From the NCBI GenBank assembly GCA_019096065.1, contig JAGUCH010000001.1, positions 4,588,001-4,652,000 of the forward strand: DNA of 64,000 nt. The letters run 5' to 3'. A program made the translations under genes and the position numbers. The notes below the pieces were generated by a model. That model was given only the letters and a program-made list of their open reading frames with translations. It had not been told where the DNA came from and did not search any database. The stretch is from Paracyclopina nana (taxonomy: Eukaryota > Arthropoda > Copepoda > Cyclopoida > Cyclopettidae). Below, in pieces: positions 1 to 64,000 of the stretch (position 1 is the stretch's first letter; each line of letters begins with the position of its first letter).

Positions 1-1660
1 CAGTAATCGAGTCGGCTTTGATTTATCACGCGCTCAGATGATATCACACTGATCATTGGGAGGAAAAAATGGGGCGAGACTGGAAGCTCTTGACATGACT
101 TATTGACAGCCTAGCACCTGTTCGCCACGCCGATGATCCCCTCCATTGATCGTCCGAGAATTTGTCCATCTACTCATGCTACTTAACTTAGTTGTTTGGC
201 TTCCAAGTTTCGCTGAAAATTTTGGTAGAAGGATGTAAAAAGGCCGTCTTGGCAGCCGCAGCAGCTTCAGATCCGAAAATAATAAGCAATTATTCTTCAT
301 TTACATAGAGTAGAGTTTTAAGACTGAGGCTGTCCAAATAGATCTCTCTTATTTATTCGGAAAAAACTACTATGAGCTACCGATTGAACCACTATTTATA
401 TTAAATATTGTAGACCATTATGGAAAGCATAATACTAATAGATTTTATTTGGATTGACGTGCAATAAAGAAGCTCATCTCCATTCGTTCTTACACAATTT
501 CTCTGTCTTTATAATGAGCGAGCGACATCTTGCGAGAGGAAAAATATCCCCGTTGACTTTTTCGATATTCCCCTTAATAGAAACGGCAACCGGCACGATA
601 ATAAAGTGGAACAAACAGAGCAGCATTGCTATTGGTAAAAAGTAGCTTACATTAAGTGGGGAAAACGGTTCTCTTGTCACCCAACAGAGCATGCACATAA
701 TACAAGGCCCATGGGCCTACTTTCCTTTTTCTAAGCTTATAAAAAGGCGGGAGAGGGGCTAGTTGCTTGCGAGGCTGGTCCAAAGGAAGGAAGACACTCA
801 AGTTCATTGAATGGGAATTGGGGTTTATCATGGAGATGATGCACTTTCCCTTTACTAAATAAATACCAGGCATCATTCCTGCAAAATGTCAATTAACGTG
901 GCAAAACAACAGCATACCCATATACCTATATACTGCAATGAGGCAGCTGCAACTTTGACATTACCAAAATAACACTTGCCTACAAATAGATGTTGTTTTT
1001 CTGCCGACCTGGCAATCGCTCTTTTTGACCCTTGCTTTAATGCATCCATCGTAGAGGTTTCAGCTATATTGTAGAAATGAATGGAATGCCGTTGTGCATG
1101 GCCAAAGACAAATACCTGCTATTGACCGAAATGTGTAAATAAAATGTTATAGTATTATCGAGTCACACTAAGGTCTGAGCAATTTAAAATCACTTTGAGA
1201 CATTTGATCGCCGTGTGGCCTTTTCAAGCTCGGCTCTCATAGCACAAAGTGCGACAGACTTATTTACCAAAACTATACCCACTTTTTGCATACACTCAGG
1301 CTGTCAAGTCCCAAGCACTTTTTTAAAATATGGTCGTATCAAACGCGAAAATTACCAAGACGTTTCAGATCCAAGATAAGTGTTTCGCCAAAAATAATCT
1401 CTGACGAGAGAAGAAGGCTTAATCTTTGAAGAGTGCAAGTAAGACCCAAAATGTCTTGGGGATTATTGAAGATGACACGTGATGGACATTTTTTATCAGC
1501 TCTTGAGAGAAAATGAAAAAAATCTTTTGTCAACTCATTCTCTGTGAATTAGCGAAATTATGAAAATATTGATTGCGAGCTTTTGAATGTAGTAGATAAA
1601 AAGTGGAACACACTTGATCATTTGTTTTATCAACGCGATAACGCCCCCGTCAAAACAAAA
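1..1660. other. Intergenic, no gene recognised
   Basis: Both strands carry only short open frames without recognisable protein character. A TATA-like box (TATAAAAAGG) sits at 738-747 on the + strand, but I see no convincing transcript after it. The right part presumably contains the promoter and 5' UTR of the VPS26C gene that begins at 1661. Confidence 0.5.
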
Positions 1661-3623
1661 ATGGCGTCCAAAGCTGCCATGATTCGGTTGCAAAAAGCGA
1701 GCAAAACATTTCACGAGGGAGAAATGATATGTGGTACTTTGGAAATCGATACTGGGAATAGTGAGGTCACCCACGAGGGCATCACAATTCAGCTCTACGG
1801 CCAAATTACACTTGCACGAACGAAAATGAGGTAAGCAAACAAGAGGTGAATTTCACTGAGAAAAATGGCTGCTCTTACCAAAGGGATTGAACTATTCTTG
1901 AGCAAAGCTGGCCTGCGTTCTAAGCAAAATAGCATCACATTTTCCTGTTGCAATTTTAGCTTTTTCATAATCATAGTGGTACTAGTAGTGCTATATACGA
2001 GATATGCATCCTATTTTCTCAGTCATGACTGCAAGCTTAGGCCTATGAGATTTGCATAAAAGCATAAACTACATTGAGTATTAAAAGAAAGATTTGATGC
2101 ACAAATTCTTCTACTATCATCTGTTGCAACCAATTTGCCTACTCCAAGAGTGTGCAATTTTAAGAATCTTTCTTTTTATTGGTTGAGTAAATACTGTGTG
2201 AAGGTTTTCGTGGCACAATGTTTCCCATCTTGCATTCATGGCCATGGTTGCAACAGTAGCTTCTCTCATGCAACATCATTAATAAGGTGGAATTATCCAA
2301 GGAATTTATGAATTCAGGCAGCATTCTTTGGGGCTAATTTTTGGTCCTCTCTAAGCCAAGAAACTTTTGTGGCATTAATTTTTCTTGCCTTTTTTGCTTC
2401 ATTTCAGCCTGTCTGAGAATTGCATCACCCTCATAGATTCCACCGTTCAGATAGTGAAACCTGGCAAATTACCAGCTTCCAGGGATAAATTGAGCATTCC
2501 TTTCAGCATCAAGTTTGAAAGTCAAATCTCGGATCTGCCTTATACCTACCATGGGGTGCATATTAACATCGCCTACTTTTTAAAGTAAGCAATTGAAAAA
2601 ACTGGTGACCTGGAACGATTGTATTTTTGAATGTTCCGCGTTCTCTAGGGGAGAAGTGAAGCGACGTCTGTTGGCGCAAAAAATAGCCACAGTCCCCATG
2701 GAAATATACTCTGAATCATCAAATAAGAAGGAGACCACGATCATCAATGGTGTCCAACAAAAAGAATTCTTAATGAACCCAGACACGGTGAAAATCGCCA
2801 AAGCCAGAAATGAAAGCCCGGGAGTCGCGCCCAGTTTTGACATCAGGGGAAAACTTGATGGGACAGCCTACAAGATTCAAGATCCTCTCACTGGGGAAAG
2901 TATGTCTTTTGATAGTAGTACACTAAGCTAAGTAGCTGAAAATGCAGTAGTTTAGTGTGACAGGGTCTTCTGTCCTTGCAGCAATAATAATGCTAAGAAT
3001 GTTTAGAAAGCCATCATAAATCTTTTCAAAAGCTTACCCCGCGCCTGGTGGCCGGACAAAGCTGATTAGCACATTGATGCAATTTTTTTCTCAAAAGAGT
3101 TTTTGTTCAACCACAAAGCAAGCCCAAAGAGGCTATTTGCGCGCTCTTTTATTGCCAGTACTTCTGAATATAACTCAAGAGAGCTAAGCGACTCGAGCGA
3201 AGCAACATCACCAAGTTAACACAAAAAAGCTAGTGTTTCAACATTAAATTGAAAGTAGCTATGGTGTTGAGTAGAAATCATATTGTCGCAAAATTTTGCC
3301 TTTGGACGCCTTCTTTTCATTTTACAGTCTGTGTTATGAACAGTGAGAAGGCCATTAAGTCCATAGAAGTCCAACTGCTTCGAATGGAGGAGATCCCTGA
3401 GGAGAACTTGAGGCAAACCAGCGAAGTCCAAAATATTCAAGTGGCTGAGGGGGATGTTGTGCGCGGCCTAGCCATTCCGCTATATATGGTGTTCCCTAGG
3501 TACTTTACCTGCCCCTCGCAAGGATCTCCAGCCTTCAATGTAGCCTTCGAAGTTAATATTTGCGTCGTTTTCCTGGATAGCCATACAGTGTCTATAAGCT
3601 TTCCAATTGATTTGCATGGATAA
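1661..3623 (+). CDS. VPS26C: VPS26C (DSCR3-like) arrestin-fold subunit of the retriever complex
   Basis: Four exons: 1661-1830, 2408-2584, 2649-2899 and 3328-3623. All introns are GT-AG and all phases join, giving 297 aa, the length I recall for human VPS26C. The protein aligns with that family throughout: FHEGE near the N-terminus, STVQIVKPGKLP, YHGVHINIAY, a VKRRLLAQK stretch, DPLTGES, SIEVQLLR, NIQVAEGDVVRGL, PLYMVFPRYFTCP and AFEVNICVVF. In the family this arrestin-fold protein pairs with VPS35L and VPS29 in retriever, which recycles integrins and other cargo from endosomes. The ATG at 1661 matches the family start (MASKAAMIRLQKASKTFHEG). An in-frame ATG at 1583 would add 26 unconserved residues. 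Intron 2 is only 64 bp. A poly(A) signal AATAAA is at 3685-3690. The identification is firm; the retriever role is family knowledge. Confidence 0.95.
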
Positions 3624-3690
3624 GTCATCTTTATTGGCACGATCTTAACGTTCCCAATATTAGCGCATGCATGGGGAGAATGGTAATAAA

Positions 3691-5305
3691 CAGACGGAGA
3701 CGATTTTTTGCTTATTATTTTGGCCTCTTGGAGGGCTCACAAAAAGGCCTAGTTTGGCCTGGAAGCCATATGTTGTTGACTGGAGATGCCGTCTCAAAAT
3801 TCTGCAAAAAGATACTTTTTGCAATTTTCACGGTCAATCCGGCCAAATCATTTTCTGAATCATTTTTCATGCGCTATTTAGCCCAACATTTGTCACAGCG
3901 AATGTAATGACCGTACTACTGCAAAAGCTCCCCCGATCCATAATTGCGCCAAAATGACCCAGAATCCCCCCTCCACCAAAAATGAAAGCCAGGCTTTTCT
4001 TAGTGAGCATGGGCAAATTCTAGGCAAAGTGGAACAAGAATAATGTGGCTTGGTACTCAAAACAGTAGAAGTGAAAGCTCGGATGTCAGTTTGACAACAA
4101 GGCATCATCAATTTTGCACAATTCTGCGAACAGGCAGGCTTACACAAACCCTCCCATATAGTATAAAGAAAGCTATTCCCCGCTTGCTCCTCAACTACCC
4201 TCGTAATAAATGAGTTGAGGAAAATGATAATAGCTACAAAGTTGCAGCTGAGATTGCTTTTGCTGAAAGGTTGCGCGAATTTGCCCTCTGTTGACAGTTA
4301 CACAATTTAAAACTGCCTCGTTTCTAATGCTCTATTTATGCATGTATAATTTAAAGTGTCTGTATATAATGAGCAATAGCGTCGCAGATTTTTTTGAAGA
4401 GCTACGCACTGTTCGTTTTTTCCTGGTAGAAATTGCCTTCAAGGACGTGCTCTAATTATTGGAATAGCTTGAGGTTTTCTTTATTAACTCAGCCTCTACT
4501 TCATTGCTATGGGTTTTCCTATGATGCGTTTACTACGAAACCAATTACGTTCATATTAATTCTCCTACTATCAAAATAGGGCTGCTGAGTTTTGTTAGCG
4601 ATTTTCGCATTAAATCAATTTTTTGGGTATAGTCCTTTAAAACACGATATGCATGCACCTTCTCTTTCATGCGAGAAACTCATCATTGAAATATTAAATG
4701 AGCTCACACTATTTCAATTAGACAGATTCAGTTCAATATTGATGACTGAAATTCCAGCTTCTGTTTCCAGGGAAAAACGATCGTGTTTTATTCGTAATGC
4801 TGCATTAGGTTCGTTTATCCGAAAACTAGATCACGTTTGCCTCTTGCCATTTTGTAACGCCAGCAATATTTTCACTTAATTTCCAGACAATTTTTTACGG
4901 AGCCAAATGGAAGTGCCATTAGGAATTCTCACTGCTTCCCATGTTACTATAGCTTACACAGTGCTTTTCTTCTCATTCCCCGATTCTTTTTCGTCAATCA
5001 CCGACTAATTGGGGTTTTGAAAAGCGATCCTGATGACACGTGAAAATGATGCGGAGCTCATGTGCTCAGAAAATTCGAATATACTATGCACAGCTATATA
5101 CTCGCATAGGCTGCATGACTGCTTGACCGTTGCGACAAATTAAAGTTCTTTCCAAGTCTCTGTCTGCATCGTAATTCCTTAAAATGTAGCCGAATAGATG
5201 ATCACATCCGGCCTTTGATTTCTTAAAGAGGATGACCAAATGTGAAGAGGATCAGTTCCATTTGGAAAGCCAGAATTGAAACATCTAACTTAGCCTTCTA
5301 ATAAA
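3691..5305. other. Intergenic, no gene recognised
   Basis: This AT-rich sequence separates the VPS26C poly(A) signal from the homeobox gene. It contains only short frames on both strands and no repeat structure that I could recognise. Confidence 0.5.
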
Positions 5306-5811
<506 letters not shown>

Positions 5812-5919
5812 CTCTCTGTCGAACGACTTCATCAGGAAAGTGTGCAGAAACAACAATTTGAGTTTTTTGAGAATACTATTTGCATTTTGAGGGAGGAGAG
5901 AAAATGACGCCTAAAGTAT

Positions 5920-8654
5920 TCATCGGTTCGTTCCATATCCATTGTCATGTCCATTGGTAGCATTGATCGGTGCCGTCGATTCCGTTTCTGTGGTCTGGAA
6001 GATGTGGTATTAGAGTAGGAACAATCAAAATGCAATCGCGCAACCTTACCAGCTCATCGTCATCGGTCTCTATTCTGGACCAATCTTGGCGTTCTCCTGA
6101 AGCGAAGATGGCATAAAAGATTGCGCCAATCAAATAGACAAATCCACAAATGAGGAACACATGTTGCCAAGAAGCCACTGATTTGTCCTCCACCAAGTAG
6201 CCAGTGATAGAAGGGCTTATAATACCAGGTATGGTACCCAGAGTGTTGGAAATGCCCATGAGGATGGCAGCATATTGGGGCGCTATGTCCAAGTGGTTAA
6301 CCGAGAAACCAGCCCAGGCAAAACCTGGATAAAATGAGAGATTTACCTAAAGCTCATTATAATATTTCATCAAGCATATATGGAATTATGACCCGTCAGA
6401 AGCAGCTACTCAGCCATCTGTTGCAGATTGCTATCAAATTTAAAGCCCTAAACCGAGTTACCTCCACAACCCAGAGACAAAGAAATGCAAGTTATTGCTC
6501 CTCCTTTGGTCAAGAGAGCCGCTGTCAAGCTCATGAAAATGAATTGGCATGTGTACGATCCGCAAGTAAATAGCTTCCGCACTTGAGTCGTCGTCAATCT
6601 TCCTCTAGTCCTGGCCATGTCTGCTAGAAATCCAGCCAACTGGACTATGCCAGCCATCAGTAGATAAGGAAACGCGGCCAAAAATCCGGCCTGGTCCAAC
6701 TTGTAGCCCATGACATCCTTCATAAAAGTAGGCATTCCGGTCAGCAAGGTGTAGAATCCCCAGTTCTCGGCGAAATGGGCAACAATGATAGCCCAAACTG
6801 GCTTGGAAGTCATCATGGCTTTCCAGGGAGTTGTCATGTGGGATTCTTCATTGGAGACTCCAATTGCAGTCCTCAAGTACTCCAACTCTTGGTCAGTGAT
6901 GTTCCTATCCTCTTCAGGGTTATCCTTGACAACCCAAGCCCAAGCGATGCACCAAGCCATCCCGAGGAAGCCAAACACGTAGAAAATCCACTCCCAGCCC
7001 ATGTGTTGGGCCAAGACTCCAGAAATGGGCAAGGCCAACACCGTGCCAACATAGGATCCGGAGAAGGCCACCGCAGCCAATCGACTCCTTTCCAAGGGAG
7101 GAGCCCAACGGGCCCAGATCGCATGAATTGACGGGTATGTCATGCCCTGAAATTGTGCAAATGAACAATGCTATATATATGTATAGCTAGATTTCCATGG
7201 CTATTCTATGGCTGCGTTTTCATTTTCAAGGTTGGTAAATTAGATGAGGTAACTTCATGAGAAATTTGCGGCTCGATGCTTAATCCTCAGATTAGTCTCT
7301 GTCTGGAGTGCATCATGAAAAGGCCATCAATACTAATAATTTTGACTTGTTGTGTGATAGCAGCTAAAATGCACGAGCATGATGGTATTACCTAATATGT
7401 CATGTAATCCTAATGAGGCTTACTTTTGTGCACATACTTTATAGGCTGCGTACCTCTGCCTCAATGCAAGAGCCTCAATTGGATATGGAGGCATCGGCGA
7501 GAGATATCTCTAACAAGTGGTAATCAAATTTCAGCGGTTGAGGACTTTGTGAGATCTCTTGCATGTGGACTTGACATGTGCCCAAAGGAGCAAAAAGTTA
7601 TCAGCCATGAGAGGAATCCGCTTGTGCAAGGCTACAGAGGAAACCCGATTAAAAAGGCAGCCTTTGACGAGAAAGTTCAAGTCAAGTGCCAAGCTTTCCT
7701 CAAGTACCTATTTATCTACTTACAGAATTATTGAGAATTTACGCTTTTTTCGAAGGTTGCACATGTACAAGGACAAGTTCGGCCCCAATAATTTGTTCTA
7801 CCAAGAAGTGCACGCAAGGAGTGCAACATTGACCAACCGAGCAATGACGATTTACAGAATTGAAAACTTGGGGACTTGCTGTTGGGAAATCTATACGAGG
7901 CCACATTTCAGTGGTGATGCAGAGAAAATCCCTAGAAAGTTTGATGATGCGCCAGCCATCAAAAACCCTAGAACAGCCCGGGTAGTCGACTGCTAGTAAA
8001 ATTGTTTGCACCTCAAAAAGTCCTTCGAGAATTCTGGTGGTGATCAAAAATCCAGTGCCAATCCGGGTCAAAAAGGGGGTCAGAACCGTCAAGGTGGAAG
8101 TGGCAGCTATGCCAATCAAGAATATTTTCTTCCCTCCATATTTGGTGGCCAAGAATCCACCAGGGATTTGAGTGAAGATATATCCGTAGAAAAAGGCTCC
8201 CAAAATCACACCTTGCGTCTGTCTCTCCCATGTGAAATCAGGATACTACAAATAAAAAAAAATAATTAATGGCAAATTCACCATATGATTGATTTTGGAG
8301 TTTCTTACGACAGCAATGGTACCATCCTCTTCAGTATGTGTGCGATTGGTAGTCATAGCCACAATAGCCACGCTCAAATTCACTCTGAGCATATAGATGA
8401 TGCAAAAGCCAAAAAAGGCCAATCCAGCCACTACAAACCTCCTTCTCACAGGCTGCTGATACCATCTCCTGAGAAAAAAATTTGAGATGTTGCTTCGAAG
8501 TTACTGTAAAGTGATCAGGCTGTTACAATCTTTGCTGCTGAATCAAACCATCTTCCTCAGTGACGCATCCATAGCTTCCAATTGGACTGGCTTCAGTTCT
8601 GATGGGCTGGGACTCACTGCTTTTGGGGATTGCTCCCCTGTTGGAAGAGGCCAT
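5920..8654 (-). CDS. SLC17-family anion transporter (sialin / inorganic phosphate cotransporter-like)
   Basis: Six exons, in order of transcription: 8654-8527, 8468-8309, 8245-8012, 7146-6462, 6324-6050 and 5994-5920. All are GT-AG and phase-consistent, giving 518 aa, normal for SLC17. This is a 12-TM major facilitator. TM1 carries YMLRVNLSVAIVAM, followed by a glycosylatable loop (TNRTH). The TM2 region reads GAFFYGYIFTQIPGGFLA with the KYGGKK loop. Further family signatures are MTYPSIHAIWARWAPPLERS, GSYVGTVLALPISG, HFAENWGFYTLLTGMPTF and, near the C-terminus, NHLDIAPQYAAILMGISN with GTIPGIISP. SLC17 members move sialic acid, glutamate, nucleotides or phosphate using sodium, protons or membrane potential; the sequence does not settle which. 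Intron 3 is 865 bp, the others 54 to 137 bp. The gene is convergent with the homeobox gene (108 bp apart) and divergent from importin alpha. Confidence 0.93.
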
Positions 8655-9669
8655 TTTGGTAGAAAAATGTGGACTCACTTAGTAGAAGACATGCTGTTCG
8701 AAGGAGAGAGGCAGTTGTGAGACCATATGCTCACATGCCCTCTGTGAAAAGGCCTTTCAGCTGAGAGTTTCTGTTGGACGACCTGTTGTTGTAGCACTCT
8801 GCGCAGTGGCTTTCTCTTCAGTCCAACTTGCTTTCCAATTGAGATGAGCATGGCAATCAGGAATTATACGCGATTATTTGTTTATGATGCCATAAAAAAT
8901 ATTACAACTTTTTTCATTTTTGTAATTATAGGCCTGCTTTTTGTTTGAGAGGGTTATTAACAACTATCATTTAAAAAAAAACACCTATAAACAAATATTT
9001 TCTTTTTTTTATCTTTAACCATGAAAATTGAAATTCATCAACGAGTATAATAATTAATGCAGTTTACTTAGGCAAGAAATCATACTTAAAAGTGAGCGTG
9101 AGCATAACAGATATAACAAGAGAGGCTGGTTACTGCGCGTGCGCAAACCATGAATGGAAAAAGAACTTATGATAAGTGCATAAATCATTGATAAGAAATT
9201 GCAGTGATAAGCAGCTCCTGAGGCATAATGCCATAACACTTGCTATATTTGTATGTTTTTAAGCTTTCGTTTAGCAGGCTTAAATTACGTCAAAAAATTA
9301 AATTTTATGCATATGGAATACTTATTACGCGAAAATCAAAGGGCTTATGGTTGCTTTCAAGAATCGAAGGTAAATTTTTCCGTTAAATCGCATATCTGGA
9401 TTCTGGATGATTTTCCCTTTTCCCGCCACTGTTTTGAAAACTGCTTGCAGCCTGCTGACATGCACTGGGACGGCCGGGCACTTCAATCGCTTACAGGCGA
9501 AGGCGAGCTCGGTCAGCTTCAACGAACGAAAAAGAGCGCGAGATCCTCAACGGTTTTTAAAGTTCTCAATTCTTCTCATCTAAAGCAAGGGACAGACCTC
9601 CATTTTGGCGCTACTTTAAGCGGGACTTCTCGATATATAACCAAAAAAAGATCAGTTAAGCATTTCAAA
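8655..9669. other. Divergent intergenic region between SLC17 and importin alpha
   Basis: About 1 kb separates the two divergently oriented start codons, so it should hold both promoters and 5' UTRs. The stretch from about 9253 to 9669 is open in the frame of importin alpha. However, it has no family resemblance, and importin alpha proteins start close to the basic IBB domain, so I treat it as 5' UTR. Confidence 0.55.
9134..9145. promoter_or_regulatory. NRF1-like palindrome in divergent promoter region
   Basis: TGCGCGTGCGCA differs by one base from the palindromic NRF1 site TGCGCATGCGCA. It lies in AT-rich DNA between two divergent genes, about 0.5 kb upstream of each start region. NRF1 sites are frequent at housekeeping promoters, so a role in importin alpha transcription is plausible but is inference only. 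Confidence 0.4.
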
Positions 9670-11820
9670 ATGCCCGTTGCATCCGCTGAAGCTGGCAAGG
9701 ATAGGCTGAAGACCTTCAAAAACAAGGGAAAGGATACGGAGGTAATAAGAATTTCTTTTCTGAAAAGCTTCTGCTTGGTCCATAACTTGGCGTTCTTTAC
9801 CCAAATTGTTGTTTTGGATGAAGTATAGCCAAAAACGTTCATTAATGATAACTTTGAAATCTTTTAATGTTTCTCGTTGGCATAGAACAAACAGCCTTTC
9901 ATAGGTTGTTAACTTTTAAGCTAGCAATGTAATTAGTTTACTTACAAGTCGCTGGAAAGCGCTAGAATCATATATTTTTTGAGCCTCGGGCTAAATCTTG
10001 TTTGAGCTGTTTCATATGTCCCACGTTGTTTTTCGCAAAATGACCTGTGATACTCCCGCAACCTTCGTTAATTTTTTTACTTTCGTTATAGGAACTTCGA
10101 AGGCGCCGAAATGAAGTTACCGTGGATCTCAGGAAGCAGAAGAAGGAGGACATGTTGTCGAAGAGGCGAAATGTCTGCCTTGACGATGATGAACCCGTCA
10201 GCCCATTGCAGGAGCAGAACAACCGTCAACCTTTGCCTTCCATTGATGAGATCAAGGCTGGAATTTTCTCGCAAGATTTCCAAGAAGCTTTCAAAGCCAC
10301 TCAAGCCGCTCGCAAGATTCTTTCCCGGGAGCGAAACCCACCGATAGACATTTTGATTGAGGCCGGAATCGTGCCCAAGTTGGTCAACTTCCTTGCCATT
10401 TCCACTCCCAACTTGCATGAGACCAGCTTGATGCAGTTTGAAGCTGCTTGGGCATTGACTAACATTGCCTCTGGAAGTGCTCACCAAACCAGAGTTGTCG
10501 TTGAAGCTGGAGCTGTTCCTCATTTCATCAGGCTCTTGTCTTCGCCTGTAAGTCATTGAATTTATTGAAACTAGAGCTTGCTAATTTTTTCCCTTATTAT
10601 TCAGGACTTGAACGTTTGCGAGCAAGCCGTGTGGGCTCTTGGCAACATTGCTGGTGATGGTTCCGAGTTGCGTGACCTTGTCACTAACCTTGGAGCTGTC
10701 AAGCCACTCTTGGACTTGGTTGCGCCTGGAACTTCCGAGACCTTCCTCAGGAACGTCGTTTGGACCATTTCCAACCTTTGCCGCAACAAGAACCCTTCGC
10801 CTAAAATTCATGTTATGAACCAGATCTTGCCTGTCCTGATTAAGCTCCTATCGTCCGATGACTCTGAGTTGCTGGCCGACGCCTGTTGGGCCTTGTCCTA
10901 CCTCTCTGATGGCTCCAATGATCGTATTCAATGTGTGGTTGATTCCGGAGCTGTTCCCCATTTGGTCAAGTTGGTATGCTATAAAAACGCTCTATCTTGT
11001 CTCGGTCGTCATTGATCCGTTTTGTAGGTTGGCTCCTCCGAATTGGCTGTCGTGACTCCTTCATTGAGAGCCCTGGGAAATATTGTGACTGGCAGCGATG
11101 ACCAGACCGAGGCTGTCATCAATGCTGGAGGCCTTCACGTTATTGCTAGCTTGCTTCAGCACCCGAAGATGAATGTCGTCAAGGAGGCTGCTTGGACGAT
11201 CTCAAACATCACGGCCGGACCTGAGCAACAAATTCAGGCTGTGATTGATTCAGGAGTCTTGCCTCCCTTGATTGAGGTTTTGAGAACCGGCGATTTCAAG
11301 TCCAAGAAGGAGGCTGCGTGGGCAGTTACCAACTTGACATCAGGTACTAATGAAATCGAATTATATGCGACAAACTATTAAGTCATTTTGTGAATAGGTG
11401 GAAATGTGCAACAAATTGTGGCTCTATGTGCTTGTGGAGTACTGCAGCCTTTCAGTGATCTCTTGGATGCCAAGGACGACAAGACCATTTGTGTTGTCAT
11501 GGACGGACTTGCAAATCTGTTGTCGGCAGCTGCCAAACACGGAGAGGCTGAAAAGATTTGTGAAATGATTGAGGAATGTGGTGGATTGGACAAGATTGAG
11601 GCTTTGCAAAACCACGAGAACGAAATTGTTTACCGAAAAGCCCTCACCCTCATCGAAACTTATTTTGCGGAAGAGGAAGATCAGGTACATTATTCATGTG
11701 CATTTATAGAATAACTTTATGATAACTCTTTTATCTTGACAGGAGAATCAAGAGAATGGAGAGGAATTCAGGTTCTCCAATCCTGCTCCTTCCAGCAATC
11801 CCGGTGGCTTTACCTTTTAG
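9670..11820 (+). CDS. Importin subunit alpha, KPNA2/Pendulin type
   Basis: Six exons: 9670-9741, 10092-10547, 10605-10973, 11028-11343, 11398-11684 and 11743-11820. All are GT-AG, giving 525 aa (human KPNA2 is 529). Residues about 10-65 form the importin-beta-binding domain ([11 protein letters not shown], then [18 protein letters not shown] and KRRNV). About ten armadillo repeats follow with the conserved W and N of the NLS-binding groove: [68 protein letters not shown] and [15 protein letters not shown]. The end has [18 protein letters not shown] and an acidic tail. [12 protein letters not shown] and the [16 protein letters not shown] segment place it in the KPNA2/Pendulin clade rather than KPNA3/4. 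It carries cargo with a nuclear localisation signal together with importin beta through the nuclear pore. Introns 2 to 5 are 54 to 58 bp. The poly(A) signal is AATAAA at 11890-11895. Confidence 0.96.
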
Positions 11821-12239
11821 ATCATGAAGGGAAACAATTTTACATCGATCTTGACTTCTATGCTACTATCCCATCTCCTTTTAGTCTAATAAACCCGCTC
11901 CAGGAATGCATCTGGTAGCGCCGATTTGAATCTGACATGCATTCCAATGATCTTTATTCTGCCTCAGGTCGCAGTACTGCCTATGTTTTTCCTAAACAGA
12001 ATTCTTAGCAATTTTAAGCATGAAAAATTACTGTTGTTGCTTGGCCCAGGTCTCGCGTGAAAGTGTGCATCAATGAAACGTTCACTGATGACTTCTTTCC
12101 TTTGCTTGCGGTTGTTTTAATTTGGAAATGGAGCCCTATTGGCGGTAGTAAGAGCTGTTCGGTTGTAAAAATAGCTTCTGTCTGGTAGCACTGCTATGTC
12201 GCGTGCACCTGAGCCGACCTGTTGCGGCCGCGGGTCACC

Positions 12240-12260
12240 CCAGCCCAACATTTGGGCTGG
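12240..12260. repeat. Perfect 9-bp inverted repeat in GC-rich patch
   Basis: The arms CCAGCCCAA (12240-12248) and TTGGGCTGG (12252-12260) flank a 3 nt loop. They sit in a patch of about 110 bp that is far more GC-rich than its surroundings and also contains GCGGCCGC. The function is unknown; it may be part of an old mobile element. Confidence 0.5.
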
Positions 12261-12493
12261 CATGTAGCGCCGGTCCGCGACGCTGGCCCACATTTTAGAG
12301 TACCTAGAACTGTGAGAGAAACGTCACAGCATCCCATGCTGAATGCAGTGAAATTTGATCTACCTGATAATAGATGTGCAACAATTGTAAAAGCTTCTCC
12401 TCCTTTCGAGTTCAGCCTAGCTGAAAAATTAAATTTTCTTTTCTTGAAATTAGCTGTTATGAATAGCTTATGTGGATCGTCTTGCGTTAACTT

Positions 12494-12507
12494 TAGTGAT
12501 GGAACGA
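12494..12507 (+). mobile_element. Solo hAT-family terminus (14 bp match to TIR)
   Basis: TAGTGATGGAACGA is identical to the first 14 bp of the hAT-type elements elsewhere in this window. The AAGCTTG-word interior does not follow, and no partner terminus is visible within about 0.5 kb on either side. It could be the remnant of a decayed or related element, or chance, although 14 exact bases are unlikely in 64 kb. Confidence 0.45.
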
Positions 12508-13124
12508 AAAAAACTTTTGTAGCTTCATCACGCTTTAGGCCATTCGTTAAAAAGTTCTCAACACGTTTTTTCCAGCTCAAATTAAAGAGTGATATAATTA
12601 GCATATTTGGATTTACACTCATTTATTCATGTAAAAGGAAGGTGAATAGGTGTGAGCATTAAAATAAGTTTCACTTGATGCGAGGGAATATTTATAAAGG
12701 TAGTAATAGTCATTACTACTTTGGACTGTACGTTCAAAGCCCCTGATTTATATTTTTCTTAGTTCCAAGGAAAGTTTACCAGATTTAACCCACAGATGTG
12801 AAGAGTTCCCATCCGTCCTCCAAAGTGTGAGATAAGCACGACGTAACTCTGCGCATTGCAGCCGCTCTACTTTAGGTGTTCTTGTTGGCCATGTGTGTGT
12901 GTAGTTTCTAGTAGTCGGCTGGCTTTAGTCTCAGATTTGAGTGGTGAGTTCAACTTTTGCAGTTGGCCAGGTCTTGCACATCTGGGCACAAGCAATTTCG
13001 ACCCAACAATCGTTTTGTCAATGGCATCATGATCAGCTGCTAAGAAACAGTCATACAGAAAAACACGACATCCTTTTGCAGCTGAACAAGTACTCTTGAT
13101 CACGTATTCTCCAACCGACCCAAG

Positions 13125-16100
13125 ATGTGCGACAACAACAACACCCAGAGCATTGCTGACTACTTGGCTCAATTGCTCAAAGACAAGAAGCAATTGGCAG
13201 CCTTTCCCAACGTATTTCTCCATCTCGAGAGGCTTTTGGATGACGGTAGGTCCCTTTACACATTTGTTGTTGGAGCTGTCAGTGAAACGTCAAAAGGCTC
13301 TTTCCAAGCAGTTTTACATGGACTTCCAGAGCTGCTTTATTGTGAAAATATGTCATTTAGATTATCAACAAATCTTACTCGTTGTGAAATCATTAACTAG
13401 GCATGATTTACATATGTTGCAAAACCAACCTTAGATGCTTCACACTTCAGTTCACTTTGATAATTCAATGAGCAAACTAGGTGAAAGCACTTTGGTTGGT
13501 TCAAGAAGACCCAATCTTAATTGCCACGCGATTTGTTTTGTGCTGCTTTGAATCACAACTTTTTTCCCTTCTTCTGCTGAATTTCTGAATTCAATGCTAA
13601 AACTGTTGCTTTTTCAACTACATACACCTGAATTATGCATTAGTAGCCACAAAGGAAGTTTGTTAGGCTCGATAAGAATCTACTGAATCTATTTGAAAAG
13701 TCATGTTTTGTTTCCTCACCACCCTGTTGCAGTTATGTACTAGCAGCAGCTCAAAATAATAATATCAAATTTCTGCTGAATTCTCCCCGAAAGCCCTCAA
13801 AGTGGGTCATTTTTTTTTCCTTTCTCATTCTTGTCTTCATTAATTTCTTGGGCATTTTCTTGCTCATCAAGGATTGAGCTGACAGACTGACTGGGTGAGT
13901 CTTGGCCGGCTTCGGCTGAGACACCCTGTAAAGCTGAACTTTAGGCTAGAAAGGAAGTAAAGAGAAAGCAGAGCTGCTTCAACATCTGCTAGAGTGGAAA
14001 ATTCTTTGGAAAGCTCTGCTATTTTTGGGGCAGACCCACGCCCCCTTCTGAGATTTGTGAATTTTTTCATAAACACATCTACGAGGCTTGTTTGGTATTT
14101 AACTTGGCAATTATTATCCTTAGTACACATGGGAGCAATTTGCCACTCGCAAGTCTTGTGTTACTTTGCCAGGTGCGCTAATGCAAAATACTTGAATGCT
14201 GGTTTATCAAAGCCCACTTTGGTTTAATATCAGCCTCTCTGGCCGTACGTTGCTATGAGCCCTGCTACACATTTCAAGGTTTCGGAGTTTTATGAATTTT
14301 GGCAACCGCTCTCAACCCGTGCCAAATTTGGAGCTGCAAATGTGCACTGATTTATTGCAGTCATTAGAGCAATGGCAACTTTATTTCTCAACAATTAAAC
14401 CTGCCCTCTAATGAAGCTAAGCCTTTTATCGCCTTTAACTTTACACTTCATATTTTGTACTGCCTTGGCAGCATAGATTGGACACTTTCAAATAAATGAA
14501 AGCTATTCACCCATGCAATGTAAACAAGTTTGGTGAAAAGAAATTCTCTTCGATTTTGCACCTCTGCACAAAAGCAGCGTTGCAGCTTTAAAAGAATCAT
14601 TTGTTGTTGTCCTAATGGAGTGACCCTAATTGTTTCACTTCATAAATTACCACTTGACTCCTTAGCATAATTACTTTTGGCTCAGCTGGCATTTTTCCCG
14701 CTGTGGTTTCCAATGTTGCAGTAAATGACATTTTTATGGCTTGACTTGCTAACAAGAATAGTAGAACCCCGTCTTCAGATGCGTCTAGACGCCATTATTT
14801 AAATGATGCAAATGAATTAAATAATATTCATTGACCTTTTTGCTTCTTCATGGCTGACAAAGCTCTGCCTATGCGAGATGAGGTGTTGGAATATTATTTT
14901 GGAATATTTTGATCCCATTTTCTCTTGTGCTTCGTGAGAGGAGCTCGCGATGTCGTGACAATGTCAATGAGACTTTAAAAAACAAATAATTGACAGACAC
15001 TGCGGGGGGAATGTGGCTATAAAGTGGCCAAAACGGGCTCATTATTGGCCTATTACCTTGCTATCACTTCCAATCGCCATCTTTTTAGGCAAGGGTGGAC
15101 GCTTCCAATCAAGAGTCCCCTTAATGCCCTATTTGTGTGGTGGGGCCCTCAAAATATCTCAATTACATAATATAGATGCTTCAAAATGCATTTTGCATAT
15201 ATGTGCATACCATTTGCAATTTTGACAATAGGCTATCTTCATAATAAAGCCCTCATCAACATTTAAAACCTGCAATTTTCACCCGAAATTTCGGGCTAGG
15301 CTCAAATCGTTCCGCGTCATAATCTGGTGATATTTTCAAACAAACAAATATGAGCCGTGGCGCCGTAAAAATGTGCCATTAAAGCCAAAAAAAATAAGGA
15401 GCATTGAAATCACTAGAACATGCACAATATATTGGTTTTCACCACGTACTAACTCAGTTGAGAGGATGTTGTGAAACTTAAAAAAACAAAATTATAGTCT
15501 CCCCACCTTTTTGTTGGTTTTTAAGTAAAGTAGCTTAAAGCTATCGATTTACATATGCATTCCTAGTTCAAAGGTTTTTTGGAGGTGCCTTCAAATTAGC
15601 AGCTTTGAGGCGGCCTTATTTTATTAAAATGCCTATTTCCCCTCGTTGAGGCCTATGGGAGGCCATCCTTAAAGAATGAGTCAAGAAGCTGATTTTGAAT
15701 ATTTGCGGGCATTTAAAATCCTCCCTTGAATTGGAGACTGCCCTGTGGTGGTAGTATAATAAAAAAGAAGTAAGCCAGCTTACTTAACCTTTGGCTGGCG
15801 GGTTTCCATCCAGATTTATATGGAAATGGCGCCCTAAGCAAGATAATGGGTCACGTTTGATTTTCTTCCAAAATGCAAAATGGGAGTACAACTATTTGAA
15901 AAATTCATGGGTGAAATCTTGAGCTTAGCACACCTGGTCTGTGGTTTTTCTTTAACCTCTTTGAGGTTTCAATACTCAACGGCAAGCAACCATGTGTGCA
16001 AACCCTATAAGGAAATCAGCCCCCATATCAAATTCGGGCTCAAAAGATTCCTCGGCTGTAACTTTTGATTTATTTATTTAGCCTTTTTGTGTGTGTGAGC

Positions 16101-19100
16101 TACACAATGAATGAGCCAAATAATTTAAATATGCCTTGACTGACTCAAAGGGTGAGGCCAAAAAATGATGGACAATTAAAGGCAGGACACCAAAAAACCA
16201 TTTCCGTTTTGTTCAATCATGACTGAATAGCATCGATGCCTTTTTGCTAGCATGCCAATTTCGATTAACGGCTGTATGGCTAATTTTAGCGTAAAATAGC
16301 TGACAAAATGGCAATTTTGTAGAAGTCATTTTTCACAAAATTACTGCCAGACATTGAGCTTGTTTTGCCAAATTCCTTATTTGCTTAAATATTGAGTGGG
16401 TGAATTTCATAACGAAAAGCTTTTTTTCGCAAGCTATTCCTCAACTTGACTGCAGAATTTGTTGCTCATCGAAGGCCAGATGTGAGCTTTTTTCCTGACA
16501 AGGTGTTGAAATCGCGCAAGTACTTCCAGCCGTAATCTTCAACTAGCATGGGAGGAAGTGAGAAAGAGGCTGGGCTCACTCTTTGCTACACCTGGGAAGA
16601 AATTTGTTGAACAGATGTGAGCCCCAAATGGCAAAGATCTGATGTGTCACCCTGAAAACCTTTGTTTCCCATATGGCAAAAAAGCATCCATCTCTCCCTA
16701 TGGCGATGATGCATCATTTGAATTTGTTCACACAACCTGATTTTTTCCTTCCCACTATTTGTGGTCGAGAGTGAAAGTCCCATGCTGGCAATATTAGGCA
16801 GATAATTAGAAATGCATGAAACACTCCTTTATTTGAAAAGTCTTCCTTCAAATGCTCTAAGGAAAAGAAGGGAGGACAACATGTGGCCTTTTTGTGAGTG
16901 TGACTTTTCTGTCAAAACAATTTTATGTCTGAAGAAGCTTGCACTTTGACAAGATGCAACTCTGATCATCATCCTTTGAAAAAGCAGTCTCTGTAGGAGC
17001 TTCAATGCTACATTGTTGCGCACTACATTAATTTGGGGGTTGTTGTTATTGTGATGACTCACAAGTCTGGTTTTCTTGAATCCCATGTGCTCTGACATCA
17101 TCCACCAATACTACTCTCAAGGATTCAAACTTTCAGTCCACTTTTCAGCCACTTGCTTGAAATATAGTGGGATTTTTTGCTCAAGCTAATAAATGTGTTA
17201 TTGAGTGAGGATCAATAATGCATTTCATGGGATTTTCGTGGGGAGGCTGGAAATGGGTTAAAAAGGTGGAAAAATGTGACATATGTGTGGGTCCAGGTGT
17301 GCCAGATGCACAAGGTGAACAAATAGCGAAGGCCGCGAGCTTCAGACAGTGAGATACCCACCGTGCAGTCACTCACATACAACTCGCACTTTCAACAGCA
17401 GAAGCAGCAGGCTGCACACTGACTGCTCAAACCTCAAATTCCATAAAGTTGAGCAAACAAATCAGGACAAACCTGCTGCTTGCTGTGTAATCAATTGGAG
17501 TGATTTTCAATTTTCCTGACATTTCCCATGATTGCAAATGAGCTTTTTGAAGCATCTGGAATTGAATGAAGACATTTCCTGTCTGTTTTTCAAGAAAAAA
17601 AAATATTCTGGACGACACTCGTACAGAGATCAGCTTTTTGTGCAGTCTCCTGATCAGATTATGACTTTGAGATGCAGGTTCCAAAAAGTCATGTCAAGGA
17701 AGGGCAATAATTGGTCAGACAAGAATTTGACCCAACAAGCAGGCTTGCTGCTAGCTAATTTCCAGCATGGAATGTGCTTTTTAAAAACCCAAAATTTTCG
17801 TGTGCTCCAGCTGCGACAGATGCCACAAAACACTACTGCACCCTTATTTTCTCCTCCTCCATGATGATCGTGCATAAAACACTTTTTTGCAAATTTAATT
17901 TTGGAGCAGAACCTTCGAAGCTTCTTTGTCTTACGAAACTTTCTTTTTTGGCAAGTCAAAGTTGCATTTTAAAAGCTCTCTCTTTTTTAACTGACTGCAT
18001 ATAAATTAGGCGTAAGAAGGAGCATAGGAGATGTTTATTGAAGCTGAAAGACTTCGTTACAATATTGATAATTCTCCATGTCATAGTGCGCTAAAATTAG
18101 GGTGCACTTTCCTTTCATCAAATAGCGTAAAAATTGCTGCGAAAAAGAATAACCTCGTTGCCAAATATACTAGTGTGTTGGGTTAGCTGTAAGCAACCCC
18201 AAGACTGTGTGTGCTTTTTAAGAAACAAGCGTTATCTTCTTTTCTGGCCGCCACATTAATTAACCCTTTGTAAACTTTGCACACTGAGTTTCATTGCAAA
18301 AAGAGGAGAGGAGTAGTGAGCAACATCAAAGAAAGCCGTTACTTTTCACTGTGTTCTGTAGCATTTTCCGCTATTTATGTTTCGGTTGTTGCATGTCCTA
18401 ATGAGTGCGCAACAATTTAGGACAACCCTAGATAGTTACTTAGTAGCAGCTGCTGTGTGAGGATTGATATGAAGCAAAAGTGCCCAAAAATAAATGCGTT
18501 TTTTGGCTAAATCTCAACTCCACCCACACACGCACACTTGCTCACAAAGGCTGCACATGGTGTGCTCCATTTTTATTCACATTTTGGGATGGTCTGTACC
18601 TGCAGTACATTTAGGGCTCAACCCAAAAAAATGAAGGCTCTTTTGGTCATTATTGCTGCCAGCATTGTTTCAGTGCTGTCAAATTTGAAATTGGGCTCAT
18701 AATTATTTGCTAATAAATTCATGAGCAAAATTGATGCTGAAGGGTGATTGAATTTAGAGCATGGTGACCCGAAACTCTTGCAATTAATTCCTAAGCACTG
18801 CTTCGGTAAATATCTTTGTAAACCTTTTATATATTTTACAATTGGATTTTTTTCCTTCTCGTGAAAGTTTTGCGTAGGAAATTGAATGAGAATTCCGCCC
18901 TTCCTCTCCTCCTGATTTCCTATCATGTCAAAACAACAAAGGTGTCAAATTTTTTTCACTAATTTTCTCAGGTGTGACCCCACCGTGCATACCTACGTAG
19001 TGTGTTGTTGCTGTACGTAGAATGTGTGTCAAGTGTTTTTATAGGGCAAAGAAAAATAGTAATTCACAGAGGAAAAACGCTTTTTTGAAGTCACTCTGGG

Positions 19101-22100
19101 GCTGCTGTTCTGGTATTTGCAACTGCACATGAGGAAAATGCGGCCCCTAAAAAAGTTGGAAATAAATTGGACTGCGTCCCATAAATTCTGTCCCTGCCGC
19201 TTATTTACTTGACCCCCATTTATTTACGAAACTATCTGGATGCTTTCAGCATCTCCTATGCTAAGCAGATTTAAGATTTATTACTCACGATAATAAAAAC
19301 TCGTTTATTCCCCGATAAGAAGGAACATTTTCATTCCGCATTCGACTCAGTCTCGTTTTGGGCGAAAAAATGACCGCCGCCTTTATCACAAAGAAATATC
19401 TATTTCTTCATGCTACCATCAAAAAACAAAAGTGGGTTACCCCAAACAGATAGGCGCCAAGTTTACATTTTTTCTCCCTCCCCTGTCAAACTGATTTAAA
19501 CCCACAAGCCTCAAATAAATTAAAGAACTGCGTTTCTTTCATTATGATGACATCATCTTTTGATGCATTCAGAAAAATTTATCTGAGTCACTTCTTCTCT
19601 TGTGCATATTTTAAGGCTGATGCCGAAATCAGTAGTAGTGCACTTTAAAAAAGATTGACTAGCCTGCCATAACAACAACATCTGGCCTTTTTTTCAAAAG
19701 TATCACTACTAAATGACTCCTTGCACTTGCCTCAAAAGCTTTTCAGCAACTTTTACTTTCATTAATCAAGCTCAGCTAACCTTTTTCCTCCTTGATGATG
19801 CAGTTTTAAGCAAGCATTGATGATGCACAGCCCTATATGGTTTGACATAATTTTCTCTTTGTTGATTTTATTGGCAGACTTGCTTTTTTGGATCTAATTA
19901 GATTAATCATGAGCCTGTTATTCAAAGCCCTGTTGCAGTACTATAAAAGGATTGAAATTAGTGCAAGTTTGGACATGTTTGTACGACTGAAAATGGCTTC
20001 TATGCCATCTATGGTATCATGAGAATCAAAATGCAATAATGGACATTCCTTTCTGAATGTTGCCTCAATTTTTCGGTCCGAGTTTCCCGGAGATGAATGT
20101 TTCATAAAGCATTTGCTGGAGTGTAGTCAAACTCTTGACCTGAAATGTGCTCACAACATTGGGCTCACGACGGTGCATGAATCGAACCCGGTCGGGCAAC
20201 AGTCAAAACATGCAAAGAATGATTAGAACTCCTTTGAACACAAATTATTTGGTGCTCATTGTTGATGCGAAAAAAGGCAATAAACCTCGACATAATGGGG
20301 CATTAAAGATTCAACGAAAACTCATTTCTAGCTAACTACACAATCGGTAGAAATCGTATTTCACCATGACAAAAGTTTCCTTCTTTAGTCTTGGAATCAG
20401 CCAAGCGTTTCCTTGTTTCGACTGAAAGTACAATTGAACACTCTACACAGCATGGAAATCTCAATTATTTAATAAGTTGCAAATGTTGGCGGGTCACAGT
20501 GTATTTGAGCTATCAAATCGATTTTACGGCGGAATTTGTTATGAATCGAGCTCATCGATCCATGTCTGATTAGAAGACATTCAGGTAGATGAAACTACTA
20601 CTTGCATTCAAGACCGGTTATTGAACTGAAGATATCTTACAAAATGTGACATCAGTTCTCAAATTTAGCACAGGCTGCAAGTTTACTTGGCATTCTCTCA
20701 AATTCTGATGATAGGATGACTCAGCAGATTTCATTTCAAAATTAGTGCCAAAAAAGGAGAATCAAGGTTTCCACATGGCAGTCGAGGATTAAATTGGCCG
20801 TGAATTTTGGGTTCTAGAATCCAAGCTTATAATTAGCTCATTTTGATAATTCTGCTTTGCAGTTTTTTCAAAATGTAAAAGTTGCAATTTTGCCCACATC
20901 ATGGCATCATCATACCCAAATTCAAATGTATGTTTTCTTTCTCTTATGTCAGTTTATCCATGTCATTTTTCAAATTGAGTGAAGTCATCTATCTTGGAAA
21001 AAAGTGGGGTTAGACATCATTATGTATGACAAGCTAGAAAATAGATATTTTTTGTTGCCAGCTCTTTGATGGAGGCGCATTGCGCGTCTCGAATACGTGT
21101 AACCAATAGGCGAAACTAATGCGCTGGTGTTTATTTAATTTTTCAGAAATCGGCAAAGTTCGAGGCAACTTGTTTCAAATCAACGGAAAGAAAGCGGATC
21201 CCTTGGTGCTACCTGACGCGTCCGGACCTCCAGTCACTTTGTCAGAAAAGGTTTATGTACCCATAAAAGAATATCCCGAGGTAAGTCAATTGCTCTCTTG
21301 GGGAGCAAGCTTTTTTGGGGGCAAAAACAGCTCTACAGCTGTTCTGGTAATTTATAGGAGCTCGTTAATTCTTTAAACAACTGCAAATCTCACTTTTAAT
21401 AAGACTTAACTTTTCTCTCCCACCCTTTAAAGCGGCTATAGTTTTTTTGGGCCGAATTTATTTGGCTATCATTTATAGTAGAGGCACAGCTTGCACAAAA
21501 TAATTGGGCGAGTGTGGGAAGGGAAAATACACAGCTATAAAGAGTGTGTTAATTTTTGCGCAGTTTAACTTCGTGGGCCGAATTCTGGGCCCCAGAGGCA
21601 TGACTACCAAACAATTGGAGCAAGAGACAGGCTGTAAAATTATGGTGCGAGGAAAAGGTTCAATGAGGGACAAAAAGAAGGTATTCAATTTGTTTTATTG
21701 GCGCCACTGGGCCCAAATATGGGCTATCAAATGTGGTACATCTCTACTACTAACATAAACTAACGTTGATACTTTTTCAAAGCTGCTGATGTCATTGTTA
21801 AACCATGGTAAGAAAAAGCATTACTGCTAAAAAGCAGGACGAGCCGGAATATTTCGAATTAGCTACTTTTTTGGATTATGAAGAAGCCAATCTCCTTCTT
21901 CTCCTAATAAAAAAGATAAATGTGATAAAGGTTCGATGAGCCATTTTTAGGCCGTTGCGCAATTTCCTTTTTTTAAGAGAGCTCTTTTTTCAGCCTTTTG
22001 TGCATCTTGAACACCTGAAAGTGTTTTATAAATGCCCAGCACAATTGAGGATTGAGCGTACGATTAATTTTAGGCTTCACCTCTAATCAAGTTTCGAAAT

Positions 22101-24008
22101 CTAAACTTTGCTCAGCTGAGTTCAAGTAGAGGTCATAAAGTATTCTTTGATAGTCTGTTGGTGGTGTGGTGGAAATAATGGAATTGTCTGAAATAGCAAT
22201 CAGAGAGGGAACATCTTTTGCCTATCTGTTTAAACCATCACAATTTGCTCTGAACTGAACAGCAGCATTTCATGAAGAAAGTGAATTTCTCCTTCTTTTC
22301 AGCAGATCTGTTAGTCTAATCATCATGGCTGAACTACTAACTAAAACTCTGTTTTCTTTTCTCAAAGGTCAGTTGTCTTAAACTTTAGTGTTTTTATAGG
22401 AGGATCAGAATCGAGGAAAGCCAAATTGGGAGCATTTGAACGATGAATTGCACGTTCTCATCACTGTCGAGGATTCGGAGAACCGAGCCAAAATGAAGCT
22501 TCAGAGGGCAGTGGACGAAGTGAAAAAGCTGCTCACCGTGGTAAGTGAACCTGCAATTGGCCCACATGTTCATTGAATTCAAGGTGGATTTCTACTTTGC
22601 AGTCTGAGGGCGAGGATGAGCTCAAAAAGAGGCAGCTGATGGAGCTCGCCATCATCAACGGAACTTACAGAGACTCTCAGAGCAAAACTTCATCGCGTAA
22701 GTCCATCATTACTTTTAGGCATTGCTTCCATGCAATAAAGCCATCATGTTTTCATTTCAGCTGGTCCAGATGCACAAACGTACCTTGTGGACTACAGTAA
22801 TGACCTTTTTACATTATACCAAAAACATAGGAATAGCTGCTGTGATGCCACATAAACGACTTTTAGAATTCGCGCTTCGGCATCAGCTTACATGCGCACA
22901 TAATAGCCAAATGAAAGCATTAATAGCACTTAGCGACCCACTGACTTAACATCAATGCTGAACATTTGAAAATAATGATATCTGATCAACAATTATTTGC
23001 CACTTAGGTCCCTATAATGACATATGGAATTTTTCAGCCGGTCTTGAAGCGCAAAGGTTCCTTGTGGCCAACAGTCAAGCTGCCCTGCAAAATATGATGA
23101 ATCAGCAGAACGCGGCGCTTCGCTCGGCCGCTCCGCTCGGAGGTGCTCCGCTCATCTTATCTCCGCGACTCCAAGTGCCCACAAGCTTGGCGAGCGGGCT
23201 ACTGAACGGGTCGGCGGGCAACAATGGCGGCCCGCCACCCCTTATTGCCGCCGGCGACACTTCGGGCCTCCTGTACGCCCAATACGCAGCTGCCGCCTCA
23301 GCTGCCGACTACGCAAACTACTCTGGACTGGTTAATCCTCTCTTGGCTGAATACTCAACAGCTGATCCTTCCGGTGGGTTGTTTGCGCGTTAATCAGTAT
23401 ATACAAACTCATTCTCTGTATTATTATTACCAGGATTTTTAGACAATTTTTCTTTCCTCTTTTTGTATGAATTAGAGTTATTATTATTTTATGCTATATA
23501 CATGCAGATTCAATCATTCATCCTCCAAAATCATGAAATTCATTATTATTATTATAGTCATTTTTCTCGTCCCCCTTACTCTTACTGTGTACATACTACA
23601 TGCTATTCATTCCACGAAGAAAATTAACTGGCCTACTTCTGCTCCCCGCTCCCCTCTTTTTTGCATCATTTGATCATGCCCTTTCTTCTTCTTTTTTTAC
23701 AAAGAACCTTTTATTATTTTATTATTAAGTGAGCTTGAAAATTGAGCACAATGCAAACAATCTCCAATTGAAACTGAAAGAGGGGGATGCAGGGGAAGAA
23801 ATAGATGATTGCTACTATAAGTATTTTCCTAGTCCACAAAAGGCCAAAAGAGAGTCTTTGTATTAACCTGTTGTACTTTGATATTTTAGCAGGTCAACAA
23901 TCAGCTGTCGCTGCAGCAGCTGCTGCTTCGTCAGCTTCTGGGGGCAAAGATCGCAGGCAACTGAATGGCGGTCAGTCTGTACGCCAGCATCCCTATCCTC
24001 GGACATAA
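13125..24008 (+). CDS. how: STAR-family KH RNA-binding protein, Held Out Wings / Quaking ortholog
   Basis: Eight exons: 13125-13245, 21147-21280, 21564-21680, 22400-22540, 22603-22696, 22761-22796, 23038-23373 and 23893-24008. All are GT-AG and in phase, giving 364 aa. The QUA1 dimerisation region (about residues 8-75) holds [20 protein letters not shown]. The KH domain (about 80-170) has [55 protein letters not shown]2 (about 172-200) has [23 protein letters not shown]. The tail resembles Drosophila HOW ([27 protein letters not shown]) and ends with HPYPRT, like the HPYQR nuclear-localisation end of HOW(L)/QKI-5. The family binds ACUAAY plus UAAY and controls splicing, stability and translation in mesoderm, tendon and glia. 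Exon 6 is 36 nt and phase-neutral, so it can be a cassette. Exon 8 has a tandem TAGCAG acceptor. The start matches the family's [13 protein letters not shown] opening. Confidence 0.95.
13246..21146 (+). other. HOW intron 1 (7.9 kb)
   Basis: This large intron splits the QUA1 region from the KH domain. It is AT-rich, with no supported exon, RNA gene or element. A B-box-like string at 20174-20200 was examined as a tRNA and rejected. Long first introns in developmental regulators usually hold enhancers, but none can be read directly here. Confidence 0.7.
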
Positions 24009-24295
24009 CTTTTATATGTCCAAGGTTAGTAGAGTTTTAAGATCCAAATCTAAGTTTTTCGCGCTTTTATTGGCAAAATTCAATGTGAATTCAAGTGAAT
24101 GCTTCGCGAGAAACCTTTTTTGCCGCAATTGAAAGTATTTTGTATTCTTTTTCAATTTTAATTTCATCTTTGGTAGTGAGGACTTGGTTTTAAAAAAAAG
24201 AGAATGGCTGGCCGGTGAGTGAGCAACTTCCCGGCCAGCGCTTTAATTCAATGTTTTCAATGGCTCAATAAAAAGCTGTAGTGCACTGTAAAAAA

Positions 24296-24313
24296 ACTAA
24301 TGATGATGATAAC
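24296..24313 (+). promoter_or_regulatory. Bipartite Quaking/HOW response element candidate
   Basis: ACTAAT (24296-24301), an 8 nt spacer and TAAC (24310-24313) fit the published STAR consensus ACUAAY-N1-20-UAAY. The site lies about 290 nt downstream of the stop codon of HOW itself, hence a possible autoregulatory site. It is just beyond the first AATAAA (24267), so only a longer 3' UTR would include it. Confidence 0.5.
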
Positions 24314-24587
24314 CATTAAAACATCTCTAAAATACTAATGTTTCTGATAAAAAGTCGCTTGATCATCATCGTAATTACTACATTAGCTGCTGCTGCTTAC
24401 GAGAAATTAACGTCATTTTTTTCTCTTCTCTTTTCCTATAAACTCTGCACGCCATCAATCACAAAAAGGGATCGAAAGTTGAATCGCCAACTCAAAAAAT
24501 ACTACTTACCAACTACATCACTAACTGGGATGCTGCTCATCATCAATAATCAATCAATAATCCACTGATGCAAGATTTCAACAGCAA

Positions 24588-24599
24588 TAATCAACTAAC
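24588..24599 (+). promoter_or_regulatory. Second UAAY/ACUAAC pair downstream of HOW
   Basis: TAAT (24588-24591), 2 nt, then ACTAAC (24594-24599). Further full core motifs are ACTAAT at 24334-24339 and ACTAAC at 24520-24525. ACTAAC is also the ideal branch-point sequence, so these may equally mark splicing of unrecognised 3' exons. Confidence 0.4.
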
Positions 24600-25518
24600 A
24601 CCAGAGCCATTGCCAGGTAAAAATCATAAGAATTGAAGAATCTCTCTTGAAAGAAGTATAGTAGCATATGCAGTATATGTACTTATAAATAAGTTAGTTG
24701 TAGTGCAGATCTGACCTCAATCAATTGCTTGCAACAACCTCAAGTAAAAAATGTGCCATCTAAAACAAAAATGTATAGTCACAACTCCTTTTTTTCTCCA
24801 ACACCATTTATTCTAAACACATTATTGAGTCAAGAAAATGGACTTTTTACTGCTTCAGCAAGTGCCATAAATACTCTCCAGATTTGCTACATACTGCTGT
24901 TAGCAATCTGCTTGCTTATATGTAGTAGTATATTTTCTCCTTCTTTCTCGGACTCAAACCAAGTTTGCATCATAACCAATGTTGGTGCTCTTTTTTTCTT
25001 CTCTCCCCCTCCCAACTTTTGTTGTTGTGTAAATAATAATTATTTTCATGGAATAAGCCCTTTTGCCCGTGCCATCCTAGACGAAAATTGCGATTTTTGT
25101 GATTACGTAAGAAGATGAGAAATACTATAAATACTTAAAAATCAGCATAATTTCATGTAATTTTACGTGACAGCTCACAACAAGATCAAATTAGAATTTG
25201 GTGCCTCAAATCCAGGCTTCTATTATCCTCCTCTCTTAGTATCCTACAATTACAATTCGTGGTCAAGTTGTGCATTTTTGACCCTGGTGCTAAAAAATTG
25301 TCTTCCCCAACCTCGTGTCTGCTGGATTTCTGGTGCCAATTTTAACATTTGACCACTCTATTGTTGTGTGTGATTCCTTTTCTCCGAGATAAACATTGTA
25401 AAATCGATGCCATCACATACTTCTAGTACTACTTTTCATCAGTTTTTGTCTCTCATGTTTTGCCATACATACAAGAATAAAATTGCCATCTGTATTGAAT
25501 TTATTAGGTTCATGATGT

Positions 25519-26627
25519 TTATTCGAATTTCTTGCTGGTTATCTTGTCATTGTCTTCGGGGATCAGTTCTCTTAGGGGTGTCAACGATAAAGACATGATG
25601 TGCCTTTGGTAGGCTTTGTTGCTCCTAAAGAGAGTATCTGTTCCATGGAGGTAATCAAGAATGCCAAGCACTCCATAGCACTGGTTGAACTTCAAGTGGT
25701 GAAAATCGTGGGCTTCCGGAGAAGGCAACAATGGAAAATGGTATCCAGAGTGCGAGTTCAGGGTAGTCAACAAGGCCAAGCAGTACCATAACCATCCTTT
25801 CCAGCAAAACCATAAAATATCTACTAGTATAGTCAAAAGAATAAATGTGGACTAACCTGTGGCTATGTGTGATCCACACAAGAACGGGCCCATAAAAACT
25901 GGAAAAAGATTGGAAAAGAAATGCTCCACTGGATGGGCATAGGTGGAGACAAATCCCACTGAAGCTGTCCATTCATGGTGCTTTTTGTGAATATGCTTGT
26001 AAATGAGCTTGTGGTGCAGAGCCCAATGAGAGTAAAAAAACATCACTTCTTCGACCAGGGTGAACGCAATGAGCTCCAAAACAACTTGGTGGAATTCAGG
26101 CAAAACGTGCACATCCGGACGACCCCTCCACCGGTGAGCTTTTGCTCCCAGCATTATTAGCGGTATATTCAAAATGGCCTGGTTGAAAAACACAGTCTTT
26201 AGCAATCCCTTTAGCCTCTTAGGGTCAATTGGCTCGTTGGTATCTGGTTGAATTTTGTATTTCCTCAGAAAACTGGGCTTGTTGGTTACGTCCATGAGCA
26301 CGTAAATGAACCCAACTGTGGCATACACCAGGTTTGTAATGAAGTATGTACCCCATACTTCCAACACGTACTCATCGTCTCCTGAAAAAAGCATAAGATG
26401 TTGAAATCAGGATTATGGAATCTTAGAAATTATAGCTTGCCTGCGAATGACAAGAACTTTTCCCATAGGCTTTGCCACACATCTCCAGCACCACCCCAAA
26501 ATCGAGTAAGATGCCAAGTGAGTGAATTGCGAGCAGATTCAAATACCAAAATGGAAGACCCAATGACAAAGAAGGCCTTAATGATTGCTCCTTTCAAGAT
26601 GGACGAGACTTGTTGATTTGCCGCCAT
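25519..26627 (-). CDS. FAXDC2: FAXDC2-like fatty acid hydroxylase domain protein (di-iron membrane enzyme)
   Basis: Exons in transcript order: 26627-26441, 26381-25857 and 25796-25519, giving 329 aa (human FAXDC2 is 333). The three histidine boxes of the sterol desaturase / fatty acid hydroxylase superfamily are present: H181-W-A-L-H185-H186, H194-K-K-H197-H198 and H267-D-F-H270-H271, plus HSGYH at 253-257. Around them are family strings such as AHPVEHFFSN, FHHLKFNQCYGVLG and LHGTDTLF. These boxes bind two irons; relatives (SC4MOL, ERG3) oxidise sterols in the ER membrane. The FAXDC2 substrate is not evident from the sequence. Several hydrophobic helices precede the boxes. The first intron has a GC donor (GCAG/gcaagc); the second is 60 bp. 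The stop codon overlaps an AATAAA. The start ATG at 26627 begins MAANQQVSSI. The gene is divergent from PCNX4, 420 bp between start codons. Confidence 0.93.
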
Positions 26628-27047
26628 CTCAGAGGTCACTGAGTGAAATAAATGCGATTTATGACTTTACTGGCCAAAGTCCAGTTTACTTGATAAAAAA
26701 ACTCTGCAGCAAGAATTCCTGACAAAGAAATTCTGGAGGTGTGTACATATTCCACGCAGATAAACTACGCCTGTTTTTGTTGCTCTCTTGCACTTAAATG
26801 TACTTTGAGTGGCCAAAACTTGTTCTTGGTGCATTGCATGCATTTCTGTATGCACTAACTTACGGTACTTTTACCGTATGCTATCATGAGTAGGGTATTT
26901 GTAATGACTGGAAAGGCTTACTAAAGCATATCAAGGTTTTTCGCTGATAGTTTATAAGTTCATACCTGAAAAGCTAGTGAAAGCTGCAGCTTTAAAGCTG
27001 TGCCAGTGCGCGCCTACCTGCCTTTCAGTTGGGTCATCACAGCCAAA
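26628..27047. promoter_or_regulatory. Divergent promoter region FAXDC2 / PCNX4
   Basis: A 420 bp gap lies between the start codons of two divergently transcribed conserved genes and must contain both transcription starts, possibly as a shared bidirectional promoter. I see no clear TATA box in the + direction close to PCNX4 and no distinct binding-site cluster. Confidence 0.5.
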
Positions 27048-30000
27048 ATGTCTACTGATGTGCCTTTACTAAATGACTACAAAAAGGCATTTGTGAGGAG
27101 AAGATTTTTGCAGACTTTATTGGCAGGCCTCAGGATCCCTAGCGTGCCATGGTATGCTGTACTGATTCAACTGGTAATTTTTGCCTTGCCGCTCAGTGCT
27201 ATTGTACCCTACCTTTTGATATTTGCCTCTTACAATGTCTACTCAACTTCTGTGATATTTGCGTCAGTAATCTCACTTTTGGCTCTCATCACCCAAACAT
27301 TTGCAAAACTTTTTGCTTGGCTGAGTACCAAAAGGGCTGACAATGAAGTTGTCAATTACAATCAAGAAGATGAGATTGAAGAGAGCGTTGCAAAGTTATA
27401 TGGCATGTGTTCTGTGAAAACCTGGTCATTTTTGCTCCCTGCAAAAAGGCACTGGTGGAATGTTCCCCTGCATTCAGCCATTGCTGGGCTTTTGGCTTTC
27501 TCAGCTAGCCATTATTTGTTGCCAAATTCCATTGACGCCACTTTAGGTGGACTAATACCACACATTGTCATTCTCGTTTTTGCTTGGCTGTCTTTCTTGC
27601 AATCATACCACGCACTCGTAGTAATAACCCCACCGGAAACTTCTACCTTCAGAGCTCAGGACAACTATGAAGTTGACTCTATGTCAAGAGCCTTTCATGT
27701 GATCATTCTGACCATTCCACACTGGATGTCCCTGCTCAAAAATGAGTCGGTCATTTCCGCCTCAGAAACTGCGGAAAACTTGGATTATTTGCTTTACTAT
27801 GGAAGGCTGGCTGGTTATATTCTGGTCATGCTTTTGCCCCTTCTGTGGGTACTCGGAGTTTTACCTCCATTTGAGCCTCTTTTCCTATGGCTGATTGAAC
27901 AAACTCAGATATTCTTGTTTGGGGGAACACCATCAGCCTCACTATTGAGGTCATTTTGCCAAATATCATTTTCTATTGCCCATTACTTAATCGTGGTGAT
28001 ATTCATAAGTGATAAATGGTCCATTGTAGTTGTCAGTGGATTGACGGGATATATTTTGAGTTTGGACTGGATTGGATTGGCTGATCACTTGATTAGAGGA
28101 CATACTAAAACGGAGCCTGATTCTTACAATTTCAAGACAATAGTACAACCAAAGGGGAAAAATATTCTTGTTAGCCAATCTAGGAAATTCATTATAGCCA
28201 AAGAATGTTTAACTCATTTGTTCTTTTATGGCATGAACACAGTTGTGATCTTGGCTTTGGCTCCTCAAAAGCTGGCTTATCGGGAGAGTCATCAAACAAA
28301 CTCAACTATTCATGGCGAAAGCCCTATTACAGAGAAGCCCTCTGAATTAGTCACTTTCCTTGGATGGACAGTGGTGATTTGCTATATCTGCTTCAAGCTC
28401 ACTAATGAACTTCAGAAAGTATTTTTATTGTATGGCCTGTTCAGGAGCCCAATTTATCATGGATGCTCCACAAATGAACTGGTTGTCCTTTTGTGGCATC
28501 ACCTAAGAGCATTTCTGGTCAACTTTATCACATGTCTCCTAATGACCTTCTATGTGAAAGCCCTCTTGGCAGAAGATTATCAAGATTGGTCGACTTTTAG
28601 CTGGTGGTGGAAAGCAATAGAAGTTCTGGCTATAATCAGAGCTTTCAGGCAAGTCCTAGTTTTTTATTCACAAGACGTTTTTTCATTGCCTGCTTAACCT
28701 TCAGGTGGATCTGGCAGAATAACGAATCTTCGTTGATTGAACTCTCACTATTCCATCTGTACATCATATTTGTGAAGCCTCAATTTGAGTTGAACCTTTC
28801 CCACCCTGTTCAACTTCTAATGATTTGCTTTATGAGGGACCGACTCAAACAAATGGTGGAAAAGTCTTTCTTAGTTTGCTCTTTGGCAGTATCATCACTT
28901 GAAGACCGAGCTAGTAAAAGATCTTACGCTGGATGCTTATTTCAAATTAATCTGATTTGTTCACCAATCATCCTCTGTGTCATAATTGGCTCAGCAATTT
29001 TATCGGCTCCTATCATGACAGCTTTTACTTTGCCCATTTTTTTCTTGGCTTACCCAAGGCCACTGAAGTTTTGGCCTCAAGGGCAAGGAGATGTCCACCA
29101 TGAAGCCGAAAAAGGAGACTCTGTCTACTATAAGCAAATGGTGCCCCAGTTACTAAGAGGAATTCATAAAGCAATACGAGCTGGGAGGCTCGGCTTACAA
29201 CAACCTGGAAATCATCTACTTGCAAGACATGAGGACAGAACTGTATGGATACAAATTTTGGAAAAAGGCAATGGCTACTTATACTATCAGGCCAAAGGTA
29301 AATCCCCATAAGAATTACTGCGCTAGCAATTTGAAAATGGAGCAAGCAGCTAGTCAATCATCTTTGGTCACGCAATGCTAGCTGCAGAATTCATAAAGGA
29401 AAACATGTGAAAAAGTCATTTGTATCACATTTCCTGATTTTTTTTCTGAATGAGTCCTGCCGAAAACTAAAATTGCTTTCAGGATTGGAATTACAAGAAA
29501 CAAGCTGCCACAGTTTGGAAGTGACCAGGATAGATGACATTTTTCAAGATACTTTTGAAAGGGAGGCAAAATTGAACCATTTCTCATTCCATACCTTGAC
29601 CCCCTTGGTGTCTCTGCCAGTTGTCATGTATGCCTCATCAAAAAATGTTTTAACTGGTATCATAGAATCTCATGACACTTTGGCCTTGATTGGAAAATTG
29701 TACACTCATACACTTGTTTGGTACACTTTGAGGGCCATGATCTTTGAGGAGAAATCTGCCAAAGAAGTGCCTTTGCCAGAAGATAGCCATGATTCTGATG
29801 AATTGACCCAATATTCTCAAGGAGAGCCGGTCTCAGCTCTTCCCCAAAACATAACCTATCTAAGTGTTGAACATGAGCTGCATCCCAGCTCTAGCATTGA
29901 AGCAGTGAACCTAGACTCTTGGCCCTCAAGTGAGACAAGCCCTGATCAAGAACTGGTCAGATCAGTGAAGCTATCAGGAGTGACTAGAAAATCAGCATAC

Positions 30001-31165
30001 TTCCTAAAACAGGGTAGCAGTGAAGAAAGTTTGCCTAGCATTTTGGCCAGTGATCATGAATTTGATACTCCAGTTATTCCAATCAAGAGAAAAGGACTAT
30101 TGCCACCCATCAAAACCGAACCTAACTTACCAGGTGGATTAACAAGCTCTGATGAGTCACCCAAGAAAGTACAAATACTGAACACTTTGGTCTCTCCTGG
30201 CAGATCTCCTTCATTAAAGAGCATAGATGAGAGCCTGTCAGCTTTCTTAACACCAACAATGGAATGGATGGATGCAGTTAAGTCTTCAAATCAAAGTCCT
30301 GAGCTAAAACAATTGAATGTGGACTGGATAGCTCATTGTCTAAAGAGTTTACTAGAACCAGAATTGCTCAACAAATTTGGCCACAAGTCAAAGGAGAAAG
30401 CAGTCAAGGTGTTACTAAGAGACATAATATTTATGCGTCAACTAAAACAGGTTTGGAATTTTAATCAGCCTTAGCCTTGAAAAGGCATCTACAAAAGCAC
30501 CTTTTCGATTATTTTAGCTTGTCAATGGCTGTATTAGCTTGGTTTATGGATCGAGCTCAAATGTCATAGATGTTTCTACTAGCCTTGGCCCAGGCTTGGT
30601 TGCCAGGGCATTTTCAGGCCAAGTTCCATCAACAAACTTAGCAAACAGAGCTCCTCAACTGCTGAGCTCAGTGGTTCTTCCAGCATACAGATCTGCTGTT
30701 AAGTGCGCTCTTGACCAAATCGTGATCCATGGAGACTCTGTGGTTACCAATACTGATCTGGAGGAGTCTTTGAAGGACATCGACCAGAATTGGCATTTAG
30801 GCCAAGAAGACGCTATTGAGTGGGCAAAAGCTGTTAAAAATGGTGTTCCTAACCTTTTTACAATCACAAGCTCTGATTTGGTGAACAATAATGCCTCAAA
30901 TGGAAGGCAGCTTTACAGGTCCCATCTACTTAATCTAAGAGAATGCACAGTCAACATAGGAAGATTAAATGCTGAAGTTGCCAGATCTTTGTGGGCTTCA
31001 TTGAGCTGGGAGCTTCTTTATTTGACCAATGATGATGATGAGAGATATTCAATTCAAGCTGAGGAGAGACTATTGAGAAACTTAACTGTTGAGGTAGCAG
31101 ACCCTCCATTGGGGTACCCAGCATATTCTTCTGAAGCCATTAGACATGGCTTGGAGTATTTTTAG
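27048..31165 (+). CDS. PCNX4: Pecanex-like protein 4, polytopic membrane protein
   Basis: Four exons: 27048-28648, 28705-29297, 29483-30450 and 30518-31165, giving 1,269 aa (human PCNX4 is about 1,170). The start MSTDVPLLNDYKKAF matches the human MSPDVPLLNDYKQ. The N-terminal half has roughly ten hydrophobic segments. Family landmarks are TFRAQDNYEV, LGVLPPFEPLFLW, FGGTPSAS, RAFRWIWQNNESSLIE, SPIYHG, YYKQMVPQLLRG, GLELQETSCHSLE and VLTGIIESHDTL. A hydrophilic Ser-rich stretch follows, then the pecanex C-terminal domain near the end (SWELLYLTNDDDERYSIQAE, LLRNLTVE, PPLGYPAYSS). The biochemical role of this subfamily is unknown; it is distinct from the classical pecanex linked to Notch signalling. 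Intron 1 (28649-28704) has a GC donor (CAG/gcaagt), supported by uninterrupted homology across the junction. A possible poly(A) signal, AATAAA, is at 31266-31271, overlapping the convergent gene. Confidence 0.95.
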
Positions 31166-31193
31166 CCTGCCAGCAAAATGATATTGTCGACAT

Positions 31194-31448
31194 TTATTTA
31201 TATTGAAATGTTAGAAGAAAAATGTGATACAAAGTAATGCTCAAAATGACCAAGATCATGGAAAAAATAAAGTATCTGGTCAAGTGACTTTCGGGCTCTT
31301 CCTCATTGAAGCCTTCTAGGAACCCGTTTAACAAATCACTATCTGGGATGTCGTCTCCTTGGTCTAAGCCTTCTGCCGAACCAAAATTTTTCTCGTCGAT
31401 TTGCCTCAAAAGATCAAATATAATGGAATTCTCTCTAGACACTTCCAT
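31194..31448 (-). CDS. Small protein with C-terminal membrane anchor (unrecognised)
   Basis: An 84-residue frame opens with ATG at 31448. The first 55 residues are acidic and hydrophilic (EGLDQGDDIPDSDLL, then EGFNEEEPESH). They are followed by a basic step (LTRY) and one hydrophobic segment of about 22 residues (FIFSMILVILSITLYHIFLL) with a very short tail, the layout of a tail-anchored protein facing the cytosol. I do not recognise the family. A splice-acceptor-like ggattttcag immediately precedes the ATG, so this may be the last exon of a longer gene whose upstream exons I could not find. The TAA stop is embedded in AATAAA (31193-31198). It ends 28 bp from PCNX4, convergently, so the two 3' UTRs probably overlap. 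Confidence 0.5.
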   Translation of the reverse strand: MEVSRENSIIFDLLRQIDEKNFGSAEGLDQGDDIPDSDLLNGFLEGFNEEEPESHLTRYFIFSMILVILSITLYHIFLLTFQYK

Positions 31449-32577
31449 GCTGAAAATCCTACTGGACTTTCAGGCATGCTATGCGGCAATTATTGGACTT
31501 TTTCAAACACGTACTCTAAAGTCCTCTATAATACAGTTGTGATTATGAAATTATTTTGCATTTGATATAGTATTCGTCACTCTTTCGCCCATTCCACGCT
31601 ATTAACTTTTATAATAATTCAGTGGATTTTAAAAAGCTAGGTATCAAATCATCAAGGCTGCTGTTAATGCATCTTTTATTTTTCCCTGGCATATAAAAGT
31701 AAGCTACCCTAGCATTGTCAATAAGTATTCCCACATTATCCATAACGCTTTTAAAAAATGTGAAGCCAAGATTGATGATATGGATGATTGTAACTTAAAC
31801 AACCCGTCTGACTTATGTGGAACCATCATGATTTTGAAAAACTTCTAGCTCAGTACCACTTCGTTTTATTGCTATAATCATCTCAATAACCCCCAACAAA
31901 ATTGAGATATCTAACTTTTTTAAATTCATAAGCTAGTTGCTAGTATGACAAATAAAGAGATACAGAGGGACAATTTTTCAAGTAGCAAAACATGAGTAAC
32001 AATTTATTATAAAGTTTGGCACTCCATGTCTCCTTTCCTCACCATTCTAGCGATTTGCTAATGAAATAAAAAAAAATTAGCCCTTTTAATTTTATGAAGG
32101 GTGTTTGAAGCTATATTCAGCGAAAAAAGCACGCCAAAGAGAGCTAGAGGTTTTTTATGATTTTATGTTATGAGGAGGGATAGGCCAGGATTTTAAAACT
32201 ACCACCAAACAAACCCTTGGGACATAAGCTTTCAGAAAATATATAGGTTTAGGGGTGGTTGACGAAGTCTAGGTTAGGTTTTCTCTCAATTCAATGTGTA
32301 TTATTTTAGCTCATAACATCGCTAAAAAAAGCAAAAATACTCACGTAGGATCAGGGCATTTTCACGTAATATTCTCCGAATTGTGCGCTTGTGGGTCACC
32401 TTTTCTAGGAGCTCCTCACTTCTAAATCAGCGCTGTTAGATGGAATGAAGGCCATCAAAAAATAAAACTAAATTCACTTAGCCGCTGATAACTGTCAAGG
32501 CGGAACCTATACTGACACTTGGTGAGCATCTCAGCTGAAACAGCAATGGGAAAAGTTTCGTGAACATTTAACTGATT
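31449..32577. other. Intergenic, no gene recognised
   Basis: AT-rich sequence up to the first hAT element. Upstream exons or the promoter of the small minus-strand gene may lie in its left part, but I could not identify them. Confidence 0.45.
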
Positions 32578-32585
32578 GTTACGAT

Positions 32586-33067
32586 TAGTGATGGAACGAG
32601 TTTCAGCTTGGCTTGAAAGCTTGAAGCTGAAACCCAGCTTGAGCTACATAAGCAAAAAGCTTGGGATCGCTCGAACCAAATTTTGAAAAGCTTGAAAAAG
32701 CTTGAAACCCAAAAATGCAAAGCTTGAAAAAGCTTGACACCCAAAAAAAACCTTAATCCATTTTTAATCAAAACAAAAAGGGCTGATTTTAAAATTAACT
32801 AATACTTGAGGGAGAACTTAAAGCTAAGTTAAAGCTATATCTGTCATTATTTGCGCTTTTTAGGTAATTTTGTCAAATCTGGTGACTAATCGCCATTTTT
32901 TATGTTAAAATTCTAAAAAAGTGAAAAGCTTGAAAAAAGCTTGAAATGTGAAATTTTGAGCTTGAAAAAGCTTGATAATAATTTTCAAAAGCTTGGGATC
33001 GCTCGAACACTTTTCAAAAAGCTTGAAGCTTGATCAAGCTGAAAATTTCCGGCTCGTTCCATCACTA
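32586..33067 (+). mobile_element. hAT-type MITE copy 1 (AAGCTTG-word family)
   Basis: This is a 482 bp element with terminal inverted repeats TAGTGATGGAACGAG and CTCGTTCCATCACTA and a perfect 8 bp target duplication gttacgat (32578-32585 and 33068-33075). The 8 bp duplication and the TAGTG start (YARNG rule) indicate the hAT superfamily. There is no transposase, so it is non-autonomous. Both flanks of the interior consist of closely spaced AAGCTTG/CAAGCTT words around a unique AT-rich core. GGGATCGCTCGAA occurs near each end in the same orientation, so the arms are direct, not palindromic, arrays. Confidence 0.9.
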
Positions 33068-33078
33068 GTTACGATAAT

Positions 33079-33567
33079 TAGTGATGGAACGAGTTTCAGC
33101 TTGGCTTGAAAGCTTGAAGCTTAAACCCAGCTTGAGCTACATAAGCAAAAAGCTTGGGATCGCTCGAACCAAATTTTGAAAAGCTTGAAAAAGCTTGAAC
33201 CCAAAAATGCAAAGCTTGAAAAAGCTTGACACCAAAAAATTTCAAAACTTTATCCATTTTTAATCAAAACAAAAAAGGGCTGATGTTAAAATTAACAAAT
33301 ACTTGAGGGAGTGAAGTGCTTAAATCTAAGTTAAAGCTATTTCTGTCATTTTTTGTGCTTTTGGGGTAATTTTGTCAAATCTGGTGACTAATCGCCATTT
33401 TTTATGTTTAAACACTAAAAAATTGAAAAGCTTGAAAAAAGCTTGAAATGTGTTTTTGAGCTTGAAAAAGCTTGATAATAATTTTCAAAAGCTTGGGATC
33501 GCTCGAACACTTTTCAAAAAGCTTGAAGCTTGATCAAGCTGAAAATTTCCGGCTCGTTCCATCACTA
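33079..33567 (+). mobile_element. hAT-type MITE copy 2
   Basis: 489 bp, same termini and orientation as copy 1, with its own perfect 8 bp target duplication acgataat (33071-33078 and 33568-33575). Its left duplication overlaps the right duplication of copy 1 by five bases, so both elements inserted within the same 11 bp of ancestral sequence. Confidence 0.9.
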
Positions 33568-33586
33568 ACGATAATGTTACCTAATA

Positions 33587-33842
33587 GCCTTAGTGGAACA
33601 ACAGTTTTGAGTAGGGATAATTCCTACGCGAGATGGCGCTGGGAGCTCCATCGGGGCAGATTATTTTCGTAATTCAAGGGTTTCAGTGGTTTTTAATGGA
33701 CTTTTGAGGCAAACTTGATGATATTTCGACGCATTTTCGCTAAGTGTAAACCGAATTTCAGAGCATTTTTTTTCGGACTGCCCCGATGAGCAACTGTAGC
33801 GCCACTCTGTGTTAAAATACCGCAACTAAGTTCCACTAAGGC
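33587..33842. mobile_element. TA-flanked MITE with subterminal inverted repeats
   Basis: This 256 bp element has perfect 13 bp terminal repeats GCCTTAGTGGAAC / GTTCCACTAAGGC, flanked on both sides by TA (33585-33586, 33843-33844). That is the target duplication of Tc1/mariner-type elements. Further in, GGCGCT and TCGGGGCAG recur as an inverted pair, so the element can fold into a long imperfect hairpin. It lies only about 10 bp from hAT copy 2. It has no coding capacity. Confidence 0.75.
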
Positions 33843-33844
33843 TA

Positions 33845-34739
33845 CCTGAGCACTTCACTTAATTTTCAATTTTTTCAAGTGAAAAAAGAATTAACCGTAG
33901 GCTCAAGAAATATTGCATTTATTTTCTCTCTACAAAACTTAGAAGGAACGGTTACAGACTGATGATACTTATCAGTCTATTTGATTTATTGCATTTGGTG
34001 TGAACTTCGTCTGAAGCGTCAGTTTGAATTGCAGCAGAGCACTTCTCTTGAGACAATTACTAGCTGCAAAAGTTCTGCTTTTTTATCGGCTAACGTATCA
34101 AATTAGGCTGAGATGCGTTGGGTTTGAACATAGGAATAATGACCCTCGAATTCTCACACTATTGCACAGTGTGACAAAAGCCTATTAAAACCCCTTACAA
34201 TTTTAGATACTAGTCTGCATACCATGCATACATCATTACCGGGAAAACTCATAATGGACATTGGTTAATATTTTTACAAAATAGTCACTATGTGCAAAGC
34301 TGCAACGCACGAAATAAGCAACAAAATTCAAGAAGAAAGATTGGCCACTGCTCCCCCGACAATGAATTGCCGGTCGGTGTAACCTAAGAAGAAACTACTT
34401 AGCTCTCATGGTTTTCGATGGCAAAACTAATAGTATTGTCACAAGATTTTTACAGCAAAATATTTTTCTGCATACTTTCTGCCTTTTTTCTTGTTTCATT
34501 TTTTATGAGCTCTTGAATGTCCCGCTTTTTTAGCCAATGAAAAGTTGACCTATGCGTGGAAAGAGTCATGTGCGCGATAAACCCGGCGAGCTTACCAGCA
34601 GATGCTCGCGCCCCCTATAAATCTAAAGTTTCGCTGTTGTGCGCTATAGCGTATAGACGAAGATCGACCATCTTCAGCTAAAAAGCAACTGTTAGACAAA
34701 ACTTTTTCTCTCTGTTCTTATTTTTAAGTAAGAGTGAGA
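33845..34739. other. Intergenic sequence upstream of the 34.7 kb gene
   Basis: No gene is recognised. The right end holds the TATA box and 5' UTR of the following gene. Confidence 0.5.
34616..34622 (+). promoter_or_regulatory. TATA box of the 34.7 kb gene
   Basis: TATAAAT lies about 118 bp upstream of the start codon at 34740 in locally GC-richer sequence. Transcription would be expected to start around 34645-34655, which leaves a 5' UTR of roughly 90 nt. Confidence 0.55.
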
Positions 34740-35432
34740 ATGAGTGACAACAAAAACCTCAGGCCTCTCCTTAACATCGTTGACGTATACGTTTTGGTGC
34801 AGAGCCTGCACAAATTACCCTTGCGGCAGTTGGTTGCCATCAGGAAGGTCATTGTAAGTAAATATTGATTTGTTGCAAACAAATTAATTGGAATAACGCT
34901 TTCTGTATCGGCAGGAAAAGGATTCGCTTATTGCGGAAGCGATCCTAGAAGTCCTGAAGGCCTCCCGCCTCCTTATTGTTTTCCCTATTTGGCCTACTTA
35001 CCGCATCCGCTTTGCCATTAAGAAGTTTGGGGACCTTGAGGTTTTTAATGAAAGCCTCAAACTCAATCGTGAGGTTAGGTCAATTCCAATGACCTTTGAC
35101 TTGGAAGGAAGCATAACTGCTCAAGGGTACGCCTTCGCCATATTGGACAATGGTAAGCATACAAATTTGAAAATTATGTCATTTCCTGTCATTAAAAAAT
35201 ATCCTTCTTTGCAGATGTGACTGACCACACAATTGCCCTTATTAAGGCAACATTGACAAACCAAGTTCGCTCCAAATGTCTTGCGAGGCGAGTCAGGAAG
35301 CATCACGAATTGCTTGGAGAGTATTTGAAAGCAGCCAAATTCTACCCGTCCATCTTGGGGAACCAATTTCCAAACGGACTAGATGAAAAATTGTACCGAT
35401 TTGCCAACAACGAGAGCTTCGGTTACCAATAA
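34740..35432 (+). CDS. Unrecognised 189-aa protein
   Basis: Three exons, 34740-34853, 34915-35152 and 35215-35432, join in phase with canonical GT-AG signals. With a TATA box upstream and AATAAA overlapping the stop, this makes a convincing small gene. The protein begins MSDNKNLRPLLNIVDVYV and has no signal peptide or membrane segment. It contains a Leu/Ile-rich helical region (QLVAIRKVIEKDSLIAEAIL), a middle with FPIWPTYRIRFAIKKFG and a basic patch (CLARRVRKHHELLGEYLKAA). Conceptually it is a soluble intracellular mixed alpha/beta protein. I do not recognise any family and offer no function. Both introns are about 61 bp. It could be lineage-specific. Confidence 0.8.
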
Positions 35433-35824
35433 ATATGCATCAAAAATAAATAGAGACTTCAATTATGCATATTTGAATTTGCCCACTCGAACTCCGCTCA
35501 AATTATTTGAGGCGGCGAAGTGTAGTGGTATCCTTGGAAGCCTTGTGTATTCATTTGCAACTTTTTGCGTACAGGCTATGAAAAATTGCTTTCACGTGAT
35601 GGCAAATGAGTCATGCAAGCAAAACATTCCGAAATGCCCATTTGAGGGAGACAGGCTACGCAGAACTCGTTGAGGATGTCATAAGCTTTGACCAAACGCT
35701 TTTTCGGCAAATTATGCAATGCAAAGCGTGACTCTTGTCACAGATTTGCGGATTCGTGATTCGAAAAAGTGTCAGGGGTTCTGGGTTGCAATTCAGTGAG
35801 TTTCAAAGCATCATTAAAAAGACA
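35433..35824. other. Short intergenic gap
   Basis: The 3' UTR of the preceding gene (a second AATAAA is at 35445-35450) and the promoter of the MAM gene presumably share this gap. No other feature is visible. Confidence 0.5.
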
Positions 35825-37587
35825 ATGTATATAAATACAATTTTGCTACTTGTCTGCTTCTTGGGTACAATAATACAAACTTTCATTTAAAATCTTGCTT
35901 ACTAAATTGGGCTTCTGTTAGGCATGGGTCAGAGCCAAGATGACTCACAAATGTGCGATTTTGATAGCCCTCAAGATACCTGTGGAGCCAAATCAGTTGA
36001 GGGTGACTGGCAACTTAAATCTGTAGCTGAATTGGATCCATCTATTGACAATATACCTCTTAGCGGATATGATGGGGATAACCAAAGTAAGTTTTTTAAA
36101 AAAAGCTTTTAATTTCAAGTGTTGCATACATTATTATCAGATAGATTTTATATCAGCATCCTACCAGCAAATGCCGATGGTATTGAAAGAACAGCAAGGT
36201 TGGACTTTCCTGAGGTACCACTAGAAAACTCATATCGATGCTTCTCATTATACGTTTTTGAGTACGGGGCATTTAAATGGGTGTACTTCTATGTACTTAA
36301 CCAAGATGGATCAGTTGCAAACTACAACGGAAGAAGTAGGTTTTTTCGAATTGTTATGTTGGCTCCAAAAGATTTTGGTTTTTTTAAGATTCTGATCACA
36401 GAGGATGGATGATCGACAGAGTATTTTTTGTCTTGAAGCCAAATCAAACGCTCTCCATCCAGGCTTCGACTCCTTTTGGAGAAACAGAAAATGCAGTCCT
36501 TGCGATTGATCACTTTACAAACAAGCCAAGCGATGAGTTGGACGCTTGTCGAAATGGCGAAGAACCAAGCACCACCAGGACAACCACAATTTCTTCCACA
36601 CAACCCCCTGACGGTAACATTTTATTTTTGTGGACTCCATTTTTTTTTCAAATTCAATATCATTAGATATAATTGCATGCGATTTCTCTTCGGATTTTTG
36701 CTCATGGAGCCAATTCACAGCCAACCCCGGATCCGGATTTGACTTTACTAGGGTGACTTCTCAAATTTTGATAGACAATAGCATACTCGGACCTGGAAAT
36801 TCCCATTCAGATTCAATGGATGATTATTTTGCATTTTTGACTACCAATTCAGTGGGCGACGGAGAGAAAGCTTTTGCTGAGCTAAGAAGTGCTGATTTCC
36901 TTGCAGACCAACATCCAATGGAGTGCTTACAATTTTGGTTCTTTTTTCAAGTAATTTTATTTTTTACTTGACATTGCTTCGCTGAGCCTATTATTGCTAT
37001 TATTTTCAGAGAGCACCAGGCATTGAAAGGTTTCAAGTTATCCAGACTTCCAAGCCTTCAGAAAAAGTTCAAGTGATCTGGACATTACCATATAATTGGT
37101 CGCATGATGATCATATGGTTTGGCATGAGGGTAGAGTTGAGATCCTTGCAGACGACACGTCCTACATGGTATCAAATGCAGAACCAATTAAATATGCGGC
37201 TTTTACTTAATGACATGCGTATATTTCGTATAGGTTTCGCTTCAAGTTGTAAAAGGTGAAGGCCAAGAGGGATTTATTGCAATTGATGACATTTTGTTTT
37301 TGTCATCCAACCTTGACTGCGAGATGGAGCCACAAGAAGCAGTGCCATCTAATATGACCACGACCCCTCAAACGTCTACTGTTACTGCATCAACCTCAGT
37401 GTCATCGACATCATCAACCACCAAATCTACTGAAGCAACATCAACAATATCTTCTTCAACCACAGAATCGACCACTTCAATTTCAGTTTCGTCTGATGCC
37501 TTCAGATTTATGATTAACCCTTTCGTCTTTATTTGTTTAGCATATTCCTCGGTTATATGCAGTAACTACAACCAATTCGCAACATAA
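35825..37587 (+). CDS. Secreted or GPI-like two-MAM-domain protein with Ser/Thr-rich stalk
   Basis: Seven exons: 35825-35864, 35922-36086, 36141-36335, 36389-36613, 36667-36950, 37010-37168 and 37234-37587. All are GT-AG and in phase, giving 473 aa. The first exon encodes a signal peptide (MYINTILLLVCFLG). MAM domain 1 runs from about CDFDSPQDTCG to ENAVLAIDHF. MAM domain 2 runs from CDFSSDFCSWSQF to EGFIAIDDILFLSSNLDC. Both have the family's opening Cys-Asp-Phe and closing (I/L)AID(D/H). A low-complexity Thr/Ser stalk (PQTSTVTASTSVSSTS and more) follows. The C-terminus is hydrophobic (FMINPFVFICLAYSSVICS) and could be a GPI-anchor signal or a weak membrane segment. MAM domains mediate extracellular adhesion in meprins, neuropilins and receptor phosphatases. 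No enzyme domain is present and I cannot name an ortholog. Introns are all 53 to 65 bp. Confidence 0.9.
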
Positions 37588-38293
37588 ATCATATTTCTTA
37601 TGAAGACGCAGCAGCGTAATAATGGCTTAAGTTTGAGATATCTTTTATTGGGAATCAAGTCAAACAACTTATTTGGCTGACATAATGGAATTTTTCGGTT
37701 TCAGCAACTTTTTTGAAAATCGACCAAACTTTTGAACTGTTCGCTGTAATCGAATTAATCAGTTACAAACTAGATTTCTGCCAATTTGCTGGAGCTATTA
37801 AATTCTCTAAAACAGGATTTGACTCATTTCTTCTAAGAATGCGTCATGCCATCTTCCGTTGATGTTTGATTAAAATTACAGTTCAAGGTTACGTCATATC
37901 TATGTTTGACTAGTTGACATATAAGAATTACTTAGATTCATGAAATAGGTTATTTTAAGCATGCTAATAGCCATCTTTTTAGTGGAATTTGATTATAAAG
38001 CTCTGCAGAAAGGCAAATCAATTGAATCCGGATCTTTAAGAGGTCAATAATTAAATAGTAATTATTTCCTGAATTAGCCACATCCAGGTTAAGCCTCATA
38101 GTAAACTTATATTACTAGTAGCTGCGTACGCATTAAGAAACTTCACTGCTCGCTCTCTTTCATTTTTATCTCTATGCAGCCTAGACTCGATCTAGGCGCT
38201 ACTTTTGGACTGCCACCACTGACAAACCTATAAAAGCCACACTTGGAGTCCATTAAGGTCCAGTTTTTCGAGAGCTTGCTTAAGAGCTCAACC
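37588..38293. other. Intergenic, with promoter of the 38.3 kb gene
   Basis: AT-rich, with no gene recognised. The right end contains the TATA box annotated separately. Confidence 0.5.
38229..38236 (+). promoter_or_regulatory. TATA box of the Asn/Gly-rich secreted protein gene
   Basis: TATAAAAG lies 65 bp upstream of the start codon at 38294, predicting a short 5' UTR of about 30 nt. A strong TATA box and short leader are typical of highly expressed, tissue-specific secreted products. Confidence 0.6.
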
Positions 38294-39094
38294 ATGTATA
38301 CAGTGAGTTGAATAACAAATAATTTTCTGTTAAGCAATAATTACTATTGTCCATATTCTTTTAGATTTGGATATTGTGTTTCATGGGAGTTGTAAGCAAG
38401 GCTCAAAACTTCAATCAGAATCTAGGAGCCAATCGATTTCAGTCAAATCCTTTTGGTACAAATAGCCTTGGAGTGAATAACCTCAATAACCTCGGAGTGA
38501 ATAGCCTCAATAGCCTCGGAGTGAATAACCTCAACAACATCGGGGGTGGCAATCCTTATGCAGGCAACTTAGCTGGAGCAAATCAGCTTTCAAATAACTT
38601 TGGTGGAAATCCATACGGCTCTAATCTCGGCGTGAACCAGTATGGCAATAACTTTGCAAGTAACATAGGAGGAAACCCCTTGCTCAACAGCTTAGGAGTA
38701 AACTCTTATGGAAGTAACCCCTATCTTCAAAACCAGCTGAGTGCATACTCCGGCATAAACACATTACTTCCTCCTCAGGACAAAGAGTAAGGAATAGCTA
38801 ATTTGAAATTCATAAAGCGCATGCCACAAATTTGCTCCTTGCAGATCTTACTGCCATGCTGAAAGGTGCCAAGCGTGCAGAGATAATTTTTTGGACGAGC
38901 CTATTTTGACGTTCGATTGTGCTGGCAAGTGCAGCCTTTGCACACTCTGCCTCACTACCGATCGATCGATCACTCAATGCAGTAGGTGGTGTAAATCCGG
39001 AATTGAGGAGTGCACCAGAAACTGCATGGAGGGAAAGGCCATTTGTGCTACATGTGGAGCCTCGTGCGGTCTCAAATTGGAAAAATTGACCTAA
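38294..39094 (+). CDS. Secreted Asn/Gly/Leu-rich repeat protein with Cys-rich C-terminus
   Basis: Exons 38294-38302 (three codons only), 38365-38786 and 38845-39094 give 226 aa. A signal peptide (MYTIWILCFMGVVSKA) is assembled across the first intron. Residues about 17-145 are low complexity, dominated by Asn, Gly, Leu and Ser, with tandem LGVNNLNN/LGVNSLNS units and looser NPYG/GSN motifs. Residues about 146-226 carry 14 cysteines in pairs spaced CxxC, CxxxC and similar (CHAERCQACRD, CAGKCSLCTLC, CSRWCKSG, CATCGASC), implying a disulfide-rich fold. The composition suggests an extracellular structural, secreted-matrix or egg/cement-type protein; that is inference. I do not recognise a family. 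AATAAA at 39193-39198 is a good poly(A) signal. Confidence 0.85.
38470..38541 (+). repeat. Three tandem 24-bp coding repeats
   Basis: Three successive 24 bp units beginning GGAGTGAATA encode the repeated LGVN(N/S)LN(N/S) octapeptide. The second differs from the first at two positions and the third at three, so the expansion is recent and likely length-polymorphic. Confidence 0.85.
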
Positions 39095-39376
39095 CAACAC
39101 AATAGTACTTTATTTCTTAGAAGTTGCTCACAAAGATATGCCAAATTGATGACTGAAAAATACAAAACTTTTTATCAAATGCCCAACATGCAAATAAAGT
39201 AAGATGGATCAATTACAAATCGCGCTCGAAATAAGCGCTAACGAAATCAGAAGTTAAAGTCAAGTCAACTATTTTGGCTAGTCGAAGCGTTAAGAAATGT
39301 CTGGTGACACTTAAGCACATACACAATGTTAACCCGACAAGGCCAGCCTTAGCCAAGACAGGACTTGTGGTCAGTG
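39095..39376. other. 3' flank of the secreted protein gene
   Basis: It contains the poly(A) signal at 39193 and then unremarkable AT-rich sequence up to the next mobile element. Confidence 0.5.
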
Positions 39377-39883
39377 TAGTGATGGAACGAGTTGGAACTC
39401 GGCTCGGTAACTCGAACGGCTAACTCGACTCGGACTACATAAGCATTTAACTCGAACTCGCTCGAAAGTTGAAAAATATTTCTGGAGAACTCGGAAAACT
39501 CGGAAGCAATTTTTACGAACTCGAAAGTTCGAAAAAATTAGAAAACGAACATTTTGCCAAACTGCTCAATATTCAAATATGGCTAGGCTAGTATGCTAGT
39601 ACTTTGGCAAACCAACTTGTGAATGGTTCTTGACTGCTATCTTCTAGTAAGACAGTTTTCTAATGCATTAATTTATAGCTAAAATGTAATAAAAATTCAA
39701 TTAACAATGCAGGTTATGCAGCAATGCTTGAAACTCGAATTAACTCGGATTTTGATAATTGCCAACTCGACCAAGCTCGTTCTCAGCAACTCGAACTCGC
39801 TCGGAAAATTTCAGCAACTCGGAACTCGCGCGAACTCCGAACCCAATTTTATCGATTCGTTCCATCTCTAGTACTAGGTAGTA
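39377..39883 (+). mobile_element. hAT-type MITE, AACTCG-word relative
   Basis: The left end TAGTGATGGAACGAG is identical to the AAGCTTG family, and the right end reads TCGTTCCATCTCTA near 39859-39872. An 8 bp duplication ggtcagtg at 39369-39376 and 39884-39891 brackets 507 bp, if 11 to 13 extra bases after the right TIR (gtactaggtagta) belong to the element. The layout matches the other family, including CTACATAAGCA near the left end and TCGCTCG near both ends. However, where those copies have AGCTTG, this one has AACTCG, repeated through both arms. It has no coding capacity. Confidence 0.8.
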
Positions 39884-39891
39884 GGTCAGTG

Positions 39892-40554
39892 ACGCTGACG
39901 CAGACTTGCTCTTACATGGAGTATGTTTCAACATACTAAGCTTTTGAGATTAGTGATTTGGAGTATTTGTAGGATCGTCGTTGATCCAGTAAAAGAAGCG
40001 AGATCGAAGTAAACAATGCGTACCTTGTAACTATTTAGTCATCAGAGGATACGAGTTTCGATCTCTGTTTTGAGATAATCACTAACGCGATTTCATCATT
40101 AGATTCACCACTAGTAGTATTCTCACAGTCTTGAAAAAAGTTTAATTTTTTGGACTTTTCACCTTAAAAGAATTCTCAATCCTCTAAGGCCAATCCAAAC
40201 ATTGTTTTTTATTAATATTAGAAAGTTTCATGCGATCGAAACTTATGTATAGCTGTAATAAAAAAAGCATAAATATCATGCCATGCAAAATGTAGAATCA
40301 GACAGCGCCACCTGTTTCTGAAATACGGAACTAATAGAAACAGTTGAAAGGTTGCGTGATTCTCTTGATAATGTTGCGCTATATGAATTAACTTTAATGT
40401 TCAATCATGCCCTCAATTTTTATTCCTAATCGAATTCTCAATGGTTATTTACACACTATTTACGGATCACAGTAAACATACGTTTATTCCGGGCTAAAAG
40501 TAACAGTAATAGGTTATTTATGGGGTAAGTTTTCTTTATCATTGTTTGACTAGA
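39892..40554. other. Intergenic / 3' flank of FGFRL1
   Basis: It probably includes the 3' UTR of the minus-strand FGFRL1 gene. The reverse complement of AATAAA occurs at 40483-40488. No other feature is seen. Confidence 0.5.
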
Positions 40555-43500
40555 TCAAGTATCGCCATGGTGTAAGTAAAATTGGTTTGGCCTCATTGAG
40601 GACGACTTTGACCTCTGTATTTGAGGCTGCACATATCCATGATGCATGAAACTGTTGGAATTCGCGTTAAAGTGCTCAATGGAAGAAAGGCTTCCCACAT
40701 AAGGAAGCTGCAAATTGCTAGGCCTCATCAAGTGACCAAAGGGGACTTCATACTGGTTGTCATCCACGATTTCATGATGAGACGCGGACCTAAAAGTCAC
40801 TTTCTGTTGTTGCTGCTGCTGCTGCTGATACTGATGGTGTGGCCAATGGTTTTGTAACAGAGGGAATTGCTGGGAAGCAGGATAAATATGATGGTTTTGG
40901 CCCCAAAACTGGCCAGCGTACACGAAGTTCGGCCTTTGAAGCAGGCCATCAGGCTCATAAGTGTTGGCCTTGAGAAAATGCTGTCGATCATCAGGAGATT
41001 CTGGCAGGGAGCTTTCGCTGGTTCCAGTGTTGGAGCCAGTGCACTGTTTTGGGCTCTGCCTCATGTGACGCAAGTAGCAAACTGCAAGGATAATAAGCAT
41101 GGCGATGGAGGCCACCGAGAGGCCAATAATGGCCAACATCATGGCCAATGAGATGTGACCTTCAGAAGTGGCCTTTTCTAACTGGATTTCTGAGGAGGAG
41201 GTTGAAGGCTCTGGGACGACATGCACAGTGGCCGATTTGAAGGTCAGAGAGTTGAGGCCGTTCTTGGCCACGAAGCAAAAGTACGTGCCATTATCGGCCT
41301 CGGTCACGGCCTCCAATTTGAGGACGTTGATGAACTCTTCGCTCGACAGTTTTATGTCTTCGGCAGCGGGCAATATTTGGTATCTGTTGTCTCTCACGTT
41401 GAGAATGTTGGCGGCCTCGGAGGCTGTTTTTTCGAGGCCGACGAGTTGCTTCAGCCATTTGATATGTGGGGTTTCGGGTGACCTCACTGTGCAGGTCAGC
41501 TTGCCAGAACGGCCTTTAATTATTGTGGAGTTGGCGGGGGTGATGGCCGTGACCACTACCAAGGGGTTGCTGTTGAGGCTGCTGTGGCTGTTGCTGTTGA
41601 CCTCGAGTGAGTAATTCTGTGTAGCTATGCCCAATGCATTTCTTGCCCTGGAAAGGATTACATTAGCTCACCGGGGTGTGTTAAGTGCATCCAATCAAGG
41701 AATGGCCTCTCCTGAGGCATCCCCTCATAAATTCATTGAAAAAACCGAGAAAAATGTTTTGTGATGAAGTTTGCATTAGGATGTAAAATCATTATGCCCA
41801 GGCAAAGCGCACAAACGCATTAAAAATCCCTCGAGCCTTTTTGCTTTCCTCCTTTACCATTAAATATAGGCCAAGGATATGGGCAAAAAAGGGTGGCGAA
41901 AGAGTATGATGTGAAAAATCCTGTCGACGAAACTCTTGCAAATTGGAAGCGGAAAACATCCTGACTTGCATGGAGTAAGTAGCTCGTTTGGCTTAAAGTA
42001 CAATTCACGAGCATTTCCCCCTGAGTGGACGAAAGCAACGATGCTTTCATAATAAATTCTGGTCGCCGTTCCAAGCAACAGCAACAACCAAAAAACCCTA
42101 GAGCATGGCTATGAGGATGATAAAAAAGTCACCTTAAGGCATCAAGAAAATGCTCCTAGCTGACTCATAAATCTACTACAATGTAGTGCTTCAAAAAACC
42201 CTGAATATTCAACTTACATGCAAGAGTACAGTCCACCGTCAGAGGTATCCAAAATCACCAGATCTACGGAAGACTTTCCAGCATGAATGTATTTGACCCC
42301 TGAGCCGAGTTTTTTCCCGTTTTTCAGCCAAATAATTTCCGGATTGGGATTGCCCAGGGCTTCACATGTGATGCTGAAGGTTTCGCCAACTTTTCGAAAA
42401 TAGTGCAATGGTGCCACTTTGGTTTCACTCGTGAATTCAGGCTCTCTGAAGTCGCCCACATTAGAATCTTGGGGATCTGAAAGGAATCATTTGACCTCAT
42501 TAGTAATAAAAAATAGCCCAAAAAGAAGGACACGAAAAAATTCCAATGACCAAAGGAGGGGTCAAAAAATGGCTGATTTCTATCACCAGCGCACCAATTA
42601 CATGGAATTTTTGTTCTTAAGATGGCGCGGTGAGCTTTGGAAAAAGTCCATTTAAGGGGGTTAGGTCGGGAAAAAAATTTGGTTCTGCACCAAAGCCATT
42701 TTTCAGTGACTCATTATCAGAGTCAGACATCAAGGGAGGTCGAAAAAGTATGACCATTGTTTGTCTAGTGACACGAAGTGACTAACGAGCTCTCAATGAT
42801 TGGAATCTTTATGGCACCAAAATCATGAAGAAAAGGATGATGCTCAATTATCATTTGTTTTTTCCGCAGAAACCACAAGCTACAAACGCCAACCGTGAGA
42901 TATACACTATCAGTCTTTTTGCATTAAATTGGGCGGGGGGAAACGAAAATGTATTCTTTAAAGCTTCTTATCCACGTGTGGGAGTTTCATAAGGTGATAA
43001 GTAATTAATTTCACACTTATCTAAGGAGCTGATCAGCAAATTCAATTAAAAAAGTCATCTATCTCCCTTTGAGAAGAGTTCTTATCACAAAAAGTTCTAA
43101 TGAGCCAAGTTCATGCAAGTAACTAGTGTCAAAAAGTCAGCCTTTGGCAATTTTAAGGGGCAAAAGCTAGGCTTCTTCTTCAAGCGTGAAATCATGGGAG
43201 CTGTTAAAATAATGCGAGGAGATTATTTTCAGAAGTATATTGTAGCCTATTAGGACATGTGTGTGCTAATACACCTGAGGGGTTTCAAAGTAGCACGTGT
43301 TGTTCCCCATTTTAAAGCTATTCCATTTCAGATAGGGTGGATAATATGCTTGTATTGCTCGCGGAGGAGAGTGACTTTGGATGTTTCCTCCACTCTAGAA
43401 TTTATGACACAATCGTATTTTTTTTTCTTACCGACAACAATCAATTGCATGCGAGCTGTGGCTGATCCAAATCCGTTGACGCCTTTGCACAGAAATTCGC

Positions 43501-46500
43501 CGGTGTCATGCGCCGAAGCCGACTTGATTTTGAGAACCTTGTTATTGCTTCGCATCACGTAGTCCATCCAGGTGTGATCAATCTTTTCACCATCCTAATA
43601 AAGTAAAGATGCAATCAAATATTTCTTTGAACTGATTGGGAGGCGCATGAAGGAATTCACGCCAAAAAAAGCGGCTCTACCACTTCATCAGAAAGGCCAT
43701 GTGATCCAGTTAATTATTTCTGCAACATACTTATTATGAAAAGCCCAGAAAGAAACGTGGCTGAAAATTCCCACAGAAATCTGCTATCAAGATATTTACT
43801 ACTGCGAAGATCTCGCTATCAGGACAGTGTTATTTTAACAAGCTAGGAATGTTTCAGTTTATACTGGCACACCTTGTAAAAAGAAACAAAGATGGTTAAT
43901 GAGTTTGACTGAGAGCCAAAGGGAGATAAGCATCTTCTTACAGTTTTTTCCCCTCACTGTTTTTACCTTGAACCACTCGTACATGGGAGTGGGGAAGCCC
44001 GCAATTTCACAGTTTAACTTTACATTTTGGCCCAATTGTGTCTTTACGTGGGTCAATTCCACAGTGGCACTCGGCGGACCTGAAAATGAAAATAAACATG
44101 ATGATTGCTATCAAGGCTACATCTCACAACTTGAAGCATCATCAATTCTCCCGACTACAACGAACAAAAATTACAATGATGCTGCCTTCAAGGAAAAGTC
44201 ATTTTTCCACGTTCCTGCTATCGACAAGGAATATCGGCGAAATGCTCAGCGTACAAAAACCTCTGCACCATCGATTTTCTCAATCAATGCTCATTCGCTC
44301 GCAGCCAGGGCGCGCAAGTTGAAGAAAATCACGCAACCTTTGCAGGAAAATACCGCATGGCGAGAAATGCTCTTAATTCCGTGCAGTGCGCGAACATTTC
44401 GTTGCCAAGCCAAGGTGAAAAATGGAGCAGCATTTTAGTTCAAGGCTGGAGAAACCAATTTTCCTATGAATAATTCAAGCTGAAATTGAAAGCTGTTGGC
44501 TTCAACTTCCAGGGCTCATAATTGGGCAACTTTCTGTGGCTCCGCGTAAACACACGAATTAATCATAAGAAACTCTCTCATTCTCAGGAGGCATGAAACT
44601 TGCGCTGAAGTTGGAGGCACTCAAAAAGTGAAATATTCAAACCTACTTTCTCAGTTACTTGTAGTGTAAGGCTAAAGTTTCCAGCTTCTTTCTTCGGATT
44701 AAGAATTCTGTTTGTTGGAATTAGCCATTTATGCCCTGTTCATCTACAACGACTATTTCAGTCGTAACTTTAGCAGTCTTACAAAAAATTGTCGTTATTC
44801 TATAACGACAAAAATTGTCTTAGGTCAGCGTAAGACCGGTCGTTAGCCTACGTATCAGGTAACCGCGTTAGTCAAGTTAAGCAGCATGCTGGCTAGGGCT
44901 GACTAAATCAATTTCGATTTGCCTTTGCCCAAGGGCCAACCTTCGACCCTTGCATTGGTTTAGTCGACCCTAACGTAAGGACATGTCTTACAGCAAGTAA
45001 AGCCGGCCTGCTAGGGTTGACTAAGATATTCTACTAGGTCTATCATTTCGGTGGATTCTTTCCAAAGTTGCATTAGTTTAGTCAATCCTAGGGGGATCGC
45101 TAAAATAACACCAGTCCTTACCAGCTACGACTGCTAATAGAAATTCGTGGAGCTACGACAACTTTTTTCGTTAGGTAAGACAAGTAAGTTACGAAAAAGT
45201 TGAGTAGATGAACAGGGCATTAATCCATAGCAGAAGCCATATTGATGGCAACAGCGCAAATGACACAAAATATCATCGACGAGCGGATCAGAAATGCTCG
45301 GATTAAATGGTGAAATGTACACGTGCACACAGTTTCAATTAATTGTCCACAACCGAAGTCTGACAAATCACAATCGTACGTATATGGGAAAATCATGCTG
45401 AGAAAACCATTTTTTGTCCAAAAAAACGGACGCTATTCATCATCATTTGGAACCGATTTATCACAGAGTCTCTTTTTTTTGGTGAAATTGAAATCTCGTC
45501 CAAAAACTAAAACTGAGACAGTTGTAATTCCATAATATCATTTTTCAGTAAATGGAACGATATCAGTAGTGACCAATATTGTGGTGCTAAAGCCAACGAC
45601 GTTTAATTAAGCAGGGGAACAGTAGAGTATTTGTGTTTTGGGGGAGGATCGAGGAGGAGGGAGCATCTGTGAAGAAAAAGGAATTACACCCTCATCATCA
45701 AGGATTATTATACTGACAAGGAGCTGAGTCACCAGGACCCTGATTATTCTCGCAATTACCTTTCAAGAAGCAAGACGAAGACGAGGAGGGGAGCCGTATC
45801 TGTCGCTTGCTGTTGATTGAATATTGACCAGTAGCACCAAGAATTTGCCACAAAAGACCATTTGGCCCAAAAGGCCAGTTGGCGCCAAAACGCTCGATAA
45901 TTGGTTGCAAATGGATTATCAGGATCCTGGACCATGATTCATTCTTCACTATATGGTAAGGCGTTGTGAAATGGGAAAGAAATTCCCCGTTAACTCGAGG
46001 ATATATTAGCATTTGCTTTGACATTTCCATATGGACTCGCCCGCTGTGAGAGCTTAAAAACCGATGATGACAATTCCCTTCTCCCCCTTGTGTTTACTCA
46101 CCCAAAGTGCATGACTGATGCTTGTGGCCAAAGATTCTGCGCATTTCTTTCTCACACCCTTTCATTTACTTCCTCCCCCCAGCTAGCTTCTCCATTCCAG
46201 ACCTTCGAAGCGCATATTTATCTGTTGCTTTTTGCATTTGGGTTACAGCAGCGGCGCGTTTGGGGCGTGAAATTATGATCTAATTTCCGATAACGCCGTC
46301 TACACTTCCCAAATGCATGATATGCTAATGACCTTTGCATTTGCCATCAGTCTTCCAGAGGAAAAACAACACAGAGAAGCTAGGAAAACTGATGCTGGGG
46401 TCGCAGAGCTTGTAGTAGTGAGGTACACTTTGTTTTTAGCCCGAGTTGATGAAAATTGCCAAAAGCCTGGGAAAAAAGGTCCATTTTACTTGTTTTTCGC

Positions 46501-49500
46501 ACGACTAGCCAGCAAACTAGGCGTGAAGTGACGATGACAACCCCTTCGAAAAACGCAAGAAAGATGTTCAAATCTCGGTGTTGTTCTCATCCTGAGCATT
46601 TGTTCTTGTCATCTTGATGTTTTGACGCACATGACCCAGCCCACATTTATGCCAGAATATATATAGGAGAAAAGGGCAGATGTCCTCTTCTATTCTGCTA
46701 ACAATATGATCAGACCACATCACGTGCTTTCACGCCCCTTGATTTGAATGGACTTGCTAACTAGAACATGTCAAAAAGCAAAGGCTTCATTGAAAATGTG
46801 GCCAGATGTCAACATGGAGGATCCTCTCAAAGCAGCTACTAATATTACACAGGGAAAGAATTGCCCTGTACGACTAAATATAATTATTAGAGCTCATGCC
46901 AGCCATGTTCCAAAATTCAAAACCCAAATAATGAGTGGGCTCATTTGAAGGCGAGTCATGGTCAGTGTGTGTCATTTTTCTCCTTGGGGATTGGGTTTTG
47001 ACAGAAAACGCCCTAATTAGTGAAATATGACGAGAGCAATTTTCACCACATTTGGAATACTACTATCACAAATGATGACATTTGAATGGAGCCACCGTGG
47101 CTGCTCCCAGGGGTCAATAACGCCCACCCAGTGAAATTGATATTGGAACACGTGGTGGTGACGTACTCAATGTTTGTTTTTTCTATTAAATTCAAATAGT
47201 ACAGCAAAACTATCTGTTTCCTCCTGGGACGACAAGTGCACTGCTGTCGTTCCATTTTTTCGAGCTATAGCTGATCTACTACCATCTTTCTAATAATAGG
47301 AAAGCAACGGGACTCAAAAAGCCATTTCTTGGTGTGTTTATAGTAATTGCTACACCCCAACATGGCCAACCCCACCCAAATGTAAATTGTTTACAACTTC
47401 TGGTGGTAAAGAGCAATAATAACGATGGCCACACTTGTGGTTTGGCTATAACCCTTATCGGACCATGTTCATCTGCAATTGTTTTTCTACCTTTCCAACT
47501 GGCGCGAGCGTTGCAATAACATGCTTATTCGAGAGCACCTTTTGCAAAATAAACGAAAAAGTCCATCTTCTCTAATCTAGGTCGAGGTAAAAAACGACAT
47601 TGTGAAACACGAGCCCAAAAGCTAGATGAGTAGGGTCCCTTAAAAGTATCACGTGTAATGTTGCCCTTCTACTGCTGCTAAGCAAAGGCGTGAAAAACCA
47701 AACCTTTGTTTGCTCACTGAGTAATTCGAGCTCAGAAAAGCAAAGATCGCCTCCGCGAGGTTATAGCAGAAGTTGAACAAGGGTGGTACATACACCAGCT
47801 TGTAGGACTGCATCATTGTTATTATTTTCTGTGTTGCTGTTAAGCATCATGATGTCGTAAATTCGTTTGAGAATCATTTTTCATAATCATCGCTGAAGTT
47901 GCTCAGCATGATGTCACTTTAACAGAAGCTGATGACGAAGTTAAGCTGCTAAATTTGTGATGAGCTAGAAAAGACATCACGCTGAGACAGTTTCCCAACA
48001 AAAACCCTTTCCCAGCTGAAACTGTCAAGTCTTTAAAAGGAGTGTTCAGTTAATAGCTCAGTACATTCCAAATCCCTGAGTACTCTACTGGGTGATTATG
48101 AAATGTTCTGCAAGCTCTACAGGCTTTTACAAGATTTTTCCACACAATTTTACTGCTGATTTGCGACAGGCAAGACATTTCCGGAAGTGGAAGTTAATGG
48201 GGTTCAAAATGGTCAAAGTAAATATTAAGAGCAGCAGCATTGAGAACCCTGCAGTTTAAGAGAGAAGAGTGAATGTTGGAATTGACATCAACTGCAAGGT
48301 ACGACAAAGGCAGCTCTCTATTTCTGTTGTTGTCGTCATTTCTTTCAAAGGAATCACATTTCCGGCCTAAAAATTCACCAGCTGAGCAAACAAAGGCTGT
48401 TGGCGCTGCAAATGCAAAAATAGCACCAAAAAATGACATGCCACGCCCTCTGAAATCTGCTCAGTCACAAAAATGGGTGGAGAGAGTGAGAGGATCTTGA
48501 GACGGAAAACAGCAAAGTCATTCTGGTAGATTTTAATCATGATGATTTGCCCAAAAACTCAGCACTCACACACAACTCCAAGCCTTGGAAAACTAAATCT
48601 ACAGAATACTGATAATGCTATGAAAGAGCACATGTTCCAACTCATGGAAGCATCCATTTTTTGCTCCTCCTCAACATGATTTTGTTCCCCCTTACACCAA
48701 AAAGAGCTTCAACAGTTATCAGGAAATGGCAACATTCTAATGTATCCCAGAGGAAAAATTGCCCTAGGAAAAATTCATTTTTCTCCAGAGGAAAGTGGAA
48801 ATGTCAAATTGGTGTGGGGAGAGAGAGAGAGAGGGAGAACAAATCATTCATCCCTTTTCTTTCATTGAATATTGAGGGTCATCTGTCAATATTGAATGGA
48901 AAATGGAGGAAGAGCCTACACGTGTGCTTCAAAAAAATAGCAGCAGTGATGCTTTTTCAATACATGAAAAAGGATAAGGGGATTATTGTCACTTGCCTTA
49001 TTTGCAAATAAACCTTTTAGAGAGGTAGAAAAATATTTTCGCCATGTTAAAGTACTGTATTGCTCCTTTTTTTCCACTCTCCTGAAATAGCTAGCTTGAA
49101 AAAGCTTGTCAAATTTGTGACAAGAAAGGGAAGAAGACCAGAGCTAACAAGACACACTGGGAAAATGTCAGCTAATCTTCTTCTCTGAATTAGGAAGGAA
49201 TTTTTGACCCAACCCTTTGAATGGTCAAAATCTGCAATTCATTTCAATTTGGAAAGAGAAGCTGGCAGCTGCTGCCATAGTGGATTCAATTATTATGGCT
49301 CCTATTCAATATGGACCATAATAAGAAGAGTCATCAGTCAGTATTGAGCAAATGGAACAATTTGGCCCAAAAATAGCTGAATTGAGACTTTTTCCCTCTC
49401 TCTTTCTTTTGTTTTACATTGGTACAGTAGACCTTTCTGCACAAAAGTTTGTCAGCTTTGTCAGCTTAATGGTGCAGCCTTTATAGCCCTAATTTTGGCT

Positions 49501-51196
49501 CCTGTAATGTGATTGTATCCTAAAAGAGTGCCATAAATTCTATCAGAAAAAATGCCTCATTTTTTCCGCAGCATTTTAGCAGACTCTTTTTCGCCTTGAA
49601 CTCTTCAATTTGACTTGGAAAATGAGCCTGCCTGTTTCGGACGTCTTGTGAATTTCAGTTGCACTTTGTCAAAATGACTTTGGCAGATTCACCGACCCCT
49701 GACGCACTTTGAACAACACCCCAAACTGCTTTTCAGGCAGCTGTTATCGATTCAATTAGGAAATCACTGAAAGAAAAATGGAACATTGTTTCGCAAAGCC
49801 CATTGTCTACGAAAGCCAACATAGCAATTTTTTGCTTCAAGCATGTACTACACGAGGTGACTCACGAAGTGGGAAAAAGCCTACCGATTGAGCGCAATAA
49901 CTATAATGCATATGTAGTAATGGCTGTTTTTGCAGTAATGATAAAGGTCTGGTTTTCCGCTGCAGCACCACCCAAAACTCCAGATTTAGGCAGCTGCTAT
50001 CAATTCAATTAGGAACTCTTTTGACAGATGAAAAATGTCAATGTCTGAAGTGAACTTTTGACACACCCAGGAGCAGCAGCAGTCAAATATAGGTTTTGGA
50101 ATGAATAATGATTGATCAATCACGGGTTTTTTTTCCCTGATCAAGATCTCAATAAATGCAACGGCAGCCCTAATTTAAATTCAACCATCATTCGGGCAAG
50201 TTTGTTGACTTTTGAATTTTGCAACTGTTTCTCGGAGTATACACATAGTACAGCAGCTGTGTGCAGTTTAGCAAGCACCCAAAATGTCTGATTTTCTTTG
50301 TCACGAGCTAATGATCCAAAAATCAATCAATCAGCTCTTAAGCAGAGACTTAGATTACTAGAGAAGCGAAATTATGTGACGTCATAGGGGGTGCGTGCCT
50401 CTTTTTTGGGACGCTCCAAAAGAGAATACAATGGCTTTTTGGCGCTGGCTGCCTGAGTTTGGGCTGGGGCTGACTTTTCATTCCAAATATTTCAGAAATG
50501 ATCCATTTTTGATCAATGTCAAGTATAGTTTGAATGTAAGTTGACCAAGTGCCTCTAACTTTTATTTTCAACAGTTTTAAGGTTCTTATTGAAAGTTTCA
50601 ATTTATTTAAGAATCATTTTTATGGTACAGCCATTTTATCGTTCCCGGCTGAGCGTTCCTGGAAATGGCCAAACACTTTCAGAAAAAGTCGATTTTTTAA
50701 CATATATGATCAAACTTGCGAATCTGGTTACTCTGATATCATTTGATGGAAAATCTCGGCTCTAAGGAAACCAAGGCAGTATGTCTAATCTCTTTCTGAT
50801 ATAGCACTGATTTTGGCGTTACTCTAAATGGGATTTTTATTGTCAAACAAATGCCGAGTGTGGCATTTTTTGAAAGTATACGTCTACATAAAAGTGATGA
50901 AAAAGATAACTTATTGACGCGTAGCAGAAAAGTGGAATGTTTACATTTTTACTTCGCTTCTCTTATAATCTAAGTCTCTGCTCTTAAGCACGGACCAGCG
51001 CAAAAATGGATCGGAAAATGAGTCGAATATTCCGAGTCACCCTGTAGGAAGCTGGAAGGATTGATGATGACTCCAAGCCTGAATACGAAGTGACGCGTGA
51101 AATTCAATTTTGCTTACCCTTATTTCCATGAGTGGGTCTAAACAAGATTACTGACCAGATGACCAGTAATCCTGATGTCGTCCAAAAGTGCATCAT
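40555..51196 (-). CDS. FGFRL1: FGFRL1-like receptor: three Ig domains, one TM helix, no kinase
   Basis: Exons in transcript order: 51196-51118, 44079-43967, 43594-43432, 42476-42218 and 41647-40555. All are GT-AG and in phase, giving 568 aa. Exon 1 encodes a signal peptide (MMHFWTTSGLLVIWSVILF, then RPTHGNKG). Ig1 (about 35-118) has LNCEIAGFPTPMYEW and DTGEFLCKGVNGFGSA. Ig2 (about 130-215) has ITCEALGNPNPEIIWLKNGK and DGGLYSC. Ig3 (C257 to C329) has HIKWLK, RYQILPAAEDI and ADNGTYFCFVAKNG. These follow FGFRL1, including the long CC'D insertion with the RYQILP motif of FGF-receptor Ig3. TM is about 370-397. The tail of about 170 aa has no kinase, a short polyglutamine run, His-rich patches and YEVP/YEPD motifs. 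FGFRL1 binds FGFs and heparan sulfate without phosphorylating. Intron 1 is 7 kb and holds a mobile element. C-terminal tails vary in this family, so function there is unknown. Confidence 0.9.
44080..51117 (-). other. FGFRL1 intron 1 (7.0 kb)
   Basis: The intron is bounded by donor AAGG/gtaagc (exon 1, minus strand) and acceptor ttttcattttcag at 44080. It separates the signal-peptide exon from Ig1, as in many receptor genes. Apart from the TTA-flanked element at 44.7 kb I see only AT-rich sequence. No additional exon could be supported. Confidence 0.75.
44732..45219. mobile_element. TTA-flanked non-autonomous DNA transposon (Harbinger-like)
   Basis: This 488 bp element has perfect 16 bp terminal inverted repeats TGCCCTGTTCATCTAC / GTAGATGAACAGGGCA, flanked by TTA on both sides (44729-44731, 45220-45222). 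That is the target duplication typical of PIF/Harbinger elements. The interior contains two CTAGGG(C/T)TGACTAA words and two inverted TTAGTC(G/A)A(C/T)CCTA words, plus several GTCGTA/TACGAC words. It has no coding capacity and lies within FGFRL1 intron 1. Confidence 0.8.
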
Positions 51197-51367
51197 TTTC
51201 GATTCCTGAAATGAAAACAGATTTTTATTAGGGAATGGCCGAAGCTCGCGAAATTACTTAGTTTCATGACCAGTTCTTGTCTAAGTGGGCCTTACTCAGT
51301 TACTCTAGCGCTCATTAAAAGTTACTGCTTAGGAATGGATAAACTGGCGCGAATTGTTTGTTTTCGA

Positions 51368-51374
51368 TTTATAG
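51368..51374 (-). promoter_or_regulatory. Possible TATA box of FGFRL1
   Basis: On the minus strand TATAAAT lies about 175 bp upstream of the FGFRL1 start codon, with an initiator-like CCAGTTT roughly 25-30 bp downstream. A good splice acceptor (ttttcatttcag at 51206) precedes the coding part of exon 1. The leader may therefore instead be spliced from a more distant first exon. Confidence 0.35.
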
Positions 51375-54300
51375 TAATAGCGAGCCTTTGCATTAATTTT
51401 GTCAACCCTAAGTAGCGAGTAGCAACGCGAACTCTCGAGCCTCAGCAATCAGCAACAAGCCAACAACTGACTTTTTCTCAGCCACTCACAGCCAAAAAAC
51501 CCAAAATTCTTCGAAAACGTTTCGTGATTCTTCTGAACGGATAATTTCACAAGGAAAAAGCTAAGGTAGGAAAAGAAACATTCATTATCTCATCAAAGTG
51601 CGCCACGTTGCGTTCCCGTTCTTAAATTCGTGTAAATTGGGTTTCTGATGGAAGAATTCGTCTTTTACCATTTGATGAACGAAAGTTTTATATGATCTTT
51701 GCAATATCTGCAGGAACGATTCCAAAAGTCTCAACTTTTCAATTTCATGGATGAAATGTCTCTGACATGTCAGCTAAGTCGTAAAAAATAGTCAAAAGTT
51801 ACTTTTTTGAAAGGCCTCCGCTGGCAAAGTCAAAAGGTGGAAAAGTTTTTTTTTCCTTCTTCGGCTCTCTTTGAAATAGCTGACTTGACTGGAAAAAGCC
51901 CGATTCTGAATGAAAACTCTTTGACTTGGGATAATGAAGCATGAGTCTGTGCACTAATTTACGTTTCAACTTTTGAGCGCTAACCAACCTTATTTCCTCG
52001 GCTAAGCTCAAAAGAAAATGTTTATTCAAGGGGATTTATTTCTTATACTTAAATTAGCTCATCTCATTTTCTAGGCAATTCCCAATCCGATCGTTTTCCA
52101 AATTGGAAATGGGGGAGAATTATGCTCAAGTTGGCAAATGACCTAGTTGTTGTTTCACATCTCAAGAAACCATCTTTGTAATTTAGAGTGAAATTCTAGA
52201 GGAAAGCTAATTGCTTCGTTGCTATAAGCACCAAGTCCAGCAATTTGAGAACTTGGCAAAAAATGCTTTAATTTTGTGCTGAACTATGCTGCGAGGGACA
52301 TTAGGAGTGAATGAGTAATTTGAGCTTTTCAAGTTCATGAGAATCGAATTTTACTACATAGTTATAAGTTTTTCAGTGAAGTTAGTCTGCTTGCTCTTCC
52401 TTGTATTAAGTTGGAAAATGGCTTTATTTAGCTATTTAACCATCGCATATCCAGAGGGCGGAGATGGTGAAACTGAAGAGGGAGGAGTTCATGCTAATGT
52501 ACTAGAACATTATGTAGGCAACTTTCCCAATGACACGAGGTTTTGAAAGTGACTTTTTAACATGAATTATCTCCTTAGAAGTTGAGCTTCAGTGAGATTT
52601 TCTCAAGTCTTTTGAAATATGAGCTCAAAAGTTATGACAATCAGCTTTACACCACGAGCACCAAGCTTGAAAATTGAAAACTTTTGACGTATTTATGGCC
52701 ATAACTCGATCTTCCCCTCCAACCAAAGCCTTTAAAATGTCATCAATTTTAAGGCTTGATTTACGACCAGCAAAAAGCTGATCCAATTTCATCTAGTGAT
52801 CTCCTAGCAACCAGAGGCTTGCTATACGTAGTAAAGATTTTATGAGGTCTCTAGGGACTTTGTCAGTTCTCTGCATTTCGAATTAAACTCCATTTGCCAT
52901 GATTACATGCTAAAATTGCTACTCCATTCTGTATCATCCTCATTTTAATTCACATGAGGCTCCTATTTCATCCTTTATTGTAGCCATTCCCACAATTGCC
53001 TATAAAGACTTATTTTTTCGAAATAGAGGCCATCCGGATGCATCCTTTAGGTCAGAGGTGCTTTTTGGTCACGCAACTTTTTTGGTTGAAAGCAAAGCCT
53101 TTTTTGCATGGAAATTCTCTTGACAAGCTTAGAAAAGCCCTCTGGCAAGGAAAAAAGTCAGTTTATAAAAGCTGCTACTGCTCTTCTGATAAGGGAAGGG
53201 GAAGTCTTGAAATTTATCTAAATCGACTCAATTTTTGAAAGGCCGCCGAATAGGGATTATTTTTGGGCCACCAAGTTAGCATAGCAATGCAGTATTTGTT
53301 CTACAGAGACGAAAAATGCATCTTAAATGAGCTCAAAGTCAACTTAAAGTGGCCACAAGAGAGAATGTGAAATTGTTGCTAAACCCCAAAAGCAAAACAG
53401 AGATAATTTCTTGACCTTGCAAAAAATTCTTTGAACAAGCTACGAGTGCTCACGTCAAGCTAGTTGTGCTGCTGTATTGGAAAATCATAAAATATTGCTT
53501 TTCCTTGGCCCGCATCATAATGCTACTACACGTAGTAGTCACACACAAGGAGGGGCATGTTCGTCTAGTCCATGCTCACATCTTTATTACTTTCTTACAT
53601 CTTTTTGTCAAACACTCAATATACTCAATATAAAGTGCAGCCATATTTGCTCTGGATCATATGAGTCATAAGGGGGGAAAATGGGAGCAATCACGAATAT
53701 TGGACACATTTTTCTCCCTCAAGGCCTTCGCAAAATTGTTTAAAGCAAAAATATAGTGCCAAATTTCCAAATTGCTCCTTGGCACATGAACTGAGCCTCT
53801 TGAAAGTATGCAACCCAGAGTTTCAGATATTATTGGACTTGGTGTGGTACACATGATGTATTGGAACGCGAAAAAGCAACTTGGGAAATTTTGTTATGGA
53901 AAATGCGAGCGCTCCATAATCTTAAGTATATGGCCACTGTGTGAGTGAAATGCTGAAAAAGTGCTAGGAAAGGGAAACTTTTTGCGCCTTACTCCCCTGG
54001 TGCAGACAGCCTATGTTTCAGCTCAAGGGAAGTAGAAATGATCGATGATGGACCCATGTCGAGAGATAAGCAAGACTAGGGTTGAAAACTACTTTGTTGT
54101 TGTTGTTTGCGCCAGCTTTCAACCATTTTTGACCCTAATATAAACTCGACTGTTTTTCATTGCTTTCTAAGAGCATCAATAGCTGCAGCACCTTCTAAGG
54201 ATGATGATGATGATATTTATGAGAGCCACAAAAGTGTAGTAAAAAAGGCATTAACCCAATTTACTGTTTCATGGCTACTCGCACGATATTACAAAAATGT

Positions 54301-57300
54301 CAAGCTTGGCTAGCTGCTTTTTGCCTAGAGATGGGAAGCAAAAAAGAGACTTGCTTATTTCATTAATGATAAGCAAGTAAAGGAGGGTAAGTGCGCCAGT
54401 ACTTAATAAAAGAAAATGCTTTCCTAGAATTATTTAGCACAAGTGAGAGTGAATTCCCGCAACCTCCTTATGGCATCATAAAAAAGAAAAGGGTTCTTCA
54501 TAGCAGAGCCTTTTTTTATCTAGTCAAGCCAATGGATTGATCTTCTTTATTTCGTTGAGTTATCATCAGTATTCAGTGAAGCAAGTTATACTTTGTTATG
54601 ATTGATGGCAGCTAGATCCGGAGACAGCAAAGCTCCTTCCACTTGATTAAGCATCATCGTGGTCTACTGCCATTCTTCCAAAGTACTACTATATACGAGT
54701 TGTATATAGTGGAGCAGAAATCAGAATTCTGTTGATGGAAGATGCTTCCCTGCTTCCTTTATCAATTAATCACAGGAGGACAAAAGCTCTTATGACAACA
54801 ATGGATGTTTTGTCCTTGCTCGCGTCTACTACAACCCACTTTCACTAATTAGGATTGTGCCTCTAACCTTGCAACAATGAGCCACTATCGCAATCTAATA
54901 GTCCTTAGCTAGGCATTTGGATGTGCCAAATGGGCTTGATCAAATGGAAACTTAATTATGGAGCTACATTGCAGTGCTCTCTCCATTAGTAGTATATCAG
55001 GTCATCTGGCAGCTTGAAAACCACAAACAAAGGTAGTAATACCAAGGTAGAATTGTAGTAGTGGAAGGGTCCAAAGAGATGAAGAAGGAGAAGATGCTTG
55101 TCCTCAATTTCCTCAGATGAAGTAAGAAACTTTGTGACCATATAAAGCCCCTTGTGTCCTGTCATGTAGTAGTAGTGCAAAGAACAAGCAGGAGTTCTTT
55201 TGTAGCCACTGGTTGTGGTCATTTGTGCATAAGGCTTTCCAAGAAAGTGAATTGCTGGGAACGCTAACAATTTCAAAGCTAATGAAGCATGAGCTATCCC
55301 ATGGCAGAATACCACACTTTATAAAAATTACCAGAAAAACAGCGGAAAAAGCAGGAAACAAAAGGCAAGTCCCTTGGGACTAGAGTATATAGGTTCGCCA
55401 TTCTTGAACTGCTGGTCAAATATTAGATTTAATGGAGTGGCAAAATGGAACCAACTACTATTATTGGCCTTCTTGGACCCTCTTAGAAACCCCCAATTGT
55501 TTGCACTGAACAATTGGCCAATCAGGTCCAAAAGTTTTCTCCGAAGAAAGAAGGAGCCAAATTGGCCCCTAGAATCCCAGAGGAAGTTTCGATTATGCGA
55601 CACGAGATGAAGAAGTGTGAAATGGGGGCATGGAAGGAAATACTATCATCGCTGATCAGGTCTCCTTTTGAAAACTTTTACTTTGCCTTAAAAGTTGGTT
55701 ATATTCGATTACAAAGAAGTTTTCTGCCACCTGGTTTTTGACACACACACTGGGCTTCGACAGTTGTGGCCAAAATCGAAAATCGACATCTGACACCTTG
55801 ATGTCATAGCAAAAAAATTGCTGAAGGTTTGAATTTCGAAAAATAAGAAACAGTGCCTCGCATGTAGGGAAACAAAATGAAAATACGAGAAGAGGTGAAT
55901 CAACTTTTAAATCCTCGATTGTAACTTGACGCTGTGCAAAACAAGAGGGGAGTTCATCATACGAGAAAAACATTAAAAATAGATTGTGTTGTTTTCTCCG
56001 CGCGAAATGCCGGATCACTGTGTTTTTGGCCAGAGTCTACCCCCCAAAGCTCTTTGTGTGTGTGTATTGTAGAAGTGAAGAGCCGAGCTAACTTTCTTTC
56101 CATCTACAGTGGGGTTGGTTAAAAGTGCCAAAAGTTAAGGGGCTTACCTGCCTAGAATTCAGACACCTTTCTATTCTGTGCACTTTTTAGACTGTTATGG
56201 TGAGCCCATCATGAATGCGCAGCAGCTCATCATTATCTACTCTTTTGAGGCTAGTGTTTATTTGGGGATCAATATGATGATGAAGATGATGAAAATCAAC
56301 TGTTTGTGGCCATGCCAAGCGAGGATTATGAGCTGACTGCGTGTTTGCATACATTTTTGCTACTGCTGTATAAACACAGTGTCAGCGTATCAGGTCTGCA
56401 GCCTATCTTTCAATTTCTGTAGATTAATTGTGTGTGTACACCGAAATCATACACATGTTTAAGCCCATCTCAGCTCAGTGCAAACATACAGAGTGACTAA
56501 GAAAAAAGTCATATTTATTCTTATTATTGAGAGATTGTCTAGTGCAATTTTTCCAATATACCAATTTAAAGCAAACAACAGCTCCATGAACAGTCAAACT
56601 GATTTAAAACATATGAGTTGGCAGATTTGCCTTTTATGGCAGAACAGTTAAAAGTCAATAAAATGCTAACAAGCGGCTTTGGCTTTTCTGGCGATTTCTT
56701 GGTAAAAAGTATAGTTGGATTTCTTTATGCACTTCTGTTTAAAACAAGAGAATGTAAGGGAGCTGAATATCAATTTTGCCCAAATAACTAGCCGAGTATA
56801 ATGGGTATTCGACAAATAAGTTACCCCTCTGAGCTTAGCTCTTCCAAAGGCGGCATAAGCAGTAGGTCACATAGCGTTATGAAAATAAGAACAATAGGCT
56901 AAATAAGAGCTTCATAGCTCATAGCAGTATAAATCGAAAACAAACAGTTATGCAATCTGATCTTGAGAGCATAAAAGCTGTTTTTTATCACCAACACCAC
57001 GACACAGATGTTTGAAATGAGGAATTTGATATCTGCTTACATTTATTCTCTTACAAACATTTCAGGCGTTTTCCTGGGCCTCCTCAGCCCTCTCCTCACT
57101 TCTGATTTATGGCACAAGTCGTCGTAGAGCAAAATAAAAGTCCAAACACTGAGAGCTCCAAATTGACACTCCGAGAAAGTTGTAAACGCTCTCCGGACCC
57201 TGCTTTGCTCTCCTTCTCTGTACGTGTATTCAGTAAAAAAGAGAGCGCTTAACCGAAAGCTAGCGGTTCGTACGCGGTTCAGATAAGACAAGGCAAATTG

Positions 57301-60300
57301 TCCTTTTGTGATTGGGCTTTGGAGCTTTGGCCATGGTCAAGATTATTGCCCATATTGTGGCCTGACCATGAAATAACATCCCAAAAGCCTTTTTTCCTCA
57401 CAAATGCTATTCACTCCAAAATAACAAGCAAAAGTGAAGGAGCTTTCACCCAAAACGTCGCTCTTTCGCTTTCTTATTTTTTGTTTATTGCCTTCCATTT
57501 AGGCTTTTTTTCGGCTAAATTGTTGCTTAACTTCATGCATAGTTGATTTATAAAAGGAAATTACAGAAACTTTTGCTCTATGCAAAACATGCAAAAAGAT
57601 TGTCTAGACCGATATAACTGCGTGCATTCATCTCATTTTACATTAATTTTCTCACTGCTGCTGGAACTTTTGCAGCTGACAATGTTCGCGCACTAATCAG
57701 ATTGGATGCTTTGTCAAAAATATCTACTTCACATTTTGTGGCCAATTTGTTTTTCTCATCTTTCATCTCCACATTCTTTTTGTAAAGCATCTAGACACAT
57801 TTGTGCTAGAAGAAAAAATTCAGAAGCCCACATTTTTACTCGCTGATGGAATGCGTCGAGTTTTTATTTTGACATTTAAGAAAAATGCCTGAATCACGTT
57901 TTAGCAATTTTGCACGCTCACTGGCTAAGTGAAAAATGTAGTCACATTCTTGCCCAAGGAATTATGGTCAGCTTTATAAAAAGTTAAATTGAATTAACGC
58001 TCCTTGGTAAGGATGAAGTGTCCAATTTGAATTAAGAAGCCTTTAACGTACATGAAATGTTGCGTGCACTGCGGAAAATATTAATTTTTAGCTTTTTTGG
58101 GTCATGGTATATTCTTAGCATTTGGAGTCTGAATGCAAAGGCATTGCGAATTCAATTTTGAAAATGTGACATGATAATCCTTAGGGCTTCTTGTGTGTCA
58201 AATTCCCCAAAAGCTAAATGCATTTTGAGCTATGAAAACCGAGAAGAAGACCCTTCCCACAAAATGGCCATGGCTCAAAAGTGGCCAAATAACAACATGA
58301 TATTTTTGGCGTGGCCAAAAGAAAATAACGTTTTTGACATTTGTTGATTTTAAGTGGGACGATATCTATGTGGAAGATCTGCGGTCGCAAAATCAAGATG
58401 TCTGCCATACAAGTGCAGCAGCACCCTTTTAATCCCCTCTTAGCTTTCATCAACTATAATCCTTTGCTCCTGGCAGAAAATTGCAAAATTGCCCTCTTTT
58501 AGCTAATGGAGTTTAAATTCTAAGCTGCTAAAAGCAAAGAATGGCTACTGCGGGAGTGAATCGAAAAATAAATTTGATCTTAGCCTTTTTCTATGTACAC
58601 ATACAGAGGTTGAGTATCCAACTTTATGTGCTCAGAGTGCCTCATTTCAAGAAGAATAGTAAAGAGGCTTGAAAAAGACCAAGCTTGGCACATTTCACTT
58701 GCTGTGAAGAGAGAGAGAGAGGCCATCATTCAAATTCAATTCTTTTGTAGACTCCTTTTTGGCAACTCTCAAGGTTCTTAGCTTTATTGCCAAAACCTCT
58801 AGTTTCAGGGTTTTTTCTGGGTCAAGTGATTCTATTCAATGTTCAAAAGAAAGACAGGTGAAGCAGCTCTGTTGGGTCCACCCTTTTTGGTAGTTTAGAA
58901 TTCCTGGGTGACAAATTGAGCCCTAAATGTGTCAACTCAAGTGTTTTGATTCACAGCTTTAGACACTGCTGCTATTGGAGTGAGGGGATCTCTCCTACTT
59001 CAAACTTTTCCAATCTGAGGAACACAATAGAAATACTAAGAGATAACTCTGAGAAATTCGCCCAAAGTGTACTTGACCATCAACAACGAGCACTTTCCTG
59101 TTTGCCCTGAGGATTTTCCACAACTGTTCAAGTGTTTGGACAGCTCCAATGAGGGGATAATGCATTAGGATTGAGTTGACGAAATTCGGTATAATAGACC
59201 TCATCAATTGTGTGTCACACTGCTAAAGATTGATTTTAAGCAATATTATCATAATGATTTTCTTAAGGCTCATTATTAGGTCTTGCTATACCTTTGCTTT
59301 AAAAATGCCAAAAGTCAACTAAAGATGGCGCTATGAAATCTATTGCTACTTTAGTTCAGTTTGACTTGAAAGGTGAACTGTGTTATGTCAAGGTCTTTCT
59401 TAATTGTCATTTTTAGTGCGAATTGTCTTTTTTCTCACATTAGTGATTGACATTTATTTGTGAAAAGTAGAGCTGCACATACGGCAGTTTGATATCAAAC
59501 TAAATTGTTTTAATGAAGCGAATCAGTATCCCTTTACTATGAATAATTATTAGATTTTACTAAATCAGTAAATCTTAAATTAAATATTTCCACATAAGTG
59601 GTGTACTTGTTTCTGTTGGAGCATAAAAGTCTTAAAAGATGTGCTAGACTGCTAGTACAGTGTCACTGAATTATCAGAAACTTCATGATATTGGTATCTG
59701 GAAAGTCAGAAAGGACTCTCTTCAAAGGAGGGATAGGAGCTATCGAGATATATATCATTATTGCTACATAGTTGACTATGACTTCATTGAAATTTATCTC
59801 ATCAAACTCAGAAATGAGAATTTAGTCAGTTATTCAGAAACACAACCATCATTCTAATATTTTTTCCTTCCAAGTTTTAGCTCTCAGCTCATGCAAAATA
59901 TTAGTACTTAGGTTTGTACTTTGTAAAATGCCTTGAAACAACTATAGATGGCGCAACGACAATTTTCTCTAGTCACCTTTGCAACTTTTATCACTGATAT
60001 GAATAGCAGGATTTTAAATTTAATATCTTATGTCATTTCGTGAAATCAATTTAAAATAAGTGTATGCTACAGAAACTACATTTTGTTCTGGAGCTCTATA
60101 GTGTAAGGAATTGGACTGTTTTCACATGGGTTTGAGTAAAATCATGATTTAGAAGCGATTGGAGTAAGTTTATAGCATTCGTAAAGGCGTTCCCATAAAT
60201 GGATAGCGTAAACGCGACATAACGTCATAGCTTGTTTTATAAGAAGGCATTCTCGTCTGTAGTAGATGCCATTTTTCCTTAATGTTTTTTTTAATTTTTA

Positions 60301-60328
60301 ATTGTTTTATTTTAAGAAAATTACAAAT
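51375..60328. other. Nine kb without a supported gene
   Basis: AT-rich DNA upstream of FGFRL1 with only short frames on either strand and short simple repeats: GA at about 58711, GAT at about 54198. A GC-richer patch at 57043-57291 is described in the findings as a possible noncoding first exon. The sequence is probably regulatory DNA of FGFRL1 or of a gene beyond the window. Confidence 0.5.
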
Positions 60329-60806
60329 TAGTGATGGAACGAGCCGGAAATTTTCAGCTTGATCAAGCTTCAAGCTTTTTGAAAAGTGTTCGAGCGATCC
60401 CAAGCTTTTGAAAATTATTATCAAGCTTTTTCAAGCTCAAAATTTCACATTTCAAGCTTTTTTCAAGCTGTGTTTAAACATAAAAAATGGCGATTAGTCA
60501 CCAGATTTGACAAAATTACCCCAAAAGCACAAAAAATGACAGAAATAGCTTTAACTTAGATTTAAGCACTTCACTCCCTCAAGTATTTGTTAATTTTAAC
60601 ATTAGCCCTTTTTTGTTTTGATTAAAAATGGATAAAGTTTTGAAATTTTTTGGTGTCAAGCTTTTTCAAGCTTTGCATTTTTGGGTTCAAGCTTTTTCAA
60701 GCTTTTCAAAATTTGGTTCGAGCGATCCCAAGCTTTTTGCGTATGTAGCTCAAGCTGGGTTTAAGCTTCAAGCTTTCAAGCCAAGCTGAAACTCGTTCCA
60801 TCACTA
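60329..60806 (-). mobile_element. hAT-type MITE copy 3
   Basis: 478 bp, inverted relative to copies 1 and 2. The TIRs are as in the family, with a perfect 8 bp duplication ttacaaat (60321-60328 and 60807-60814). Its core is closest to copy 2: both share a segment with TGTTTAAACA and a GCACTTCACTCCCTCAAG string in corresponding orientation. Confidence 0.9.
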
Positions 60807-60835
60807 TTACAAATAATCATGGCGGGGGCCATGGC

Positions 60836-61324
60836 TAGTGATGGAACGAGCCGGAAATTTTCAGCTTGATCAAGCTTCAAGCTTTTTGAAAAGTGTTCGA
60901 GCGATCCCAAGCTTTTGAAAATTATTATCAAGCTTTTTCAAGCTCAAAATTTCACATTTCAAGCTTTTTTCAAGCTTTTCACTTTTTTAGTACTTTAAGA
61001 TAAAAAATTGTGATTAGTCACCAGATTTGACAAAATTGCCCAAAAAATGTAAAAAAAAAATGACAGAAATAGCTTTAACTTTGATTATGTACTGCATTCC
61101 CTTAACTATTTGTTAACTTTAAAATCAGACCTTTTTCTTTTGATTAAAAATGAATTAAGTTTTTTTTGGGTGTCAAGCTTTTTCAAGCTTTGCATTTTTG
61201 GGTTTCAAGCTTTTTCAAGCTTTTCAAAATTTGGTTCGAGCGATCCCAAGCTTTTTGCTTATGTAGCTCAAGCTGGGTTTCAGCTTCAAGCTTTCAAGCC
61301 AAGCTGAAACTCGTTCCATCACTA
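60836..61324 (-). mobile_element. hAT-type MITE copy 4
   Basis: 489 bp, same orientation as copy 3, with a perfect 8 bp duplication gccatggc (60828-60835 and 61325-61332). The target is itself a perfect palindrome. The core is the most divergent of the five (an A-run and a GTACTGCATTCCC segment), so it represents a third sub-lineage. Confidence 0.9.
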
Positions 61325-61387
61325 GCCATGGCCCCAACTATAAAGTACAAAGTAAGTTTAGCATAAATAGTGATTAAAATCATTAAT

Positions 61388-61866
61388 TAGTGATGGAACG
61401 AGCCGGAAATTTTCAGCTTGATCAAGCTTCAAGCTTTTTGAAAAGTGTTCGAGCGATCCCAAGCTTTTGAAAATTATTATCAAGCTTTTTCAAGCTCAAA
61501 ATTTCACATTTCAAGCTTTTTTCAAGCTTTTCACTTTTTTAGAATTTTAACATAAAAAATGGCGATTAGTCACCAGATTTGACAAAATTACCCAAAAAGC
61601 GCAAATAATGACAGATATAGCTTTAACTTAGATTTAAGTTGTCCCCCAAGTATTAGTTAATTTTAAAATCAGCCCTTTTTGTTTAGATTAAAAATGGATT
61701 AAGATTTTTTTGGGTGTCAAGCTTTTTCAAGCTTTGCGTTTTTGGGTTTCAAGCTTTTTCAAGCTTTTCAATTTGATTCGAGCGATCCCAAGCTTTTTGC
61801 TTATGTAGCTCAAGCTGGGTTTCAGCTTCAAGCTTTCAAGCCAAGCTGAAACTCGTTCCATCACTA
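61388..61866 (-). mobile_element. hAT-type MITE copy 5
   Basis: 479 bp with a perfect 8 bp duplication tcattaat (61380-61387 and 61867-61874). The core matches copy 1 best: both have the reading equivalent to GCGCAAATAATGACAGATAT, where copies 2 and 3 differ. Confidence 0.9.
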
Positions 61867-61874
61867 TCATTAAT

Positions 61875-64000
61875 ACAATTTACTATTTTTTTAACTGACT
61901 CGCAAATAAAATGTTTATCTTTAATTATCTAGGAATTAGGCCGTAATATCTGTTATGGCTGTACGCCAGAGTATCTCTTTAGCTTGTTTGTGTTACTGAT
62001 TCTATGATCTTTTTTTAATTATTAGAACCTCAAAAGTATATCCTTTGACGTGGAATGGAAAACATGTGAAGTGTTGAAATAGAATGTGCGTTACGCTGGG
62101 AAAAGAGGCAGCATGTATGCGTCCAATGGATTTTAATCCACTTTTTCCATCATCCAGCTTCTTGTGATGAGCACAGCGGCGTGAAATAAATTAGAATCTT
62201 TTGAAGTTATTTTTCAACACCACCACGCAGTTGCATGAAAGCAGCGAAAAACATCTGCGCAAGCAGCCAACTTTTTGATGATGAAACTATTTCTTTCTTC
62301 TCCCCCATTTTGAAACTTGATCTGGAATTTTTGCAACCAAAACATGCCATTCACCATCACAACAAAAGTACAACATACGAAGGATAGAAAAAACCCTGCA
62401 CATGCATTGTACGAAATGTAAAAAATTATGCCAAAGACCTTTGGTGCCAGGCTCAAGCTAGTGTCGTTATGTTGGGGGGTGTTTTTGTGGCCCAAATCTG
62501 CTTCCCTTTCCCATCAAGGCCCCGATCATGTGATGCAAGACTCAATGCAAGGATATGAATATTTAATGTTTAATTACCCTCCTTTATTACATATGTGCAT
62601 CAAGGGGCTCCATTTTCTGCATCTAAAAGCATTGGTTTTGCAAGTCTTCAATAGCAGAGGCCACAAAGGGGAGGCCTGAATCTGTTACTCTTTATGACGG
62701 TCTCAGTTTATTTTCCGTTTAGTTTGGGGCAGTTGGTCGCAAGTAAGTAAAAGTGGCAATAAAGGCTCTGTTTGAGTATAAAAAGCCCACTTTAGAAACA
62801 TCTGCAGTGAAGAAAAAATAGCTCTTTGTACATCAATTTTCCGCAACCTTTTAGCTGAGAGTAGTACATGAATAGCCCCTCAGCCATAGATTGTTCCATG
62901 CATGGAAATGCATGCAGCACTGAGAGACTAAATGCTTTTATTGTTGCATTTTTGCGAGAAATGCTCTCTATCCTCCGGAGGGAAAATCCCCCTGTCTTAA
63001 CACTTAATGCTGCAGCAGCAGCAGCAGCAAAAAGTTCATTATTTGGGGAGAGTTGGATTGTTGCAAAAGTATTTGATGATGGTTGGAGGGAAAAAAGTTC
63101 TTGATCAAGAGGAATAAGCCTTTTTATGGGACTTTCACCTCATTCCTCCGACAGAAATTACATTGGGGGATTTAATTCATGGCAGCCATAAAAAGAATAA
63201 GGATCAGACTGGCAATTGGCAGCTCCGAAAAGCACTTTATCGAAATGAAAAAGAAGCTGAGGAGGATCGCATGCCTCACTCCTATTCAGATGTTGGGCTA
63301 GGTGAAAGGGTCTCCTGTCGTCCCCTTTCTCTTTTGAAAGCTAAATTATAGCTGCGAGGCTTTCCATGGAAAAAATTCACTGACAAAGTGGACAAAAACT
63401 GGGTGACTCTATTGTTAATCAAGATTACTTGGCTGTGTTACATTGCCTTTAGGGACTTAACGAAGCAGCTTCATTCTAGCATGCAAATTTGGTGGCTGAA
63501 AATAAGCGAAAATCCATTTAATAATAAAGCCTTGCGTACTGTTAAAGGGCTATGCAGGTAAAAGGCACTTTTTGGAAAAGGCACTAAATTGGCACTTCGA
63601 AAAAAGGCACTGAAATAAAAAGGCAGCATTGCTTTAAGGCACAAAAAGTATTGAATTTTTTCGGACCATTCATTTTTTTGTATTTTGGTTTCTCGTTTAA
63701 TAATTATGCTTCCTAGCTTCCCTTAATTTCTCTTGTATACACAAAGGCTTATTATACTGAATCTACTGTGACCCTCCGAGTGCAAGTAGCTTCTGTTAGC
63801 ATGTAGGGTCTTTTGTAGTTTGTAATTAACCTTCCAGCAGTATTACACCCCCTAGTTTCTGCCTCATGCACTGGGAAGTCATTAAAATGCACTGGCATGA
63901 TTGCAGGAAAATTCGATAATTTTCCTATATCGAGTCACCCTGTGACAACCTCGAGAAATCCAATATTTGGCACCGACCACCCTTGATCAGCAGAAAATGA
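61875..64000. other. Right end of window, no gene recognised
   Basis: AT-rich, with a TATA box (TATAAAAAG at 62777-62785), a (CAG)6-like run near 63012 and an AAGGCAC word array at 63543-63642. Both of the latter features are discussed in the findings. A 78-codon frame from 62868 contains a poly-Ala run but no other protein character. Confidence 0.5.
63543..63642 (+). repeat. Array of AAGGCAC words, possible end of another hAT-like element
   Basis: Starting at TAAAGGGCTATGCAGG, the word GGCAC recurs five times in about 90 bp (plus one GGCAGC variant), separated by A/T-rich spacers. This is the same architecture as the subterminal word arrays of the hAT MITEs in this window. TAAAG would satisfy the hAT YARNG terminal rule. 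No matching right end is visible before the window stops. Confidence 0.4.

Follow-up and report, generated by a model that had tools for sequence, protein, structure and literature searches.

In-register replacement of a repeated subterminal word in the left arms of three hAT MITE families of Paracyclopina nana

The window analysed here, a 64,000-nucleotide stretch of a Paracyclopina nana contig, holds six related short elements: a focal element built around repeated ACTCG words (B type) and five elements built around GCTTG words (A type). Their features are listed below in window coordinates, column numbers referring to the left-arm alignment described further on.

39369..39376, forward strand: target site duplication (TSD) GGTCAGTG, left copy, read from the sequence
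39377..39870, forward strand: B-type hAT MITE, word ACTCG, the focal element (terminal inverted repeat pair, genome relatives, 15 AACTCG)
39377..39391, forward strand: left terminal inverted repeat (TIR) TAGTGATGGAACGAG, from the TIR pair
39396..39523, forward strand: left-arm word array, 8 AACTCG in a single orientation
39435..39445, forward strand: landmark CTACATAAGCA, common to A and B at equal distance from the tip
39460..39464, forward strand: unswapped GCTCG site, column 84 (GCTCG in 29/29 A and 15/21 B copies)
39732..39828, forward strand: right-arm word array, 7 AACTCG, orientation as in the left arm
39856..39870, reverse strand: right TIR with 2 mismatches, from the TIR pair
39884..39891, forward strand: TSD GGTCAGTG, right copy, with 13 extra bases (39871-39883) between element and copy
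32586..33067, forward strand: A-type MITE, word GCTTG, TSD GTTACGAT
33079..33567, forward strand: A-type MITE, TSD ACGATAAT
60329..60806, reverse strand: A-type MITE, TSD TTACAAAT
60836..61324, reverse strand: A-type MITE, TSD GCCATGGC
61388..61866, reverse strand: A-type MITE, TSD TCATTAAT

Within the focal element, AACTCG begins at 39396, 39409, 39422, 39449, 39455, 39488, 39497 and 39518 in the left arm and at 39732, 39742, 39764, 39788, 39794, 39816 and 39823 in the right arm. The original prediction had counted about 20 swapped words and placed the end of the element at 39883; the element in fact has 15 AACTCG in this orientation and ends at 39870, the bases 39871-39883 lying between it and the second TSD copy. 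Its second left-arm site reads GCTCG, where the B family consensus has ACTCG. Each of the five A elements holds 15 AGCTTG in its own orientation. The 15-bp start TAGTGATGGAACGAG is indeed common to the focal element and the five A copies, as had been claimed (13 sites at up to 3 mismatches, against a mean of 1.35 and a maximum of 6 in shuffles). The other likenesses were likewise found as described: in A and B alike, CTACATAAGCA and TCGCTCG are equally far from the tip, and CAGCTTGGCTTGAAAGCTTG faces GAACTCGGCTCGGTAACTCG, with a corresponding pair in the right arm.

The earlier assignment of these elements to hAT MITEs is upheld by their ends, their repeated words and their target sites. The short TIR of hAT elements has the form YAGNGNTG, which is fitted by TAGTGATGG (A and B) and TAGAGGTGT (the third family, C, described below), and a repeated subterminal motif is present, each of the six window elements carrying 15 words that all point the same way. 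The copies are short, multi-copy and non-coding (350–507 bp in the A and B sets, 218–328 bp in the set termed B2); three copies of about 1 kb (L043, L051 and L052) contain inserts, with the longest stop-free stretches there reaching about 100 aa or less. Counting exact duplications only (inexact pairs such as those of L044 501-991, L059 and L069 being left out), 8-bp target duplications flank 31 A elements, 23 B elements and 1 unassigned element, and are also seen for C. Among their 51 distinct sequences, 36 have T as the second base and 25 have A as the seventh, the same T2/A7 bias as is reported for Hermes target duplications (PMC8721813), which identifies these as hAT elements.

Copies for comparison were collected across the assembly (92 Mb, 10 contigs), in which the exact 15-bp end occurs 252 times on the forward and 245 times on the reverse strand (reversed control, 0); genomic places of this end number 100 among the matches listed. 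A search with the focal element returned at least 60 matches (40 of 88 candidates scored), with 72–94% identity across the matched parts, and the element therefore belongs to a dispersed family. From 81 TIR-paired stretches, chance pairings included, 29 full-length A copies were taken (at least 10 AGCTTG, 440–520 bp). The B set was drawn from 131 stretches at up to 4 mismatches (at least 7 AACTCG, fewer than 3 AGCTTG, 330–520 bp), which gave 22 copies and, after removal of one chance pairing (L075_5064), 21 (9 B-long and 12 B-short). L016, decayed by CpG loss, was left out of B, as were six B-derived elements (L023, L024, L025, L030, L031 and L087) that share the identical flanking 8 bp CTGAACAT and, because of that identity, were probably copied within a larger repeat and not inserted separately. 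Seven B2 copies were picked by hand, leaving out L085 and L086 (near-identical to L084), L041, L079 and L090. With up to 2 mismatches allowed, a 17-base pattern for further B copies matched 68 sites (37 exact); its reversed control matched 31, and only copies with readable ends were therefore used. Mean pairwise identity was 0.934 in A, 0.869 in B-long, 0.908 in B-short and 0.761 in B2.

Two word families had been proposed, and at least three exist (A with GCTTG, B with ACTCG and C with GCCCG). Family C, first seen within the A element of L052, is 494 bp long with TIR TAGAGGTGTATCGG and TSD GAAATTTC. It has at least 40 copies at 92–100% identity to the query (40 of 84 candidates scored), and its ends at up to 3 mismatches number 67 left and 57 right, with no control matches; the comparisons below draw on 3 C left arms and, for the right side, on one element. 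In L006 an A element lies inside a C element and in L052 a C element lies inside an A element, so that A and C moved in overlapping times.

Aligned from the tip, the left-arm consensuses of A, B and B2 run through 91 columns free of gaps, C having one extra base. The 15-bp TIR is identical in A and B, and that of C differs. All six A word starts (columns 21, 26, 34, 52, 74 and 105) are also B word starts, five of these swap sites falling within the first 91 bp and the sixth just past it. At the six sites, GCTTG stands in 171/174 A reads and ACTCG in 100/126 B reads, the remaining B reads showing scattered changes or gaps, most commonly GCTCG (6) and ACTTG (4). In C, GCCCG occupies columns 26, 34, 74 and 105 in 3/3 arms and column 52 in 2/3, and the first C word is shifted by the extra base. 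Outside the TIR, 47 of the 76 A and B consensus bases agree without a gap, a value equalled by none of 20,000 base shuffles (maximum 35). An alignable backbone thus extends past the TIR, and its absence, named in the original prediction as grounds for giving up co-evolution, is not what we found. As a stricter null we shuffled the order of the spacers, retained the words and applied ordinary gapped alignment. Under this null the left A/B score was equalled by 0/2000 shuffles and its 6 words in register by 2/2000, the left A/C score by 0/500 (with 9/9 A words in register) and the left B/C score by 2/500. An alternative in which words were masked at zero score (1 and 0 words in register) was set aside as unsound, masked columns pairing free, and the spacer-order shuffles were used instead. 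The left arm thus keeps its register across the families while its words are replaced in concert, as had been proposed of the words.

The evidence for register is weaker in the right arm. There the A/B score was equalled by 4/2000 spacer-order shuffles, and the 2 words that align in the gapped alignment do so equally in 1207/2000. The A/C score was equalled by 0/500 shuffles, with 4 words aligned as in 141/500, and the B/C score was no better than the shuffles (164/500). An ungapped comparison of the terminal 63 bp finds A and B identical at 41 positions, and the 26/48 outside the TIR are equalled by 2/20,000 base shuffles. The swap of AGCTTG for AACTCG, originally proposed along both arms, accordingly stands for the left arm in register and replacement; its support is weaker in the right arm, and columns 47 and 80 hold words in B and none in A (C has GCCCG at column 80 in 2/3 arms).

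To what extent the words are constrained was considered against the spacers between them, in Fisher tests that take related copies as independent. Words were less variable than spacers in A (719/720 vs 1218/1244, P=0.00014) and in B2 (167/175 vs 247/293, P=0.00016), both P-values being too small for this reason, and were not clearly less variable in B (487/504 vs 844/885, P=0.33, on the same treatment). Between A and B, 21/35 word columns and 26/42 other columns are alike, with no excess divergence of the words; the oddity is therefore that the words change alike, not how much they change. In a tree resampled 100 times on 57 columns, word columns excluded, A came out as a clade 91 times and B 50 times; B and B2 formed a joint clade 37 times, A and B2 never, so that A stands as its own clade. 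Among the 57 A, B and B2 copies none is a mosaic with at least two words of each type at swap sites; one copy alone (L055 501-925, B type, with GCTTG at one swap site and ACTTG at another) carries both family words at such sites. Given the lack of mosaics and the A clade, the word change thus separates lineages and does not reflect ongoing conversion. A joint change of some 20 words by conversion or by rebuilding of the arms, the mechanism first entertained, is disfavoured by the left spacers in register, by the 0/57 mosaics and by column 52, where B2 has GCTCG in 6/7 copies and B has ACTCG in 18/21.

The GCTCG word deserves separate attention. Its retention at column 84 in both A and B marks the swap as word-specific and not as general decay; C has neither GCTCG nor GCCCG at this column, with ACTCG one base further. 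The B2 state at column 52 suggests that change proceeded gradually, site by site. Furthermore, GCTCG is one transition from each of GCTTG, ACTCG and GCCCG and still occupies one site in B2 besides column 84 in A and B, and a single-step path between the words through GCTCG is therefore suggested. A family built mainly on GCTCG did not emerge from two pattern searches (8 matches, of which the four inspected were B2-type; 0 in A context at up to 2 mismatches).

We also searched the assembly for a transposase or an autonomous partner. The hAT transposase domain PF05699 gave 0 candidates at E-values up to 0.001 and up to 10, with control genomes equally silent and absence therefore unproven. A 64-aa hAT C-terminal probe, which itself matches PF05699 at 2.5e-23 and Hermes at 2e-12 and found 95 proteins elsewhere, gave 0 matches in the assembly, the controls again being silent. 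A zf-BED search gave 128 matches at E-values up to 10, mostly weak and judged zinc-finger noise (controls rang in 3/14, none above the cut-off). A 671-aa open frame at C3:4363409-4364713 (G000), with six BED zinc finger family matches of which four are strong, is possibly a domesticated hAT-derived gene. Pairing C ends by position for long elements yielded a single 2-kb element, without a long frame (L099 123-2166, TSD ATTATTAG), which by eye contains tRNA-like stretches. Several listed C copies are at 100% identity, and C should for that reason have been served recently by an active transposase.

We propose, with a probability of roughly 60%, that A, B and C are siblings of one arm layout in which the word, a putative transposase docking site, was replaced in place as the word preferences of the lineages diverged. 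Sibling non-autonomous hAT families would descend from the one layout, and the word in both arms would serve as docking site for an N-terminal (BED-type) transposase domain, the terminal repeat being read separately. Transposase lineages, or the elements they served, would then have diverged in the word they favoured: GCTTG for A, GCCCG for C, and ACTCG for B and for the majority of B2 sites. Within a lineage, the former words would be altered in place, one by one, until the array was uniform, and the family would multiply once uniformity was regained. Co-evolution with transposases of differing specificity is the likeliest reading; we infer the binding and the partners, together with the changed specificity, the driving role of selection and the succession of steps, from the arrangement of the DNA. 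Such docking has precedents: the Hermes BED domain binds a repeated AAG(T/C) (PMC10368747), the Herves transposase binds a CG/AATTCAT subterminal motif (PMC3143072), and the motifs of hAT-derived proteins vary widely, those of the four hAT-encoded members corresponding to the subterminal regions of their own elements (PMC8097297). With the inner left-end repeats of Hermes mutated, about 70% of activity is left (PMC10368747), and not every word need therefore matter.

A possible, though on balance unlikely, alternative is that the families go back to distinct hAT lineages that arrived or split long ago, each served by a transposase of its own, the layout reflecting deep common ancestry and no switch having occurred inside this genome. 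That A and B agree at only 26/42 columns outside the TIR and words, that A is uniform and forms its own clade, and that C has a different TIR with many copies 92–100% identical to the query would all be expected; against this stand the identical 15-bp TIR and gap-free 91-bp layout of A and B, the one site in another word state that B2 has within the B side, and the nesting of A and C in each other (L006, L052), which places their overlapping activity here. We consider it doubtful that the words were bound instead by a partner other than the transposase, either a host factor or an element-encoded anti-silencing protein of the VANC kind, and that it was this partner which changed. Nearly all words here run in one orientation through both arms, much as VANC21 motifs are arrayed in one orientation and co-evolve with their protein (PMC5735166), but repeated subterminal motifs are what hAT transposases bind (PMC10368747, PMC3143072), and MITEs that encode nothing would presumably gain less from an anti-silencing site. 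Equally improbable in our estimate is a serial arms race, in which an autonomous hAT would escape titration by MITEs through a change of docking word and the MITEs would win back access by converting their arrays site by site via the shared neighbour GCTCG; if it were true, one genome would have kept the consecutive rounds as B, A and C.

A mutational footprint, left by CpG decay or a transition-biased process without selection, is very unlikely. All differences among the three words are transitions, and L016 carries AACTCG changed to AACTTG and to AACTCA; yet A retains CpG at column 84 (29/29) and in its TIR, the first base of the word (A vs G) is preceded by A or G in the consensus arms and thus lies outside CpG, 11/29 left-arm A/B differences (words included) are transversions, and the A words are uniform (171/174). 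CpG decay was rejected on the retained column-84 and TIR CpG and on these transversions. Least credible of all is that slippage of simple words produced the arms of the two families independently with only apparent likeness, a view for which the short words, the A-rich spacers, an apparent local tandem duplication in the A left arm (by eye) and a right-arm word register no better than shuffles in gapped alignment might be cited, and which was rejected because the ungapped left-arm identity (47/76, 0/20,000 shuffles) and the alignment scores (0/2000 left, 4/2000 right) exceed shuffles and CTACATAAGCA and the column-84 site are common to A and B.

Among described hAT elements we know of none whose left-arm layout is repeated in three families, each with a different word all along it. 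The elements resemble Hermes, Herves, Ac, Tag1 and Tol2 in their short TIR, 8-bp TSD and many short-word copies in both arms; unlike these, they repeat the left-arm layout in three families with the word replaced, and are known from the DNA side alone. A parallel is found in VANDAL21 of Arabidopsis, in which one-orientation motifs in non-coding parts are bound by the element-encoded VANC21, protein and motif evolve together, a one-base motif variant (T-type) accumulated in a single subfamily, and motifs spread by tandem repeat formation (PMC5735166). One-orientation motifs and concerted motif change are common to both systems, the recognising protein being known in VANDAL21; in contrast to its tandem repeats, the hAT MITEs described here have irregularly spaced words and left-arm spacers that stay in register. 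In Galileo of Drosophila, subfamilies share the terminal 40 bp, and one THAP domain binds its own internal sites, those of a second subfamily weakly and those of a third not at all (PMC3688188). Sibling subfamilies with a common tip are likewise found here; Galileo, however, belongs to the P-element superfamily and has long TIRs, and in-register word replacement is not described in the available text of that report (PMC3688188). For CGGBP and hAT N-terminal domains, motif diversity is documented on the protein side (PMC8097297), where ours is seen on the DNA side. Concerted change of repeated recognition motifs and poorly cross-reacting sibling subfamilies are thus already known; the new part, for which we found no described case in the literature as available to us, is that a dispersed word has been substituted in register in three hAT MITE families. 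The wider question, which concerns transposases and transcription factors alike, is how a protein with many copies of a single target site shifts its preference when all of those copies must shift. Three families whose words each lie a single step from GCTCG, together with an unswapped site and a lagging B2 site, offer a natural series for direct tests of binding and mobility.

Other repeats were met in the course of this work. L028 2307-2864 is a hAT-like MITE with TIR CAGAGTTATCAACG, 8-bp TSD AATATACT and a repeated word of its own, GTGGTCG; a further MITE-like element with TIR CAGAGACTTA and an 8-bp TSD, in which no word seems to be strongly repeated, lies at 50343-50980 of the window and at L098 239-672. 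Among eight contig ends (both ends of C1–C4), TTAGG-type arrays were found at L101, L102 and L105, CCAGG-type arrays at L100, L103 and L107, and neither at L104 and L106; at L039 18-5093, 1002 CTGGC copies are joined to 12 CCTAA. Nanopore base-calling is known to read telomeric CCCTAA as CCCTGG (PMC9414165), so that the CCAGG arrays probably represent TTAGG telomeres called wrongly.
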